Of a stretch of 64,000 nt of DNA, positions 1 through 64,000 are shown in pieces. The DNA is from Pectobacterium araliae (GTDB lineage: Bacteria > Pseudomonadota > Gammaproteobacteria > Enterobacterales > Enterobacteriaceae). The notes beneath the pieces are model-generated. The model had not been told where the DNA came from and did no database searches. It was given only the letters and a program-made list of their open reading frames with translations. The number at the start of each line of letters is the position of its first letter. The stretch's first letter is position 1. The stretch is taken from positions 1,612,001 to 1,676,000 of the forward strand of contig NZ_AP028908.1 in NCBI RefSeq assembly GCF_037076465.1. Direction: 5' to 3'. The translations under genes and the position numbers were made by a program.

Positions 1-689
1 CGCAGAAGGAAGAATGTCAGAAGCGTTAGAATGGTGGCCAGAGCGAAACTGCTCCCCATCAATGAATACCCGAGTAGCGCATTTTTATGTGCAGTTTCGT
101 TTAATTCTTTCGCTCTCTGCGTACGGTAAGCGACAGCTTCGAGTAGAAATTTGTTGTAGGCTGAATCTAAAATACGGGTTTCTTCGGATTCAAGGGTGAT
201 GACTTCTTCAAACAGCCCTTGCTTTGCCGCAGTGAGCATTAACATAAGGCCTTGATTGACATATGCGTCATAGGATTTGCGTAGATCGCTGTCCAATGCC
301 ATATCCTGAGGTGTTTTAACCGGACGCTCTTCATAGATAAGGAATGCTTTTTTTGACTGTTCCAGGCGTTGTTCAGCCTGCTTCAGGTTGTCATTAAAGA
401 CCTGAGAGTCGCCAATGCGTGCTGCTGCTGCTGCCTGGATTAGCAACAGACGGGCAGTGCGAAGGTGGTTAGAACTGTTTGAAATTCCCATTCGGGTATC
501 GATTTCTTGTGTAACGTCATCTAATGATTGATTGCTGCTTTGTAAAAAATAGCTGGATGTGCTGATAGATGCTGCAAATAGCAGCATAATACCACCCAGA
601 ATAATGATGAATAAGGGAACTAGCCGTAAATTGCTCAGCATGCCAGCCTCGACGTGCTGCTCAGACTTTGAAGTTATTGTCATATCCAT
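1..689 (-). CDS. Methyl-accepting chemotaxis protein, N-terminal part (partial)
   Basis: The gene runs off the left edge. The visible minus-strand frame has a short basic N-terminus, a first membrane helix (about residues 19-40, rich in L/I/G), and then a helical periplasmic region of about 150 residues with the look of a Tar/Tsr-type four-helix ligand domain. A second hydrophobic stretch (ALLGYSLMGSSFALATILTL) begins close to the edge. HAMP and signalling domains would lie outside the window. Two in-frame ATGs (689 and 683) are possible starts. A sigma-28 promoter lies about 115 bp upstream, which fits a class 3 receptor gene. Such receptors span the inner membrane and control CheA through CheW. 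The ligand cannot be read from the sequence. Confidence 0.85.
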   Translation of the reverse strand, partial: MDMTITSKSEQHVEAGMLSNLRLVPLFIIILGGIMLLFAASISTSSYFLQSSNQSLDDVTQEIDTRMGISNSSNHLRTARLLLIQAAAAARIGDSQVFNDNLKQAEQRLEQSKKAFLIYEERPVKTPQDMALDSDLRKSYDAYVNQGLMLMLTAAKQGLFEEVITLESEETRILDSAYNKFLLEAVAYRTQRAKELNETAHKNALLGYSLMGSSFALATILTLLTFFLL

Positions 690-802
690 CCACTCATTCT
701 CAGGAAATTATGATTTACCATGCCACTCGCGGCGGCATTAGCGTTTAGGTTTTAGTGTCTACATTAATGACAATCCATTAGCTAAACAACCAATGTAAAA
801 GA

Positions 803-829
803 TAATCGGCATATATTGAGAAACCTTAA
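803..829 (-). promoter_or_regulatory. Sigma-28 (FliA) class 3 promoter for the chemoreceptor
   Basis: On the minus strand the sequence reads TTAAGGTT-N11-GCCGATTA, against the consensus TAAAGTTT-N11-GCCGATAA. The spacer is exactly 11 bp. The promoter points at the receptor gene starting at 689. The rest of the 690-998 gap is AT-rich and holds only a 7-bp inverted repeat (ATCACGT at 850-856, ACGTGAT at 886-892). I see no convincing promoter there for the rightward permease gene. Confidence 0.75.
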
Positions 830-998
830 TCAAATTCGATGCGATCCCGATCACGTTTTTAACGCTTTAAAAAGAAAAGAAAATTACGTGATGTGAAATC
901 ATACAATTGATAATAAAAAACGAAGAGTCTGACACACTAACTTTATTTATTTGTACTTCAACGCTATTGTGTGGAGTCTATCTTCGGAGGGATTTTTC

Positions 999-1925
999 TT
1001 GGAAAAGCAGACGCATTTTTTTTCTGATAAAAAAATTGTTTTTTTTATCGCCACATTATGTTGTTTACTATGGGGGAGTGCTTATCCTGCCATTAAAAAT
1101 GGCTATGAGCTGTTTCACATTGCGGATAATGATATTCCTGGGAAACTTGTTTTTGCGGGTTACCGTTTCGCGTTTGCTGGCCTGTTACTGTTGGGGCTCG
1201 CGATGCTAAGTGGTCGGTCTATCGGGCGCTTTCAACCGGGGCAGTTAGCTCAACTGACAATCTTGGGAACATTTCAAACATCATTGCAGTATGTTTTTTT
1301 CTATATCGGTCTGGCATATACCACGGGTGTTAAAGGTTCAATTATGAACGCAACCAGTACTTTTTTCAGTGTACTGTTTGCTCATTATCTATACAGGAAT
1401 GATAAGCTAAACCTCAATAAGTTAACTGGTTGTATATTAGGATTCGCTGGTGTAATGGCCGTAAATATTAGCAGTAATGAAATGAGTATTGGTTTCACGC
1501 TGCTAGGTGATGGCTTCGTTGTTATTGCTGCATTTATTTTGTCTGCATCGACAATATATGGTAAGCGGATATCACAAACGATGGACCCAACTATTATGAC
1601 AGGTTATCAATTAGCGATTGGTGGCGTTATCTTAACGGTGTCAGGGTATTGTACAGGTGGATCGCTAGTTATACCCGATTGGAAAGCAGTGCTGATGCTT
1701 GGTTACCTTATTTTGCTATCTTCAATCGCTTTTTCATTATGGAGTCAATTGTTGAAATATAATCGGGTCGGTATGGTTGCACCATTTAATTTTCTCATTC
1801 CCGTATCCGGTACCGTATTGTCAGCGTTGTTTCTTAATGAAAGCATTCTGGAGTGGAAATATTTCTTTGCACTCATCTTGGTATGTTCTGGCATTTGGCT
1901 GGTTAATCGGGTTACGAAGGTGTGA
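999..1925 (+). CDS. DMT-superfamily (EamA-type) permease
   Basis: Multi-helix inner-membrane protein of about 308 residues with roughly ten hydrophobic segments, arranged as the two EamA repeats of the drug/metabolite transporter superfamily. The first helix carries the familiar LLWGSAYPAIK pattern. The frame is open from 951, but I chose the TTG at 999 because GGAGGG sits 8 bp ahead of it; the longer start has no ribosome site and puts a non-hydrophobic tail before helix 1. It is a single gene whose only neighbours are a divergent receptor gene and the flhDC control region, so it is probably not part of the flagellar system. Substrate unknown; export of metabolites or amino acids is usual for the family. 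Confidence 0.8.
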   Translation: MEKQTHFFSDKKIVFFIATLCCLLWGSAYPAIKNGYELFHIADNDIPGKLVFAGYRFAFAGLLLLGLAMLSGRSIGRFQPGQLAQLTILGTFQTSLQYVFFYIGLAYTTGVKGSIMNATSTFFSVLFAHYLYRNDKLNLNKLTGCILGFAGVMAVNISSNEMSIGFTLLGDGFVVIAAFILSASTIYGKRISQTMDPTIMTGYQLAIGGVILTVSGYCTGGSLVIPDWKAVLMLGYLILLSSIAFSLWSQLLKYNRVGMVAPFNFLIPVSGTVLSALFLNESILEWKYFFALILVCSGIWLVNRVTKV

Positions 1926-1927
1926 TC

Positions 1928-1962
1928 AGGAAATTATTTTTATTACAACCAGATAATTTCCT
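1928..1962 (+). terminator. Possible terminator hairpin of the permease gene
   Basis: AGGAAATTAT and ATAATTTCCT form a perfect 10-bp inverted repeat with a 15-nt loop, starting 3 bp after the stop codon. The stem is AT-rich and no T-run follows, so intrinsic termination would be weak; it may only be an mRNA 3' end hairpin. Confidence 0.35.
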
Positions 1963-1999
1963 AATGTTGCATTCTGAAATGTAATGCTTGAGATCGCGA

Positions 2000-2025
2000 A
2001 GGTCATGCTGTGCTTTGCATGACCT
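2000..2025. repeat. Perfect 9-bp hairpin AGGTCATGC / GCATGACCT
   Basis: Two 9-base arms match perfectly around an 8-nt loop. There is no T-run on either side, so it is not an obvious terminator. It lies about 600 bp upstream of flhD and could be an operator or an mRNA structure. Function unknown. Confidence 0.4.
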
Positions 2026-2291
2026 CATACCATAACAGTGCAATCAACCCATATCGTTGAGAGTTTTTTGGGGAAAAAGTGTAAGTTTTCATGAACGGTA
2101 TAAATTTAATGCACGGCGTGCATATCGGTTATGACGATATTTTTGTATATGCATCATTTACATAGCAAGCGAATTGTTTCTTTTTATTATATCCATACTT
2201 TTTTTGTAACGCTTACTGTGCATTTTGAGTGTAAAAATAAGCATGAAAGTGATCTGACCAGATACGGCTTAGTTCATAATGTTTTCATTTA

Positions 2292-2307
2292 TGTGATCTG
2301 GATCACA
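2292..2307. promoter_or_regulatory. cAMP-CRP binding site upstream of flhDC
   Basis: TGTGA-TCTGGA-TCACA matches both half-sites of the CRP consensus perfectly, and the flanks (TTA...TAA) extend the symmetry. It lies about 330 bp ahead of flhD. In E. coli flhDC is activated by cAMP-CRP; the same role is inferred here. The exact promoter it serves was not located. Confidence 0.75.
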
Positions 2308-2604
2308 TAATGGCTAGAATTCTTCTTCAGTTGCGTTGTATGTGCTACGGATTAGGCGGTACAGTTGCGCTGTTTTAGGATTAATCCTATGCTCTTGGTC
2401 GGGTAAGTCTTCATCGAAGGATCAGGAAAGCAGCGGATGAACGGATTCTCCGCGTGATGCGCAAAATTGGCTAAGGTTGGCAAGTAGCGATTGCCCGAAT
2501 AAGAAATGATGAAGTAGTAACTTGCAGTATCTGGCACCGATAGTTTTTTATGCCATCAATGGAGAGTGATTTTCGAATTGGGCGATATGGTCTATCACCT
2601 AACT

Positions 2605-2619
2605 TATGTTTTAAACATA
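2605..2619. repeat. Palindrome TATGTTT-T-AAACATA ahead of flhD
   Basis: Seven-base arms around one central T, ending 11 bp before the flhD ATG. It could be an operator or a small mRNA hairpin near the ribosome site. No known binding protein is evident. Confidence 0.35.
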
Positions 2620-2629
2620 GCCTGTCGGG

Positions 2630-2989
2630 ATGGGAAATATGGGTACCTCTGAATTACTCAAACACATTTATGACATTAATCTGTCTTATTTGTTACTGGC
2701 GCAACGCTTAATTAATGATGAAAAAGCTTCTGCGATGTTTCGTCTAGGAATCAATGATGAGATGGCAGATATCTTGATGCAATTGACTCTGCCGCAGATG
2801 GTGAAACTGGCAGAAACTAACCAGTTGATATGCCATTTTCGTTTTAACGATCACAATACAATCAAAGTGTTGACTCAGGAGTCGCGTGTGGATGATTTAC
2901 AGCAAATTCATACTGGGATTTTGTTGTCGAGCCACTTATTACAACAGTTAACTTCGAAAGAAGAAAACCTGCCTAAGAAAAGGGCATAA
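2630..2989 (+). CDS. flhD: Flagellar master regulator subunit FlhD
   Basis: FlhD forms the FlhD4C2 complex with FlhC, the class 1 activator of flagellar class 2 promoters. The protein (119 residues) matches enterobacterial FlhD from [19 protein letters not shown] to the C-terminal KKRA, including [15 protein letters not shown] and [13 protein letters not shown]. Two starts are possible, ATG at 2630 and ATG at 2639; E. coli FlhD begins with MHTSELL, so 2639 would give the closer length. It is followed 3 bp later by flhC, so the two are co-transcribed and probably translationally coupled. Confidence 0.97.
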
Positions 2990-2992
2990 GTG

Positions 2993-3571
2993 ATGGCGGA
3001 GAAAAGTATTGTTCAGGAAGCGAAAGATATCCAGTTGGCGATGGAGCTCATTTCGCTTGGTGCTCGTTTACAGATGTTAGAAAGTGAGACTCAGCTAAGT
3101 CGCGGGCGTTTGATCAAGCTGTATAAAGAACTTAGAGGAAGCCCGCCACCAAAGGGAATGTTACCTTTTTCAACGGATTGGTTTATGACTTGGGAACAGA
3201 ATATTCATTCATCAATGTTTTACAACGCTTACAATTTTTTAATTAAAAATGGGCCGTGTAGCGGTGTTGAAGCAGTCATTAAATCTTATCGATTGTACTT
3301 GGAACAGTGTGCACCTCAGAGTGATTCTCCACTGTTGGCATTGACTCGGGCTTGGACATTAGTCCGGTTTGTTGACAGCGGTATGCTGCAACTGTCGTCA
3401 TGTAATTGCTGTAAAGGGATGTTTATTACTCACGCTCATCAGCCTAAAAACAGTTTTGTTTGTAGTTTATGCCAACCGCCTTCCAGAGCGGTAAAAAGGC
3501 GTAAACTTTCGCAAAATCTTGCCGATATAATACCTCAACTGCTGGATGAACAGGTAAAACACGCAGTCTGA
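2993..3571 (+). CDS. flhC: Flagellar master regulator subunit FlhC
   Basis: DNA-binding partner of FlhD in the FlhD4C2 class 1 activator. The 192-residue protein starts [10 protein letters not shown] as in E. coli; the ATG at 2993 is preferred over the GTG at 2990 on that basis. Cysteines C137, C140, C157 and C160 match the zinc-binding positions of the family. The gene follows flhD by 3 bp. A clear intrinsic terminator downstream separates it from motA. Confidence 0.97.
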
Positions 3572-3593
3572 GCCTGTAGCGCGATTTGTGAAT

Positions 3594-3631
3594 CTATCAC
3601 TGTTGGTTGTGAAAGCAGTGATAGGTTTTTT
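3594..3631 (+). terminator. Intrinsic terminator after flhDC
   Basis: CTATCACTG and CAGTGATAG form a perfect 9-bp stem (3594-3602 and 3616-3624), followed by GTTTTTT. It lies 22 bp after the flhC stop and should limit read-through from flhDC into motA. Confidence 0.85.
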
Positions 3632-3707
3632 CCTCAAGAACGTCTTGGCTATGGCTCCGCAGTTTTATCTCACCTTCCGCCCACCTTTTTTATTATAAGG
3701 ATTTCTT

Positions 3708-4595
3708 GTGCTGGTTATATTGGGTTATATCGTAATTGTGGCCTCGATACTCGGCGGTTATCTCATGGTCGGTGGGACCTTGGGTGCGCTTTATCAGCCT
3801 GCGGAGTTACTGATTATCGGTGGTGCTGCGCTGGGCGCTTTCATTGTCGGCAACAATGGAAAGGCGATAAAAGCAACACTGCGAGCGTTACCTCTTTTGG
3901 TCAAAGGTTCCAAGTACAATAAAGCGTTGTATATGGATCTTATGGCCTTGCTCTTTCGTGTGATGGCCAAATCTCGTCAGCAAGGGATGCTTTCGTTGGA
4001 GTTTGATATTGATAATCCTCGCGATAGCGAGATCTTCTCAAGCTATCCGAACATCCTTTCCGACAACAATATTGTTGAATTTATCACCGATTATTTACGT
4101 TTGATGGTCAGTGGTAACATGAATGCGTTTGAGATTGAAACGTTGATGGACGAAGAGATCGAAACGATTGAACATGAAAGTGAAGTACCCGCAAGTAGTT
4201 TGACAATGATGGGCGACGGCCTCCCCGCATTTGGTATTGTCGCTGCAGTTATGGGGGTTGTTCACTCATTAGCTTATGTTGACCGACCTGCCGCTGAGCT
4301 AGGGATGATGATTGCCCATGCCATGGTGGGAACTTTTCTTGGTATCCTACTGGCTTACGGTTTCGTCTCTCCATTAGCAGCCTTACTGCGTCAAAAAAAT
4401 GCAGAAAAAATCAAGATATTGCAGTGTGTTAAAGTGACTTTACTGTCGAGTCTTAATGGCTATGCACCGCAGATTGCTGTGGAGTTTGGACGTAAAACGC
4501 TGTACTCAACGGAGCGGCCTTCTTTTACCGAATTGGAAGAACATATTCGTCGTGTAAAATCGCCGACCCAGCAAGCGTCGGATAGTAACGCATGA
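3708..4595 (+). CDS. motA: Flagellar stator protein MotA
   Basis: Inner-membrane stator subunit; with MotB it conducts protons and pushes on FliG to turn the rotor. The 295-residue protein keeps the cytoplasmic rotor-contact residues R90 and E98 and the channel prolines P173 and P222, at the same positions as in E. coli. Four membrane helices are visible (about 2-21, 34-50, 170-190, 203-223). The start is a GTG preceded by AAGGA. It overlaps motB by 4 bp (ATGA). A class 3 promoter is expected in 3632-3707, but I see only a poor match (TCAAGAAC-N11-GGCTCCGC). Confidence 0.97.
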
Positions 4596-5644
4596 AACAT
4601 CAGCATCCCATTATTCGCAAAAAGCGCAAATCCGGGCATGGGGGTCACCATGGTGGCTCTTGGAAGATTGCCTACGCTGACTTTATGACAGCAATGATGG
4701 CATTGTTTCTGGTTATGTGGCTCATCGCCATCTCTACACCTATGCAGTTGGCCCAAATCGCGGAGTATTTTCGTACCCCTTTAAAGGTTGCATTAACTTC
4801 AGGCTCTAAATCAAGCGACAGTTCCAGCCCAATCCCTGGTGGGGGAAATGATCCAACTCAACAAGATGGTGAAGTGAAGAAAGACATCAAAATAGATAGC
4901 GTAGAAAAGAAACTTGATCAGGCTAGACTTAACAAACTGCGTGAGCGCCTGGATCAGTTAATTGAGGCAGATCCCCGATTACGCGCACTCCGTCCACATT
5001 TGCTAATTGAGATGATTGAGGAAGGGTTGCGTATCCAAATCATTGATAGCCAAAATCGCCCTATGTTTAAAACCGGGAGTGCACAGGTTGAGCCTTATAT
5101 GCGGGATATTCTGCGTGCGATAGCCCCTATTTTGAATGACTTTCCCAATAAACTGAGTATTTCAGGTCATACCGATGATGTTCAGTATACGACAGGGGAA
5201 CGCGGTTATAGCAACTGGGAATTATCTGCTGATCGCGCCAATGCATCACGCCGAGAGCTGATTTTCGGTGGTTTGTCTGATGGAAAAGTTCTGCGCGTTG
5301 TGGGCATGGCTGCGACAATGAGCCTCAAACAAGCGACAAGCGGAAATGATGCGATTAATCGACGTATCAGCCTCTTGGTACTGAGCAAACAAGCTCAGAA
5401 GGATATTGAAGAAGAAAATGCAGAAAGCTCTGCTGTAAATATAGATAAAGCAGAAAATTTACAAAATATGGGGTTGGATAAGCCTAAACCTACCACGCCG
5501 ACTGCCGAAAATAGTGATAACAATACGGGTGAAAGTGGTGAGGCATTGCCACAACCAACAAATGGAGTTCCTGCTCCAGAGCGTCAACAGCCAACTACTG
5601 CGTTGCCTGCTGCGCCGGATAGCCAGGCGACGCCTTCTCAATAA
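4592..5644 (+). CDS. motB: Flagellar stator protein MotB
   Basis: Partner of MotA; it anchors the stator to peptidoglycan and carries the proton-accepting aspartate. A basic N-terminus is followed by one membrane helix (about 29-49) with D30 in [17 protein letters not shown], equivalent to D32 of E. coli MotB. The OmpA-like peptidoglycan-binding domain covers about residues 145-270 ([25 protein letters not shown]). The last 60 residues are a low-complexity Pro/Thr/Asn-rich tail. It overlaps motA by 4 bp and is followed 27 bp later by cheA. Confidence 0.97.
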
Positions 5645-5671
5645 GTCGCGATTCACAGCTGAGGTGACCAC

Positions 5672-7669
5672 GTGAGCATGGACATGAGTGCTTTCTATCA
5701 AACTTTCTTTGATGAAGCAGATGAATTACTGGCAGATATGGAACAACATTTATTGTTGTTGGATCCTTCAGAGCCTGATATCGAACAATTGAATGCGATT
5801 TTCCGTGCAGCTCACTCCATAAAAGGAGGTGCGGGTACGTTCGGTTTTAAAATATTGCAGGAAACTACGCACCTTTTAGAAAATCTACTCGATGGGGCAA
5901 GACGTAGTGAAATGCGTCTTAGCACTGATATCATTAACTTGTTTCTGGAAACAAAAGACATCATGCAGGATCAGTTGGACGCTTATAAAACCGCACAGGA
6001 ACCCAATGCTGAGAGCTTTGAGTACATCTGTCAGGCTCTGCGCCAGCTCGCACTGGAGTCTAAAGCAGATGGCGACACAACCCAGTCTGACACATCGTCT
6101 ACAACCCCGCACTCTGTCAGCCCTGTAAGTAAAGGTGAAATGCGTATCGCATTAACCGGCCTGAAATCTCAGGAAATACCTCAGATGCTGGAAGAACTTG
6201 GTAATCTGGGAACCGTTAAAGACGCTCACCAGACTGACACTAGCGTAGAGGTGACATTAGTCACTTCTGAAAGTGAAGACGATATTAGTGCTGTGCTGTG
6301 TTTTGTTCTTGAGCCAGAGCAAATCAGTTTCAAGTCGGCCGTAGCCAGTCAACCCGTTGTCGCTGAGATCGCAGAGACGTTAACTGTTGTTGAAGCACCC
6401 GTTGTGCCAATAGCACCGTCGGCGCCCGTTGCAGCAAAACCGCACTCTGCCCCGGAAAATGGAAAAAATAAAGCAAAAACCGGTGATACCAGTATTCGTG
6501 TAGCGGTTGAGAAAGTTGACCAACTTATCAACCTTGTTGGTGAGTTAGTGATTACGCAATCTATGCTGGCACAGCGCTCAAGTGAGCTTGACCCTGTGGC
6601 GCACGGCGATCTGCTCAATAGCATGGGACAGTTGGAACGCAACGCCCGCGACCTGCAAGAGTCGGTTATGTCCATTCGTATGATGCCAATGGAATATGTA
6701 TTTAGTCGTTTCCCTCGTTTGGTGCGTGATTTGGCTGCCAAGTTGGATAAGCAGGTTGAGCTAACGCTGATGGGGAGTTCGACCGAATTGGATAAGAGTT
6801 TGATCGAACGTATTATTGATCCTCTGACACACTTGGTGCGCAACAGCCTTGATCACGGTATTGAGTCTCCAGATAAACGCGTTGCTGCCGGTAAGTCTGC
6901 CGTGGGTAACCTGACGCTTTCTGCGGAACATCAAGGCGGTAACATCTGCATTGAAGTTATCGACGATGGGGCAGGGCTTAACCGTGAAAAAATTCTTGCC
7001 AAAGCCCTGTCTCAAGGGTTGGCAGTGAGCGATGCCATGTCTGATGAAGAAGTGGGCATGTTGATTTTTGCTCCTGGCTTCTCTACCGCAGAGAAGGTCA
7101 CAGACGTTTCTGGCCGTGGTGTCGGCATGGATGTCGTGAAGCGAAATATCCAGGAAATGGGGGGACATGTCGAAATCCACTTCCAGGCTGGAAAAGGTAC
7201 AACGATAAGAATCTTGTTACCATTAACGCTGGCCATCCTTGATGGTATGTCCGTTAAAGTTAACAATGAAGTCTTTATCCTACCACTTAACGCCGTGATG
7301 GAATCTTTGCAACCTCAGTCCGAAGACCTGTACCCGCTAGCGGGGGGGGAGCGTGTGCTACAAGTTCGTGGTGAATATTTACCTCTCGTTGAACTATTCC
7401 ATATCTTTGATGTGGACGGCGCTAAAACGGATGCTACTCAGGGTATAGTCGTTATTCTACAAAGCGCAGGTCGACGTTATGCCTTGTTGGTCGATCAGTT
7501 GATTGGACAACATCAAGTCGTCGTCAAAAACTTGGAAAGTAATTATCGCAAGGTACCAGGCGTTTCAGCCGCTACCATTCTTGGTGATGGTAGCGTTGCG
7601 CTGATTGTGGATGTTTCAGCGTTGCAAGCGCTTAATCGTGAAAAGCGTGTGGTTGAAACTGCTGCTTAA
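5672..7669 (+). CDS. cheA: Chemotaxis histidine kinase CheA
   Basis: Cytoplasmic kinase that autophosphorylates under receptor control and passes phosphate to CheY and CheB. Domains in order: P1 with phosphorylation site H48 (AAHSIKGGAGTFGF), P2 (about 155-230), a Pro/Ala linker (about 235-265), dimerisation P3, ATPase P4 with N-box LVRNSLDHGIE and G-boxes (DDGAGLN, GRGVGMDVV), and CheW-like P5. The GTG start gives MSMDMSAFYQ, as in E. coli. Met98 is kept, so the short form CheA-S could also be made. The 665 residues are full length. It sits between motB and cheW in one likely operon. Confidence 0.97.
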   Translation: MSMDMSAFYQTFFDEADELLADMEQHLLLLDPSEPDIEQLNAIFRAAHSIKGGAGTFGFKILQETTHLLENLLDGARRSEMRLSTDIINLFLETKDIMQDQLDAYKTAQEPNAESFEYICQALRQLALESKADGDTTQSDTSSTTPHSVSPVSKGEMRIALTGLKSQEIPQMLEELGNLGTVKDAHQTDTSVEVTLVTSESEDDISAVLCFVLEPEQISFKSAVASQPVVAEIAETLTVVEAPVVPIAPSAPVAAKPHSAPENGKNKAKTGDTSIRVAVEKVDQLINLVGELVITQSMLAQRSSELDPVAHGDLLNSMGQLERNARDLQESVMSIRMMPMEYVFSRFPRLVRDLAAKLDKQVELTLMGSSTELDKSLIERIIDPLTHLVRNSLDHGIESPDKRVAAGKSAVGNLTLSAEHQGGNICIEVIDDGAGLNREKILAKALSQGLAVSDAMSDEEVGMLIFAPGFSTAEKVTDVSGRGVGMDVVKRNIQEMGGHVEIHFQAGKGTTIRILLPLTLAILDGMSVKVNNEVFILPLNAVMESLQPQSEDLYPLAGGERVLQVRGEYLPLVELFHIFDVDGAKTDATQGIVVILQSAGRRYALLVDQLIGQHQVVVKNLESNYRKVPGVSAATILGDGSVALIVDVSALQALNREKRVVETAA

Positions 7670-7700
7670 TAAAACAGATCGTTAATAAAGGGTGGAAAAC

Positions 7701-8198
7701 ATGACTGGACTTGCAAGCGTCACCAAATTAACTGGCGAAACCGTGGGACAGGAATTCCTGATTTTTACGCTGGGTGACGAAGAGTACGGCGTTGATATTT
7801 TAAAAGTACAAGAAATTCGCGGTTATGATCAAGTAACACGTATTGCCAATACACCTTCTTTTATTAAGGGTGTGACCAATCTACGTGGTGTTATTGTCCC
7901 TATCGTTGACTTGCGCATTAAATTTGCCAAGCAAGATGTTGAATATGATGACAACACAGTTGTTATTGTTCTGAACCTTGGCCAGCGTGTTGTCGGCATC
8001 GTTGTCGATGGTGTGTCTGATGTATTGTCATTGACAGCAGATCAAATTCGACCAGCACCAGAATTTGCCGTAACACTGTCAACAGAGTACCTGACTGGTT
8101 TGGGTTCTCTGGGTGAGAGAATGCTGATTTTGGTTGATATTGAAAAACTGTTGAGCAGCGAAGAAATGGCGCTGGTTGATAGCGTATTGAAAGTCTAA
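7701..8198 (+). CDS. cheW: Chemotaxis coupling protein CheW
   Basis: Adaptor that links receptors to CheA in the polar signalling array. The 165-residue protein is a single CheW domain and resembles E. coli CheW nearly end to end ([35 protein letters not shown]). I start it at the ATG at 7701, with AAAGGGTGG just upstream; an in-frame GTG at 7692 lies inside that ribosome site. It follows cheA by 31 bp. A GAAA-capped hairpin lies 14 bp after the stop. Confidence 0.97.
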
Positions 8199-8212
8199 TT
8201 CATCGGCCTTCA

Positions 8213-8232
8213 GGGGCTACGAAAGTGGCCCC
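8213..8232 (+). terminator. GAAA-capped hairpin after cheW
   Basis: GGGGCTAC-GAAA-GTGGCCCC forms an 8-bp GC-rich stem with a GNRA tetraloop. It is followed by GAAAATCTT rather than a clean T-run, so it may attenuate or stabilise the mRNA end rather than fully terminate. Confidence 0.5.
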
Positions 8233-8274
8233 GAAAATCTTCCTTAGCCATATCCTTGTCAGTTCAGAAATTCG

Positions 8275-8301
8275 TAAAGATATCCAGAATAATGCCGATA
8301 T
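8275..8301 (+). promoter_or_regulatory. Sigma-28 (FliA) class 3 promoter for the chemoreceptor
   Basis: TAAAGATA-N11-GCCGATAT matches the FliA consensus with exact spacing. It lies 33 bp ahead of the ATG at 8334 and inside the longer open frame that begins at 8256, which shows that the longer frame is not the coding start. Confidence 0.85.
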
Positions 8302-8333
8302 CATCGGTGGTTGGTCTACTCAAAAGGCGTTGT

Positions 8334-10019
8334 ATGTTTAACCGTATAAAAGTTGTCACAGGTTTGATGCTTGTGCTGGTGTTGTTTGGAGCCCTTCAGC
8401 TTATTTCTGGTGGTTTATTTTTTAATGCATTAAAAAATGATAAGGATATCTTCAGCTCAACGCAGGTTATTAACCAGAAGCGTTCTGAACTGGATTCAGC
8501 ATGGTCATATTTGTTACAGACCCGCAATACACTTAACCGTGCTGGCACGCGTTTTGCCCTTGATGTCAGTGGTACGGGCACGGGGGCCGGGGGGAAAGAG
8601 CTTTTGGCTTCTGCTCAAAAGCAACTGTCTGTAGCAAACGATTTTTTCTCACAGTATGAGAAAGTGCCGCAGGATTCACGTCAGGGTGAAAGTGTTGCTC
8701 GGAGCGTAAAAGAGAATTATGTTGCTCTGAATGGCGCGTTGATTGAATTAATTCAATTCTTGAACGCTGGGGAATTTAAGAAATTTATTGACCAGCCGAC
8801 ACAGCGTTTTCAGGATAACTTTGAAAAAGCGTATTACACCTATAAAGCCGAAAGTGACAAACTTTATCAGGCTGGCATAACTAAAAATGATGAGGCTTAC
8901 GATTCGGCACTTTGGATACTTGGCTTCATTACCGTGCTGGTTTTTGCGTTAGCCTTGATTTCGTGGATTGGTATTCAACAATTATTAATGAAGCCGCTAA
9001 ATAATATTGTTGAACATATTCGTCATATTGCGAAAGGTGATTTGACAAAGACGACCAATTTTCATAGCAGCAATGAGATGGGGATTCTCGCTGACAGTAT
9101 TCGTCATATGCAAAACGAGTTTGTTGCAACGGTCAGTGCGGTTCGACAAGGTGCTGATGCTATTTATACTGGTGCGACGGAAATAAGTGCCGGGAATAAC
9201 GATCTTTCATCGCGTACAGAACAACAGGCTGCTTCGTTAGAAGAAACGGCTGCCAGCATGGAGCAACTGACGGCAACGGTTAAACAGAATGCGGAAAATG
9301 CCCGCCAAGCCAGTCAGTTGGCACTAAGTGCGTCAGAGACTGCGCAGAAGGGCGGCAAGGTTGTCGATAATGTCGTCAAAACCATGCACAATATTGCTGG
9401 AAGTTCGAAAAAAATTGCCGATATTACTAGTGTGATTGATGGCATCGCTTTCCAAACCAATATCCTTGCGCTGAATGCGGCGGTTGAAGCTGCCAGAGCC
9501 GGGGAGCAGGGGCGTGGGTTTGCGGTTGTTGCAGGAGAAGTTCGCAATTTGGCACAGCGTAGTGCTCAGGCTGCGAAAGAAATCAAAAGTCTGATTGAAG
9601 ATTCAGTCAACCGAGTCGATGAAGGTTCTGTACTGGTTGAAAGTGCGGGCGAGACGATGGGAGAAATCGTCAGTGCAGTCACTCGTGTAACAGATATTAT
9701 GGGCGAAATTGCCTCGGCCTCTGATGAGCAAAGTAAAGGCATCGATCAGGTTGGCCAGGCGGTTACTGAAATGGATCGCGTAACGCAACAGAACGCCTCC
9801 TTGGTTGAAGAATCTGCTGCGGCTGCGGTTGCTTTGGAAGAGCAAGTTAAAGTGCTAAACCAAGCTGTTGCGGTATTCCGGCTGTCTGAAGATGTGAGTT
9901 CATTTAGAAGAACAACATCGGCAGCAATTGATCAAAAGCCTGCATTGTTGGCTCCATCAGCAAATGGTGGTAAGAAAGCGAAAGAAGGTTCTTCAACCGA
10001 TAATTGGGAAACGTTCTGA
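8334..10019 (+). CDS. Methyl-accepting chemotaxis protein ending in NWETF
   Basis: Full-length transmembrane chemoreceptor of 561 residues. A membrane helix (about 8-30) is followed by a periplasmic TarH-type ligand domain, a second helix (about 190-212), HAMP, and the long cytoplasmic coiled coil with methylation segments. The signalling tip ([20 protein letters not shown]) is conserved. The last five residues are NWETF, the pentapeptide that docks CheR and CheB on high-abundance receptors. The ATG at 8334 is chosen because a sigma-28 promoter lies just upstream and the N-terminus then matches Tsr/Tar ([15 protein letters not shown]). cheR and cheB follow downstream. The ligand is unknown. 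Confidence 0.95.
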
Positions 10020-10083
10020 TAAAAATCGTGGTATAGCGGCTATAAATAAGCCCAAGATGTAAAATATTTCTAGTAAGCCAATG

Positions 10084-10120
10084 CCCAGCCACTTGTGTGT
10101 TGGTGGCTGGGTGATTGTTT
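10084..10120 (+). terminator. Terminator-like hairpin after the chemoreceptor
   Basis: CCCAGCCAC (10084-10092) and GTGGCTGGG (10103-10111) form a perfect 9-bp stem with a 10-nt loop, followed by TGATTGTTT. It lies 65 bp after the stop codon. The T-run is imperfect. Confidence 0.65.
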
Positions 10121-10538
10121 GCCATATTAATTTAAAAAGATCAGCGTGAAGGTCATTTATTTGTGCACATTTGCCGTTTACGGTGATGTAGCGCTTGGCG
10201 CTTTGGAGTAGGGTAATTCATGGTATTGTTCAATCTGTAACTTATGTTATGGATATGATGGGTGACGTTGACTTTGGTATAAAAGCCAGAGGGTAAAGCA
10301 AGCAGGTAGCACAGCTGTAACGAGAGGGACAATGCCACCCTACAGCATGTGGCTTTGGTAGAACAGACACGCTGGCCGTTCTGCTTTCAGAACTTGCGGG
10401 AGTGTATTACCAATACAGTGTCAATTTTAATCGCAATGCGATGCAATTGGCGAATGACAATAAAAACCTGCGTTAGCTGTAAAGGAACGTTCAGATTGAA
10501 AAACACCATAGCAAAACACACTATTCGAGCGGTTTGAT
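10121..10538. other. Gene-free gap before cheR, with a possible gene remnant
   Basis: I find no convincing gene or promoter in these 420 bp. From about 10371 one frame reads LAVLLSELAGVYYQYSVNF and continues for about 15 more residues to a TAG, without a usable start or ribosome site. It could be the tail of a decayed gene, for example after loss of a second receptor gene, which many enterics carry at this spot. That is a guess. Confidence 0.3.
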
Positions 10539-11411
10539 ATGAAAAGTATACCATCGCAAAATCGCCCCGAATCTGCGTCTATTCTGACGCAGATGGTTGA
10601 TCGGTTGCCGTTGTCGGACACACATTTTCGACGAATCAGCCAATTAATATATCAACGTGCTGGAATTGTCTTAGCCGATCACAAACGCGAAATGGTTTAT
10701 AACCGTTTGGTTAGGCGTCTCCGTTTACTTGGAATCAATGATTTTGGCCAATATTTAGCACTCTTGGAGTCAGATCCTAACAGCGCGGAATGGCAAGCTT
10801 TCGTTAATGCGTTAACCACTAACCTGACTGCATTTTTTCGCGAAGCTCACCATTTTCCTATATTGGCAGAACATGCTAGAAAGCGCCCAAATGGCTATAC
10901 GATTTGGAGTACAGCGGCTTCCACGGGAGAAGAACCTTATTCATTGGCGATGACACTTGCTGAGGTTTTAGGTAATAAAGCGAGTGGATGTCAGGTGTGG
11001 GCCAGTGATATCGATACTCAAGTGTTAGAAAAGGCAACGGCTGGCATCTACCGTCAGGAAGAATTACGTTCTCTTTCTCCACAGCAGCTACAGAAGTTTT
11101 TTTTACGCGGTACCGGGCCGCATAGTGGTTTAGTTCGTGTTCGCCCGGAACTTGCCTCTATGGTGCATTTCCAGCAACTCAATCTGCTCGCCCCCGATTG
11201 GTCTGCCCCTGCGCCATTCGATGCTATTTTTTGTCGCAATGTAATGATTTATTTCGATAAAGAAACCCAAGAGCGTATTCTCCGTCGATTCGTCCCGATG
11301 CTCAAGCCGGGCGGATTGCTATTTGCTGGACATTCAGAGAATTTCAGCCAGATTAGTCGAGAATTCTATTTGCGTGGGCAAACTGTATATGGGCTGGCTA
11401 AGGAAAGATAA
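10539..11411 (+). CDS. cheR: Chemoreceptor glutamate methyltransferase CheR
   Basis: Transfers methyl groups from S-adenosylmethionine to receptor glutamates during adaptation. The 290-residue protein has the N-terminal helical CheR domain ([17 protein letters not shown]), the SAM-binding Rossmann domain ([13 protein letters not shown]; later [13 protein letters not shown]) and the inserted beta-subdomain that binds the receptor NWETF tail. That tail is present on the receptor encoded just upstream. The cheB start overlaps the cheR stop by one base (TAATG), so the two opposing adaptation enzymes are coupled. Confidence 0.97.
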
Positions 11412-12463
11412 TGAGCAAAATAAGAGTATTATGCGTTGATGATTCTGCCCTAATGCGCCAGATCATGACTGAAATAATTAATAGCCATCCTGATATGGAA
11501 GTTGTAGCGACCGCACCAGACCCATTAGTTGCTCGTGATTTGATTAAAAAATTCAATCCTCAGGTGTTAACGTTGGATGTTGAAATGCCGCGCATGGATG
11601 GATTGGATTTTCTTGAAAAACTGATGCGCCTGCGCCCGATGCCTGTTGTCATGGTATCGTCGCTGACGGGAAAAGGATCAGAAATTACGCTTCGCGCATT
11701 GGAGCTTGGTGCTATTGATTTTGTCACCAAACCGCAACTGGGTATTCGCGAAGGAATGCTGGCATACAGTGAACTGATTGCGGAAAAAATTCGCATGGCG
11801 GCGAAAGCGCGTCTGCCGCAACGTAGCACTGTAGCAGAGCCGACAAAAATTATTCAACACATGCCACTGCTCAGTAGTGAGAAGCTGATTGCGATTGGTG
11901 CATCCACGGGGGGAACGGAAGCGATACGCCATGTATTACAGCCTCTGCCGCCAACAAGTCCTGCACTATTGATTACACAACATATGCCCCCTGGTTTTAC
12001 GAAGTCTTTTGCCGAACGCTTAAACAAGCTATGTCAGATTACGGTGAAAGAAGCGGAGGATGGGGAACGCGTGCTTCCTGGTCATGCTTACATTGCTCCA
12101 GGGGCTCGGCATCTTGAATTGGCTCGTAGTGGGGCAAACTATCAAGTACGTTTAAATGATGGGCCTCCAGTTAATCGGCATCGTCCATCAGTTGATGTGT
12201 TATTCCGTTCGGTTGCGCAATATGCCGGGCGAAATGCCGTAGGGGTAATCCTTACTGGAATGGGGAATGATGGGGCGGCCGGCATGCTGGAACTCCATCA
12301 GGCTGGTGCTTATACGCTGGCTCAAAATGAAGCAAGTTGTGTGGTTTTCGGAATGCCACGCGAAGCGATAGCGATGGGTGGTGTCGATGAAGTGGTGGAT
12401 TTGCACCAGGTGAGCCAGCGAATGTTGGCACAAATCTCTGCCGGACAGGCATTACGTATATAA
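11411..12463 (+). CDS. cheB: Chemotaxis response regulator / methylesterase CheB
   Basis: Removes methyl groups from, and deamidates, chemoreceptors; it is activated by phosphate from CheA. A receiver domain (about 1-125) carries the phosphoacceptor D56. A linker leads to the methylesterase domain, with the catalytic triad S165 (IGASTGG), H191 (QHMPPGF) and D287 (TGMGNDGA). Length 350, as usual for the family. It sits between cheR and cheY in the che operon. Confidence 0.97.
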
Positions 12464-12477
12464 GCAGCTCTCGGTGA

Positions 12478-12891
<414 letters not shown>

Positions 12892-12901
12892 GGGGGATCT
12901 T

Positions 12902-13546
12902 ATGACGCCACATATGCCGTCAGTTAACGACACAGCTTCAGTAACCGAGATCATTTCGCGCATTGGCCAATTGACTCGTATGCTGCGTGACAGTTTGAAA
13001 GAGCTGGGTCTGGATAATGCGATAGCAGAAGCTGCAGAGGCTATTCCTGATGCCCGCGATCGTCTTGACTATGTTGTCCAGATGACCGCGCAAGCGGCGG
13101 AGCGAGCCCTGAACTGTGTAGAAGCTGCGCAACCTCGCCAGAATCAACTAGAATCAGGCGCAAAATCCCTGAAGGTTCGTTGGGATGAATGGTTTGAAAA
13201 CCCAATCGAACTCGCGGATGCGCGCGAATTAGTGACGGATACGCGTAGCTATCTTGAAGATGTGCCACAACATACCTCATTTACCAACGCTCAACTGTTG
13301 GAAATTATGATGGCGCAAGATTTCCAGGACCTTACTGGCCAGGTAATCAAGCGTATGATGGATGTTGTTCAGGAGATCGAAAAACAATTGCTGATGGTAT
13401 TGCTGGAAAATATCCCAGAAAAACCTGATGCACCTAAGCGTGCCAATGATGGCCTTCTGAATGGACCACAATTGAACAAAGGTGCAGCAGGTATTGTAGC
13501 CAATCAGGATCAGGTTGATGATCTTCTGGATAGTCTCGGGTTCTAA
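12902..13546 (+). CDS. cheZ: CheY-P phosphatase CheZ
   Basis: Dephosphorylates CheY-P and ends the tumble signal. The 214-residue protein has the long helical hairpin with D143 and catalytic Q147 in [15 protein letters not shown], at E. coli positions, and a C-terminal CheY-binding helix ([11 protein letters not shown]) after a flexible linker. Last gene of the che operon. An A/T-rich hairpin (AAAAAGAA, TTCTTTTT) shortly downstream may end the transcript. Confidence 0.97.
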
Positions 13547-13562
13547 TAAGCCTTGCTTTAAG

Positions 13563-13585
13563 AAAAAGAATCATTTTCTTTTTTA
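13563..13585 (+). terminator. Possible AT-rich terminator after cheZ
   Basis: AAAAAGAA-TCATT-TTCTTTTT is a weak, purely A/T-rich stem ending in a T-run, about 17 bp after cheZ. Confidence 0.4.
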
Positions 13586-13612
13586 AAAAGCTAGAGTGTT
13601 GCTGTTTCGGTT

Positions 13613-13644
13613 ATTTATGGTCAGATTTATGGCCATAAATAGCT
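13613..13644. promoter_or_regulatory. Triple ATTTATGG palindrome, possible FlhD4C2 site for flhB
   Basis: ATTTATGG-TCAG-ATTTATGG-CCATAAAT: two direct copies and one inverted copy of an 8-base unit, with a perfect 16-bp palindrome at 13625-13640. The stretch ATGGCCATAAATAGCT (13629-13644) agrees at 13 of 16 positions with the box-like sequence ahead of flgB, so it may bind FlhD4C2. It lies about 145 bp upstream of flhB, a class 2 gene in related species. Confidence 0.45.
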
Positions 13645-13789
13645 ACTCTTGATTTCCCCTTTCCCCCTCATTCTCACTATGCGTTAAAGAAGCGCTGGTT
13701 TTTCTCGTTGTTCCAGCCATAAAATTTTTCTGTATTTGTCATGCTAGGTAGCAAATTCCTATCCCGGAAGTCGTAACAGGAACATCGCC

Positions 13790-14941
13790 GTGGCTGAAGA
13801 TAGCGATCTGGAAAAAACAGAAGCCCCCACTCCCCAAAAGGAGGAGAAGGCGCGAGAAGAAGGCCAAGTTCCACGTTCTCGAGAGTTGACTTCCGTTTTG
13901 ATGATGGTCGCAGGATTGGCTATTTTATGGATGGGGGGGGATGCAATGGCTGGTAGGCTGACCAAAATTGTTGCACAGTCACTAAATTTTGATTATGCAA
14001 CGATTAGCGATGATACCCAAATGCTACGCCATGTCGGTTCATTATTGCACCAGGCTGCATTCACATTGATACCGATTATGCTCGGGGCGGTGTTGGTGGC
14101 GTTGTCTGCTCCGATGCTGCTGGGGGGAGTATTATTTAGCACTAAGTCATTAAAAGTTGATTTCAAAAAGCTAGATCCTATTTCTGGTTTAAAACGTTTG
14201 TTTTCTGCCCAGTCATTGGCTGAACTTTTCAAGGCGATATTAAAATCGGTTATGGTTGGGATCATTAGTACCTTGTTCCTGATTCATAACTGGCCGAAAA
14301 TATTGCATTTGGTATCTGAAGCGCCGATTGCAGCGTTAGGTGATGCATTGGAATTGGCCGTAATGTGTGGCTTTCTTATCATCATGGGCCTTATTCCCAT
14401 GGTTGCATTTGATGTGTTCTGGCAAATCTGGAGCCACATCAAGAAACTACGAATGACGAAGCAGGAAATTCGTGACGAGCATAAGCAGAGCGAAGGCGAT
14501 CCTCATGTTAAAGGTCGTATTCGTCAGCAACAAAGGGCATTTGCCCAACGTAGGATGATGGCGGATGTTCCTAAGGCTGATGTAATAGTCACTAACCCGA
14601 CACATTATGCGGTGGCATTGCGATATGATGATAAAAAAATGAATGCGCCGAAAGTGTTGGCTAAAGGGGCTGGTGAAATCGCTTTGCGTATTCGTGAGCT
14701 GGGGACCGAGCATCGCGTTCCTATTTTAGAAGCGCCGCCGTTGGCGCGAGCGTTATTTCGTCATTCAGAGATCGGAGAACATATACCTGCTGCGTTGTAT
14801 GCTGCCGTTGCAGAAGTCTTAGCTTGGGTTTATCAACTGAAACGCTGGAAGCGGGAAGGGGGATTAATCCCTAGAAAACCGAAACATCTACCGGTGCCCG
14901 ATGCACTGGATTTTGCTAAAGAGAATACTACTGATGGCTAA
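13790..14941 (+). CDS. flhB: Flagellar export switch protein FlhB
   Basis: Inner-membrane part of the flagellar type III export gate; it switches export from rod/hook to filament proteins with FliK. Four membrane helices fill about residues 32-215. The cytoplasmic domain has the self-cleavage motif N269-P270-T271-H272 at the E. coli position. The start is GTG, giving MAEDSDLEKTEAPTPQK. Length 383 is normal. The downstream flhA ATG lies inside the 3' end (8-bp overlap), so flhBA is an operon. Confidence 0.97.
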   Translation: MAEDSDLEKTEAPTPQKEEKAREEGQVPRSRELTSVLMMVAGLAILWMGGDAMAGRLTKIVAQSLNFDYATISDDTQMLRHVGSLLHQAAFTLIPIMLGAVLVALSAPMLLGGVLFSTKSLKVDFKKLDPISGLKRLFSAQSLAELFKAILKSVMVGIISTLFLIHNWPKILHLVSEAPIAALGDALELAVMCGFLIIMGLIPMVAFDVFWQIWSHIKKLRMTKQEIRDEHKQSEGDPHVKGRIRQQQRAFAQRRMMADVPKADVIVTNPTHYAVALRYDDKKMNAPKVLAKGAGEIALRIRELGTEHRVPILEAPPLARALFRHSEIGEHIPAALYAAVAEVLAWVYQLKRWKREGGLIPRKPKHLPVPDALDFAKENTTDG

Positions 14942-17015
14942 TTTGGCCTCTTTGCTTCGTTTACCAAGTAATATGAAAGGTAGCCAATGGCAAATATTAG
15001 CCGGACCTATACTGATCCTGCTGATACTTTCTATGATGGTATTGCCGCTGCCACCATTCATTCTGGATCTGCTATTTACCTTTAATATCGCACTATCAAT
15101 CATGGTCTTGCTGGTTGCGATGTTTACGCAACGGACGCTGGAGTTCGCTGCATTCCCTACAATCCTGCTGTTTTCTACATTACTGCGCTTGTCACTTAAC
15201 GTCGCCTCTACCCGTATTATTTTGCTGGAAGGGCACACGGGGACTGCCGCAGCAGGGAAGGTTGTCGAAGCATTTGGACACTTCCTTGTTGGTGGGAATT
15301 TTGCCATTGGTATTGTGGTATTTATCATTCTCGTTTTAATCAACTTCATGGTTATCACTAAAGGTGCTGGTCGTATTGCCGAAGTTGGTGCCCGCTTTGT
15401 ATTGGATGGTATGCCAGGTAAACAGATGGCGATCGATGCCGATCTTAACGCTGGGATAATTGGTGAGGAAGAAGCGAAAAAGCGCCGTGCAGAGGTAACT
15501 CAGGAGTCAGACTTTTATGGTTCTATGGATGGTGCTAGTAAGTTCGTGCGTGGTGACGCTGTCGCTGGGCTGATTATCATGGTCATCAACATTGTTGGTG
15601 GATTGATCGTGGGTGTCGTTCAGCATGGGATGCCAGTAGGGCAGGCGGCGGAAAGCTATACCTTGCTTACTATCGGTGACGGCTTGGTTGCTCAGATCCC
15701 TGCTCTTATTATTTCTACCGCTGCCGGTGTTATTGTTACTCGTGTGAGTACCGATCAGGATGTTGGTCAGCAAATGGTCACTCAGCTATTCAATAATCCA
15801 CGGGTTATGGTGCTGAGTGCGGCAGTAATTGGGCTTATTGGACTGGTTCCTGGAATGCCTAATTTTGTCTTTTTGTTATTCACTGCATCTTTGTTGGGGC
15901 TTGCTTGGTGGATGCGTGGGGAACAGACCAAAGAACCCGCTATGCAGCCTATACCTGCATCAGTGGATAAGCATCAGGTTATTGAGGCTAGTTGGTCTGA
16001 CGTACAACTTGAAGATCCGCTAGGTATGGAAGTGGGTTATCGCTTGATCCCAATGGTTGACGCACAGCAAGATGGCGAATTATTGGCCAGAATTCGTAGT
16101 ATCAGGAAGAAATTTGCTCAGGAAATGGGATACCTGCCACCAGTGGTTCATATTAGGGATAACCTAGAGCTCCAGCCTGCCAGTTACCGCATATTAATGA
16201 AAGGTGTTGAGGTGGGGAGCGGTGAGGCTCATCCTGGCCGGTGGATGGCAATAAATCCGGGGAATGCGGTCGGTTCTTTATCTGGAGATATCACACAGGA
16301 CCCTGCGTTTGGGCTACCAGCCGTTTGGATTGATAATGCTCTGAAAGATCAGGCTCAAGCTCAAGGATTCACTGTTGTAGAGGCCAGCACGGTGGTGGCA
16401 ACGCACTTGAACCATTTAATTGCACTACATGCTAGCGAGCTGTTTGGCAGACAAGAGGCTCAGCAGTTGATGGAGCGTGTGGCGCAGGAAATGCCAAAAC
16501 TGACAGAAGATTTTATTCCAGGCGTTGTGACGCTAACCACATTGCACAAGGTTTTGCAAAATCTGCTCAGTGAGCGGGTTTCTATTAGGGATATGCGTAC
16601 CATCATGGAGACATTGGCTGAGCATGCGCCTGTGCAACCAGATCCCTATGAATTGACCACAGTGGTCAGGGTTGCATTAGGACGTGCTATTACTCAGCAG
16701 TGGTTCCCGGGAGACAGCGAACTTCAGGTTATTGGTCTGGAAGGGGCGTTGGAACGCCTTTTACTACAGGCTCTTCAGGGAGGCGGCGGTCTCGAACCGG
16801 GGCTTGCCGATCGCCTGCTTGAACAGGCAAAACAAGCGCTACAGCGGCAGGAAATGCTGGGTGCTCCACCGGTTCTGCTGGTGAATCATGCTTTACGTGC
16901 TTTACTCGCTCGATTCCTGCATCGTAGTTTGCCCAATATGGCTGTACTTTCTAATTTGGAAATCAGCGATCATCGCCAAATCCGTATGACATCGGTTATA
17001 GGGGAAGCTCAATAA
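14934..17015 (+). CDS. flhA: Flagellar export gate protein FlhA
   Basis: Largest part of the export gate; it uses proton motive force and docks chaperone-substrate complexes on its cytoplasmic nonamer ring. Eight membrane helices lie in the N-terminal half (from WQILAGPILILLILSMMVL), followed by a FHIPEP-type loop and the long cytoplasmic domain. An open frame extends to 14901, but the ATG at 14934 gives MANLASLLRLP, matching E. coli, and 693 residues, the usual length. It overlaps flhB by 8 bp and flhE by 1 bp. Confidence 0.97.
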   Translation: MANLASLLRLPSNMKGSQWQILAGPILILLILSMMVLPLPPFILDLLFTFNIALSIMVLLVAMFTQRTLEFAAFPTILLFSTLLRLSLNVASTRIILLEGHTGTAAAGKVVEAFGHFLVGGNFAIGIVVFIILVLINFMVITKGAGRIAEVGARFVLDGMPGKQMAIDADLNAGIIGEEEAKKRRAEVTQESDFYGSMDGASKFVRGDAVAGLIIMVINIVGGLIVGVVQHGMPVGQAAESYTLLTIGDGLVAQIPALIISTAAGVIVTRVSTDQDVGQQMVTQLFNNPRVMVLSAAVIGLIGLVPGMPNFVFLLFTASLLGLAWWMRGEQTKEPAMQPIPASVDKHQVIEASWSDVQLEDPLGMEVGYRLIPMVDAQQDGELLARIRSIRKKFAQEMGYLPPVVHIRDNLELQPASYRILMKGVEVGSGEAHPGRWMAINPGNAVGSLSGDITQDPAFGLPAVWIDNALKDQAQAQGFTVVEASTVVATHLNHLIALHASELFGRQEAQQLMERVAQEMPKLTEDFIPGVVTLTTLHKVLQNLLSERVSIRDMRTIMETLAEHAPVQPDPYELTTVVRVALGRAITQQWFPGDSELQVIGLEGALERLLLQALQGGGGLEPGLADRLLEQAKQALQRQEMLGAPPVLLVNHALRALLARFLHRSLPNMAVLSNLEISDHRQIRMTSVIGEAQ

Positions 17016-17434
17016 TGAGAAAGTTGTTTTGTTCTCTAGCCGCAACAGTGCTGGTTCTTCCGCTTTGTGTCAGTGCAACGCCGGGGAGTTGGAACGGGAG
17101 TCAGCCTGGGGTAAAACTTGATTACCGTGGTGAAATGATTACGACATCGGCCTTTGTCCCTAACATTACAGTTAAGCCAGATGAAACCATTACTACAATA
17201 TATTGGCGGCATCTTATTGATTCAGAGATACCGACAGGGCTTGTGGTTAAACTCTGTTCACAATCGCCGCAGCGCTGTGTTGATTTAGGCGGAAGTGGTG
17301 ATGGACAAACTCAGGCATTTGAAGGGCTGGCAGCTAACAATGAGTTTCGCTTTGTCTACTACATTGCAGGGAATGGACGTATTAATCATACGTTCAGCAT
17401 TCGTACGATAGATATTGCGGTCAATTATAAATAG
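17015..17434 (+). CDS. flhE: Periplasmic flagellar protein FlhE
   Basis: Small exported protein (139 residues) found only with enterobacterial flhBA. A signal peptide of about 20 residues (MRKLFCSLAATVLVLPLCVSA) precedes a beta-rich domain with two cysteines (C90 and C95 region). In Salmonella it is thought to act as a periplasmic plug or chaperone that limits proton leak through the export gate. It overlaps flhA by one base (TAATG). Confidence 0.93.
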   Translation: MRKLFCSLAATVLVLPLCVSATPGSWNGSQPGVKLDYRGEMITTSAFVPNITVKPDETITTIYWRHLIDSEIPTGLVVKLCSQSPQRCVDLGGSGDGQTQAFEGLAANNEFRFVYYIAGNGRINHTFSIRTIDIAVNYK

Positions 17435-17469
17435 TTATTTTAAATAAGACGTCGTCATTAAAGAATGAG

Positions 17470-17495
17470 AAGTCTCTGCTGAAACGCAGAGACTT
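17470..17495. terminator. Bidirectional terminator between flhE and flgN
   Basis: AAGTCTCTGC (17470-17479) and GCAGAGACTT (17486-17495) form a perfect 10-bp stem with a TGAAAC loop between two convergent genes. The T-run is short on the plus side and absent on the other. Confidence 0.7.
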
Positions 17496-17932
17496 TATAA
17501 TGTGATTTTCCTACCACCCACGATAACACTTTTAGATTGACCATCAGGACCATACAGTCCTTGACCATGACGAGGCCTCAGTATATTGATGGCTTCATTG
17601 GTATAGGCAATATGGCGGTTAAGCAGAAGGCCATTATGCTTATTCTGATCGTTTAAACGTCTAGTTAGGTCCTGGACTTGCTGCCAGTAATCAGATAGCT
17701 TTTCAACACTGTCGTAAGGTGCCTGCAATTTGAGTGTTGATTCTGTTGTGTGGCGTCGAACCTCCAAATGCTGCATAGTTGCCAGCAAGGATGTCTTCTT
17801 CTCTGTTACCTGTTGCAGAGCAACGCTATTAATATGACCCGCGCAAAGTAAGGTTTGCTCTTCAGACATAACCACATCAAGCTCACGCAGATTGTTGAGT
17901 AGTTGTTCTAAGATCGATTGTAGATTTTCCAT
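17495..17932 (-). CDS. flgN: Chaperone FlgN for hook-junction proteins
   Basis: Cytoplasmic export chaperone for FlgK and FlgL. The 145-residue, mostly helical protein matches FlgN (NLQSILEQLLNNLRELDVVMSEEQ; YTNEAINILRPRHGQGLYG). It follows flgM by 5 bp and shares its class 3 promoter. Its stop codon touches the terminator hairpin shared with flhE. Confidence 0.95.
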   Translation of the reverse strand: MENLQSILEQLLNNLRELDVVMSEEQTLLCAGHINSVALQQVTEKKTSLLATMQHLEVRRHTTESTLKLQAPYDSVEKLSDYWQQVQDLTRRLNDQNKHNGLLLNRHIAYTNEAINILRPRHGQGLYGPDGQSKSVIVGGRKITL

Positions 17933-17937
17933 ACGTG

Positions 17938-18234
17938 CTAATTACCTGCTAAAAAATCCTGCGTTTCTTTAAGTAACGCATCAGCAATTTTTCCGGCATC
18001 AATTTTAAGTGAGCCATCACGAATTGCTTGTTTCAAGGTTTCAACGCGAGCCATGTCTATATCCTGCGTACCAGGCTGCATCAATTTTGCCTGTGCGTCA
18101 CTCAGTTTTACCTGTGTTGCGCTGACTTCAGACTGCGCTTCAGCCTGTTTGCGTTTAGTCTTAACGATATCGCCAGATTCGCGTTGTTGCACTTGACTGA
18201 CCGGCTTCAGTGATTGTGTGCGATCAATGCTCAT
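17938..18234 (-). CDS. flgM: Anti-sigma-28 factor FlgM
   Basis: Binds FliA and keeps class 3 genes off until the hook is complete, when it is exported. The 98-residue protein has a disordered N-terminal half and a FliA-binding C-terminal half ([26 protein letters not shown]). It has its own sigma-28 promoter in the end of flgA and is also read from the flgA promoter, the class 2 plus class 3 arrangement known in Salmonella. Confidence 0.96.
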
Positions 18235-18343
18235 AATACATCCCTCTGATTTGAGGATAAATAGTTAGTTACCAACGTGTCATGAGATGTTAATCACATT
18301 GGTATTCAATTTTAAAACGTCGTCAGTAATGACTCTGTAGCTA

Positions 18344-18370
18344 TCATCGGCAAACATGCGCAAATCTTTA
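18344..18370 (-). promoter_or_regulatory. Sigma-28 class 3 promoter for flgMN
   Basis: On the minus strand TAAAGATT-N11-GCCGATGA, a near-perfect FliA promoter with exact spacing, just past the flgA stop codon and about 110 bp ahead of flgM. Confidence 0.85.
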
Positions 18371-18375
18371 ATTAA

Positions 18376-19044
18376 TTACTGTGAGATCAGAATAATCCCA
18401 TCTTCGCTCGTAATTCCGCTGATTATTTGTCCATTTGCCGTTCTGACTCTAACTGCTTGCCCAGCGGCCGCGTTGTTCATGGCTTTCCCTTCGCCATTAA
18501 TCATGAAACCGTCACCTTGGGCGATAATTTGCACCGACTGACCTGCCTTTACTACCCAAGCGCGTCTGATCATGGAGGCGGTAATAACCTGACCGGGTGT
18601 TAAATCGCGCAAAAGAACCGCACCCTGTGCACTTTGTAACGTCAGTACAGGGCGCAGCGGTAATAAATCGAGCCTGCCTTTTGTCAAACCAATGTCTTTT
18701 TCCGTCAGTGTTGTCCCACGATTTATAGGCCGTGAACTGGTGACATAGTTCCCTGTCACTTGAACTTCGGTTTGAATGAAGCGACGCTGCTGCTCACAAC
18801 GTACGGACAGGCTCACATTTCCCCACATTTTTGTATTTCCGGGCAGCGTGATTTGGGGGGCTTCACACTGTGGCCATTGCGATTCTGGCGATTTTATCAG
18901 AACGTTAACGGTATTGGTGCTTTCCTGGAAGCGTGAGGCAAAAAATTGATTGATCTGTGCTGGAAGGTCGTTCGCATTGATTGGGGCACATAAGATGAAA
19001 AAACAGGGCGTTGCCAGGCAGAGATAATAATATATTTTTTTCAT
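18376..19044 (-). CDS. flgA: P-ring assembly chaperone FlgA
   Basis: Periplasmic chaperone that helps FlgI build the P ring. The 222-residue precursor begins with a signal peptide (about 24 residues, ending CAPINA) and ends with an SAF-type domain (ITASMIRRAWVVKAGQSVQI; GEGKAMNNAAAGQAVRVR). It is divergent from flgB across a 163-bp control region. Confidence 0.95.
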   Translation of the reverse strand: MKKIYYYLCLATPCFFILCAPINANDLPAQINQFFASRFQESTNTVNVLIKSPESQWPQCEAPQITLPGNTKMWGNVSLSVRCEQQRRFIQTEVQVTGNYVTSSRPINRGTTLTEKDIGLTKGRLDLLPLRPVLTLQSAQGAVLLRDLTPGQVITASMIRRAWVVKAGQSVQIIAQGDGFMINGEGKAMNNAAAGQAVRVRTANGQIISGITSEDGIILISQ

Positions 19045-19107
19045 TCCAGTTCAGCTCTCCTGATTCCGATCGTGTCGACATAAGTGTAACGGTGTCAGCG
19101 TAAGGTT

Positions 19108-19123
19108 AAGGCAATAAATAGCG
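19108..19123. promoter_or_regulatory. FlhD4C2 half-box in the flgA-flgB control region
   Basis: AAGGCAATAAATAGCG fits the FlhDC half-site consensus AAYGS-N3-AAATARCG with one mismatch. A weaker inverted half (CCTATTCGTT) follows 12 bp later, as expected for the two-half site. It lies between the divergent class 2 genes flgA and flgB. Confidence 0.65.
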
Positions 19124-19207
19124 CTGCATTTGGTGCCTATTCGTTCGATGGTATAGCCATAATGAGAATTATCCTACTCACTCCAAATTCTAACTTGCGG
19201 AGGGAGC

Positions 19208-19624
19208 ATGCTTGATAAATTAGACGCCTCATTACGGTTTCAGCAGGAAGCGTTGAACTTGCGTGCCCAGCGGCAGGAAATTCTGGCCGCGAATATTGCT
19301 AATGCGGATACACCAGGCTATCAGGCCAGAGATATCGATTTTGCCAGCCAGCTCAGTAAAACGATGGAGCAAGGGCGAGTGAATGGTACGGGTATCGCGC
19401 TGAAAACTACATCTGTACGGCATATACCGGCACAGAATTTTCAGCCGCCGGAACTAGATTTGCTCTATCGCGTACCCGATCAGCCAGCATTAGACGGTAA
19501 TACAGTCGATATGGACCGGGAACGCACTAATTTTGCCGATAATAGCCTGAAATATCAAACCAGCCTGACCGTTCTGGGTGGACAGATTAAAGGCATGATG
19601 TCGGTCTTGCAGTCAGGTTCATGA
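19208..19624 (+). CDS. flgB: Proximal rod protein FlgB
   Basis: Rod subunit next to the MS ring and first gene of the flgBCDEFGHIJ operon. The 138-residue protein has the rod-protein signature near its N-terminus ([20 protein letters not shown]) and a C-terminal helix. The start follows a GGAGGGAG ribosome site. Confidence 0.96.
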
Positions 19625-19652
19625 TCGTAGCGCGATGGGAAGGTAAAGATTC

Positions 19653-20057
19653 ATGTCGTTATTAAATATATTCGAAATCTCAGGCTCAGCACTTTCAGCG
19701 CAATCACAGCGTCTGAATGTGAGTGCCAGCAATCTGGCTAATGCAGACAGCGTAACAGGTCCAGATGGTGAACCTTATCGCGCCAAGCAGGTTGTATTCG
19801 AAGTGAATGCGGCTCCGGGGCAGTCAACTGGCGGTGTGCGCGTTGCTAATGTGATCGAAGACCCATCGCCTGCTCGTCTGGTTTATGAACCGGGCAACCC
19901 GCTGGCTGATGGACAGGGATACGTTCGCATGCCGAATGTTGACCCAGTGGCAGAAATGGTGAACACCATTTCTGCATCGCGTAGTTATCAGGCAAACGTC
20001 GAAGTCTTGAATACGACAAAATCGATGATGCTGAAGACATTGACGATCGGGCAATAA
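19653..20057 (+). CDS. flgC: Proximal rod protein FlgC
   Basis: Rod subunit of 134 residues with the N-terminal motif [10 protein letters not shown] and a C-terminal helix ([20 protein letters not shown]) shared by rod and hook proteins. It lies 28 bp after flgB in the same operon. Confidence 0.96.
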
Positions 20058-20072
20058 TCGGGAGACGAATAA

Positions 20073-20747
20073 ATGTCTGTAACAATTAATGATGCTTCCT
20101 CTGCGAATAGCATCCAAAGTACCTCGTCGACAACGGCGATAGAGAAGAACAGCAGTGCCGACCTACAGAATCAGTTTCTGACACTTCTGGTAGCGCAGTT
20201 GAAGAATCAGGACCCAACGAATCCGATGAGCAACGATCAGCTGGTAAGCCAGCTTGCTCAGCTCAATACGGTCAGCGGTATTGAAAAATTGAACACCACG
20301 CTCGGTTCTATCTCCGGCCAGATCAATAACAATCAATCTATGCAAGCAACAACGCTGATTGGCCACAGTGTCATGATTCCAGGAAAAGAAATCCTTGTTG
20401 GTAAGGAGATTAGCACCCCCTTTGGTGTTGAACTGGAAAAAGCAGCGGAAGTTGTCACCGTCACCGTCAATGATGCAATGGGTAAAGCGGTTCGTACGAT
20501 CGAACTGGGGACGCTTTCTGCTGGCGTTCACTCATTCAACTGGGATAGTAAGCTTTCTGATGGCTCAGTTGCGCCTGATGGTGCTTATACCTTCACAGTT
20601 GCTGCCAGCACGGGGGGGGCGCAACAGGTTGTTCAGCCATTGAGTTATGCGGTTGTAAATAGTGTTGTTCGCGGCGATAGCGGTGCATTGCTGGATTTAG
20701 GGCTGCGCGGCAGAGCCACCATGGACGATGTCAGGCAAATTCTGTAA
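20073..20747 (+). CDS. flgD: Hook-capping protein FlgD
   Basis: Scaffold that sits on the growing hook and adds FlgE subunits. The 224-residue protein has the N-terminal FlgD region (FLTLLVAQLKNQDPTNPMSN) and C-terminal Ig-like and tudor-like folds (FNWDSKLSDGSVAPDGAYTF). Operon position between flgC and flgE. Confidence 0.96.
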   Translation: MSVTINDASSANSIQSTSSTTAIEKNSSADLQNQFLTLLVAQLKNQDPTNPMSNDQLVSQLAQLNTVSGIEKLNTTLGSISGQINNNQSMQATTLIGHSVMIPGKEILVGKEISTPFGVELEKAAEVVTVTVNDAMGKAVRTIELGTLSAGVHSFNWDSKLSDGSVAPDGAYTFTVAASTGGAQQVVQPLSYAVVNSVVRGDSGALLDLGLRGRATMDDVRQIL

Positions 20748-20820
20748 CGGTATAAATTTCATAGTATTCCAGTGAATTCACTATCTGGAATATGACTTAA
20801 TCAATACTTTGGAGAGCGAC

Positions 20821-22080
20821 ATGGGTTTTTCTCAGGCGGTCAGTGGTTTAAACGCGGCATCTAATAACCTAGATGTTATCGGTAATAACATCGCTAACTC
20901 AGCGACAGTGGGTTTTAAATCTGGGGCCGTCACATTCGCTGATATGTTTGCGGGTTCTAAAGTCGGTATGGGTGTGAAGGTCGCATCGGTATTGCAGGAT
21001 TTTGGTAACGGTACTGTAACTTCATCCTCACGAGACTTGGATGTTGCGATTAGCGGCGGTGGTTTTTACCGTCTGCAAGATACCAACGGTTCTACCTATT
21101 ACAGCCGTAATGGTCAATTTATGCTGAACGGCCGTAATATCGTCAACGCGCAAGGCATGCAACTGACGGGGTATCCGGTTGCGGGTACGCCGCCAACGGT
21201 TCAAACGGGGGCTGACCCAGTACCGTTGACGATTCCTGATGGCGATATGTTGGCGAGCCAAACGACGATTGCCTCACTCAAGGCTAACCTAAAATCCTCA
21301 GATGCTATTCCAACAAACTCTTGGGCTACAACGCCTGGTGCAGAAGGCACGTATAACAGCAAGACAGCGCTGACAACTTATGACAGCCAAGGTAACGTGC
21401 ATAACTTTACCCTGTATTTTGTTAAAACAAATGATAATACTTGGCAGACTTACGCCAAAGATGACTCAATCAGCCCTGCTGTGTATCAAAATGCGGGGGC
21501 GCTGAATTTTGGTGCGAATGGCGCATTGTTATCACACTCGGTAACGACACCACCTGTTCCTCCAGCAACGGCACCGACCACGACACAGGTTCCATCATTC
21601 ACGCTCAATCTTGTTGGTGCGAATGGTGCGGCGACTAATGGTCAATTTACTCTCGATTTCACTGGCAGCGTGCAGCAAAACACAGAATATAGCTATAAGA
21701 GCCCAACTCAGAACGGTTTCGCTCCAGGCTCGCTGACTGGTTTTGCTATCAATGACGATGGCACGATCGAAGGTAGCTACAGCAATGGTCAAAAGCAGGC
21801 GCTGGGTCAGATCCTTCTGGCTAGCTTTGCCAACCCAGAAGGTTTATCGCCTGAAGGCGATAACGCCTGGTCTGAAACGGCGAGCTCTGGTCAGGCGGTG
21901 GTTGGTCTGGCAGGTACCGGAAGTCTGGGTAAACTGATCGGCAAATCTACCGAAAGTTCAAACGTTGACCTGAGTAAAGAGTTGGTCAACATGATTGTTG
22001 CGCAGCGTAATTACCAGTCAAACGCGCAAACCATCAAAACGCAGGATTCCATTCTGCAAACGCTGGTTAGCCTGCGTTAA
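20821..22080 (+). CDS. flgE: Hook protein FlgE
   Basis: Subunit of the flexible hook. I start it at the ATG at 20821 (MGFSQAVSGLNAASNNLDVI, as in E. coli) with GGAG upstream, giving 419 residues; the frame is open 12 bp further. The ends hold the conserved coiled-coil parts (ELVNMIVAQRNYQSNAQTIK). The surface domain in the middle contains a Pro/Thr-rich loop (VTTPPVPPATAPTTTQVP), which is the variable part of hook proteins. Confidence 0.96.
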   Translation: MGFSQAVSGLNAASNNLDVIGNNIANSATVGFKSGAVTFADMFAGSKVGMGVKVASVLQDFGNGTVTSSSRDLDVAISGGGFYRLQDTNGSTYYSRNGQFMLNGRNIVNAQGMQLTGYPVAGTPPTVQTGADPVPLTIPDGDMLASQTTIASLKANLKSSDAIPTNSWATTPGAEGTYNSKTALTTYDSQGNVHNFTLYFVKTNDNTWQTYAKDDSISPAVYQNAGALNFGANGALLSHSVTTPPVPPATAPTTTQVPSFTLNLVGANGAATNGQFTLDFTGSVQQNTEYSYKSPTQNGFAPGSLTGFAINDDGTIEGSYSNGQKQALGQILLASFANPEGLSPEGDNAWSETASSGQAVVGLAGTGSLGKLIGKSTESSNVDLSKELVNMIVAQRNYQSNAQTIKTQDSILQTLVSLR

Positions 22081-22101
22081 TTATCCTAACGGGGACATTG
22101 C

Positions 22102-22857
22102 ATGGATCACGCAATTTATACGGCAATGGGTGGTGCGAGCCAGTCATTGGAAAAGCAGGCGATTACTGCGAACAACTTGGCTAATGCCTCAACGCCGGGT
22201 TTCCGTGCACAGCTATCAGCTCTGCGTGCTGTGCCGGTAAATGGGTTGACCTTGCCCACCCGAACGCTGGTTGTCGCTTCAACGCCTGGCGCTGATATGA
22301 CCGAAGGCGTGATGAATTATACTGGTCGTGCAATGGATGTCGCTTTACCGAAAGAGAGTTGGTTGGCAGTGCAAACAGCTAATGGCGGTGAGGCGTACAC
22401 TCGTAATGGTAATATGGAGATCAGCGCTGATGGGCAGTTGACCATCCAGGGGCGTGTGGTGATGGGCGATGGTGGACCAATTGACATTCCCCCTCAAGCC
22501 CAAGTCAGTATTTCTCCTGATGGCACTATTTCTGTACTGAATGCTGGTGACCCGCCGAATACTATTGCCCAGTTGGGGCGCCTGAAGCTCGTTAAGGCGA
22601 CGGGACAAGAAGTGGAGCGGTCTGATGACGGATTATTCCGCTTGACGCAACAGGCTCAGCAACAACGTGGTAATGTGCTGCAAAACGATCCCACCGTGCG
22701 AATTATGCCGGGTGTAATTGAAGGCAGTAATGTGAACACGGTCGATACTATGGTCGATATGATTGCCAATGCTCGCCGCTTTGAAATGCAGATGAAAATC
22801 ATTAGCAGCGTTGACGATAATGCACAACGTGCTAATCAGATATTAGCAATGGGTTAA
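22102..22857 (+). CDS. flgF: Proximal rod protein FlgF
   Basis: Rod subunit of 251 residues, related to FlgE and FlgG (N-terminal ITANNLANASTPGFRAQ, C-terminal ARRFEMQMKIISSVDDNAQ). It lies 21 bp after flgE. Confidence 0.96.
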   Translation: MDHAIYTAMGGASQSLEKQAITANNLANASTPGFRAQLSALRAVPVNGLTLPTRTLVVASTPGADMTEGVMNYTGRAMDVALPKESWLAVQTANGGEAYTRNGNMEISADGQLTIQGRVVMGDGGPIDIPPQAQVSISPDGTISVLNAGDPPNTIAQLGRLKLVKATGQEVERSDDGLFRLTQQAQQQRGNVLQNDPTVRIMPGVIEGSNVNTVDTMVDMIANARRFEMQMKIISSVDDNAQRANQILAMG

Positions 22858-22884
22858 GCGCCGAGTGCGCACAGGAGTGAATAA

Positions 22885-23667
22885 ATGATCCGTTCTTTGT
22901 GGATTGCAAAAACCGGCTTGAACGCTCAGCAAACTAATATGGACGTTATTTCCAATAACTTGGCAAACGTCAGTACTAATGGTTTCAAGCGTCAGCGTGC
23001 GGTATTTGAAGACCTGATGTATCAAACCGTTCGTCAGCCCGGAGCTCAGTCTTCAGAACAAACCATGCTACCGTCTGGTTTGCAGTTAGGTACCGGGGTT
23101 CGCCCGGTATCAACAGAGCGTATTCATACTCAAGGAACGTTTTCCGAGACGGGCAACTCGAAGGATGTTGCGATTAAAGGTCAGGGATTCTTTCAGGTTC
23201 AACTGCCTGATGGTACGACTGCTTACACGCGTGACGGTGCTTTCCAGCTTGACGGTAACGGCCAGTTAGTGACGTCCAGCGGCTATCAGGTTCAGCCAGC
23301 CATTACGGTTCCAGCGAATGCAACTGAACTCAATATTGGTCGTGACGGTATTGTCAGCGTTAAATTGCAGGGACAGGCGGCAACAAACCAGATTGGCCAG
23401 TTGACGCTGACGACCTTTATTAATGATAGCGGCCTTGAGAGTATGGGTGAAAACCTGTATTTGGAAACGGCCAGCTCTGGTGCGCCGAATGAAACGAACC
23501 CAGGTTTGAACGGTGCGGGTCTGCTATATCAAAAATATGTCGAAACCTCCAATGTCAATGTGGCGGAGGAACTGGTATCGATGATTCAGACTCAGCGTGC
23601 TTATGAGATCAACAGTAAAGCAATTTCGTCTTCTGACCAGATGTTGCAGAAATTGACTCAGTTGTAA
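22885..23667 (+). CDS. flgG: Distal rod protein FlgG
   Basis: Distal rod subunit of 260 residues, the usual length, with [20 protein letters not shown] at the N-terminus and [20 protein letters not shown] at the C-terminus. It is followed by an unusual 171-bp gap with a large inverted repeat before the operon continues with flgH. Confidence 0.97.
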
Positions 23668-23742
23668 TGTTGTAATCCGCTAATTTCAGTAATGAGGGCA
23701 AACGCTCTGATGGTTTGGCGGTGGCAGCATAGATAGTGTTTA

Positions 23743-23800
23743 ACGGGGTAATGAAGACCATAAGCAACCGGAATGGGGATATGGTTTTGATTTACCCCGT
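23743..23800. repeat. Nested hairpin in the flgG-flgH gap
   Basis: Outer arms ACGGGGTAA (23743-23751) and TTACCCCGT (23792-23800) pair perfectly, and inner arms ACCATA (23757-23762) and TATGGT (23780-23785) add a second stem. No T-run follows. Within the flgB-J transcript this could set differential mRNA stability or processing between rod/hook and ring genes. Function is inferred from position only. Confidence 0.5.
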
Positions 23801-23844
23801 GAATATGTGAAATAGATTAATTTAAGGCGATATCCGCAGTGATA

Positions 23845-24558
23845 ATGAATGCAAAGTCGGTTATCAAACCACTCCGCCGACCTCGTCTGTTGGCATTGAT
23901 CGCGATGTTAGCACTTAACGGCTGCGCCTATATTCCGCATGATAAAGTTGTCACTGGGCCTACAACTGCCCAGCCGGGATCGCCAGTACTAGCAGGTCCT
24001 AATGGTTCTATTTTTCAAACCGTGCAGCCGATGAATTATGGCTATCAGCCGATGTTTGAGGATCGTCGCCCACGTAATATTGGCGATACATTGACGATCG
24101 TGTTGCAGGAAAACGTCAGTGCCAGTAAAAGCTCATCAGCGAATGCTGCTCGTAATGGTGCGTCGACGTTTGGTGTGGCTACGACACCACGCTACCTCGA
24201 AGGGCCATTAGGCAATAATCGTGCAGCGCTGAATGCTACGGGCACAAATGATTTCACAGGTCAAGGTGGTGCCAATGCCAATAACACGTTTAGCGGAACG
24301 ATTACGGTTACGGTAGGTCAGGTGTTAGCAAATGGTAACCTGAGCGTCGTTGGTGAAAAACAAATTGCAATTAATCAGGGAACTGAGTTTATCCGTTTCT
24401 CTGGGGTTGTTAATCCGAGAACCATTAGTGGTAACAACTCGGTGCCATCAACTCAGGTTGCGGATGCGCGCATTGAATATGTCGGTAATGGCTATATTAA
24501 CGAAGCGCAAAACATGGGCTGGTTGCAGCGGTTCTTCCTCAATGTTTCTCCGTTCTAA
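23845..24558 (+). CDS. flgH: L-ring lipoprotein FlgH
   Basis: Outer-membrane lipoprotein that forms the L ring, the bushing of the rod. The N-terminus has a basic, hydrophobic signal and a lipobox (LALNGC) with acylated C27. The mature part is closely conserved ([40 protein letters not shown]). Start uncertain: ATG at 23845 or GTG at 23839; the ribosome site (AAGG at 23823) is distant from both. About 237 residues. Confidence 0.94.
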
Positions 24559-24574
24559 GTTTAAGAGGCCTGTC

Positions 24575-25684
24575 ATGCGGATTACATCATTTTTCACTGT
24601 ACTACTGATGTTACTGACGCTGAATATTGCTCCTGCGTCGGCAGAGAGAATTCGCGATCTGGTTAATATCCAGGGCGTACGTGGTAATGCGTTGATTGGT
24701 TACGGTTTAGTTGTTGGATTGGATGGTTCTGGTGATCAGACCATGCAAACACCGTTTACTACACAAAGCTTAACCAACATGCTTTCCCAGTTAGGGATCA
24801 CCGTTCCTGCCGGAACGAACATGCAATTGAAGAATGTCGCGGCGGTGATGGTAACGGCGGAACTTCCACCTTTTGGTAGAACAGGCCAAAATATTGATAT
24901 CGTGGTGTCTTCACTCGGTAATGCGAAGAGCTTGCGTGGTGGGACGCTGCTAATGACTCCACTAAAAGGGGTCGATAATCAAGTGTATGCTTTGGCTCAG
25001 GGGAACGTTTTGGTTGGCGGTGCAGGCGCTTCTGCTGGTGGAAGCAGTGTTCAGGTTAACCAGCTTGCAGGCGGCAGAATTAGCAACGGTGCCGTGATTG
25101 AGAGAGAATTGCCAAGTACGTTTGGCACATCAAATACGATAATGTTGCAACTGAAGAACGACGATTTCTCGATGGCGCAGAAAGTGAGTGATGCGATTAA
25201 CCGTTCTGGATACGGCGGTACCGCAAGCCCAGTAGACTCACGGACTATCCAGGTACTTGCCCCGCATGGCAATAGCTCTCAGGTTCGCTTTTTAGCGGAT
25301 ATCCAGAATATTGACGTTAACATCGGTATTCAGGACGCCAAGGTTATTATCAACTCTCGCACTGGTTCTGTCGTGATGAATCGCGATGTTACCTTGGATA
25401 GCTGTGCTATTGCCCAGGGTAACCTTTCTGTAACGATTAATCAGCAAGCTAATGTCAGTCAGCCGAACACGCCATTCGGTGGCGGTCAGACGGTAGTGAC
25501 TCCACAAACTGAGATTTCAGTTCAGCAAGCAGGTGGTGCGTTACAGCGAGTCAATTCCAGCGCCAATCTCAACAATGTTGTGCGTGCACTGAACTCCTTG
25601 GGTGCAACGCCGATGGAACTGATGTCTATTCTGCAGGCGATGCAAAGTGCCGGCTGCTTGCGTGCCAAACTGGAAATTATCTGA
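24575..25684 (+). CDS. flgI: P-ring protein FlgI
   Basis: Periplasmic P-ring subunit of 369 residues. A signal peptide (about 1-23, ending APASA) precedes [20 protein letters not shown]. Start at the ATG at 24575 behind AAGAGG; the open frame reaches back to 24350, but that part overlaps flgH in another frame. It keeps C-terminal [14 protein letters not shown]. flgJ starts on its stop codon (TGATG). Confidence 0.96.
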
Positions 25685-26646
25685 TGAGTGATATGCAGAC
25701 GCTGAATAACGCGGCCTATGATGCACAGTCCCTGAATACGTTGAAGCGTGAGGTTTCAGGTAACCCTCAAAGTAAAGAGGGTATCAGGGCCGTGGCGCAA
25801 CAAATGGAAGGCGTGTTTGTACAATTAATGATGAAAAGTATGCGCTCTGCGATTCCGCAGGACGGGCTCTTCAGCAGCGATCAGACGCGTCTGTATACCT
25901 CAATGTATGACCAGCAAATTGCTCAAGAGATTTCAACGAAGGGCAAAGGACTAGGGCTCGCGGATGTCATGGTTGAGCAATTGACCCGACAATCCCCAGA
26001 TGCTACGGCGGCTAAAGTTGCTGTGCCCTCGGTTCCATTAACATTCGATGGTGACGTACTTAAAAGTATGCCAACTGCGGCTGTGGAGCAAATGGTGCGT
26101 AAAGCGCTCCCCAAATTGCCAAATACTGGGTCAGCGCTGCCGCTATCCAATAGTAACTTTGTATCTCAGATTTCCTTACCGGCTCAGATTGCCAGTCAGC
26201 ATAGCGGTATACCTCATCACCTTATCATCGCCCAAGCCGCGCTTGAGTCTGGCTGGGGGCAGCGTGAAATTCCTACCGAAGATGGGCGACCAAGCCACAA
26301 TCTATTCGGTATCAAAGCCGGTGGCAGTTGGAATGGGCCGACAACTGAGATAACCACGACCGAGTATGATCAAGGCGTGGCTAAAAAGGTAAAGGCCAGT
26401 TTCAGGGTTTACGATTCCTATATTGAAGCGGTTGGCGACTATGTGAAATTGCTGACTAATAACCCACGCTATTCTGCGGTGATGAACGCAGGAACGGCTG
26501 AGCAAGCGGCTCATGCGTTGCAAAAAGCAGGTTATGCAACGGACCCGCAATATGCTCAGAAGCTGGTCAGTATGATCCAGCAAATGAAGAGTTCAGGTGA
26601 GAAAGTAGCGAAAGCTTATACCCACGATTTGAGTCGGCTATTTTGA
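25684..26646 (+). CDS. flgJ: Rod-cap / peptidoglycan hydrolase FlgJ
   Basis: Two-part exported protein of 320 residues. The N-terminal half is the rod-binding cap (AVAQQMEGVFVQLMMKSMR). The C-terminal half is a glucosaminidase domain that opens the peptidoglycan for the rod, with the likely catalytic E188 in AQAALESGWGQREI. Last gene of the flgB-J operon; its end is followed by the sigma-28 promoter of flgKL. Confidence 0.96.
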   Translation: MSDMQTLNNAAYDAQSLNTLKREVSGNPQSKEGIRAVAQQMEGVFVQLMMKSMRSAIPQDGLFSSDQTRLYTSMYDQQIAQEISTKGKGLGLADVMVEQLTRQSPDATAAKVAVPSVPLTFDGDVLKSMPTAAVEQMVRKALPKLPNTGSALPLSNSNFVSQISLPAQIASQHSGIPHHLIIAQAALESGWGQREIPTEDGRPSHNLFGIKAGGSWNGPTTEITTTEYDQGVAKKVKASFRVYDSYIEAVGDYVKLLTNNPRYSAVMNAGTAEQAAHALQKAGYATDPQYAQKLVSMIQQMKSSGEKVAKAYTHDLSRLF

Positions 26647-26655
26647 TTTTTTTAT

Positions 26656-26682
26656 TCAAGATTTGCACTTTCTGACCGATAA
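26656..26682 (+). promoter_or_regulatory. Sigma-28 class 3 promoter for flgKL
   Basis: TCAAGATT-N11-ACCGATAA: one mismatch in the -10 element and exact 11-bp spacing, about 90 bp ahead of flgK. Confidence 0.8.
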
Positions 26683-26772
26683 AGTAATTAACTTATGTAG
26701 CAGACTTGCTGCTTTCAGCATTTAGTTAACTGCGCAGAGCGAAGAGAGCCTGTGTAAAAGGAACAACACCCT

Positions 26773-28467
26773 ATGTCCAATTTAATTAACACCGCGATGA
26801 GTGGCTTAAAAGGTGCGCAGGTTGCGCTGAATACCGTGAGTAATAACATTAGTAATCAGGCTGTTATTGGATATAGTCGGCAGAATACGATAATTGAACA
26901 AGCGATTAGTAGCAGCACATCTGCTGGGTATATGGGCAACGGTGTTAATGTTGTTCGTGTCGATCGTCAATATAATGACTTTATTAACAACCAATTACGT
27001 TCTGCACAAACGACAAGCAGTTCGATTTCTGCGCACTATGATCAGATATCTAAGATTGATAATTTGCTGGCCAGTAGTACCACCAGTCTTTCATCGGCGA
27101 TACAAGAATTCTTTTCTAACTTACAGAACCTCACCAGTAATTCCGGCGATAGCTCTACTCGCCAAACCGTGCTAGGTAAAGCTGAAGGGCTGGTAAACCA
27201 ATTTAAAGTCACGGATAAGTATTTGCGTGACATGGACAGTGGCCTGAATACACAGATTCAAAGTACTGTTGGCCAAATTAATACGTATACCGACCAAATT
27301 GCATCGTTAAACAACGAAATCACGAAACTAATGGGCGCAAATAGCGGTACGATGCCTAATGATTTGCTCGATCAGCGCGATCTTCTTGTCGATCAACTTA
27401 ACAAATTGGTGGGCGTTGAGATTACCGTTCAGGATGGAACCGTCTATAACGTAGCATTGAAAAATGGTACCAACTTGGTTCAGGCTGGAACAAGCAATGA
27501 GCTAGTAGCCATCGGTTCAAGCAATGATCCAACGCGTCTGACTATAGGATATAGAGACCAGACAAACGATGTCGTCTCGCTGAATGAGAGTACGTTAACA
27601 GGTGGGTCTCTAGGCGGCTTACTTTCTTTCCGCACTGAAACGCTAGATGAAACACGCGGCCAGTTAGGGCAGTTAGCACTGGCATTTGCTGATACGTTTA
27701 ATACTCAACATCAGCAAGGTTACGATCGTAATGGTGTCAAAGGCGGCGATTTCTTCTCTTTTGGTAAGGCTGTAGTTCTGAACGACAGCAAGAACGGGGG
27801 AAATGCAGTGTTAACTCCGTCTTACACCAATACCAAAGACGTGCAGGCAACTAATTATGCGATTAAGTACGATGGCGCTAATTGGCAAGTAACCCGTTTG
27901 TCTGATAATTCAAAGTTCACGGCGGCGGTGGATACCTCTGATAACAGTCTGAACTTTGATGGCATCAAAATGGCTATCACAGGGACGCCTGCAACGAATG
28001 ACGGCTTCCTGCTTAAGCCGGTTAATGACGTCATTATCGATATGGCCGTGGCTGTTTCCGATCCTAATAAACTTGCAGCAGCATCCGTTAAATTAGATGA
28101 AAATGGTGCTCCGGTTTTGGATGGAAGTGGCAATCCCGTGTTTGGTGGTGTGAGCGATAATACCAATGCTAAGGCTCTGCTTGCCCTACAAAATGAGAAA
28201 ATTGTGGGCGGAAAGGCCAGCGTTTCAGGGGCATACGCCAGTCTGGTTGGCGCGATTGGTAACCAGACTAGCACACTGAAGATCAATAACACATCGCAGC
28301 AAAATGTGGTTAAGCAACTGACGGCAGAACAGCAGTCTGTATCTGGTGTGAATCTAGATGAAGAGTATGGTGATCTGATGCGTTATCAACAATATTACAT
28401 GGCAAATGCACAGGTCATCAAAACAGCACAATCCGTATTTGATGCCCTTTTAGCAGCCCGTGGCTAA
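26773..28467 (+). CDS. flgK: Hook-filament junction protein FlgK
   Basis: First junction protein (HAP1) between hook and filament, exported with FlgN. The 564-residue protein has conserved ends (NLINTAMSGLKGAQVALNTV; DEEYGDLMRYQQYYMANAQV) and a variable middle. Driven by its own sigma-28 promoter, so made after hook completion. Confidence 0.96.
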   Translation: MSNLINTAMSGLKGAQVALNTVSNNISNQAVIGYSRQNTIIEQAISSSTSAGYMGNGVNVVRVDRQYNDFINNQLRSAQTTSSSISAHYDQISKIDNLLASSTTSLSSAIQEFFSNLQNLTSNSGDSSTRQTVLGKAEGLVNQFKVTDKYLRDMDSGLNTQIQSTVGQINTYTDQIASLNNEITKLMGANSGTMPNDLLDQRDLLVDQLNKLVGVEITVQDGTVYNVALKNGTNLVQAGTSNELVAIGSSNDPTRLTIGYRDQTNDVVSLNESTLTGGSLGGLLSFRTETLDETRGQLGQLALAFADTFNTQHQQGYDRNGVKGGDFFSFGKAVVLNDSKNGGNAVLTPSYTNTKDVQATNYAIKYDGANWQVTRLSDNSKFTAAVDTSDNSLNFDGIKMAITGTPATNDGFLLKPVNDVIIDMAVAVSDPNKLAAASVKLDENGAPVLDGSGNPVFGGVSDNTNAKALLALQNEKIVGGKASVSGAYASLVGAIGNQTSTLKINNTSQQNVVKQLTAEQQSVSGVNLDEEYGDLMRYQQYYMANAQVIKTAQSVFDALLAARG

Positions 28468-28498
28468 TCTGACCCGTTAAGAAAGAGGAATTGATACC

Positions 28499-29455
28499 AT
28501 GCGCTTAAGCACTAGCATGATATACCAGCAAAATATGCAAGGCATTGTTAATGGTCAGGCAACGTGGCAAAAAACAGGTGAGCAGTTGTCAACTGGTAAG
28601 CGCGTCGTTAATCCGTCGGATGATCCGATAGCGGCTGCGAATGTTGTTATGCTTGGTCAAGCCCAATCAGAAAACAGTCAGTACACGTTGGCACGTACGT
28701 TTGCTAAGCAAAGCATGTCCTTAGAAGAATCTATTTTAGGTAAAAGCATTACGACGATCACTTCCGCATTAAGTGAGGTTATTAAGGTTGGCGGGACAAA
28801 TAACGATGATAACCGTAGTTCAATTGCGATCTCATTACGTGGGATGAAAGCTGAATTACTGAATATGGCTAACAGTACTGACGGCAATGGTAATTATATC
28901 TTTGCTGGATATCAGACAGATAAACCCCCTTTTGTTGAAGGTGCTTCTGGTGTCGAGTATCAAGGTGGATATCAGGCTATTTCACAACAAGTTGATTCGG
29001 CTCGTTCTATGACTGTAGGACACATTGGTTCTGACGTTTTCATCCGTGCCACAGGGGGCGCAAAAACAGAGCCTGATGGTAGTGTGCAAGCTGATTTATT
29101 TGAAAGTCTTGATCTTGCTATCCAAGCTCTTGAAACGCCGCTCGATGGTGCTGATGATGCAACAAAAGCCAGTGTCGCTGCTGCAATAGATACTGCAAAC
29201 CGTGGTTTAAATAACTCGCTGAGTAATATTTCCTCCGTCCGTGCAGAGCTGGGTATCCAGCTCAATGAAATTGATAATCTTGATGCTATTGGTAAAGATC
29301 GTGATGTAGCGAACAAAACGACGCTGTCGCAATTGCAAGATACCGATTGGGTTGAGGCGATTTCGTCTTACATGATGCAGCAATCTTCTTTGCAGGCGTC
29401 TTATACAGCATTTCAGAATATGCAAGGCATGTCGTTGTTTCAGATAAATCGGTAA
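28499..29455 (+). CDS. flgL: Hook-filament junction protein FlgL
   Basis: Second junction protein (HAP3), 318 residues, related to flagellin at its ends (MRLSTSMIYQQNMQGIVNGQ; SYMMQQSSLQASYTAFQNMQ). It is co-transcribed with flgK (31-bp gap). Two tandem terminators follow. Confidence 0.96.
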   Translation: MRLSTSMIYQQNMQGIVNGQATWQKTGEQLSTGKRVVNPSDDPIAAANVVMLGQAQSENSQYTLARTFAKQSMSLEESILGKSITTITSALSEVIKVGGTNNDDNRSSIAISLRGMKAELLNMANSTDGNGNYIFAGYQTDKPPFVEGASGVEYQGGYQAISQQVDSARSMTVGHIGSDVFIRATGGAKTEPDGSVQADLFESLDLAIQALETPLDGADDATKASVAAAIDTANRGLNNSLSNISSVRAELGIQLNEIDNLDAIGKDRDVANKTTLSQLQDTDWVEAISSYMMQQSSLQASYTAFQNMQGMSLFQINR

Positions 29456-29493
29456 TAAGTGAAACTGATCGATACTCTTTGCATTCAAATTTG

Positions 29494-29521
29494 AATACGC
29501 TTAAACCGGGCGTATTTTTTT
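29494..29521 (+). terminator. First terminator after flgL
   Basis: AATACGC (29494-29500) and GCGTATT (29510-29516) form a 7-bp stem running into seven Ts. A 14-bp palindrome ATTCAAATTTGAAT (29483-29496) overlaps its left arm. Confidence 0.75.
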
Positions 29522-29567
29522 GGCATGTCACTCCTTCATTATACTGAAGGGTGACATGCCGTTTTTT
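29522..29567. terminator. Second, strong terminator between flgL and fliR
   Basis: GGCATGTCACTCCTTCA pairs with TGAAGGGTGACATGCC around a TTATAC loop, with one bulged base, then GTTTTTT. It can serve the plus-strand flgKL transcript; the minus side has an A/T-rich context too, so it may also work for fliR. Confidence 0.85.
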
Positions 29568-29740
29568 ATTAATCATGAATTTAACCTCTTTCTGCTGTTC
29601 CTCTTTATGTAATTCCTAGCACTTTTAGTGCATCGACACTGATGTCTTTATTATCTGAATATTGTTTATCTCAATCACCGTCTGTATAGCCCCATATAAC
29701 GAATACGGCTATCGGTGCGGAATTTGTGTTATAGGTATCT

Positions 29741-30526
29741 CTACGAACCTGATAGCTGGCTAAGAATATCAGCGAGTAAATCGAATACCTCACTGAATAA
29801 ATGCTCTGCGAATGGTGGAATGAGCGGGAGTAATAAACCTAGCGTCATGATTCCAACTGTTAGGGTAATCGGGAAGCCAACAACAAATATTGAGAGTTGA
29901 GGTGCCATGCGGTTAAGCATGCCTAACGCCAAGTTGATAGTTAGCAAGAGGGTTATGATGGGTAGCGCCAGCATCAATCCGTTAATAAAAATCAATCCAC
30001 CGGCGCGAGCAAGCGCGAGGAAAGCATGGCTATTAATGGGAGCAGTACCGATGGGCAAGGTATAGAAGCTATCTGCCAATAACGAGATCAGCCAGAGGTG
30101 TCCATCAAAGGTTAAGAACAATAATATGGCGAGAATATTCAGAAAGCGTGCTATTACTGGCATATTCGGGCCGCCAGTCGGATCAAAGAAAGTCGCAAAG
30201 GCGAGACCCATCTGTAGACCAATGAGTTCCCCGGCATGGCGAATAGCAGCAAATGCCAACTGCATTGACAAACCGAGAGTGACACCGATGAGGATTTGCT
30301 GTATCAGCAGCCACACGCCCGCAACAGAAAAAATGGGCGTTGTATTTAGTGGTAAATAGGGTGCGACGAGTAGGGTAATCAGCACTCCCAGACCTATTTT
30401 CACTCGGTTTCCGACTGCTCTTTCGTTAAAGACTGGCGCAGTACTGATCAGTGCGAGGATCCTGACAAAAGGCCAGAAAAACTGGCTAACCCAATTCACC
30501 ATATCCCAACTGTTAAACGTCAGCAT
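29741..30526 (-). CDS. fliR: Flagellar export gate protein FliR
   Basis: Inner-membrane export-gate protein of 261 residues with about six helices; it forms the FliPQR pore. Conserved stretch [19 protein letters not shown]. Last gene of the fliLMNOPQR operon, 2 bp after fliQ, convergent with flgL. The 170 bp beyond the flgL terminators hold nothing recognisable. Confidence 0.95.
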
Positions 30527-30528
30527 GT

Positions 30529-30798
30529 TTACCCAATAATATTAGGTAACTGGCCGAATAACGTACGCATATAATCCAGCATCAGGTTTAACATCCAGGG
30601 ACCAGCGATCACTAAGGTGAAAAATACGGTTAGGATTTTAGGAATAAACGATAATGTCATTTCGTTGATTTGGGTTGCCGCCTGCAAAAGGCTAATAGTC
30701 AGACCGCTTAGCAGCGCCGCCATCAGAGGAGGTGCTGCTAGTGCTAATGCGACTTTCATTGCTTCATAGCCAAGTGCCATCACCGATTCTGGTGTCAT
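30529..30798 (-). CDS. fliQ: Flagellar export gate protein FliQ
   Basis: Small export-gate protein of 89 residues with two membrane helices and the conserved link ([15 protein letters not shown]). It lies between fliP and fliR. Confidence 0.96.
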
Positions 30799-30810
30799 AG
30801 TCGCATTCCT

Positions 30811-31587
30811 CTAACTGTAAAAACTTTGGGCTAATGAACCAAGTAGCAGTTGCCAGCCATCGACTAATACGAAAAGCATGAGCTTAAAAGGCAAAGAAAT
30901 GGTAGCCGGAGGAACCATCATCATCCCCAGAGCCATCAATACACTGGCAACAACGAGGTCGATGATAAGAAAGGGAATAAAAACGGTGAAACCAATTTGG
31001 AAAGCTGTTTTTAATTCACTTGTCACAAACGCGGGGAGAAGTACGCGCATAGGTACCGCTTCAGGTCCCTGAATCTCTGGGATTTCTGCGAGCTTTGTAA
31101 ACAGTGCCAGATCGGTTTCCCTCGTTTGTCGCAGCATGAATTCACGTACGGGTTCCGCGCCGCGTTCGATGGCGACCTCCATGCTGATTTTATCCTGGCT
31201 GAATGGAAGATAAGCTTCGTCATAAACACGGTTTAATACGGGTGACATGACAAAAAATGTCAGGAACAGCGTCAATCCTAGTAACACTTGGTTTGGCGGT
31301 GCAGTGGGTGTACCCAACGCATTACGTAACAAACTTAGTACAATGATGATTCGGGTAAAGCTGGTCATCATTAGCAATGCGGCAGGAATAAACGTTAAGG
31401 ACGTGAGGAACACCAACGTCTGTACTGATAGCGTCCAGCTCTGTCCACCATTAGGTAACGGTTGGGTCACAATACCGGGAAGCTGAGCCCATACTGATGG
31501 TGCGATGAATAATAAACTGATAGCTACGCTATAGCGCAGTGTATGAAGCAAGGTAATGATACGAAAATATTTAGACAACGCTCTCAT
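30811..31587 (-). CDS. fliP: Flagellar export gate protein FliP
   Basis: Core of the FliPQR export pore. The 258-residue precursor has a cleavable signal peptide (ending PSVWA), which is typical of FliP, then membrane helices with [20 protein letters not shown]. Start ATG overlaps the fliO stop by 4 bp (ATGA). Confidence 0.96.
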
Positions 31588-32006
31588 TCCGATTTTTCCG
31601 GACGCTTTAAAACTCTCTTTAACAGTTGATTGAAATCTGCTGGCTTGCTATCGCTTACAGATGAACTGTTATCGGTTGGTTGTGCCGGGAGCGTATGCAG
31701 TGGCGTGATTTGCTGAGGAGTAACACCTAACACTAACCAGGTATCATCAACTTCGACAATAACGACACGCTCACGTTGGCCAACTGAGCAACTGGATACA
31801 ACTTTTAGCAACTTGTTTTGCTTGGTTTGCGGAGCAAAGCCGAGTTTACGGGCAAGCCAGGCAATCAGTAGAATAAATAATAAAATGCCAGCAAGTACGC
31901 TACCGACCTGTGTCAGTAGCATGCTGCCAGTAAGTGGTGGCTCAGTAACAAGAGTTGATTGTTGGCTTGCTACTGAAGTAGGAGACGATACCGAAACTGT
32001 TGCCAT
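31584..32006 (-). CDS. fliO: Flagellar assembly protein FliO
   Basis: Inner-membrane helper that stabilises FliP during gate assembly. The 140-residue protein has one membrane helix (about 31-50) and a cytoplasmic domain ([20 protein letters not shown]). One-base overlap with fliN (TAATG) and 4-bp overlap with fliP. Confidence 0.92.
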
Positions 32007-32419
32007 TAACGACTCAAGCGGCGCATACGTTCGGAAGGTGTCATGATATCGGTAATACGAACACCATACTTGTCAGAGACGACGACGACTTCCCCCTGAG
32101 CGATCAAATAACCATTGATCAGAATATCCAGCGGTTCACCAGCTAAGCCATCAAGTGCAACAACCGATCCCTGAGTCAGGCGCAGGAGTTCCTTTATCGT
32201 CATTTTGGTCCGACCAAGCTCAACGGTGAGTTTGACTGGAATATCCAATATCAGATCGATATCTTGCAGCGCGCCCAGCGGGTCATGACCGTCTAGCGAC
32301 TTAAAAATACCTTCCGTTGTTGCGGCCGGTTTTTCTGCTGCCTGCTGCTCGTTAAATGCATCAGCCCACAGATCGTCCACTGATTCCTTATCGTCGGACG
32401 GCTTCTTGGTGTCACTCAT
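32006..32419 (-). CDS. fliN: Flagellar motor switch protein FliN
   Basis: C-ring protein of 137 residues. The N-terminal half is acidic and disordered; the C-terminal SpoA domain (ILDIPVKLTVELGRTKMTI; VDKYGVRITDIM-like end) forms the lower C ring with FliM. Its start lies 8 bp inside the end of fliM. Confidence 0.96.
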   Translation of the reverse strand: MSDTKKPSDDKESVDDLWADAFNEQQAAEKPAATTEGIFKSLDGHDPLGALQDIDLILDIPVKLTVELGRTKMTIKELLRLTQGSVVALDGLAGEPLDILINGYLIAQGEVVVVSDKYGVRITDIMTPSERMRRLSR

Positions 32420-33425
32420 GGGGCTGTTCCTCGTTATCCAGAGAATTCAATATAGGGTTAATCAAATGTTCAACACGTAGAGCATATTGCCCGTTCAATG
32501 TACCATATTGGCTGGTCAGCACGGGTACACCGTCAACATGGGCAACGATCTTTTCAGGTTTGTCGATTGGTAACACATCGCCGGGTTGTAACTTCAGAAT
32601 TTTGGAAAGTCGCAACGGAATATCTACAAAATTTGCGACTAATTCCAGCTCGGAATGTTGTACCTGCTTGGCTAAGGTATCTCGCCAACTCTGATCTTCT
32701 TGTCGTGAGTTTTCCAATGGTGGATTTGCGAGCAGCTCACGTAGCGGCTCTATCATTGAAAAAGGAATACAGATATTAAACTCACCAGTTAATGAGCCGA
32801 TTTCAACATGGAACGGCGTGTTCACGACAATATCATTAGGCGACGTCGTAATGTTGGTGAACTTAACCTGCATTTCTGAACGTACGTATTCGATATCAAG
32901 TTTATAAATCGCATTCCAGGCTTCACCATAGGCTTCCAGTGCCAGACGTAACATCCGTTTAACAACACGCTGCTCAGTATGGGTAAATTCACGCCCTTCT
33001 ACTTTTGTCGGGAAACGTCCATCGCCACCGAAGAGGTTATCTACAGCGATAAATACCAAACTTGGCGAGAAGACAAACAGCGCAGTGCCACGTAGTGGTT
33101 TTAAATGAATCAAGTTCAGGTTCGTCGGTACCGGAAGGTTCCTGGCAAACTCGTGGTAAGGCTGTATTTTTATCCCCCCGACAGTAATGTCAGGGCTACG
33201 GCGCAGTAGGTTAAACAGCGCCATACGAAACTGGCGAGCAAAACGCTCATTAATAATTTCTAATGCTTGTAAACGCTCACGGATAACGCGGCGTTGGGTA
33301 TTCGGATCATAGGGCTTTATATCCCCATCCGTTTTTGATGATGCATGTGCCTCAGCGTCACTATCACCGCTGTCGCCATTTAATAATGCATCAATCTCTG
33401 CTTGTGAAAGAATACTATCGCCCAT
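32412..33425 (-). CDS. fliM: Flagellar motor switch protein FliM
   Basis: C-ring protein that binds CheY-P and reverses the motor. The 337-residue protein starts with the CheY-binding peptide ILSQAEIDALLNG, followed by the middle domain and a C-terminal SpoA domain. It lies between fliL (5-bp gap) and fliN. Confidence 0.97.
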   Translation of the reverse strand: MGDSILSQAEIDALLNGDSGDSDAEAHASSKTDGDIKPYDPNTQRRVIRERLQALEIINERFARQFRMALFNLLRRSPDITVGGIKIQPYHEFARNLPVPTNLNLIHLKPLRGTALFVFSPSLVFIAVDNLFGGDGRFPTKVEGREFTHTEQRVVKRMLRLALEAYGEAWNAIYKLDIEYVRSEMQVKFTNITTSPNDIVVNTPFHVEIGSLTGEFNICIPFSMIEPLRELLANPPLENSRQEDQSWRDTLAKQVQHSELELVANFVDIPLRLSKILKLQPGDVLPIDKPEKIVAHVDGVPVLTSQYGTLNGQYALRVEHLINPILNSLDNEEQPHE

Positions 33426-33430
33426 AATGG

Positions 33431-33910
33431 TTACCGCAGTATAAAGGCCGTGAACAGAACATCAGTGACGACCTGGTTAGGTTGACCAGGAACTAATGGT
33501 GGGCTTAGCACTTGCTTGATTTGCTCTATCAGCTTCTGTTTACCTTGCTCATTGGCAAGCGCGATGGCGTCCTGACGAGAAAGTAACAGTAATAGTCTGC
33601 TGCGAACTTCAGGCAGGTAATTCGTAAACCTCGTGCGAGTTGCTTCATCTGGCAAACGCAGCGTGAATCCTACATACAATACACGGTCAGGGTCATTATC
33701 TGCATTGACGAGATTAACGGTAAAGGTATCCAGTGGCATGAAAACAGGCTCTGGCGGTGGCGGTGCTTCCTGCTCAGCCGTAGCTGCATTTTTCTGACTT
33801 AATAGCCACCAAGTAGCGCCCGCAGCAGCACTTGCCGCGAGAGCAACGATTATCAGTAGTATTAGCCAAACAGACCGTTTACGTCCTGGTCGGACTTGCA
33901 TATCAGACAT
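33431..33910 (-). CDS. fliL: Flagellar basal body protein FliL
   Basis: Single-helix inner-membrane protein (helix about 15-37) with a periplasmic stomatin-like domain; it supports stators under load. I prefer the ATG at 33910 (MSDMQVRPG, 159 residues) over an upstream in-frame TTG at 33916. Conserved end [13 protein letters not shown]. First gene of fliLMNOPQR, with a possible FlhD4C2 box 27 bp upstream. Confidence 0.95.
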
Positions 33911-33936
33911 AGCCAAAGATAGTTCCCGTTACTTAT

Positions 33937-33952
33937 CGATATTTATTGCAGG
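33937..33952 (-). promoter_or_regulatory. Possible FlhD4C2 half-box ahead of fliL
   Basis: On the minus strand CCTGC-AAT-AAATATCG agrees with the AAYGS-N3-AAATARCG half-site at 10 of 13 defined positions and with the flgB box (GGC-AAT-AAATA core). It sits in the 155-bp gap between fliK and fliL, where a class 2 promoter is expected. Confidence 0.45.
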
Positions 33953-34065
33953 GAGAAATTAACAATAAATAAATGCGTAATGTCGATGATTATCCTGCCT
34001 ATTGCAATGTTCAATACAGAGAATAGACAGGGAAAACCGTGCTAACTTATTCGTTTACTTCACTT

Positions 34066-35358
34066 TCAAGCAAAAATATCAACGCCGTTTACTGATGATG
34101 CCATTGATTTTAGCTGTTCTGGTACGTTTAATGATTCATTTGTGCTTTCTGCTGAATGACCAAATTGTTGCTGGTAAGACGGGCCGCGGTTGTTGCCATC
34201 ATGGTTATTACTCGCCATTTGCTGCTGCCAGGCCGATGAGTCACTGCCGACACTGCTCTGCCCAAGGTTAATGCCGCTCTCTGCCATCGTATTACGTAAA
34301 TGTGGCAATGCAGCCTCCAACGCTGAGCGAACCTGGCTGCTTGCGGAAGCTAGGTGAATTTGCGCCTGGTTATCATCGATTTTTAGGCTGATGTGTAGGG
34401 GGCCGAGTTCTTGTGGATTCAAACGCAGTTCTGCGGTCTGCTGACCATTACGGCTGAACATAACGATTTGCTGACCCAATGCGTCTTGCCACTGTGGGGA
34501 GCCAAACGGTGCGTTCAGTTGCATGTTTGCTGTCTGAGGGGCTGGAGTAGTACTTCCCACGGCTGCCGGCTGAACGTGCATAGCCTGAACTACAGGCGAC
34601 GTTGTTTGAGACGTGCTATTGCCTAAAGTGGAAACCGATTCAGAGGCATCACGATCGCCAGTAAAGGAATGTAGTGCAGTCAGTGAAAATTTTGCCACAT
34701 CATCCTTAGACTCGGCCGGAGTCGCTTGCTTAGCTACATGAGGAAGATCGCGTGATAGGTCAGCACCTTTATCTGACGCGATTGATATGCCTGGCAGTGT
34801 TGCCAGAGTACTTTTGGCATTTTCATCTGCACTGCGTAGTACCGATGTGGAGGCTTCATTCTGGCGGTTAGCATCTATAAGTCCTGGAATAGCTAACCTA
34901 TTATTAACGGCCGTAGCTTCGATACCATCAGGGATGGTCTGCTTAGGCAGTGGCGCAGTTTGCAACATGGCAAACAGTGTCTGTATTGCAATCGCGTCGT
35001 CTGCGGTATTGTCATCCTCTTTTTGGTTCAGATTTTTCAACTTCATCTGATCTGCAATTTCTGAGGGGGGTTTATTAGACGCAATAGCTACCCCAGTCAG
35101 AGAACTGAAGGAAGAAAGAAAGGCGTTTAAATTGTCACGACTGAGCAAGGTATTATCCTTACCCAAGGCATTTAACAAAGCATCTTCATCCACTTTGTCA
35201 AGCGTCTTTTTATTTGATGTATCAGCTGCTTGTGATATGCGTTTGCTCAACAGATCAACAAAATCTTTTGGCAGCTCACCCTGTGTCAGCAAAGAAGCAG
35301 AGGAACCGCTCGTATCACTGGCAGCGGTCGCAGCTATAGGTAATGCGGACAGATTCAT
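34066..35358 (-). CDS. fliK: Hook-length control protein FliK
   Basis: Exported ruler that measures the hook and triggers the FlhB specificity switch. The 430-residue protein has a long, low-complexity N-terminal part and the conserved C-terminal domain (SPQWQDALGQQIVMFSRNGQ; AELRLNPQELGPLHISLKID). It overlaps fliJ by 4 bp and closes the fliFGHIJK operon. Confidence 0.95.
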   Translation of the reverse strand: MNLSALPIAATAASDTSGSSASLLTQGELPKDFVDLLSKRISQAADTSNKKTLDKVDEDALLNALGKDNTLLSRDNLNAFLSSFSSLTGVAIASNKPPSEIADQMKLKNLNQKEDDNTADDAIAIQTLFAMLQTAPLPKQTIPDGIEATAVNNRLAIPGLIDANRQNEASTSVLRSADENAKSTLATLPGISIASDKGADLSRDLPHVAKQATPAESKDDVAKFSLTALHSFTGDRDASESVSTLGNSTSQTTSPVVQAMHVQPAAVGSTTPAPQTANMQLNAPFGSPQWQDALGQQIVMFSRNGQQTAELRLNPQELGPLHISLKIDDNQAQIHLASASSQVRSALEAALPHLRNTMAESGINLGQSSVGSDSSAWQQQMASNNHDGNNRGPSYQQQFGHSAESTNESLNVPEQLKSMASSVNGVDIFA

Positions 35359-35801
35359 GATTCTGTTTTCCTCTGTGAGGCCCGTTGGGCAAATTCATCC
35401 ATTTGTTTTTGTTCTATTTTATTCTCTTTGGCAAGCTGCCTTGTCAGTTCACGATCTTGCAGTTTTTCAAAAGCGTTCAATCTCTGCTGCTTTTCTTGCC
35501 ACGTCTTCATTGCTAAATCTAAACGTGATGTCCACTGAGAAAGCTGTTGCCTGTGTTGTTCAATTGCACTGTCCAACGTTCGGATGAACTGCTGATAATT
35601 TTGCCAACTATTATTCGCCATGCCAGAAGACATCGTCGAATTTAATTTTTGACGATAGTCATCCTGATAGTTTAACAGCATATCGAGCTGTTGCTCAGCC
35701 TGTTGATGAGCCTGACGCACCTGACCCAACTGACCTGCGGCTTTCTCAACGTCCTTCTGCGCCAGTTCGCGTAGTGTAACCAGCGGTGACTGGGTTTTCA
35801 T
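35355..35801 (-). CDS. fliJ: Flagellar export protein FliJ
   Basis: Coiled-coil stalk of the export ATPase, 148 residues, nearly all helical and rich in Gln (PLVTLRELAQKDVEKAAGQL). It connects FliI with FlhA. It lies 8 bp after fliI and overlaps fliK by 4 bp. Confidence 0.95.
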   Translation of the reverse strand: MKTQSPLVTLRELAQKDVEKAAGQLGQVRQAHQQAEQQLDMLLNYQDDYRQKLNSTMSSGMANNSWQNYQQFIRTLDSAIEQHRQQLSQWTSRLDLAMKTWQEKQQRLNAFEKLQDRELTRQLAKENKIEQKQMDEFAQRASQRKTES

Positions 35802-35809
35802 CTGCTCTC

Positions 35810-37183
35810 CTACTCGTTACGAGGGAAAATAGTGTGCAACGCCTGGCAGGATTCATCATAGTCACTTTGTTCAAACATACCCTGTTGCAAGAAGGCTTCC
35901 AAATAGGGATAGAGCCGAATTGCTTTATCGAGCATAGGGTCACTGCCTGCGGCGTAGGCACCCACACTGACTAAATCACGGTTACGTTGGTAACTGGATA
36001 GTAACTGTTTAAACTGCCTTACAGAAGCATAGTGACTTTCATCAATCAGTGCTGTCATCGCACGACTAATCGATGCTTCAATATCAATTGCCGGATAATG
36101 GCCAGACTCTGCGAGTTGACGAGATAACACGATATGTCCGTCAAGGATAGCTCGAGCGGAGTCGGCTATAGGATCCTGCTGATCGTCACCTTCTGTCAGA
36201 ACAGTATAGAAGGCGGTGACAGAGCCTCCTCCATGAATACCATTTCCTGCGCGTTCTACCAGAGCAGGTAATTTGGCGAAGACAGAAGGTGGATAACCCT
36301 TGGTTGCCGGTGGTTCACCAATTGCTAAGGCAATTTCACGTTGCGCCATAGCATAACGCGTGAGTGAATCCATGATTAGCAGTACGTGATGACCACGATC
36401 GCGAAAATCTTCAGCAATACGTGTGGCATATGCCGCCCCTTGCATCCTTAATAATGGAGAAACATCCGCCGGGGCAGCGATAACGACAGAGCGTGCCCGT
36501 CCTTCCGTGCCTAGGATATTCTCGATGAAATCTTTCACTTCTCGACCACGTTCGCCGATAAGGCCAACGACAATGACGTCAGCCTGAGTATAGCGCGCCA
36601 TCATGCCCAACAGCACGCTTTTACCAACACCTGAACCTGCAAACAAGCCCATTCGCTGCCCTCGACCTACGGTGAGCAAGGCATTGATGGCTCGAACCCC
36701 CACATCAAGAACACTCTCGATTGGCGTTCTTTGCAATGGGTTGAATGGTGGCGTAATCAGTGGTGCACGATAGCCTGTATCGGGTGCGGGTAAACCATCC
36801 AGCGGTTTTGCGCTACCGTCTAACACTCGGCCTAGTAATTCAGGGCCTAAGGGTAATTGCTTTCCTTGGCTGCTGCTGTCTTGGCCAACGCGAGCGTAAA
36901 CACGCGCACCAGGGGTAATACCTTCAACTTCTTCCAGCGGCATAAGAAAGAGTTTTTGCCCGTTGAAACCGACAACTTCGCTTTCGATTTCTTCAACTTG
37001 AGAACCGTTCTGCCGTTCGATGAGACAGGTTGCGCCCAGCGGCATATGTAGCCCTGTTGCTTCCAATACTAAACCTGTTGCCCGGGTTAAGCGACCATAG
37101 CGACGCACTGAAGGGGTGTCGTCAATACGCTTCTCAAATGAATCGAGAGAAGAGAGCCAGCGCCCAAGGCGTGAAGTCATCAT
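35810..37183 (-). CDS. fliI: Flagellar export ATPase FliI
   Basis: F1-beta-like ATPase of the export apparatus. Walker A is GSGVGKS (183-189); the Walker B strand reads [12 protein letters not shown]. The reading frame is open upstream to 37210, but the ATG at 37183 overlaps the fliH stop as ATGA and gives 457 residues, the E. coli length. A second ATG follows directly at 37180. Confidence 0.97.
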
Positions 37184-37902
37184 AGTTCTCCCGGTGCAGC
37201 TAAACGGCAAAGTTCATGCCAGCGCGTCGCCAGGCTGGCATCCAGATCGCCTTCCTCAGCGCTGACCTTACAACCACCAGGGTGGAGTTGCCCATCAGCC
37301 AGCAATCTCCAGCCGTGTAAGCTGAGTGTTGGACCCAAATATTGTTCAACGCGTTCTAAATCTGAAGGATGAACGCGCAATTGTGTTTTACCTGAAAACA
37401 TCGGTTCTTGTTGGATCAATTGCTGTATCTGAGCAAGTAAAGCGTTACCATCGCATACCGGAGGCTGCCCTAGAATCTGTTTGGCTGCGGTCAGTGCTAG
37501 CTGCATCAGGCGGGCAGGGATAACACTGTCAAGCGTATCCAACGTCTGCTGGAATTCAGTGACCATATTTTGCATCTGTTCAATCATCGGTTGCTGCTGT
37601 AGCAAGGCATTCTGCAAGCCTTGCTGTTGACCTTGAGCTAAACCTTCTTGATAACCTGCGTCATACCCTTGTTGATGACCTTGTGCAAAACCAGTTTCTC
37701 GAGCCTGTTGCATTGTACTTTCGCGCAGAGACTCCAGTTCATCCTCTGCGGAGAATAAGGAGTTCTCTTCACTTGAACTCGCTACATCAGGAAAATCTGG
37801 CTCATCATTTACCTGGTATGTTGGGGCTGCTTTTGACACGGGGTCAGCCAGCTCGTTGAGCTGCCAGGGCTGCCAGGCTAGATTTTTTGAGGCGTTAGAC
37901 AT
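37180..37902 (-). CDS. fliH: Flagellar export ATPase regulator FliH
   Basis: Inhibitor and C-ring anchor of FliI. The 240-residue protein contains a run of GxxxG repeats ([17 protein letters not shown]), typical of FliH, then a helical and a C-terminal globular domain ending RLAAPGEL. I start at the ATG at 37902, which overlaps the fliG stop and has GAGG at proper distance. A longer frame starts at 37920. Confidence 0.95.
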
Positions 37903-38887
37903 AAGCATCCTCGCCGCCACCGATAATCATCTCGCCACTGTCTGCCAGTCGACGAACGATAAGCAGGATCGCTTTCTGTTCGTTTTCGACCTGCGACATA
38001 CGCACTGGACCACGTGTAGACAGATCGTCGCGAAGGATTTCCGCCGCACGCTGGGACATATTGCGCAGGAATTTCTCGCGCAAAGGTTCTTCGGCACCTT
38101 TCAATGCCAACAATAGCGACTCGGACTCGACTTCTTGCAGAAGGCGCTGGATGCTGCGATCGTCCACGTCCACCAGGTTTTCGAACAGGAACATTTCGTC
38201 GATGATTTTTTGTGCCAATTCGCCATCGAACTCGCGTACAGCATCGATAACGGCTTCTTCTTGCTGACTTTTCATCAAGTTGATAATTTCAGCCGCAGTG
38301 CGCACACCACCCATCTTGCTGCGTTTGATATTTTGCCCATCCAGCAAGCCATTCAGCACGTCAGTCAGTTCTGCCAGAGCTGAAGGCTGAACGCCGCCGA
38401 AGGTTGCGATACGCAGCATGACATCATGGCGAAGACGTTCGTCAAACAGGGCTAAGATATCGGCAGCCTGAGCGCGTTTCAGATGCACCAAAATGGTTGC
38501 GATAATCTGTGGATGTTCATCGCGAATAAGATCTGCGGCAATCTGCGGCTCCATAAAGTTGAGCGTTTCCATACCGCTGGATGTTTCGCGACTTTCCAGA
38601 ATATCTTCCAGCAGGCTAGACGCGCGCTCTTCACCCAGTGCTTTGACAAGCACGGCGCGCAGGTAGTCACTAGCATTAACACTCAGTGCTGCATATTGCT
38701 CAGAATCAGCTTCAAATTCCTTGAGAATATCTACTAATTGTTGATGTGAAACCTGGCGCATATTAGCCATTGCCGCACTGAGGTGTTGTACTTCTTTGGT
38801 TGAAAGATGAGTAAACACCTCTGCAGCACGGTCTTCACCGATTGTCATCAATAAGATGGCGCTTTTTTCTGTTCCTGTCAGGGTCAT
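37895..38887 (-). CDS. fliG: Flagellar motor switch protein FliG
   Basis: Rotor torque protein of 330 residues between MS ring and C ring. Three helical domains are visible, with the EHPQ motif ([15 protein letters not shown]) of the middle domain and the charged torque helix near the C-terminus ([17 protein letters not shown]). It overlaps fliF by 4 bp and fliH by 8 bp. Confidence 0.97.
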
Positions 38888-40593
38888 AGTTCACTACTCA
38901 TCCATTGGCGAATCACCAGAGCAACCACGCGCGGGTCATTTTCGGCCAGTTCACGTATCCGGTTACTTTGCATTTCCGCACTAACGCGTTGTTGAGATTT
39001 CCGTTGTTGCTCAATTTCAGAGGTACTGAGATTCACAACGACATCATCATTACCCTTATTCAGGGCGGCCGCCGCCAATGCCGCTTCTTGTTGCTGAGAT
39101 TTTCTCTGTAGTTGCGGACGAACTAACTTACGCCACAGAATCCAGGCAACAATCAGAACCAACAACCAACGACCCGCTTCCATCAGGAGATCGAAGAAAG
39201 CTTGTTTTTGCCAGAAGGGGAGTTCACTAGAGCCTTCGGCACCGTCCATAAATGGCGTGTTAACGACATTCAATGTATCACCACGCTCAGCAGAGAACCC
39301 CATCGCTTCGCGTGCTACCGTTTCAATCTGTTTGATCTGATCTTCCGTCAGCGCAACGGGTTTACCATCCTCACCTGGAGGCTGATAGTTAACGATAACA
39401 GCCGCAGACAAGCGTTTCACACCACCCGTGCTATGTTTGGTATGTAAAATCGTCTTGTCGACTTCATAGTTGGTCGTTGCATCATTGCGAACATTTGATG
39501 TCTGAATGACTGCATTGGCAGAATTAGCTGGTGTACCCGCGGCATTGTTTGGGTTCTGCTGACCAGCCTGGTTGTTTGCATTGGCATTATTTGGCGCGGT
39601 TGCAATAGGGGCTGTCGGGGCTGGTGCCGGCTGATTGGTCAATGCCCCAGGAACACCACCGACATTCGGACCTCCTTTCTGCTCACTCTGGCTGGTTTGT
39701 TGGGAGCGAACAGCTGCTTTATCCGGCGGTTGATTGGGTTGATATTGTTCGTCAGTTTGTTCGCGAGCAGAAAAATCGATTTGCGCAGTGACCTGAGCAT
39801 GTACGTTGCCCATACCGACCATTGGCGCGATGATTGACTCTATACGGCGCTGGTACATTGCTTCGACTTCGTTGCTGTACTTAAGCTGCGCAGCATTCAG
39901 ATCTCGGCCGCTACCACCCGCCTGAGTTAATAGGCGTCCGGTTTGATCGACGACAGTAACATTATCCGGCGGCAGACCCGCAACGCTACTGGAAACCATG
40001 TAAACAATAGAGTTGATTTGACCTTCATCTAAAGCACGACCTGGTTGCAATGTCAGGGTGACAGAAGATGAGGGAGATTTTTGCTCACGAACGAACAGTG
40101 AAGGCTTCGGTATGGCAAGGTGAACTCGCGCGTTTTGTACGGGGCCCAGTGTTTCTATCGTTCTGGATAGTTCACCTTCTAGCGCGCGTTGGTAATTAAT
40201 TTGTTCGCTGAATTGGCTGATGCCAAATTTTTCCTTATCGAGCAATTCAAAGCCAACAGCGCCGCCTTTTGGTAGTCCCAGTTGGGCAAGTCGGAGTCGA
40301 GTCTCATAGACATTTGCGGCGGGAATCATGATCGCGCCACCACTTTCTGCAAAGCGATAAGGGATATTCAGCTTTGTTAATTCGCTGACAATCGCTCCGC
40401 CATCCCGATCGTTTATATTGCTATAAAGTACCCGATAATCTGGGCCTTTAGCCCATAACGTCAATGCGACAACAATGGCAATTGTCGCTGCTGCTGCGAT
40501 GAGTAGCGGAATCTTCGGATTGGCGCGTAACCGGCTGAGTATTTCGCCAAAGCTATTTTTACCGGTAGCGAAGCCGGTTAATGAGGCGTTCAT
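38884..40593 (-). CDS. fliF: MS-ring protein FliF
   Basis: Inner-membrane ring on which the flagellum is built. The 569-residue protein has two membrane helices (about 30-48 and 455-475), two ring-building motifs between them, a long Asn/Pro/Ala-rich low-complexity stretch (about 300-360), and a C-terminal FliG-binding tail ([19 protein letters not shown]). First gene of fliFGHIJK; divergent from fliE across 259 bp. Confidence 0.96.
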
Positions 40594-40764
40594 ACTCTAT
40601 CTCTGCTTGGTTGTTGAACGATATACTTAACGTTGTGACGTGACAAAACAGAACTCCCTGATTGCGCAATCAATAAAACACTTCGCCCACATTTGTCGGC
40701 ATGTCATTATTTTCCGTAAAAGAAAAATCGATGGGTCGATAAGGTGGCATTTTTCACGCTAATT

Positions 40765-40787
40765 ACCCCATTAAGACTAAATGGGGT
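40765..40787. repeat. Inverted repeat ACCCCATT / AATGGGGT between fliF and fliE
   Basis: Perfect 8-bp arms with a 7-bp spacer in the divergent control region, about 65 bp ahead of fliE. It is probably an operator or promoter-proximal structure. I could not find a convincing FlhDC box in this region. Confidence 0.4.
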
Positions 40788-40852
40788 GTGGTAGGGTATC
40801 GCTGTCATAAATGTGCATAGAAAGCCTAATTAGTCAGGTTTAGCGAGGTAAC

Positions 40853-41167
40853 ATGTCGATTCAAGGTATTAATGGTGTTCTACAACAAATGCAGGTGAAC
40901 GCTCTGCAAGCTTCGGGTACGCCAATAGCCAGACCGTCGGTAGAACCTGGTTTTGCCAGTGAGTTAAAATCGGCGATTGATAAGATCAGCGATACACAAC
41001 AAGTCGCTCGTGCGCAAGGTGAAAAATTCACTATGGGCGTACCGGGTGTAGCATTGAATGATGTAATGGTGGATTTGCAAAAGTCATCCATTTCAATGCA
41101 GATGGGCATCCAGGTGCGTAATAAACTGGTATCGGCGTATCAGGAAGTAATGAATATGTCTGTTTGA
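40853..41167 (+). CDS. fliE: Hook-basal body protein FliE
   Basis: Small adaptor (104 residues) joining MS ring and rod; it is the first exported subunit. Conserved C-terminus [20 protein letters not shown]. Single-gene transcript, divergent from fliF, with a hairpin terminator downstream. Confidence 0.96.
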
Positions 41168-41207
41168 TGTCGTTTAATGGCGTCTTACTGTAATGATTAA
41201 AGTTATT

Positions 41208-41252
41208 GCACGTCATCTCACTGTTAAGCAATAGGATGACGTGCGATATTTA
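41208..41252 (+). terminator. Terminator-like hairpin after fliE
   Basis: GCACGTCATC (41208-41217) and GATGACGTGC (41235-41244) form a perfect 10-bp stem; GATATTTATTT follows. The remaining gap up to 41438 holds no gene and no clear fliT terminator. Confidence 0.65.
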
Positions 41253-41438
41253 TTTGTGCCAACTTCTGCTTGTCTATTTCTTGTCTTCACGTCCTTTACT
41301 CTTTAAATTCTTAACGTGTACTGATTTCGTTATGCCGATAGTTTGAGTATGCAGAGTAAAAGCACCGTTTGTGGGTAAAAAACGTGCCCGTATCAGGCGG
41401 AGATAGGGCGCGGAGTGTCGTATATAACGAGTATAAAA

Positions 41439-41804
41439 TTATGAATTTGGCTCACCTGGAAGCAGTCGCTGCCCAGCAAATTCGCTATAAGTTGTATTAA
41501 TGGACTTTTGCTTCAGTGATTGCCCCATTAACGAACTTAACTCATCCATCCGCTTCTGTAGAAGTTGTTTTACTTTCGCTTCATTATCCATCACTTCCTG
41601 CAAAATCTGTCGCAGATGCAAACGCATCACGCTGTCGATTTCGTCAGGAATTGGCGTGTTAACTAAGCCTTCAACGGACTGAACATAAAAAATCTCTTGC
41701 TCAACCAACGTATCCCATTGGCCGCTGACGGCCAAATGAAGAATTTTTTGACTCAGAGACAAAAGCTGTTGGTAATCTTTTAGAAGCCGATGGGGGGAGG
41801 CCAT
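41439..41804 (-). CDS. fliT: Flagellar chaperone / FlhDC inhibitor FliT
   Basis: Export chaperone for FliD; when free it binds FlhC and lowers class 2 transcription. The 121-residue helical protein fits the family (LLSLSQKILHLAVSGQWDTL). Its start overlaps the fliS stop by one base (TAATG). Last gene of fliDST. Confidence 0.93.
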   Translation of the reverse strand: MASPHRLLKDYQQLLSLSQKILHLAVSGQWDTLVEQEIFYVQSVEGLVNTPIPDEIDSVMRLHLRQILQEVMDNEAKVKQLLQKRMDELSSLMGQSLKQKSINTTYSEFAGQRLLPGEPNS

Positions 41805-42214
41805 TAACGTACTTCCTGCTCTGGTTTGTAATTAGGGCCGATTTGCCGCCAGGCATCAGCGATATTTTCCAGTAACACTTCGACTTCTTCTATCGCTTTG
41901 GCATCGTTATGTAAATTAGCAATTAACAAACGCTGAGACATGTAGTCATACAGGGCGGACAGGTTTTCAACCAGTTCACCACCTCTTTCCATATCTAGTC
42001 CAGCTTTGAGCCCATTATTAATAATGTCGATTGCTTTAGATAACGCCATGCCTTTGCCGGGGATATCACCTTGCTCCATGAGGATGCGTGCGCGCACCAT
42101 TGCACTGCGCGCACCATCAAACAGCATAACAATAAGCTGGTGCGGGCTTGCGCTCATCACACTGCTTTCAAGGCCTACCTGAGCATAGGCCTGACTGCCT
42201 TTCATATTGTACAT
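41804..42214 (-). CDS. fliS: Flagellin chaperone FliS
   Basis: Binds unfolded flagellin and delivers it to FlhA. The 136-residue helical protein shows the family signature (SASPHQLIVMLFDGARSAM; ALYDYMSQRLLIANLHND). It lies 30 bp after fliD. An ATG at 42205 is an alternative start. Confidence 0.96.
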   Translation of the reverse strand: MYNMKGSQAYAQVGLESSVMSASPHQLIVMLFDGARSAMVRARILMEQGDIPGKGMALSKAIDIINNGLKAGLDMERGGELVENLSALYDYMSQRLLIANLHNDAKAIEEVEVLLENIADAWRQIGPNYKPEQEVR

Positions 42215-42244
42215 CTCGTTACCTATCTACTTAATCTGCAAACT

Positions 42245-43633
42245 TTAGAGTTTGGAGAACATGTTGGTCAACTGGTTGACTGTACTGCTCATATCAGACA
42301 TGGCTTTATCTAATTCAGTAAATTGCTTTTGGTATCGAGCAATCGTCTGCTCGATACTATCACTGACCCTAGTGTATTGAGTATCTAACGATTTCAATGT
42401 GTTGTTTATGCTATCTTCTTTCGTCTTAATCGTTCCCTCTTTTGTATCGAGAACTTCTTTCAAATAGCTTCGGGTCTGTGTTGCAAAACCGGTTTTATTA
42501 TTGTCCCCTACGAAAAACGCTTGCACTTTTCCTGGTTCTTCTTTCAGCGCTTTGTCGAGAGTGGTATTGTTTATTTCAAGCTTGCCTGTCTTAAAGTTTT
42601 GCGTAATACCTAAGTCAGCAAGAATGCGGAATTCGCCACTTGCGCTCTGAACGGTCGTCAACTGGGCTTTGAGTTCATCCTGAATACCTCGGACGGTTGA
42701 GTCGCCTATTAAAGCGCCGTTGCTACTGGACTGTTCTTCTCCCGCCTCAACTGAGGTGTATTTAGTTTGTGATATAATGGTGTCTTGCAAAGCATTATAG
42801 GCATCAACCCATGCCTTAACCGCGTCCTGCATTGCAGTAATATCTTGATCGATGGTCAAGGTTTCAGGTTTGTCAATTTCTGTTTTTGCTTGCAATGTCA
42901 GTGTTACGCCCTCGAATGCATCATCGATCGTATTACTTTGGCGTTCAATTTCGATACCGTTTGCTATGATTACTGAGTTTTGTGCCGCGACTTTCTCGGT
43001 CGTTGAACCCAAAACACTGTTGCTATCAGTTAATGTAATCTCACCTTTTTCACCACTATTTTTAGCGGTTATCATCAAATAGTATTCGTTGTCTTTCGCC
43101 TTCACTACGCTAGCGATGACTCCACCATTCGCTTTGTTAATCGCATCACGGACATCATTGAGCGAAGTTTCTCCCCCTTTAATATCAATGGTTAGTGATT
43201 TTCCGTCAGCTTGAGCAACCTTTAGCGTAGTATCCGTTGCGCTTAATGCAGTGGTTGCACTGGTTTGAACTGAGGAAGTAATTGAGTGTGCTTGCGCTAA
43301 TTGTTTGACTTCTACGCTATAGCTACCTGCAACTGACTTGCTAGCCGTTGTCGCTGTAAAAGCCTTATTGGTGCTGGAGACTTTGGTATTAGTAATGCCG
43401 TCAATAGAACCCGTTACGGTACCAAAAGATTCAGACTTGGCTAAGGTATTGTTAGCGGTATTGAACTTGTCGAGGGCACTTTTAAGTGAGCTAACACCTG
43501 TAAGCTGAGCTTTATAACTGCTTTGCTGAGTAGTAATTGGGGTCAGACGCTGGTTTTCAGCAGTTCTTAGATTAGTTAGCAGTGTTGATAAATCCAGACC
43601 TGAGCCTACACCTAATGAGGAAATACTTGCCAT
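42245..43633 (-). CDS. fliD: Filament cap protein FliD
   Basis: Pentameric filament cap that inserts flagellin subunits. The 462-residue protein begins ASISSLGVGSGLDLSTLL and ends with a coiled-coil region (RYQKQFTELDKAMSDMSSTV), as in other enterics. It has its own sigma-28 promoter and heads fliDST. Confidence 0.97.
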   Translation of the reverse strand: MASISSLGVGSGLDLSTLLTNLRTAENQRLTPITTQQSSYKAQLTGVSSLKSALDKFNTANNTLAKSESFGTVTGSIDGITNTKVSSTNKAFTATTASKSVAGSYSVEVKQLAQAHSITSSVQTSATTALSATDTTLKVAQADGKSLTIDIKGGETSLNDVRDAINKANGGVIASVVKAKDNEYYLMITAKNSGEKGEITLTDSNSVLGSTTEKVAAQNSVIIANGIEIERQSNTIDDAFEGVTLTLQAKTEIDKPETLTIDQDITAMQDAVKAWVDAYNALQDTIISQTKYTSVEAGEEQSSSNGALIGDSTVRGIQDELKAQLTTVQSASGEFRILADLGITQNFKTGKLEINNTTLDKALKEEPGKVQAFFVGDNNKTGFATQTRSYLKEVLDTKEGTIKTKEDSINNTLKSLDTQYTRVSDSIEQTIARYQKQFTELDKAMSDMSSTVNQLTNMFSKL

Positions 43634-43675
43634 GATCGAATCCTTTTATTCCGAGTTTAGCTGTCTATGTGGAAG

Positions 43676-43702
43676 TTATCGGCAGTATCAATAATAAGTT
43701 TA
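43676..43702 (-). promoter_or_regulatory. Sigma-28 class 3 promoter for fliDST
   Basis: On the minus strand TAAACTTA-N11-GCCGATAA: perfect -10 and exact spacing, about 45 bp upstream of fliD. Confidence 0.9.
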
Positions 43703-43861
43703 GCAGGTAAGATGATGTAACTTTTACTGTGCCATACCTTCCCTTAGTGGGGCCTCCTCATCATGTCGTAGTTCTGACTGTGGATGAAGCAAAATTACAA
43801 GATGACTTGGGCACTTATTAGAAGATGAGAATCTGTTTAAAAATAAATTTGGCAAAAAAAT

Positions 43862-43888
43862 TAAAGCTTCTGAAAAGCGTTCCGATAA
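43862..43888 (+). promoter_or_regulatory. Sigma-28 class 3 promoter for fliC
   Basis: TAAAGCTT-N11-TCCGATAA, a near-perfect FliA promoter about 70 bp ahead of the flagellin ATG. The 160 bp between this and the fliD promoter hold no gene. Confidence 0.92.
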
Positions 43889-43958
43889 ATGTTAGCGACG
43901 GGGATGAACCCGTGGGTCTAACCCGAAACTTACATCTCATCGATTAAGGAAATTTATT

Positions 43959-44786
43959 ATGGCCGGTATTAACACTAACGTAATGTCTCTGATCACTCAG
44001 AACAACCTGAACAAATCTCAATCTTCTCTGGGTACTGCTATCGAGCGTCTGTCTTCTGGCCTGCGTATCAACAGTGCTAAAGACGATGCTGCTGGTCAGG
44101 CGATTGCGAACGGCATGACTGCACAGATTAAAGGCTTGACCCAGGCTGCCCGTAACTCTAACGATGGTATTTCTCTGGTTCAGACCGCTGAAGCTAACCT
44201 TAACGAAATCAATAACAACCTGCAACGTATCCGTGAACTGTCAGTTCAGGCAGCAAGTGACACCAACACCACTGAAAACCGTGAATCAATCGCACTTGAA
44301 ATCTCTCAACGTGTTTCTGAAATCGACCGTATCACCAATACCGCTAAATTCAACGGTATCGAGCTGCTGAAAGGTGGTGCTGACATTTCTATTCAGGTTG
44401 GTGCGAATACCGGACCGGACGATGCCATCGCTATCGGTTCAAGCGCGCTGATTGCTTCTTCTTCTGGCGATCTGGGTGTTACTGGTCTGGATGTTTCAAC
44501 CGCTGCAGGTGCAACAGCATCAATCAGCGCGGTTGATGCTGCTCTGAAACAGGTTGACACTGCACGTAGTAACTTGGGTGCGATTCAGAACCGTTTCGAA
44601 TCTACCATTACTAACCTGAATAACACGGTTAACAACCTGTCTGCTGCTCGTGGCCGTATCGAAGATGCTGACTATGCAACTGAAGTGTCCAACATGAGCA
44701 AGGCTAACATCCTGCAACAGGCTGGTACTTCTGTATTGTCTCAGGCTAACCAGGTTCCACAAAACGTCTTGTCTCTGCTGCGTTAA
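43959..44786 (+). CDS. fliC: Flagellin FliC
   Basis: Filament subunit of 275 residues, much shorter than the about 500 of E. coli. Both terminal D0/D1 domains are intact, while the usual D2/D3 surface domains are missing; only about residues 140-190 are variable, rich in Ser, Thr, Ala and Gly. The N-terminal stretch RLSSGLRINSAKDDAAG (30-46) is the region recognised by plant FLS2 (flg22) and animal TLR5. Codon choice is that of a highly expressed gene. The neighbouring sugar genes suggest that the exposed Ser/Thr residues are glycosylated. Confidence 0.97.
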   Translation: MAGINTNVMSLITQNNLNKSQSSLGTAIERLSSGLRINSAKDDAAGQAIANGMTAQIKGLTQAARNSNDGISLVQTAEANLNEINNNLQRIRELSVQAASDTNTTENRESIALEISQRVSEIDRITNTAKFNGIELLKGGADISIQVGANTGPDDAIAIGSSALIASSSGDLGVTGLDVSTAAGATASISAVDAALKQVDTARSNLGAIQNRFESTITNLNNTVNNLSAARGRIEDADYATEVSNMSKANILQQAGTSVLSQANQVPQNVLSLLR

Positions 44787-44826
44787 TTTTTCGACGCACA
44801 TCCTTATCAGGATAATGATAATGCTG

Positions 44827-44851
44827 AACCAGCCCTCGGGCTGGTTTTTTT
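44827..44851 (+). terminator. Strong terminator after fliC
   Basis: AACCAGCC-CTCG-GGCTGGTT with eight or more Ts, 40 bp after the fliC stop. It should largely isolate the sugar genes downstream from the fliC promoter. Confidence 0.93.
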
Positions 44852-44970
44852 ATATGTATTGCAGTGATGCTGATAATTGCCCTGCTAAGGCAGCGCTGTT
44901 CTTTCGATTGTTATTCCTGATTTTTGTTAGGTTAATAGGCTATTGTGAATAGAGATAGGTCTGCTCCCTA

Positions 44971-47900
44971 ATGGTTCGTAATACGCCCTCATCTGTTGGT
45001 ATTCCTCCATCTGCCAATAACGCTGCTGCTTCTAATATCCTTCCTTATACCTCGCCGGCGCATTTACAAGCCGTCGCATGGTTACACGGCGTAAAATGTG
45101 CTGTACCTGAAAACGCAAGGGTGCTAGAGCTTGGGTGTATGGCTGGGGAGAATCTTTTTCCTTTTGCACTGGCCTATCCCCAGAGCTCGTCTATCGGCAT
45201 CGATTTGGACGTGGAAAAGGTTGAAGAAGGGCAACAACTGCTGATTGAGTTTGGCGTTGAAAATCTTCAACTTGCAGCGATGGATTTAAACACCCTGCTG
45301 GAAAGCGAGTTAGGGCAGTTCGATTATATCATTGTGCATGGCATTTTTGGCTTAGTGAGTGGTGAAGCTCGAACTGCATTACTGCAATTTTGCCAGAAGC
45401 ATCTTTCTCCTGTTGGCACGGTAAGCTTCAAATACGCTACGTATCCCGGTGGGAAAACAGCGGAGGTATTGAAGGATGCATTAAGCCTTCATACAAGCTT
45501 GGCCGAAACAGTGGAACAACAGCAAGAAAGTGCCAGAGCTATGCTGACTTATCTGTCATTAGGGTTGTCTCCTCATAATACTCAGGAAAAGGCGCTACGG
45601 AAATGGGTCGAGCAGGCTGAACAGCAGAGTGATGTTCAGCTAGCGCTGAATTATCTACAGGGCCTGAATGAGCCATGCTATCTGTTAGATTTTAACACAT
45701 TAGCCACTGGGGCCGGCCTGGCCTATGTTGGCGATATTCAGCCACATACAGAATTAGCTGAACATTATGGTGAAAATGTTTCTAGCATGCATCAGGTCAT
45801 TTGTGCGTCGATGCACAAAGTGTTGAAGCAACAATATCTTGATTTTGCTGTCGGAAGAGAAAGTAGATTTAGTTTACTTGTGTCACAAGAACGTTTAGAA
45901 GAAGTTTTACCCGAGCCGGATTGGTCGCGGTTAGCCGATTTTCACTGGGCTGGCAGTTTCCTTCCGTTTTATACAGAGCAGGGTACAAGTACTAATAGGT
46001 GGCGTTCTGCCTCTGGCGTCATGGTTACAACCAGCCATCCTCTGACGCAACGTGTGTTAACTACGTTAGGTGAATCTTGGCCATTAGCTCAGTCTTTTCA
46101 GCAACTTTTATTTAATACTCGTGAACCAGAAAAACCTGAAACCGATGAACGAGTTAACGTGCAAAATGCATTGAAGGCTTTGTTTATCAAAGGATTAGGT
46201 GAGTTGCATTTTAGACTTGGTGGATGTGTTTATCAGAAGAGCTCATCGCCTGCGCTTTGCCTGTTGCCTGGTGTCCTAAAGGCAAAAAACAACTTTAACT
46301 TCTGGCATGAGCCCGTATCGCTAGAGTTGTCGGATGCTGAAAAAATATCTCTGGCTTCTTGGGATTTGTGGAGTGGTCAGCAAGATGAAAATTACTTCCC
46401 TCTTATGCGGCGTTTACATCAGCATGGTGTTTTACAAGGGAGGGTTCGTGCATGGCATCGCTACTTCCAGAATGCATTACTAGCAAGTTCCGGCATAAAG
46501 GAGATTATGTCGTATATCGGTGCATTAGTGTTTTATGTCAGCGATCCTAAAACTGGTGGTGTGTACAAATCACCCTTACTCACAAATGGATATGCGGTAA
46601 AAGCGGTTAAGATTGCTGAAAAAACGGTGCAGGAGATCGCTTGGTTAATTTCCAATGGTGACTTTATTCAGGCAAGGTATATTGCAGAGCGATTGACACA
46701 AAAAGATCCTGAGAATATTGAAAACTGGAACCTGCTCGCCGACACATTAAGAAAAACAGGGGACGCAGAAGGCGCTTCCTTAGCATTAGTACAAATTATC
46801 TCCCGACATTTGTTCAGTTGGAGTGTCTATTACGATCTGGCAACCCAAAGCCAGGACGCCGGACTAAAGCGTGAAACATTAAATCTGGTACGAAAAATTA
46901 TCCGATGCGACCCTGAAAATGCGCAGGCCTGGAATCTTTTAACCGTTATTCATTTAAGTCTCTATAACTTAGAGCAAGCAGAATTTTGCGGAAAAAAAGC
47001 TATTGGCCTGAATGAAAATGATGTATCTATATTGAATAGCATGGCGGCTATTTACGAATCACATTCTCAACAGGATGAAGCAAACAATTATTATCGGCGT
47101 ATTATGGAGCTCTCTCCTAACGCTTCGAATCTGCATAGTAACTTTCTCTTTGGCCTAACGCACAGTAGTACGATTTCACCAGAAACCCTTTTCCAGGAAC
47201 ACCGGGAATTTGGTCTGCGTACTGAGGCGAGAGTAGAGAAATTGAAGCTACAACTCCCTGTGCGCCAGTATGATAAAAATCCTAATCGGGTTTTACGTAT
47301 CGGTTTTGTCTCTGGGGATTTAGGGTTGCACCCGGTGACTAATTTTCTTGAACCGGTTTGGAATTCAATTAATCTCGACTGTTTTTCATTATATGTCTAT
47401 GCGACATCAACATTGCATGATGAAGTAACCCAGCGTTTAAAAGAAAAAACAGCTGCTTGGCATTTTGTAAGAGATAAAAGCGATGTTGATCTGGCAAAGC
47501 TGATTGGTGAAGACAAGATAGATATCTTATTCGATCTTTCGGGCCATACTGCGTATAACCGTTTACCCATGTTTGCATTGAAGCCAGCGCCAATACAGAT
47601 TAGCTGGATCGGTTATCCAGGAACAACAGGGTTACAGGCAATGGATTATTTTATGAATATTAACCATGCCCCGCAGCCTGAAATTTTCGATCATCAGTTT
47701 ATTGAAAAAATACTTTATGTACCATTTACCCAACAGTTTCAAGTAATCACAGACAGTCCTGATGTCGGGAAGTTACCCGCTCTTGATAAGGGCTACTTTA
47801 CGTTTGCCAGTTTTAATCGTCCAAAAAAAATCAACGATCAGGTTTTAACAGCATGGTCAAAGATTCTGATGGCGCTTCCTACTAGTAAGATGATTATTGG

Positions 47901-48408
47901 TGCACTTTCAGGGCAACAGGTTATCGATAATATTCGCAATAAGATGGTGTCTATGGGGGTGTTAGCTGAGCAATTAATATTCCGTGAAAGAACCAACATA
48001 ACGGGATATTTAGCCATGCATAATGAAATCGATCTCCTATTGGACACCTTCCCTTATACTGGCGGAACGACGACAAACTATGCTTTGTGGATGGGAGTTC
48101 CCACGCTGACGATAGCAGGTGATACACTTGCTACCCGTCAAGGTGTAGCGACATTGAATGCTGCAGGATTATCCGAGTTTATCGCAACCTCTGAAGAGGA
48201 TTATATCCAGCGGTCAATCAACTGGAGTCTGCGTCTCGACGAGTTAGCGTTAGTTCGTGCTAACTTACGTGCTCGGTTAGCTAATGATTATAATGAAAAA
48301 GTAACCCCTGCAACCTATTTTGAGCGTGCTTTGCAGATAGCTTGGCAGCGTTATTGTGCAGGAGAGGCGACGATAAGTTTTTCTATTGAGCGCGATTCGT
48401 ATAATTAA
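44971..48408 (+). CDS. Methyltransferase-TPR-OGT fusion, putative flagellin glycosyltransferase
   Basis: Very large protein (1145 residues), with three parts. (1) About 30-165: class I SAM methyltransferase with motif I VLELGCMAGENL (51-62), D78 and a TYPG element (157-160), followed to about 520 by a methyltransferase regulatory-type region. (2) About 585-760: helical TPR-like repeats. (3) About 770-1130: O-GlcNAc-transferase (SPINDLY/GT41) domain with H787 in SGDLGLHPVTNF, K953 in NRPKKIND, and a UDP-sugar-site-like stretch TGGTTTNYALWMGVPTLTIAG. OGT-like proteins glycosylate flagellin Ser/Thr in other bacteria; the position next to fliC suggests the same here. The methyltransferase may methylate the glycan or the filament. 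Ribosome site weak; no sigma-28 promoter seen. Confidence 0.85.
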   Translation: MVRNTPSSVGIPPSANNAAASNILPYTSPAHLQAVAWLHGVKCAVPENARVLELGCMAGENLFPFALAYPQSSSIGIDLDVEKVEEGQQLLIEFGVENLQLAAMDLNTLLESELGQFDYIIVHGIFGLVSGEARTALLQFCQKHLSPVGTVSFKYATYPGGKTAEVLKDALSLHTSLAETVEQQQESARAMLTYLSLGLSPHNTQEKALRKWVEQAEQQSDVQLALNYLQGLNEPCYLLDFNTLATGAGLAYVGDIQPHTELAEHYGENVSSMHQVICASMHKVLKQQYLDFAVGRESRFSLLVSQERLEEVLPEPDWSRLADFHWAGSFLPFYTEQGTSTNRWRSASGVMVTTSHPLTQRVLTTLGESWPLAQSFQQLLFNTREPEKPETDERVNVQNALKALFIKGLGELHFRLGGCVYQKSSSPALCLLPGVLKAKNNFNFWHEPVSLELSDAEKISLASWDLWSGQQDENYFPLMRRLHQHGVLQGRVRAWHRYFQNALLASSGIKEIMSYIGALVFYVSDPKTGGVYKSPLLTNGYAVKAVKIAEKTVQEIAWLISNGDFIQARYIAERLTQKDPENIENWNLLADTLRKTGDAEGASLALVQIISRHLFSWSVYYDLATQSQDAGLKRETLNLVRKIIRCDPENAQAWNLLTVIHLSLYNLEQAEFCGKKAIGLNENDVSILNSMAAIYESHSQQDEANNYYRRIMELSPNASNLHSNFLFGLTHSSTISPETLFQEHREFGLRTEARVEKLKLQLPVRQYDKNPNRVLRIGFVSGDLGLHPVTNFLEPVWNSINLDCFSLYVYATSTLHDEVTQRLKEKTAAWHFVRDKSDVDLAKLIGEDKIDILFDLSGHTAYNRLPMFALKPAPIQISWIGYPGTTGLQAMDYFMNINHAPQPEIFDHQFIEKILYVPFTQQFQVITDSPDVGKLPALDKGYFTFASFNRPKKINDQVLTAWSKILMALPTSKMIIGALSGQQVIDNIRNKMVSMGVLAEQLIFRERTNITGYLAMHNEIDLLLDTFPYTGGTTTNYALWMGVPTLTIAGDTLATRQGVATLNAAGLSEFIATSEEDYIQRSINWSLRLDELALVRANLRARLANDYNEKVTPATYFERALQIAWQRYCAGEATISFSIERDSYN

Positions 48409-48416
48409 AATGTATT

Positions 48417-48440
48417 GAGCACAGCTTTGCTGTGCTCTTT
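48417..48440 (+). terminator. Terminator-like hairpin after the fusion gene
   Basis: GAGCACAGC-TTT-GCTGTGCTC is a perfect 9-bp stem, followed by only three Ts. It begins 9 bp after the stop and may partly separate the fusion gene from the three sugar genes that follow. Confidence 0.65.
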
Positions 48441-48508
48441 GCTCGTTACTTGGTCGGTTATATACCTTTGTGTTGTAACTACGGATGTTAATTTCTGCGA
48501 GAACGATA

Positions 48509-49618
48509 ATGAAAAATCCGATATATGTAACAAGCCCATTACTTCCGCCGTTGGAGGAGTTTACGCCATATTTGGAAGAAATTTGGAAAAATAAATATTT
48601 GACAAATAACGGCGCATTCCATCAACGCTTGGAAAATGAATTGGCCCAATATCTGGGGGTCGAGTATCTGAGCTTATTTAGTAATGGCACATTGGCACTG
48701 CTTACTGCGCTGCAAACGCTCCGCATCACTGGAGAAGTTATTACAACACCTTATTCTTTTGTGGCAACATCACATAGCTTGTTGTGGAATGGACTAAAAC
48801 CAGTATTTGTCGATATCGACCCTGTTACCTGTAACCTTGATCCAGATAAAATAGAAGAAGCGATTACCCCCGCAACTTCTGCTATTTTGCCTGTGCATTG
48901 CTACGGTATCCCCGCTAACGTCGAAAGAATTCAGCAACTCGCTGATAATTATGGTTTACGTGTAATTTATGATGCTGCGCATGCTTTCGGTGTTAAAAAG
49001 GATGGTGTCAGTGTTTTGAATCATGGTGATTTGTCTATTCTCAGTTTTCATGCAACTAAAGTATTTAACACCATTGAGGGGGGGGCAATTATTTGTCCTG
49101 ATGCTAAAACCAAAAAACGTATCGATTATTTAAAGAATTTTGGTTTTGCAGATGAGTTAACAGTCGTTGCCCCTGGTATCAATGGTAAGATGAATGAAGT
49201 ACAGGCTGCTTTTGGCTTATTACAGTTAAATTATATTGATAGCGCTTTGCTAAATCGTGAAAAAATATACAATCGTTACTGTGAGCGATTGATCGATATT
49301 CCGGGTATCCGACTGATTAATGTCCCTAAAAATGTCACATGGAATTATGCATATTGCCCAATATTCGTCGATTCGTCGTTTCCTGTCGATCGTGAAGTGC
49401 TATATGAAAAATTGAAAGAGAAGAATATTTATACTCGGCGTTATTTTTATCCACTGATTAGTTCATTTCCTATGTACCGAGGTTTAGAAAGTGTGATAAA
49501 AAATGATCTTTCTGTTGCTAACTATATTTCTAATATGGTTTTATGCTTGCCAATATACTCTGACTTGGCAGAGGATGAGCAAGATCAGATTATTAATGAA
49601 ATTCTATCTTTTCTATAA
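48509..49618 (+). CDS. VioA-like PLP-dependent sugar aminotransferase
   Basis: DegT/DnrJ/EryC1/StrS-family enzyme that puts an amino group on a nucleotide-linked keto-sugar. The PLP lysine is K184 (SFHATKVFNTIEGG), and D155 lies in the VIYDAAHAFG stretch. The close fit to VioA-type enzymes suggests dTDP-4-keto-6-deoxyglucose as substrate and dTDP-viosamine (Qui4N) as product; the substrate is inferred. I start at the ATG at 48509 (MKNPIYVTSPLLPP), with an in-frame ATG at 48485 as alternative. 369 residues. Probably co-transcribed with the next two genes (42- and 41-bp gaps). Confidence 0.88.
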   Translation: MKNPIYVTSPLLPPLEEFTPYLEEIWKNKYLTNNGAFHQRLENELAQYLGVEYLSLFSNGTLALLTALQTLRITGEVITTPYSFVATSHSLLWNGLKPVFVDIDPVTCNLDPDKIEEAITPATSAILPVHCYGIPANVERIQQLADNYGLRVIYDAAHAFGVKKDGVSVLNHGDLSILSFHATKVFNTIEGGAIICPDAKTKKRIDYLKNFGFADELTVVAPGINGKMNEVQAAFGLLQLNYIDSALLNREKIYNRYCERLIDIPGIRLINVPKNVTWNYAYCPIFVDSSFPVDREVLYEKLKEKNIYTRRYFYPLISSFPMYRGLESVIKNDLSVANYISNMVLCLPIYSDLAEDEQDQIINEILSFL

Positions 49619-49660
49619 TGTTATAATAATCGGGTTTTCTGAACGTTTGAGGTGACATGA

Positions 49661-50308
49661 ATGATACTAGGTATTTATGGAGCTGGGGGGTTGGGGCGTG
49701 AAACACTAATGCTAGCTCAACTTATCAACGCGAAAGAAAAACGATGGGAAGAGATTCTCTTTATCGATGATATCAATCCTGAACGTGTATTGAAAAACAT
49801 CTCGGTTAAATCGTTCGATCAGGTAAAAAATATAAAATTTCTAGAAGTAGTTATTGCAATTGGCGAACCTGCAATTAGAGCTTCGATGGCTGAAAAAATC
49901 AGGGGTAGCGGAGTTAATTTAGCCACACTGATTGATCCATCTGCTTATATTTCACCGTGTAGTAAGATAGGGGAAGGCGTTGTTATTTATCAGGGAGTGA
50001 ATATTTCATGTGATACCTGTATCGAAGATAACGTGATCATGCAGGCTTTTTCTAGTATTAGTCATGACTGTCACATTGCCGCTCATTCAATAACGTCTAC
50101 TTATTCTGCTATGGCTGGGGCTGTTTATGTTGGCACCAGAACATTTATTGGCATGGGAGCGTTGATTAAGGAAAAAATTCGTATCGGTAATGATGTTATT
50201 GTCGGGATGGGAGCTAACGTGGTTTCATCAGTACCTGACAAAATGGTAGTTTTAGGGAACCCTGCGAAAATAGTAAGAGAAAATGACAGCAATAGAGTGT
50301 TTAGGTAG
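49661..50308 (+). CDS. PglD/NeuD-family sugar N-acyltransferase
   Basis: Acyltransferase of 215 residues. An N-terminal Rossmann-like part (ILGIYGAGGLGRETLMLAQ) is followed by hexapeptide repeats of a left-handed beta-helix (about 95-205). H135 in SISHDCHI matches the catalytic histidine of PglD. Together with the upstream aminotransferase it would acylate the new amino group, as VioB does in viosamine pathways. The acyl donor cannot be read from the sequence. Confidence 0.85.
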   Translation: MILGIYGAGGLGRETLMLAQLINAKEKRWEEILFIDDINPERVLKNISVKSFDQVKNIKFLEVVIAIGEPAIRASMAEKIRGSGVNLATLIDPSAYISPCSKIGEGVVIYQGVNISCDTCIEDNVIMQAFSSISHDCHIAAHSITSTYSAMAGAVYVGTRTFIGMGALIKEKIRIGNDVIVGMGANVVSSVPDKMVVLGNPAKIVRENDSNRVFR

Positions 50309-50349
50309 TTTTCTTTTTAATGAAGGATCTTCATCTAGGAGTATGATGT

Positions 50350-51765
50350 ATGACTGAGTATAAACATGCAAAATCGATGCCTCAGTTTTATCGTGATGTT
50401 TTTTCCCGTGAATTGGATCTAGGGGATATTGGGAGTTTACCCCAAGAATTTGTTACCGCTATCATAGAGGGAAATACAGATACTCTGTTAATTAATAAAA
50501 AAATTTATGGTTATGATAGTGGATTAGAAACAAGTCATGATGAAGCTTTAAAGCAGCTGTTACTTACTATATCACTGGCAAATATAGCATTTGATGGGAA
50601 ATTTGAAGGGAAGAACGTAAGATTACCAGTGGATTATATTGCGAATATACGAAATTCATTGGTGGAGATAATAAACCTTAAACCTTGTGTAGAATATCTT
50701 GTTGTTGCTATTCAATTACTATTTCGCATTGGTGATGTAGAAGCTGCAGTCACACTAATCAATAATAATTTCTCCGTCCTGAGCGATTCTCCCGCTGCAT
50801 TTAGAATACTGCTCATGATTTGTATGATCGAAGAGGATTATGATCTGGCACTTCCATTAGTGCAAGAAATGACAACCAAGCAACACCTCATTGGTGAACA
50901 TTGGTTTACATTATTAATGGTGACTTGTGCCATTTATAAACTAGGCGGGCACCCTGAATCTTATATAGATTTTCGTCCACTTTTAAAAGGTAATAAATTT
51001 CCTTCCGATGATAATTATAAATGGCTAATCAAGCAGGAGGGAAATAATGGAAAGATAACTGTAATTATTTCGTGTGACGTAAAATATTATTATGAACATG
51101 CGATATCAGCGTTGTATTCAATATACGAGACTAATAAAGATAATTTTAATGTACATTTTCATGTCTATAATATAGATGATGCAACCTATAATGATATATT
51201 AAAGAAAAAATCCTCTTTCCCAGAGTTAAATATTTCGTGTACAACTGAATATTTTTCTGGAATGAAGGGGATGAATGTTCACTATGCGTCAAGGCGTTTT
51301 GTTTTTTCTCGTCATGCGTTGTCAGTTTTAAATTCACCCGTTTTAATACTTGATGCTGATTGTTTATTTAGAAAAAATTTTTCAGAAACCATTAAGCAAT
51401 GGCAGTCAACTGATCTTGTGTTAACAGAAAGTGAAAGTGCTCCATTTTGGGAGAAAGCTTTGGGAGGGTTTATTTATCTGGGTGGTGGACTAACCTCAAA
51501 AACATTTATCGATAAGACGGCCTCTTTTATTCATACTAATCTGCTGAGTGATAATAGTGTCTGGTTTTTAGATCAGGTTGCGCTCTCTGCTGCTATTGAT
51601 GCTGTCGGTATGCCTGGTGATATTTCCAGAATAGACCCTGCTATCGTTTGTGATGTAAGTCATGTGAGTTATTCATTACTATGGATGGTGACGACTGTGA
51701 AAAATGCAGAAGGGAAATACTCCGATTATAAAAAACGGCTAATCGAAAAATATCATATCGTTTAA
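50350..51765 (+). CDS. GT8-like glycosyltransferase with helical N-terminal region
   Basis: Protein of 471 residues. The first 220 are mostly helical and may be TPR-like. From about 235 the chain looks like a GT8/GT-A sugar transferase (ITVIISCDVKYYYEHAISAL), with the metal-binding DxD motif at D335-A-D337 (PVLILDADCLF) and an LDQVALSAAI helix near the end. It probably acts on the flagellin glycan or a lipid- or protein-linked precursor; acceptor unknown. AGGAG lies upstream of the ATG. It is more AT-rich than the flagellar genes. The gene ends just before a terminator invaded by a group II intron. Confidence 0.7.
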   Translation: MTEYKHAKSMPQFYRDVFSRELDLGDIGSLPQEFVTAIIEGNTDTLLINKKIYGYDSGLETSHDEALKQLLLTISLANIAFDGKFEGKNVRLPVDYIANIRNSLVEIINLKPCVEYLVVAIQLLFRIGDVEAAVTLINNNFSVLSDSPAAFRILLMICMIEEDYDLALPLVQEMTTKQHLIGEHWFTLLMVTCAIYKLGGHPESYIDFRPLLKGNKFPSDDNYKWLIKQEGNNGKITVIISCDVKYYYEHAISALYSIYETNKDNFNVHFHVYNIDDATYNDILKKKSSFPELNISCTTEYFSGMKGMNVHYASRRFVFSRHALSVLNSPVLILDADCLFRKNFSETIKQWQSTDLVLTESESAPFWEKALGGFIYLGGGLTSKTFIDKTASFIHTNLLSDNSVWFLDQVALSAAIDAVGMPGDISRIDPAIVCDVSHVSYSLLWMVTTVKNAEGKYSDYKKRLIEKYHIV

Positions 51766-51779
51766 AACTTTTTGTGTAA

Positions 51780-51814
51780 AAGTAAGGCGAATTTTGCCTT
51801 ACTTATTTCTATTT
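51780..51814. terminator. Bidirectional terminator, insertion target of the intron
   Basis: AAGTAAGGC (51780-51788) and GCCTTACTT (51796-51804) form a perfect 9-bp stem with a 7-nt loop, followed by ATTTCTATTT. Before the intron arrived it would have lain between two convergent genes and served both. Group IIC introns insert just downstream of such hairpins. Confidence 0.85.
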
Positions 51815-53735
51815 GTGCGCCGGGCATGGCGCGTAGCGCCTTGACGGGCGCTGTCCGTTGACTGTAGTGGTCAAGGGGCGACTTGGCGGTGAAAGTCCTC
51901 TACACACCCGGCAAGGGGAAGTGTTAGCCGAACGGCAAGGGTGCCCACCGCGAGGTGGGATCTGAAGGAAGCTGAAGGCAAAATGCTGGCCTGACGAACA
52001 GGAAGCAGTTTAGGCGGCACAGCGGGGTAAGGTGGCAAATATCATCAAAGCCCAATACTTGCACAGAACGCTGTGACGTAAAGCTGACAGGCATAAGCAG
52101 GAAGGTCGCGCGAATTACCCCGGGAGGGCTGCACGTTTGCTTCAGGGCTACCGAGCGTCGAGAGGCGACGGGATGAACGTGCAGCAGTCAGCCGAAGCCG
52201 TAGTAGTGCTGCATAACTGGCAGCATGAAGGGCTGAACATGATTAACCGTGATTAGGACACCGATACTCGATGGGAATTAATGAGGCACAAGCGCAGAGC
52301 ACTGCGGCCAGCGGCAGAGGAGACGGACAGTATCCGTCAGTGCTGCATGAGGGTGCTGAAATCCCCACGGCGGTCGGTGGGCAAACGAAAGCGGAAATGC
52401 CGTTGACGATGGAAACGGTGATAACGAGAGAGAACCTGATGCTGGCCTATCAGCGCGTGGTGGAAAACAACGGCGCGGCAGGGGTAGATAACCTGAAAGT
52501 GACGGAGTTGAAGCCGTGGCTGAAACAGAACTGGGCGAGTATCAGGCAGGCATTGATTACGGGCGCCTACCAGCCGCAGGCGATACGCAGAGTGGATATC
52601 CCAAAGCCGGACGGCGGCGTGAGAACCCTGGGTATCCCGACGGTAGTGGACAGGCTTATCCAGCAGGCGATAGCACAACAACTCAGTCCGGTCGTGGAGC
52701 CGCACTTCTGCGAATCGAGTTACGGGTTCAGAAGTAACCGCAATGCGTGGCAGGCAGTGCAACAGGCACAGCGCTACATACAAAGCGGGAAACGCTGGGT
52801 GGTCGATCTGGATCTGGAAAAGTTCTTTGACCGGGTGGATCATGACATTTTGATGTCACGTCTGGCGAGGCATGTCAGGGATAAACGGCTGTTGAAACTG
52901 ATACGTCGCTACCTTGAAGCGGAAATGACGAACGGGTGCGAGACAGAGAAGCGAGGTAAGGGAATGCCGCAGGGCGGACCGTTGTCGCCGCTACTGTCGA
53001 ACATTCTGCTGGATGAACTGGATAAAGAACTGGAGCGTCGAGGTCACAGCTTCTGTCGCTATGCGGATGACTGCAACATTTACGTGAGCAGTCGCAAAGC
53101 AGGCGAGCATATCTTTAGGGCAATCAGGGTGTACCTGAGAGACATACTGAAGCTAAAGGTCAATGAGCAGAAGAGTGCGGTGGCGCGACCGTGGGAGCGT
53201 AAGTTCCTGGGATACAGCGTGACACGGCACAAACAGACCCGACTGAAGATCGCAGGGAGCAGTGTCGAGAGGCTGAAGGAGAAGATCCGTAGCCTGACGA
53301 CAGGGCACGCGACGAAATCAGTGAAAGGCGTAATCAATGAACTCACACCGATACTGCGAGGCTGGATGAGCTACTTCAGATACACGGAAGTAAAAGGAGT
53401 TCTGGAGAAGATTGACGGCTGGGTCAGGCGTAAACTGCGCAGTCTACTGTGGCGGCAATGGAAACGAACGTATACGCGAGCCCGAATGCTAATGCGAGCG
53501 GGCTTGTGTGAAAAGCGAGCGTGGAGGTCGGCGAGTAACCAGCGAGGAGCGTGGTGGAACGCGGGGTCGAGTCACATGAATGATGCGATAAAGACGGCGC
53601 AGTTCAGACGACTCGGCTTGATATCACTAGTGGAGCAGCAACGGCAGTTCCAGAGTTAACATGAACCGCCGTATGCGGAACCGCACGTACGGTGGTGTGA
53701 GAGGACGGCGGGAGTAATCTCGCCTCCTACTCGAT
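51815..53735 (+). mobile_element. Group IIC intron (ribozyme plus reverse transcriptase)
   Basis: The 5' end is GTGCGCC, fitting the GUGYG start of group II introns. A structured 450-bp ribozyme part leads into the RT gene. Domain V lies at 53665-53696: 9-bp stem, 2-nt bulge (C53686-G53687), 4-bp stem and GAAC loop, with a CGC triad (53667-53669), typical of class C. The 3' end is placed after CTACTCGAT (53735); this end is inferred. The hairpin target just upstream and the lack of an endonuclease domain agree with class C. About 1.92 kb and apparently complete. Confidence 0.88.
52271..53659 (+). CDS. ltrA: Group II intron reverse transcriptase/maturase
   Basis: Intron-encoded protein of 462 residues that helps splicing and reverse-transcribes the intron into new sites. 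RT motifs in order: VDIPKPDGGVRTLGIP (108-123), VVDLDLEKFFDRVDHD with D179 and D181, MPQGGPLSP (232-240), and the catalytic YADD (264-267). A maturase (X) domain follows (about 320-440). No HNH endonuclease domain. All key residues are intact, so the protein is probably active. Confidence 0.93.
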   Translation: MGINEAQAQSTAASGRGDGQYPSVLHEGAEIPTAVGGQTKAEMPLTMETVITRENLMLAYQRVVENNGAAGVDNLKVTELKPWLKQNWASIRQALITGAYQPQAIRRVDIPKPDGGVRTLGIPTVVDRLIQQAIAQQLSPVVEPHFCESSYGFRSNRNAWQAVQQAQRYIQSGKRWVVDLDLEKFFDRVDHDILMSRLARHVRDKRLLKLIRRYLEAEMTNGCETEKRGKGMPQGGPLSPLLSNILLDELDKELERRGHSFCRYADDCNIYVSSRKAGEHIFRAIRVYLRDILKLKVNEQKSAVARPWERKFLGYSVTRHKQTRLKIAGSSVERLKEKIRSLTTGHATKSVKGVINELTPILRGWMSYFRYTEVKGVLEKIDGWVRRKLRSLLWRQWKRTYTRARMLMRAGLCEKRAWRSASNQRGAWWNAGSSHMNDAIKTAQFRRLGLISLVEQQRQFQS

Positions 53736-54782
53736 TAGGAGGCGAGCTATTCCTGCTTTTGCTGGTGTATAATTCCCACATTTTTCATAAAATGCAACAG
53801 CCTCATCAAGCATGTTATGACACTCTAGTATTACTGCAATATTGTGGTTGGCTTTGTAAGAATTGACGCCGCTTTTTCTTCCTGGAGGCATACTAATACA
53901 TTGCTGAAAATTATCTAATGCTCCCTGAAAATCAGAGTTATTCATAAGGATTAAAGCTTTTAGAAAAATAAAATCAGTAGATGGGTAATATTTTTCATAT
54001 TTTAATACATCTAATGATTCTTTATATTTTCCAGTGTTTATAAGGCTATATCCATAGCATTCAATTAAGTTTTCATTATAGGTAAGAAAGAAGTTACTTT
54101 GAAGTTTAATTGCTATGGAAAAGCTATTTATAGCTGAAATATAATCTTTTCTCAGGTAATGACTTTTCCCTAATTGATAATGAAGATAAGGTTCTTTTGG
54201 CGTATCACTGATAGCTTTTTCTAGCATGCTAATGTTTCTTGCTATCTTATTTGTTTGACGAAGAACCTCTTGCTGGTAACCAATATGGTTTAATACTATT
54301 GGCGCAGTAAAACGTTTTGTTGTGTGCGTGTTAGTTGTTCTTGGAACAATCTGCTCGTGAATGCTTCCTTCATAATAATAGAGATCTTTCCGGAAAAGAC
54401 GACTGAAATTTTCTTTAACAATACTATTTTCACCGTCCTCATCTATATGATCCAGTCTTTCGATGTTGCCGATTTTAGTAGCATGCTGGTGAAGGAGTTT
54501 GGATAATTCAGCCATATCAATTAATTCAATTTCTTCATCAGCATCAATGACCAGTACCCAGTCATGTTTTGTAAATTGTAGGGCGTAATTTCTTGCGGCG
54601 GAAAAATCGGCTATCCATTCAAAGTCATAAACTTTGTCAGTAAAAACCCTGGCGATATTTTTTGAGTCATCGGTCGAACCAGTATCTACGACAACAATGT
54701 CGTCGAAATATTTTACAATCTCTTTCAGTGCGTTGCCTAAGTGTAAAGCTTCGTTTTTTACGATCATGCAGACTGATATCAT
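53727..54782 (-). CDS. GT2 glycosyltransferase with TPR-like C-terminus
   Basis: Family 2 glycosyltransferase of 351 residues. The GT-A domain starts at once (MISVCMIVKNEALHLGNALK) with DTGSTDDS (33-40) and the metal-binding D80-A-D82; the second half is built of helical TPR-like repeats (YLHYQLGKSHYLRKDYISAI). It resembles proteins that accompany flagellin-glycan loci. The last residues and the stop (IE-TAG) are read from inside the group II intron; the junction implies an original end LLK-TAG. Divergent from fliA across 459 bp. Sugar and acceptor unknown. Confidence 0.8.
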   Translation of the reverse strand: MISVCMIVKNEALHLGNALKEIVKYFDDIVVVDTGSTDDSKNIARVFTDKVYDFEWIADFSAARNYALQFTKHDWVLVIDADEEIELIDMAELSKLLHQHATKIGNIERLDHIDEDGENSIVKENFSRLFRKDLYYYEGSIHEQIVPRTTNTHTTKRFTAPIVLNHIGYQQEVLRQTNKIARNISMLEKAISDTPKEPYLHYQLGKSHYLRKDYISAINSFSIAIKLQSNFFLTYNENLIECYGYSLINTGKYKESLDVLKYEKYYPSTDFIFLKALILMNNSDFQGALDNFQQCISMPPGRKSGVNSYKANHNIAVILECHNMLDEAVAFYEKCGNYTPAKAGIARLLIE

Positions 54783-55241
54783 TTATGTACCACATTTTTA
54801 AAGGTTTGATATTACTCAATACTATATGATTTTATCAGTGATAACAATTTGATACTTGCTCGCCATCGCTGATGATAAAAGGGTGAATGAGTGACCGTAG
54901 ACTTTCATATTATTGATTGTAATGCTTCTGGCATCATTAGCGTTTATATTTATCTGTACTAAAGGTTTCACACTGATGTTGACTTCTAAAGGGGAAAGTA
55001 CGATTTATCTATTTATGTCTGCGCTAAAACATGTCCCCTCTAGAGAGATATACATCACAGATTTTGTGTCGCATTGAACCCTCTGTACGGGCCATTTGTG
55101 TTTCTCTCCGCAGACTCCTTACTCAATCCTGTCATACATGGCATGAATAACCTCCTTTTTTTGACGCTATTCAGGCGATTGGCTACCCTACCTAAAAGCA
55201 TAATAGTGTCGATAACACTATCATCGTAGGTATTTGTCACT
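54783..55241. other. Gene-free region between GT2 gene and fliA
   Basis: 459 bp without a credible ORF, AT-rich on the left half. The right end carries a nested inverted repeat close to fliA. The fliA class 2 promoter must lie here, but I could not find a good FlhDC box; a TAAA...GTCGATAA pair near 55193-55215 has only 11 bp between TAAA and the -10 element, four too few for FliA. Confidence 0.5.
55189..55232. repeat. Nested inverted repeat just upstream of fliA
   Basis: Inner arms ATAGTGT (55203-55209) and ACACTAT (55215-55221) are perfect around CGATA; outer arms TACCTA (55189-55194) and TAGGTA (55227-55232) also match. It ends 9 bp before the fliA GTG, so it could hide the ribosome site in the mRNA or be an operator. 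Confidence 0.5.
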
Positions 55242-55964
55242 GTGAGCGATTTGTATACCGCCGAAGGCACAATGGATAAAAATTCCCTTTGGAAGCGCTA
55301 TGTTCCACTAGTGCGCCATGAAGCCTTGCGTTTACAGGTTCGTCTCCCCGCGAGTGTTGAACTTGACGATCTGCTACAGGCCGGCGGTATTGGCCTGTTA
55401 AGCGCCGTTGAGCGTTATGATTCGTTACAGGGTACGGCGTTTACCACCTATGCCGTTCAGCGAATTCGTGGCTCGATGTTGGATGAATTACGCAGTCGTG
55501 ATTGGGCTCCACGCAGCGTACGGCGTAATGCGCGGGAAGTGGCACAAGCAATGCAACAAGCTGAACAGCAGCTCGGTCGTACTCCAACGGAACAGGAAGT
55601 TGCGCAGACCCTGAATATCACGCTTGAGGATTATCGTCAGATATTGCTGGATACGAACAATAGCCAGCTTTTTTCTTACGATGAATGGCGTGAAGAACAT
55701 GGTGATAGCGCAGAGGCGTTACTGGAAGGCAATGAAGATGCGAATCCATTGCATCAATTGATGGAAGGCAATTTGCGTCATCGAGTGATGGATGCGATTG
55801 AAAGCCTGCCAGAGCGTGAGAAATTGGTGTTGACGCTCTACTATCAGGAAGAGTTGAACCTGAAAGAGATCGGTGCCGTTCTTGAAGTGGGGGAGTCGAG
55901 AGTCAGTCAGTTGCATAGCCAGGCGATAAAGCGCCTGCGCGTGAAATTAATGAATGATATCTAA
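55242..55964 (+). CDS. fliA: Sigma-28 factor FliA
   Basis: RNA polymerase sigma factor for class 3 flagellar genes. The 240-residue protein has sigma regions 2 (LDDLLQAGGIGLLSAVERYD), 3 and 4 (LTLYYQEELNLKEIGAVLEV) and matches E. coli FliA closely. The start is GTG (MSDLYTAEGTMDK), as in E. coli. Six matching promoters lie in this window. FlgM is its antagonist. Confidence 0.98.
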   Translation: MSDLYTAEGTMDKNSLWKRYVPLVRHEALRLQVRLPASVELDDLLQAGGIGLLSAVERYDSLQGTAFTTYAVQRIRGSMLDELRSRDWAPRSVRRNAREVAQAMQQAEQQLGRTPTEQEVAQTLNITLEDYRQILLDTNNSQLFSYDEWREEHGDSAEALLEGNEDANPLHQLMEGNLRHRVMDAIESLPEREKLVLTLYYQEELNLKEIGAVLEVGESRVSQLHSQAIKRLRVKLMNDI

Positions 55965-56168
55965 TTGCGTCGCGTAGGAATATTGTTATCAACATATATC
56001 TTCAGCTACTGAAGTTGTAAGCCATAGCAATTTTTGAATATTGATAAGTGTCTTGCACCAGTATTCAACTGATTAATGCTACCTGTTTTCAGTTCGCCAG
56101 GTTCCTCTGGCGTCATGAAAAATGCTACTGCTTCACGTTGAGATTATGTATTGTCATGGAATGGATTC

Positions 56169-56684
56169 ATGCACTCATCAATTCGGAAGAAACAGCTGTT
56201 AAGCCGTTATCTGAAAGACTTCAAACATAGACAGACCAACTGTTCCCAGTGCGATAAAGAGCTTGATCGTGTTTCACTGGTATTTCGCAATCAGCTTATT
56301 AATAAAAAATCGATTGGCAGCATCGATAGGCTTATCGATGACGAAATATGGTCTGGCCTGCAACAGGAGTTAATCCCTCTTTGCCGCTTTTGTAGCGAAA
56401 TATTATGCAATACCACTGCTAGCTATTTCGATATAAAAGCTTTCACGCAATATCTGATCGAGCAAACTGAAGTTCGCCACAGCACGATGCGCGAGTATGT
56501 CATTCGTCTGCGGCGCTTAGATGAGTTGTTGGCTGCCAATAATTATCCCGCAGAAACCTTTTCTCGGCACCGTGATGGAGTGCAGCAGCGCGTATGTGAT
56601 TATCTTCCCAGCATTGAGCAAAATATTTACCGTAGCGCCTTACGAAAATACGATCAATATCTGGATTGGCAGCGGCATTTCTGA
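56169..56684 (+). CDS. fliZ: Flagellar regulator FliZ
   Basis: DNA-binding regulator next to fliA; in enterics it represses sigma-S promoters or supports flhDC activity. About 171 residues with conserved LLSRYLKDFKHRQT, four cysteines in two CxxC pairs (CSQC; CRFC) and a core like a tyrosine-recombinase SAM-like domain (STMREYVIRLRRLDEL). I start at the ATG at 56169; the frame extends to a TTG at 56151. The fliY gene that follows in E. coli is absent. Confidence 0.92.
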   Translation: MHSSIRKKQLLSRYLKDFKHRQTNCSQCDKELDRVSLVFRNQLINKKSIGSIDRLIDDEIWSGLQQELIPLCRFCSEILCNTTASYFDIKAFTQYLIEQTEVRHSTMREYVIRLRRLDELLAANNYPAETFSRHRDGVQQRVCDYLPSIEQNIYRSALRKYDQYLDWQRHF

Positions 56685-57215
56685 CGTGTATCAAGCGTCG
56701 TTCTCGTGCTGACATTGCCAAATCATGGGATACTGACTATACGTAAATATTATGACAGTGTAAAAAATGCTTGCATTGCAGGAGCAAATTATTGCACTGT
56801 CATACAACTGAAATCATTCGACACTAATTTTTAGGTAAGGGTTAGCAGTAGTTCTACGATGCGATCAATCATTATTCAGTGGAATAGTTGTTGTCACAGT
56901 GAGGAACGCGAATGGTAATGTCCTTTTTTGGACTTGGTAGTCGATGTCAAGATTCTACGTTGCTGACTCGCCGATGCGAGGGATTTTTCTCCCACCTATT
57001 TTCTATACTGCGCCACTCTCTTTTTACCCAAGTTCTTCGTTTATTTTCTTTTTTTATCCATGAATGCTCGACCCGTTTTTTGCTCGGTTCGTGGGTGACT
57101 CGTGTATATTCTCCGTCCGCTATTGGCTTAATAAGGAAGCCTAACCTCGTTAGTGAGTTAAACGTCACGCGCTGCAAAGCAGTGCGGTAAGTGAAACAAA
57201 CTGTAAGGTGCCACT
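56685..57215. other. Gene-free gap between fliZ and the phoH-like gene
   Basis: 531 bp. A perfect inverted repeat ATGACAGTG (56752-56760) / CACTGTCAT (56795-56803), with an inner TGCT/AGCA stem, may end the fliAZ transcript. A frame at 56912-57190 has no ribosome site and an odd composition; I do not accept it as a gene. A promoter for the phoH-like gene is expected but unclear (TTGCTC-N17-TGTATA near 57079 is a weak candidate). Confidence 0.5.
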
Positions 57216-58004
57216 ATGGGAAGACAAAAAGCAGTGATCAAAGCTCGTCGTGAAGCCAAACGTGTTATCCGTCGTGATTCGCGTAGCCATCGTCAGCGTG
57301 AGGAAGAATCGGTCACTTCTCTGGTACAGATGGGCGGGATTGAAGCAATCGGAATGGCGCGAGAAAACCGTGATAATTCCGTCATTCAAGCTCGTACCGC
57401 CGCCCAGGAACATTACTTGTCTGCGATAGAAAACAAACAGTTGATTTTTGCCACAGGCGAAGCTGGCTGCGGTAAAACGTATCTGAGCGCTGCGAAAGCG
57501 GCGGAGGCACTAATCCATAAAGAGGTTGAGCGTATTATTGTTACGCGGCCAGTCTTGCAGGCTGACGAGGATCTTGGTTTTTTACCCGGAGATATTTCGG
57601 AGAAGTTCGCGCCTTATTTCCGACCTGTTTATGACATACTCTTGCGGAGGCTGGGATCGTCTTTCATGCAGTATTGCTTACGGCCGGAAATTGGCAAAGT
57701 CGAAATCGCGCCTTTTGCCTATATGCGCGGACGGACATTTGAAAATGCGGTTGTGATTCTGGATGAAGCGCAAAACGTGACGGTGAACCAAATGAAAATG
57801 TTCCTGACGCGTTTAGGAGAGAATGTCACCGTTATCGTTAATGGTGATGTGACGCAGTGTGATTTGCCAGCAGGGGTTAAATCCGGGCTGCGTGATGCAC
57901 TGGAGCGTTTTGTTGAGGATGACATGATTGGCGTGGTCTCTTTCGGTAAAGAGGACTGTGTGCGTTCGGCGCTGTGCCAGCGTACGCTTCATGCCTATGG
58001 CTGA
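57216..58004 (+). CDS. phoH: PhoH-family ATPase
   Basis: Cytoplasmic P-loop ATPase of 262 residues. A basic N-terminus (about 1-30) precedes the PhoH domain with Walker A GEAGCGKT (81-88), Walker B ILDEAQN (181-187) and a VTRPVLQADEDLGFLPGD stretch. PhoH proteins are linked to phosphate starvation and RNA metabolism, but their exact role is open. Not a flagellar gene; it marks the right edge of the cluster. Confidence 0.9.
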   Translation: MGRQKAVIKARREAKRVIRRDSRSHRQREEESVTSLVQMGGIEAIGMARENRDNSVIQARTAAQEHYLSAIENKQLIFATGEAGCGKTYLSAAKAAEALIHKEVERIIVTRPVLQADEDLGFLPGDISEKFAPYFRPVYDILLRRLGSSFMQYCLRPEIGKVEIAPFAYMRGRTFENAVVILDEAQNVTVNQMKMFLTRLGENVTVIVNGDVTQCDLPAGVKSGLRDALERFVEDDMIGVVSFGKEDCVRSALCQRTLHAYG

Positions 58005-58043
58005 TATCTGCGTAGCTGGGAAATGAACATTCCTGTGCTATAG

Positions 58044-58097
58044 CCATATAAAAGAAAACGCCCCTGACTTGCGTCAAGGGCGTTTTCTTTTATATGG
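58044..58097. terminator. Very long bidirectional terminator between phoH and tRNA-Ser
   Basis: A 20-bp perfect inverted repeat (left arm 58044-58063, right arm 58078-58097, sharing the AAAAGAAAACGCCC core) with a smaller TGAC/GTCA stem inside. A/T-rich outer parts supply T-runs on both strands. The right arm includes the tRNA CCA end. Confidence 0.9.
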
Positions 58098-58184
58098 CGG
58101 TGAGGAAGGGATTCGAACCCTTGATACGTTTTCACGTATACACACTTTCCAGGCGTGCTCCTTCAGCCTCTCGGACACCTCACC
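58095..58184 (-). tRNA. tRNA-Ser (anticodon GGA)
   Basis: The minus strand reads a class II serine tRNA of 90 nt: acceptor GGTGAGG pairs with CCTCACC, anticodon GGA in CCTGGAAAG (58148-58150), a long variable arm (GTATACGTGAAAACGTAT) and GGTTCGAATCC T arm. CCA is encoded. It reads UCC/UCU codons. Confidence 0.98.
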
Positions 58185-58186
58185 GG

Positions 58187-58206
58187 GGTTGCCTATAAGA
58201 GGCAAC
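58187..58206 (-). other. Hairpin in the tRNA-Ser 5' leader
   Basis: GTTGCCT-ATAAG-AGGCAAC forms a perfect 7-bp stem just before the mature tRNA 5' end, probably part of the precursor removed by RNase P. Confidence 0.5.
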
Positions 58207-58214
58207 GGGGCGCT

Positions 58215-58243
58215 ACTATAGGGAGTCACTTAGCTCCGGTCAA
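58215..58243 (-). promoter_or_regulatory. Sigma-70 promoter of tRNA-Ser
   Basis: On the minus strand TTGACC-N17-TATAGT followed by a GC-rich discriminator (AGCGCCCC). This matches stable-RNA promoters that are under stringent control. Confidence 0.85.
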
Positions 58244-58349
58244 GCAGTATTTAGCGTGAACGGTGCGTCTGGCTAAGCATTGAACGGTAATGGATAGTCC
58301 GCATGACGGTGTCGTGAAAAGGCAGGTAAAATAGACAGGGAATGAGCAT

Positions 58350-58382
58350 AAAAAAAACCACAGACCGCGATGGCCTATGGTT
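58350..58382 (-). terminator. Terminator of the RpiB-like gene
   Basis: On the minus strand AACCATAGGCC and GGTCTGTGGTT form an 11-bp stem (two G-U pairs) with a run of seven Ts, 20 bp after the stop codon. The plus strand also has a T-run after the stem. Confidence 0.85.
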
Positions 58383-58402
58383 TTTTTGCAGCTATCGGAC
58401 GA

Positions 58403-59041
58403 TTACGCCAGCAGCGTTTTGATGTAGCTGGTCAGTGCTTCGTCTTTGCTGTTAGCGAAGAAGTATTCCTGGAATTTAGGACCAGCAATCGCGCCTTTAA
58501 CCAGATCCTGATCGAGATTTTTCAGGATGGTGATCAGATCGTTGTAGGTTACGGCTTTTACCGCATCCAGGATTTTCTTGTTACGTTGTTGAGGAGCAAC
58601 GCGATCGCTCGGATAGCCTCTGCCACCTTCTTCTTTGAACAACTGGGTAAACAGGTTTTCCAGGTTCAGTTCAGCGCCCCAGCCAAAGCCTTTAGCGTAA
58701 GGAACGGATACCGCATTACCGTTGTTGATCTGAGAGAACAGGTAAGCATCAGATGGGTCAACAACCAGACCACAAATTACGCCAGGGAAAGAGTTACAAG
58801 CCAACATTGCGCCCTGGCCAGTACCACAACCGGTCACAACGAAATCAGCCGCGCCAGAGTTTAGTAGGATAGCTGCCAGAATACCGTTTTGGATGTAAGT
58901 CAACTGCGCTGCATCTTCAACGGCGTATTGGCCGTAGTTGTGTACAGTGTGGCCGAACGGTACAACCGCTTTAGTTAGCGACTCGGCGATGATAGCGTTT
59001 TTGGCAGCCTGGCTGTTTTCATTAATCAGTGCAATTTTCAT
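58403..59041 (-). CDS. RpiB/LacA/LacB-family sugar-phosphate isomerase
   Basis: Soluble enzyme of 212 residues. The N-terminal 150 form the RpiB-type fold (MKIALINENSQAAKNAII) with the likely catalytic C72 in VVTGCGTGQGAML. The family interconverts aldose and ketose phosphates. This long-C-terminus subgroup is common in enterics, and its substrate is not clear. Single gene with its own terminator; the 217-bp gap to betT holds nothing notable. Confidence 0.85.
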   Translation of the reverse strand: MKIALINENSQAAKNAIIAESLTKAVVPFGHTVHNYGQYAVEDAAQLTYIQNGILAAILLNSGAADFVVTGCGTGQGAMLACNSFPGVICGLVVDPSDAYLFSQINNGNAVSVPYAKGFGWGAELNLENLFTQLFKEEGGRGYPSDRVAPQQRNKKILDAVKAVTYNDLITILKNLDQDLVKGAIAGPKFQEYFFANSKDEALTSYIKTLLA

Positions 59042-59258
59042 GTTCGTTCCTTTTCTGTGACGGACAAATACATTTTTTAAAACTGTATTTCAAATTGATG
59101 TGAGCAGTATACCGTTTCAAAAATAAAGCGCAAATCGTCGAAGCAAAGAATGCGGCACAGCCCATAAATTCGGGAAAAGCACGATGAAGAAAAAATGAAT
59201 GATGTGGAGATAATTAATTGAAAAATGGCGCTATATTTCAGCGCCATCGGGTTGGAAG

Positions 59259-61292
59259 TCATGCATCAGGGAAGGTGAGCGTATTGCCCGGCGCTTCTCG
59301 ATTAAGATGAAGAAAATTCAGGTGTCGTTCGTACTGATCCAAAATGTCGTTAATCACCTGTTCTTTGCTGTAATCCATAAGGTCATTCCCCTGGCTTCCT
59401 TCCAGCAGGAAGGTTTCAAGCCGGTAATAATCTGATTTTCCTGACCGAGCACGGTAAGTAAACGCCGGGACGCTATAACGCTGTGGCCAAATTTGATAAA
59501 GAAAGTTCTGTTCATCGCCTAAATCCACCAGCAGTTCAAGGTGGTTCAAGCGTTCATCTTCGACAGGCGGCAACTCGTTGACTACAACGCTGGCACCTCG
59601 CAGGCGCAGTTCACGCGCGACGTCATTCATCGCGGCTTTACAGACGTTCTCCAGCATTTTCTGTGTATGCGTTGTGCCGGGGAAATTCATGACGCGTGAG
59701 ATGCGTTGTTTCCAGTTCAGGCGATCGTCGCCTGAGATTGGCATCGGAGCTGGGGTTTGCAAGGAACTGGCTTTACGGTAATCCTCAACCCGCAATGATT
59801 TATATAATCCCGCCATGATAAAGAACATCACAAAACTAAACGGTAACCCCATGATGACGGTGGTGTTCTGTAATGCTGAGACACCGTTTGTCATCAGCAT
59901 GCCCAACGTCAGCAGGCCAATGGCAACTGACCAGAAAATCCGCAGCCAGTTTGGTGCATCATTGTTGATATCGCCAAGGCGAGAGGTGAAGTTACCCAAT
60001 ACCAATGAACCGGAATCGGCAGACGTGACATAAAACAACAAGCCGGTAATGGTGGCGACAGATGCGCTCAGGCTGAAGCCAGGATACTGAGCCAGCAGGC
60101 TGTAGAAACCACGTTCAGGGTGTTGCATGACTTCATTAGCAAAGTCCAGATTACCGTGGATCACCTGATAAAGCGCGCTGTTGCCGAAAATGGAGAGCCA
60201 CAGCAGCGTAAAGACAAACGGGATGATCAGCGTGCCGACGACGAACTGGCGAATCGTTCTGCCGCGTGAAATTCGTGCCAGAAACAGCCCGACAAACGGT
60301 GCCCATGCGACCCACCAGGCCCAGAAAAATAGCGTCCAGCTATTCATCCACTCTGTCGGGCGATCAAACGCAAAGCTGTTGAGCGTCATGCCCGTAAAGC
60401 GATTGATGTAATCCCCCACGTTAAGTACCAAGGCGTTTAGCAGAAACTCAGTATCACCCCAGAAGAGCAGAAAAAGAATCAAGCCCAGTGCGAGCAGAAC
60501 GTTAAGTTCGGAGAGGAAGCGAATACCGCGATTGACACCGGACGTCACGGAAACCGTCGCCATGATCACGGAAAGCAGGATGAGCGAGGCCTGAACGGTG
60601 AGATTTTCTGGGATCTGGAACAGCACTTTCAACCCATAATTAAGCTGAACGACGCCGATACCCAGTGTGGTCGCGATACCGAAAATGGTTCCGAGCACGG
60701 CTGCGATATCGACGCTGTGTCCAATCGGGCCATTGATGCGTTTGCCAAAGATGGGGTACAGGGCAGAGCGAATCGTCAGCGGCAAATTATAGCGGTAGCT
60801 GAAGTAGCCCAGCGCGATTCCCATCAGCGCGTACATTGACCAGCCGGTTAGTCCATAGTGAAACAGCGTCCATACCATAGCCTGTCGTGCCGCTTCCATC
60901 GTCTGGCCTTGTCCCTCCGGCGGCATCATATATTGCGTAATCGGCTCCGCGACGGAAAAAAACATTAAATCGATACCGATCCCCGCCGCAAACAGCATTG
61001 CTGCCCAACTCATCAGGCTAAATTCAGGCTTCGACTGCTCTGGCCCGAGCTTAATTGAACCGAATCGAGACGATGCGATGAAGATGACGAACACGATGTA
61101 GAGCGTGGCGGCGAGCAGGTAGTACCAACCAAAGGTGGCGGAAACCCAGTTGAGTGCGTGGGTAATCCAGTCGTTCGCTTCTTTGTTAAACAGCATGGTC
61201 ATCAGCGAGAAGGTCAGAATGAGCCCCGCTGATGTGTAGAATACGACAGGATTTAGGCGATCCTGTTGGGGCGTAGTTTCTGTGGCTGGCAT
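59259..61292 (-). CDS. betT: High-affinity choline transporter BetT
   Basis: BCCT-family inner-membrane transporter of 677 residues, the same as E. coli BetT. About twelve helices occupy 20-500 (with the aromatic stretch FFWAWWVAWAPFVGLFLARI), followed by a long cytoplasmic C-terminal domain thought to sense osmolarity. I start at the ATG at 61292, behind AAGGGA; the frame is open to 61340. It is divergent from betI, as in E. coli, and brings in choline for BetA/BetB. Confidence 0.95.
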   Translation of the reverse strand: MPATETTPQQDRLNPVVFYTSAGLILTFSLMTMLFNKEANDWITHALNWVSATFGWYYLLAATLYIVFVIFIASSRFGSIKLGPEQSKPEFSLMSWAAMLFAAGIGIDLMFFSVAEPITQYMMPPEGQGQTMEAARQAMVWTLFHYGLTGWSMYALMGIALGYFSYRYNLPLTIRSALYPIFGKRINGPIGHSVDIAAVLGTIFGIATTLGIGVVQLNYGLKVLFQIPENLTVQASLILLSVIMATVSVTSGVNRGIRFLSELNVLLALGLILFLLFWGDTEFLLNALVLNVGDYINRFTGMTLNSFAFDRPTEWMNSWTLFFWAWWVAWAPFVGLFLARISRGRTIRQFVVGTLIIPFVFTLLWLSIFGNSALYQVIHGNLDFANEVMQHPERGFYSLLAQYPGFSLSASVATITGLLFYVTSADSGSLVLGNFTSRLGDINNDAPNWLRIFWSVAIGLLTLGMLMTNGVSALQNTTVIMGLPFSFVMFFIMAGLYKSLRVEDYRKASSLQTPAPMPISGDDRLNWKQRISRVMNFPGTTHTQKMLENVCKAAMNDVARELRLRGASVVVNELPPVEDERLNHLELLVDLGDEQNFLYQIWPQRYSVPAFTYRARSGKSDYYRLETFLLEGSQGNDLMDYSKEQVINDILDQYERHLNFLHLNREAPGNTLTFPDA

Positions 61293-61530
61293 GGTTATCC
61301 CTTGCATTATGTGAACCGATACTCTGATTTCTTTCTCCACGAAGCGTGCTTAGCGCATACCAAGAACAGGCGCAGGATATCCGCTGAGTACACTTTCTGT
61401 TGAAGCTAGTTATCAGAACAAAAAAGAAAATATTGCTTTTAAGTTAGAGTTAACGTCTGAGCTCAAACCGTTTTTCATGATAATTGATACAGATTTTTAA
61501 CCTTTCAGCAATAAAAGATATTCATTTTTT

Positions 61531-61544
61531 ATTGAACGTTCAAT
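61531..61544. promoter_or_regulatory. BetI operator
   Basis: ATTGAACGTTCAAT is a perfect 14-bp palindrome in the 350-bp betT-betI control region, and it resembles the BetI-protected site of E. coli (TTGAACG...CAAT core). BetI should repress both divergent transcripts until choline is present. The rest of the gap is AT-rich and holds no gene. Confidence 0.75.
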
Positions 61545-61643
61545 CAAAAAAAAGTTTAATGGGATAAATCGGATCATAAGTCATCGTCTTTTACCGTGAT
61601 TTATCATGCAAAAATGAAGGGGAGAAAATGAAGAGGAAGTGCC

Positions 61644-62231
61644 GTGCCTAAAGTCGGAATGCAGCCCATCAGACGGCAGCAACTCATCGAAGCGACGCTG
61701 GCAGCGATTAATGACGTGGGGATGCACGATGCCTCGATCGTACAGATTGCCCGACGTGCCGGTGTTTCTAATGGGATTATCAGCCATTACTTCCGCGATA
61801 AAAATGGCTTACTGGAAGCGACGATGCGCTACCTGATTAGTCATCTGGGGCTGGCGGTGAAATCAAGATTGCTGAACCTGACAGAAAACACGCCTCGTGC
61901 ACGTTTGCGGGCGATTGTTCAGGGGAATTTTGATGATAGCCAGACGAATAGCGCAGCGATGAAAACCTGGCTGGCGTTCTGGGCCAGTAGCCTGCATTCC
62001 CCCATGCTCCATCGGCTACAGCAGGTTAACGATCGGCGGCTTTACTCCAACCTGTGTGTCGAATTCAGCCACTGCTTGTCGAAGGACAACGCGCGTATTG
62101 CGGCAAAAGGGCTGGCAGGTCTGATCGATGGGCTATGGCTGCGTGGTGCGCTCAGCCATGACGCCTTCAACCGCGAAGAAGCGCTGGGCATTACCTACGC
62201 CTATATTGAGCAGCAGCTCGTCCGCGCGTAA
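61644..62231 (+). CDS. betI: Choline-responsive repressor BetI
   Basis: TetR-family regulator of 195 residues. The N-terminal HTH (about 28-52, [20 protein letters not shown]) is nearly identical to E. coli BetI; the C-terminal part binds the inducer. The start is GTG ([11 protein letters not shown]). Ordered betI-betB-betA with betT divergent, the classic osmoprotection locus. Confidence 0.96.
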
Positions 62232-62299
62232 TCCTTCTTTATCATTTTGCCTTCACTGCCTGGAACCTGTGTTTGGGCAGCCATCAGACAGGAGAATTT

Positions 62300-63772
62300 A
62301 TGTCTCACTACGGTTTACAACAGCTTTATATCAACGGCACTTATGTTGATAGCACGGGTGACGAGACGTTTGATGCGGTGAACCCTGCAAATGGCGACAT
62401 TATTGCCCAGCTTCAGTCGGCCACTGCTGCTGACGTTGATCGCGCCGTCAGCGCCGCTACCGCAGGGCAGAAGATATGGGCGGCGCTGACGGCGATGGAG
62501 CGTTCGCGAATTTTACGCCGCGCCGTGGATATCCTGCGTGAGCGCAACGATGAACTCGCGTTACTCGAAACGCACGATACCGGCAAGCCACTCTCGGAAA
62601 CACGCACTGTTGATATCGTGACTGGCGCGGATGTTTTGGAGTACTACGCGGGGCTGATTCCGATGCTAGAAGGGCAGCAGATCCCCCTGCGCGATACCTC
62701 ATTCGTCTATACCCGGCGCGAACCGCTTGGCGTGGTCGCGGGTATCGGTGCCTGGAACTATCCCATCCAGATTGCATTGTGGAAATCGGCGCCCGCGCTG
62801 GCGGCAGGTAACGCAATGATTTTCAAACCGAGTGAAGTCACGTCGCTTACCGCGCTAAAACTGGCGAAAATCTACAGCGAAGCTGGATTGCCGGCTGGCG
62901 TATTCAACGTGCTGACGGGAACGGGGAAATCCGTTGGTCAGGCGCTGACCACACATCCGGGGATTGCCAAAGTTTCTTTCACCGGTGGGGTCGCCAGTGG
63001 GAAAACAGTCATGGCCAATGCAGCAGGCTCGACACTGAAAGAGGTCACAATGGAACTGGGAGGGAAGTCGCCGCTGGTTATCTTTGATGATGCCGATCTG
63101 GATAAGGCCGCGGATATCGCCATGATGGCGAATTTCTTCAGCTCCGGTCAGGTGTGTACTAACGGTACCCGCGTCTTCATTCCGCAGGTATTGCAGGCGC
63201 AGTTTGAGGAAAAAATTCTGGCGCGTGTTCAACGCATCCGTATCGGCGATCCAACTGACGAACAGGTGAATTTTGGTCCGCTGGTCAGCTTCCCGCACCG
63301 GGAATCCGTACTGCGTTACATCGAAAGCGGGAAACGCGAAGGCGCTCGTGTGCTGGTGGGCGGCGAACCGATGACTGACGCAAAGTATGCACAAGGCGCC
63401 TACGTTGCGCCTACGGTGTTCACTGACTGTCGGGATGATATGAAGATTGTCCGAGAAGAAATCTTCGGCCCGGTCATGAGCATTTTGACGTATCAGGATG
63501 AAGATGAGGTTATCCGTCGTGCTAATGATAGCGAATACGGTCTGGCGGCTGGCATCGTGACCTGCGATCTGAATCGAGCTCATCGGGTTATTCATCAACT
63601 TGAGGCCGGGATTTGTTGGATCAACACCTGGGGAGAATCTCCGGCTGAAATGCCTGTGGGCGGCTACAAACATTCGGGTGTCGGACGTGAAAATGGCATA
63701 ACAACGTTGGAACACTACACGCAAATTAAATCTGTACAGGTTGAACTGGGTGAATTCCACTCGGTATTTTAA
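62300..63772 (+). CDS. betB: Betaine aldehyde dehydrogenase BetB
   Basis: Oxidises betaine aldehyde to glycine betaine with NAD(P)+. The 490-residue protein keeps N153, K176, the general base E252 (MELGGKSP) and the nucleophile C286 (GQVCTNGT). I start at the ATG at 62300 behind GGAGA; the frame is open from 62273. Second step of the pathway encoded here. Confidence 0.97.
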
Positions 63773-63791
63773 ACGAAGGGGAGAAAGCCTA

Positions 63792-64000
63792 ATGGAATAT
63801 GATTACATCATTATCGGGGCCGGTTCCGCTGGTAATGTGCTGGCAATGCGCTTAACAGAAGAAAGTGATGTGAGTGTGCTGCTGCTTGAAGCGGGTGGCC
63901 CGGATTATCGGTTGGATTTTCGTACGCAAATGCCTGCCGCGTTAGCTTTTCCATTACAGGGGAAACGTTATAACTGGGCGTACGAAACCGATCCCGAACC
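63792..64000 (+). CDS. betA: Choline dehydrogenase BetA, N-terminal part (partial)
   Basis: The first 69 codons are visible before the window ends. [18 protein letters not shown] is the FAD-binding GxGxxG motif of GMC oxidoreductases, and [19 protein letters not shown] matches BetA. It converts choline to betaine aldehyde at the membrane. It lies 19 bp after betB, in the same operon. Confidence 0.95.

What the first reader, a model, noticed from the sequence alone, without database searches (positions are those of the whole stretch)
44971..48408. Methyltransferase, TPR and OGT domains in one protein beside flagellin
The 1145-residue protein joins an apparently intact SAM-methyltransferase module, a methyltransferase regulatory-type region, TPR repeats and a SPINDLY/OGT-type transferase. 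In better-known systems these are separate proteins. One polypeptide might attach a sugar to flagellin and methylate it (or methylate the filament) in one step. The catalytic-like residues of both halves look preserved (E53-L-G-C, D78; H787, K953). This is the strongest candidate for an undescribed system in the window.
Basis: partly seen in the sequence, partly recalled or inferred. Interest (0 to 1): 0.85.

Follow-up and report, generated by a model that had tools for sequence, protein, structure and literature searches.

The report
Lysine-methyltransferase fused to flagellin glycosyltransferase
Next to its flagellin gene a plant soft-rot bacterium carries one large enzyme whose back half resembles enzymes that attach sugars to proteins and whose front half is built like enzymes that methylate lysines on surface proteins, so one protein may mark flagellin in two ways; the fusion itself was already known from genome surveys.

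The parts
43959..44786 (+). fliC, flagellin of 275 aa; the likely substrate. Lysines at 19, 41, 58, 130, 138, 197, 248; none in the outer loop 139-196, which holds 13 Ser/Thr
   Evidence: Pfam Flagellin_N/C; lysine positions; loop counts
44826..44847 (+). terminator-like hairpin between fliC and the fusion gene
   Evidence: 2 terminator-like sites found in 44700-45050 against 0.2 expected
44971..48408 (+). fusion gene: PKMT-type methyltransferase + TPR + GT41 glycosyltransferase, 1145 aa
45028..46440 (+). residues 20-490, near-complete PKMT module; D78 and H123 align with the AdoMet-contacting D102 and H146 of RpPKMT1
46618..47130 (+). residues 550-720, TPR superhelix
   Evidence: Pfam TPR_17, TPR_19; helices in the model
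47146..48369 (+). residues 726-1133, GT41 / SPINDLY-type glycosyltransferase; H787 and K953 invariant in 110 of 110
48485..49618 (+). DegT/DnrJ/EryC1/StrS sugar aminotransferase (amino-sugar donor)
   Evidence: PF01041 3.7e-98; best NCBIfam DesI, below its cut-off
49661..50308 (+). NeuD/PglD/VioB-family sugar acetyltransferase
   Evidence: TIGR03570 169.8 bits, cut-off 160.8; nearest PDB perosamine N-acetyltransferase 4ea7, 1.4e-27
50350..51765 (+). second glycosyltransferase: helical N part plus GT-A-like fold; relatives occur in Dickeya
   Evidence: AF2 pLDDT 91.5; Foldseek best hit GT8-family 3tzt, 1.5e-06; PF03407 below cut-off here, over it in relative P0148; Dickeya relatives 45-53% id
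51944..53735 (+). group II intron with its reverse transcriptase/maturase ORF (52271-53659), inserted in the island
   Evidence: Rfam RF02001, RF01998, RF00029; PF00078, PF08388
53727..54782 (-). GT2 glycosyltransferase with TPR repeats, opposite strand
   Evidence: PF00535, TPR_2; relatives also in stretches L134 and L135, where no fusion was detected
55242..55964 (+). fliA, the far border of the island
   Evidence: ORF; named from its sequence by recall; relatives border the gap in other stretches

Best explanation
One cytoplasmic polypeptide writes two marks on flagellin before export. The TPR/GT41 half O-links a 6-deoxy-amino sugar (supplied by RmlB elsewhere in the genome and by DegT and NeuD in the island) to Ser/Thr of the FliC outer loop; the second glycosyltransferase probably extends it. 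The N half is a PKMT-family methyltransferase held on the same substrate by the fusion, and most likely methylates lysine side chains of FliC (candidates K130, K138, K197 that flank the loop). SHOWN HERE: architecture, predicted fold, conservation, purifying selection, linkage to fliC. SHOWN BY OTHERS in Dickeya, for the gene in the same place: flagellin modification needs it. INFERRED: the sugar, catalysis by the N half, lysine of FliC as methyl acceptor.
For: Near-complete PKMT fold, and the characterised members of that family methylate protein lysines (Rickettsia PKMT1/2, Acinetobacter KmtA; PMC11784438, abstract and passages). AdoMet contact D/E78 kept in 110 of 110, and Q288, Y289, L290, D291, R296, R299 in 110 of 110. 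dN/dS is low in the MT domain (0.131 against L120, 0.066 against L121; GT41 0.120 and 0.190). Two of 25 Pectobacterium genomes carry a lone PKMT-family gene (566 and 564 aa) between fliC and fliA, with gaps of 157 to 381 bp that leave no room for sugar genes; it falls outside the fused group in the tree. Window and L121 are 68-100% identical in 40-residue windows up to residue 880 and 32-58% after it: the donor-side lobe changed while the MT stayed, as expected if the MT acceptor is not the sugar. FliB has no match in this genome, and in one genus that also has fusions FliB takes the place beside fliC (L130). Lysine at column 197 or 198 is commoner in flagellins beside intact-MT fusions (0.45 and 0.29 of 31) than in island-free ones (0 of 9 in both). 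Flagellins with both glycans and methyl-lysines exist (PMC9290775; PMC3765264). Disruption of Dda3937_03424 lowers FliC from 32170 to 28890 Da (PMC6637903).
Against: The FliC outer loop has no lysine here, one of 10 such among 40 flagellins beside fusions; those 40 loops carry 2.24 Lys per 100 aa, near stretches taken as other islands (1.21, n=9) and below FliB partners (8.36, n=6 from 3 loci) and lone-PKMT partners (5.49, n=2). The three flagellins with the most loop lysines beside a fusion (12, 20, 26) sit beside fusions with a changed H123. No lysine column is common to the intact-MT fusion flagellins and absent from the other groups. Lone PKMTs elsewhere in the class are not beside detected flagellar genes (0 of 37 stretches). 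FliB and the fusion are not strictly exclusive: 2 of 34 fusion genomes (G635, G743) also have FliB over the cut-off on other contigs. The region 311-540 of the PKMT part is less constrained (w 0.165 against L121) than the MT domain. No enzyme of this fusion type was assayed in any passage I read.
Confidence: 0.45

Rival explanations
1. The N half methylates the glycan (a hydroxyl or amine of the amino sugar), on the nucleotide sugar or on the glycopeptide, so that flagellin carries methylated sugars and no methyl-lysine. This is the reading of the 2016 survey.
For: DegT lies in the islands of 39 of 43 fusions (26 of 27 with E/D53, D/E78 and H123 all kept). Flagellins beside fusions are lysine-poor, like those of stretches taken as other islands. 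The window island shows no other methyltransferase among the genes scanned. Read so in PMC4875605.
Against: The characterised relatives act on protein lysine. The donor-side lobe of GT41 was exchanged while the MT stayed. Lone PKMT genes fill the fliC-fliA gap with no room for sugar genes. NeuD probably acylates the amine (inference). The Dickeya-type island has its own FkbM methyltransferase besides the fusion. The link between DegT and an intact MT site is not significant (Fisher p 0.14).
Confidence: 0.3
2. The N half is no longer (or not always) catalytic and serves as a dimerisation or flagellin-holding module for the glycosyltransferase.
For: H123 is another residue in 35 of 110 and E53 in 31 of 110, 11 of these D; several loci and one copy in each of the tandem pairs of L062 and L065 are altered.
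Against: D/E78 in 110 of 110 (one fetched locus, L081, has S); low dN/dS in the MT domain; the window copy keeps E53, D78 and H123.
Confidence: 0.13
3. The N half methylates another surface or flagellar protein and is fused only because both enzymes need the same local pool of substrates.
For: Lone PKMTs elsewhere in the class are not beside detected flagellar genes, and two lie in stretches with ORFs of 1906 and 2073 aa (L157, L158); KmtA acts on an adhesin (PMC11784438).
Against: 40 of 44 fusion ORFs lie within 2 kb of fliC.
Confidence: 0.1

Closest known systems
Methyltransferase-bearing GT41 proteins of enterobacterial flagellin glycosylation islands (De Maayer & Cowan 2016, PMC4875605; Spy of Erwinia flag-3a, PMC7526173)
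   Same: Same kinds of domain, place beside fliC, aminotransferase and acetyltransferase neighbours
   Different: In the passages I read it is called a methyltransferase domain (cd02440, pfam13649) and, in the 2016 paper, counted under glycan methylation; PKMT is not mentioned there
Dickeya dadantii Dda3937_03424 (PMC6637903)
   Same: Same gene order as the Dickeya-type loci L060 and L061; the mutant has smaller flagellin
   Different: I did not see its sequence; the passages treat it only as an O-GlcNAc transferase; the insertion says nothing about the methyl half
Outer-membrane protein lysine methyltransferases PKMT1/2 (Rickettsia, 5dnk/5doo/5do0/5dpl) and KmtA (Acinetobacter Tol 5, PMC11784438)
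   Same: Fold over nearly the whole length (PKMT1/2); Asp and His that contact AdoMet
   Different: Those are single enzymes on OmpB or AtaA; here fused to TPR-GT41 and placed at flagellin
SPINDLY (7y4i) and bacterial OGT (5djs, XcOGT 2vsn)
   Same: TPR plus two-lobed GT41 fold, conserved His and Lys
   Different: The matched chains align with the C half only; the donor here is probably a dTDP-linked 6-deoxy-amino sugar (inference)
FliB flagellin lysine methylase (NF038110)
   Same: Flagellin-locus methylase; lies beside fliC in L130, L131 and L149
   Different: Different profile family; no match in this genome

Membership tests
PKMT-type protein lysine methyltransferase | Class I AdoMet domain with the Asp and His that bind AdoMet (RpPKMT1 D102, H146) | tested here: met
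   D78 and H123 align; roles from PMC11784438
PKMT-type protein lysine methyltransferase | PF10119 region after the AdoMet domain | tested here: met
   63.2 bits, cut-off 25.5; at E up to 0.01 in 40 of 40 fusions scanned, 40 chosen from the 110; the lone PKMT L059 also carries PF10119
PKMT-type protein lysine methyltransferase | Whole four-domain fold | tested here: met
PKMT-type protein lysine methyltransferase | C-terminal winged-helix profile PF21782 | tested here: inconclusive
   No hit in the window protein at E up to 0.01 and not among the 25 of 45 families printed; found in the lone enzyme L059, 36.1 bits, cut-off 27.8; the fold alignment spans the region
PKMT-type protein lysine methyltransferase | Transfers methyl to protein lysine | not testable with these tools
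   Needs an enzyme assay
GT41 / SPINDLY-type O-glycosyltransferase | TPR superhelix plus GT41 catalytic lobes | tested here: met
GT41 / SPINDLY-type O-glycosyltransferase | Conserved His and Lys of the active site | tested here: met
   H787 and K953 in 110 of 110; aligned with SPINDLY; their catalytic role is recalled
GT41 / SPINDLY-type O-glycosyltransferase | Transfers sugar to Ser/Thr of protein | not testable with these tools
   Supported by the Dickeya mutant
Flagellin glycosylation island | Insert between fliC and fliA with a glycosyltransferase and sugar genes, low G+C | tested here: met
   G+C 0.38-0.42 at 46001-52000 against 0.51 in 36001-40000
FliB lysine methylase | NF038110 profile | tested here: not met
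   G000 has no match, so neither has this protein

The most novel reading that the evidence does not exclude
A single bacterial polypeptide carries out two chemically different post-translational modifications, O-glycosylation and lysine methylation, on one secreted protein: a PKMT-family enzyme captured by a flagellin O-glycosyltransferase, giving a flagellin lysine methylase unrelated to FliB and shared by many Enterobacterales.
Probability: 0.4. Interest if true: 0.7.

Novelty: new member of a known kind. Interest (0 to 1): 0.45.

Why it matters
If the N half methylates flagellin lysines, enterobacteria counted as 'glycosylation only' also methylate their flagellin, and a route for it besides FliB exists. 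The enzyme behind the methyl-lysines found on glycosylated flagellins of Shewanella and Aeromonas was left open or only putative in the passages read, so a glycosyltransferase-methyltransferase fusion gives a concrete model. If instead the glycan is methylated, a lysine methyltransferase fold has changed its acceptor, which is also worth knowing. Either answer comes from one mass-spectrometry comparison.

Tried and rejected
Rejected: 'undescribed architecture' (PMC4875605, PMC7526173). Rejected: FliB in this genome. Judged unlikely: the lone fliC-locus PKMT as a fusion that lost its OGT; it falls outside the fused group (rooting by midpoint only, and the output warns of long branches meeting). 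Rejected: a broad link between PKMT genes and flagellar loci; in 37 stretches (34 other genomes of the class) no ORF matched FliC, FliD, FliS, FliA or FliF of the window over 40 bits (some stretches were cut by contig ends, and distant flagellar genes could be missed). Inconclusive: DegT against intact MT site (Fisher p 0.14) and loop lysines of intact against altered MT (p 0.24). Loop-lysine contrasts (fusion n=40 against island-free n=9, p 0.017; against other islands n=9, p 0.25; against two short FliB partners, p 0.04) are uncorrected for relatedness and number of tests. The 20 comparison stretches were picked by me, mostly for short flagellins without a fusion; 'other island' there means that fliA was far from fliC or outside the stretch, gene content not scanned. 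The fusion group of 40 includes fusions with altered MT and short flagellin, two flagellins of L062, and those of L092 and L093; setting apart four fusions with altered MT and long flagellin was my choice after seeing the data; L065 and L090 had no flagellin in the stretch and were dropped. dN/dS is a simple Nei-Gojobori count on single pairs, and the exchange in GT41 confounds the comparison with L121. Led nowhere: a sigma-28-like site just before the fusion gene (nearest ones before fliC and fliD); the Rickettsia PKMT structure paper and Sun et al. 2013 (not held); a search for 'FgaT' in Dickeya (no occurrence in the 8 listed). Mass differences in D. dadantii (2144 and 1136 Da) do not fix the sugars; 1136 is near seven hexoses, my arithmetic only. 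The pdb_via note says that parts outside model 544-1139 are barely tested by that list; the four PKMT rows at ranks 46 and 48-50 agree with phmmer.
Full report
The ORF at 44971-48408 (+) is real, intact and 1145 aa long; 184 bp separate it from fliC on the same strand, with a terminator-like hairpin between them and no sigma-28-like site directly before it. Pfam finds methyltransferase, PF10119, TPR and GT41 domains over their cut-offs. The window lies in a one-contig genome of 4.66 Mb with one match to the protein. The closest protein found is 96% identical and named from Pectobacterium parvum (P0002).

Spread. Of the query plus the best 120 of 1951 hits, 110 of 121 hold both halves; in the other 11 no N half was found. 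In a family-wide draw 49 of 392 genomes have a match at E up to 1e-20; by my count of its rows 34 of these, this genome included, carry one ORF spanning both halves (G454 settled), one has the halves in two ORFs (G647), one a lone PKMT (G730) and 13 a GT41-type match only. Of the 34, two (G635, G743) also have FliB over the cut-off, on other contigs; FliB passes the cut-off in 59 of 392. In the genus 9 of 25 genomes carry the fusion, 2 a lone PKMT, 1 a GT41-type match without the PKMT part, and 13 no match. I read 50 stretches (L059-L098 and L120-L129): of 44 fusion ORFs, 40 have fliC within 2 kb and 41 share its strand; two stretches showed no fliC.

Is it used? H787 and K953 are invariant in 110 of 110; position 78 is D or E in 110 of 110; H123 is kept in 75 and E53 in 79. 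Between the window and L121 the MT domain (25-310) has w 0.066, the rest of the PKMT part 0.165, TPR 0.087 and GT41 0.190; against the closer L120 MT and GT41 are alike, 0.131 and 0.120. Window and L121 are 68-100% identical in 40-residue windows up to residue 880 and 32-58% after it, so the donor-side lobe of GT41 seems to have been exchanged while the MT was kept. L121 has the length of the named contig L002 (P. brasiliense CFBP8736) and is probably the same record.

The lone enzyme. In L059 and L128 a PKMT-family gene of 566 and 564 aa fills the gap between fliC and fliA, with 158 and 158, and 157 and 381 bp, on its two sides. Its protein in L059 is 100% identical to one named from Pectobacterium parmentieri (P0203); the 2016 survey reports a lone 'SmtA' in six P. 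wasabiae strains (PMC4875605), probably the same gene (that some of those strains were later renamed P. parmentieri is recalled). In a tree of 61 rows the fused PKMT halves form one side of a branch (100/100) and the lone fliC-locus pair lies on the other side with the lone PKMTs of other genera. The flagellins beside the lone enzyme are long and lysine-rich (12 and 11 lysines in the outer loop).

The difficulty. The FliC of this window has no lysine in its outer loop 139-196. Over the flagellins read, loop lysines per 100 residues are 2.24 beside fusions (n=40, 10 of them with none), 7.05 beside four fusions with altered MT and long flagellin, 4.02 beside GT41 of another layout (n=7), 1.21 in stretches taken as other islands (n=9), 3.71 with no island (n=9), 8.36 beside FliB (n=6 from 3 loci) and 5.49 beside lone PKMT (n=2). 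Fusion flagellins thus look more like glycan acceptors than methyl-lysine acceptors. Lysines 130 and 138 occur in 0.10 and K197 in 0.45 of 31 flagellins beside intact-MT fusions, so a single conserved target is not visible. E/D53, D/E78 and H123 are all kept in 27 of 43 fusions that have a flagellin in the stretch, and DegT is present in 39 of 43; the association is not significant. Lone PKMTs in 34 other genomes of the class are not near detected flagellar genes (0 of 37 stretches).

Sugar side. The genome has two RmlB genes over the cut-off outside the window; the island adds a DegT aminotransferase and a NeuD-family acetyltransferase, hence probably a dTDP-linked 4-acetamido-4,6-dideoxyhexose (inference). 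The third gene is a GT-A-like glycosyltransferase behind a helical domain. In Dickeya-type loci the order is fliC, fusion, DegT, ATP-grasp, oxidoreductase, FkbM methyltransferase, this glycosyltransferase, fliA, which fits the list given for D. dadantii 3937. There, disruption of Dda3937_03424 (strain A4277) gave FliC of 28890 Da and strain A3422 (by elimination the mutant of the other glycosyltransferase gene, Dda3937_03419) 31034 Da, against 32170 Da in wild type; A4277 macerated celery less, and motility was reported unaffected without data (PMC6637903, passages). I did not see the 3937 sequence; the match is by order and name.

Literature. Read as passages: PMC4875605 (also abstract and section 8), PMC7526173, PMC6637903, PMC7575072, PMC9650423, PMC9290775, PMC3765264, PMC8304393, PMC11784438 (also abstract). 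None of these passages links the fused methyltransferase to PKMT; the searches were made, in an open-licence library only.

Verdict. An intact member of a known, widespread fusion type. The identification of the N half as a near-complete PKMT-type lysine methyltransferase fold, and of a lone PKMT at the same site in sister species, turns a 'sugar methylation' label into a sharp question: lysine or glycan. I put 0.45 on lysines of FliC, 0.30 on the glycan, and the rest on a silent N half or another protein.

Noticed in passing
51944-53735: A group II intron with its reverse transcriptase/maturase sits inside the flagellin island; the neighbouring GT2+TPR gene on the minus strand ends within its last bases.
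   Followed up: partly
53727-54782 (-): GT2 glycosyltransferase with TPR repeats (weak SunS-like match, below cut-off); relatives lie in two stretches where no fusion was detected (L134, L135), so it may belong to another island type.
   Followed up: partly
L130:3631-7431: In a genus that also has fusion carriers, FliB stands beside fliC with a NeuD-family gene behind it, as if FliB replaced the fusion and DegT.
   Followed up: partly
L062, L065, L092: Tandem copies of the fusion, one with an intact and one with an altered methyltransferase site; in L065 and L092 one copy is broken into several ORFs.
   Followed up: partly
L096:7303-10620, L097:7559-10888, L098:6431-9754, L129:6684-10010: GT41 proteins of 1105-1109 aa beside fliC, with TPR-GT41 first and a long C-terminal extension that gave no Pfam hit in L096 (only L096 was scanned); in the first three the only large gene seen between fliC and fliA, in L129 followed by a second flagellin-like ORF.
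   Followed up: partly
window fusion residues about 880-1145 against L121: Sharp fall in identity within GT41: an apparent exchange of the donor-side lobe.
   Followed up: partly
L068:11406-14592: A fusion island with a cytidylyltransferase-like, a sulfatase-family and an ATP-grasp gene and no DegT detected.
   Followed up: no
L157:10140-15859, L158:1-6219: Lone PKMT genes in stretches with ORFs of 1906 and 2073 aa, possibly surface proteins.
   Followed up: no
L093:7474-10928: In one Dickeya-type locus the PKMT and GT41 halves are two overlapping ORFs; a real split or a sequence error.
   Followed up: no
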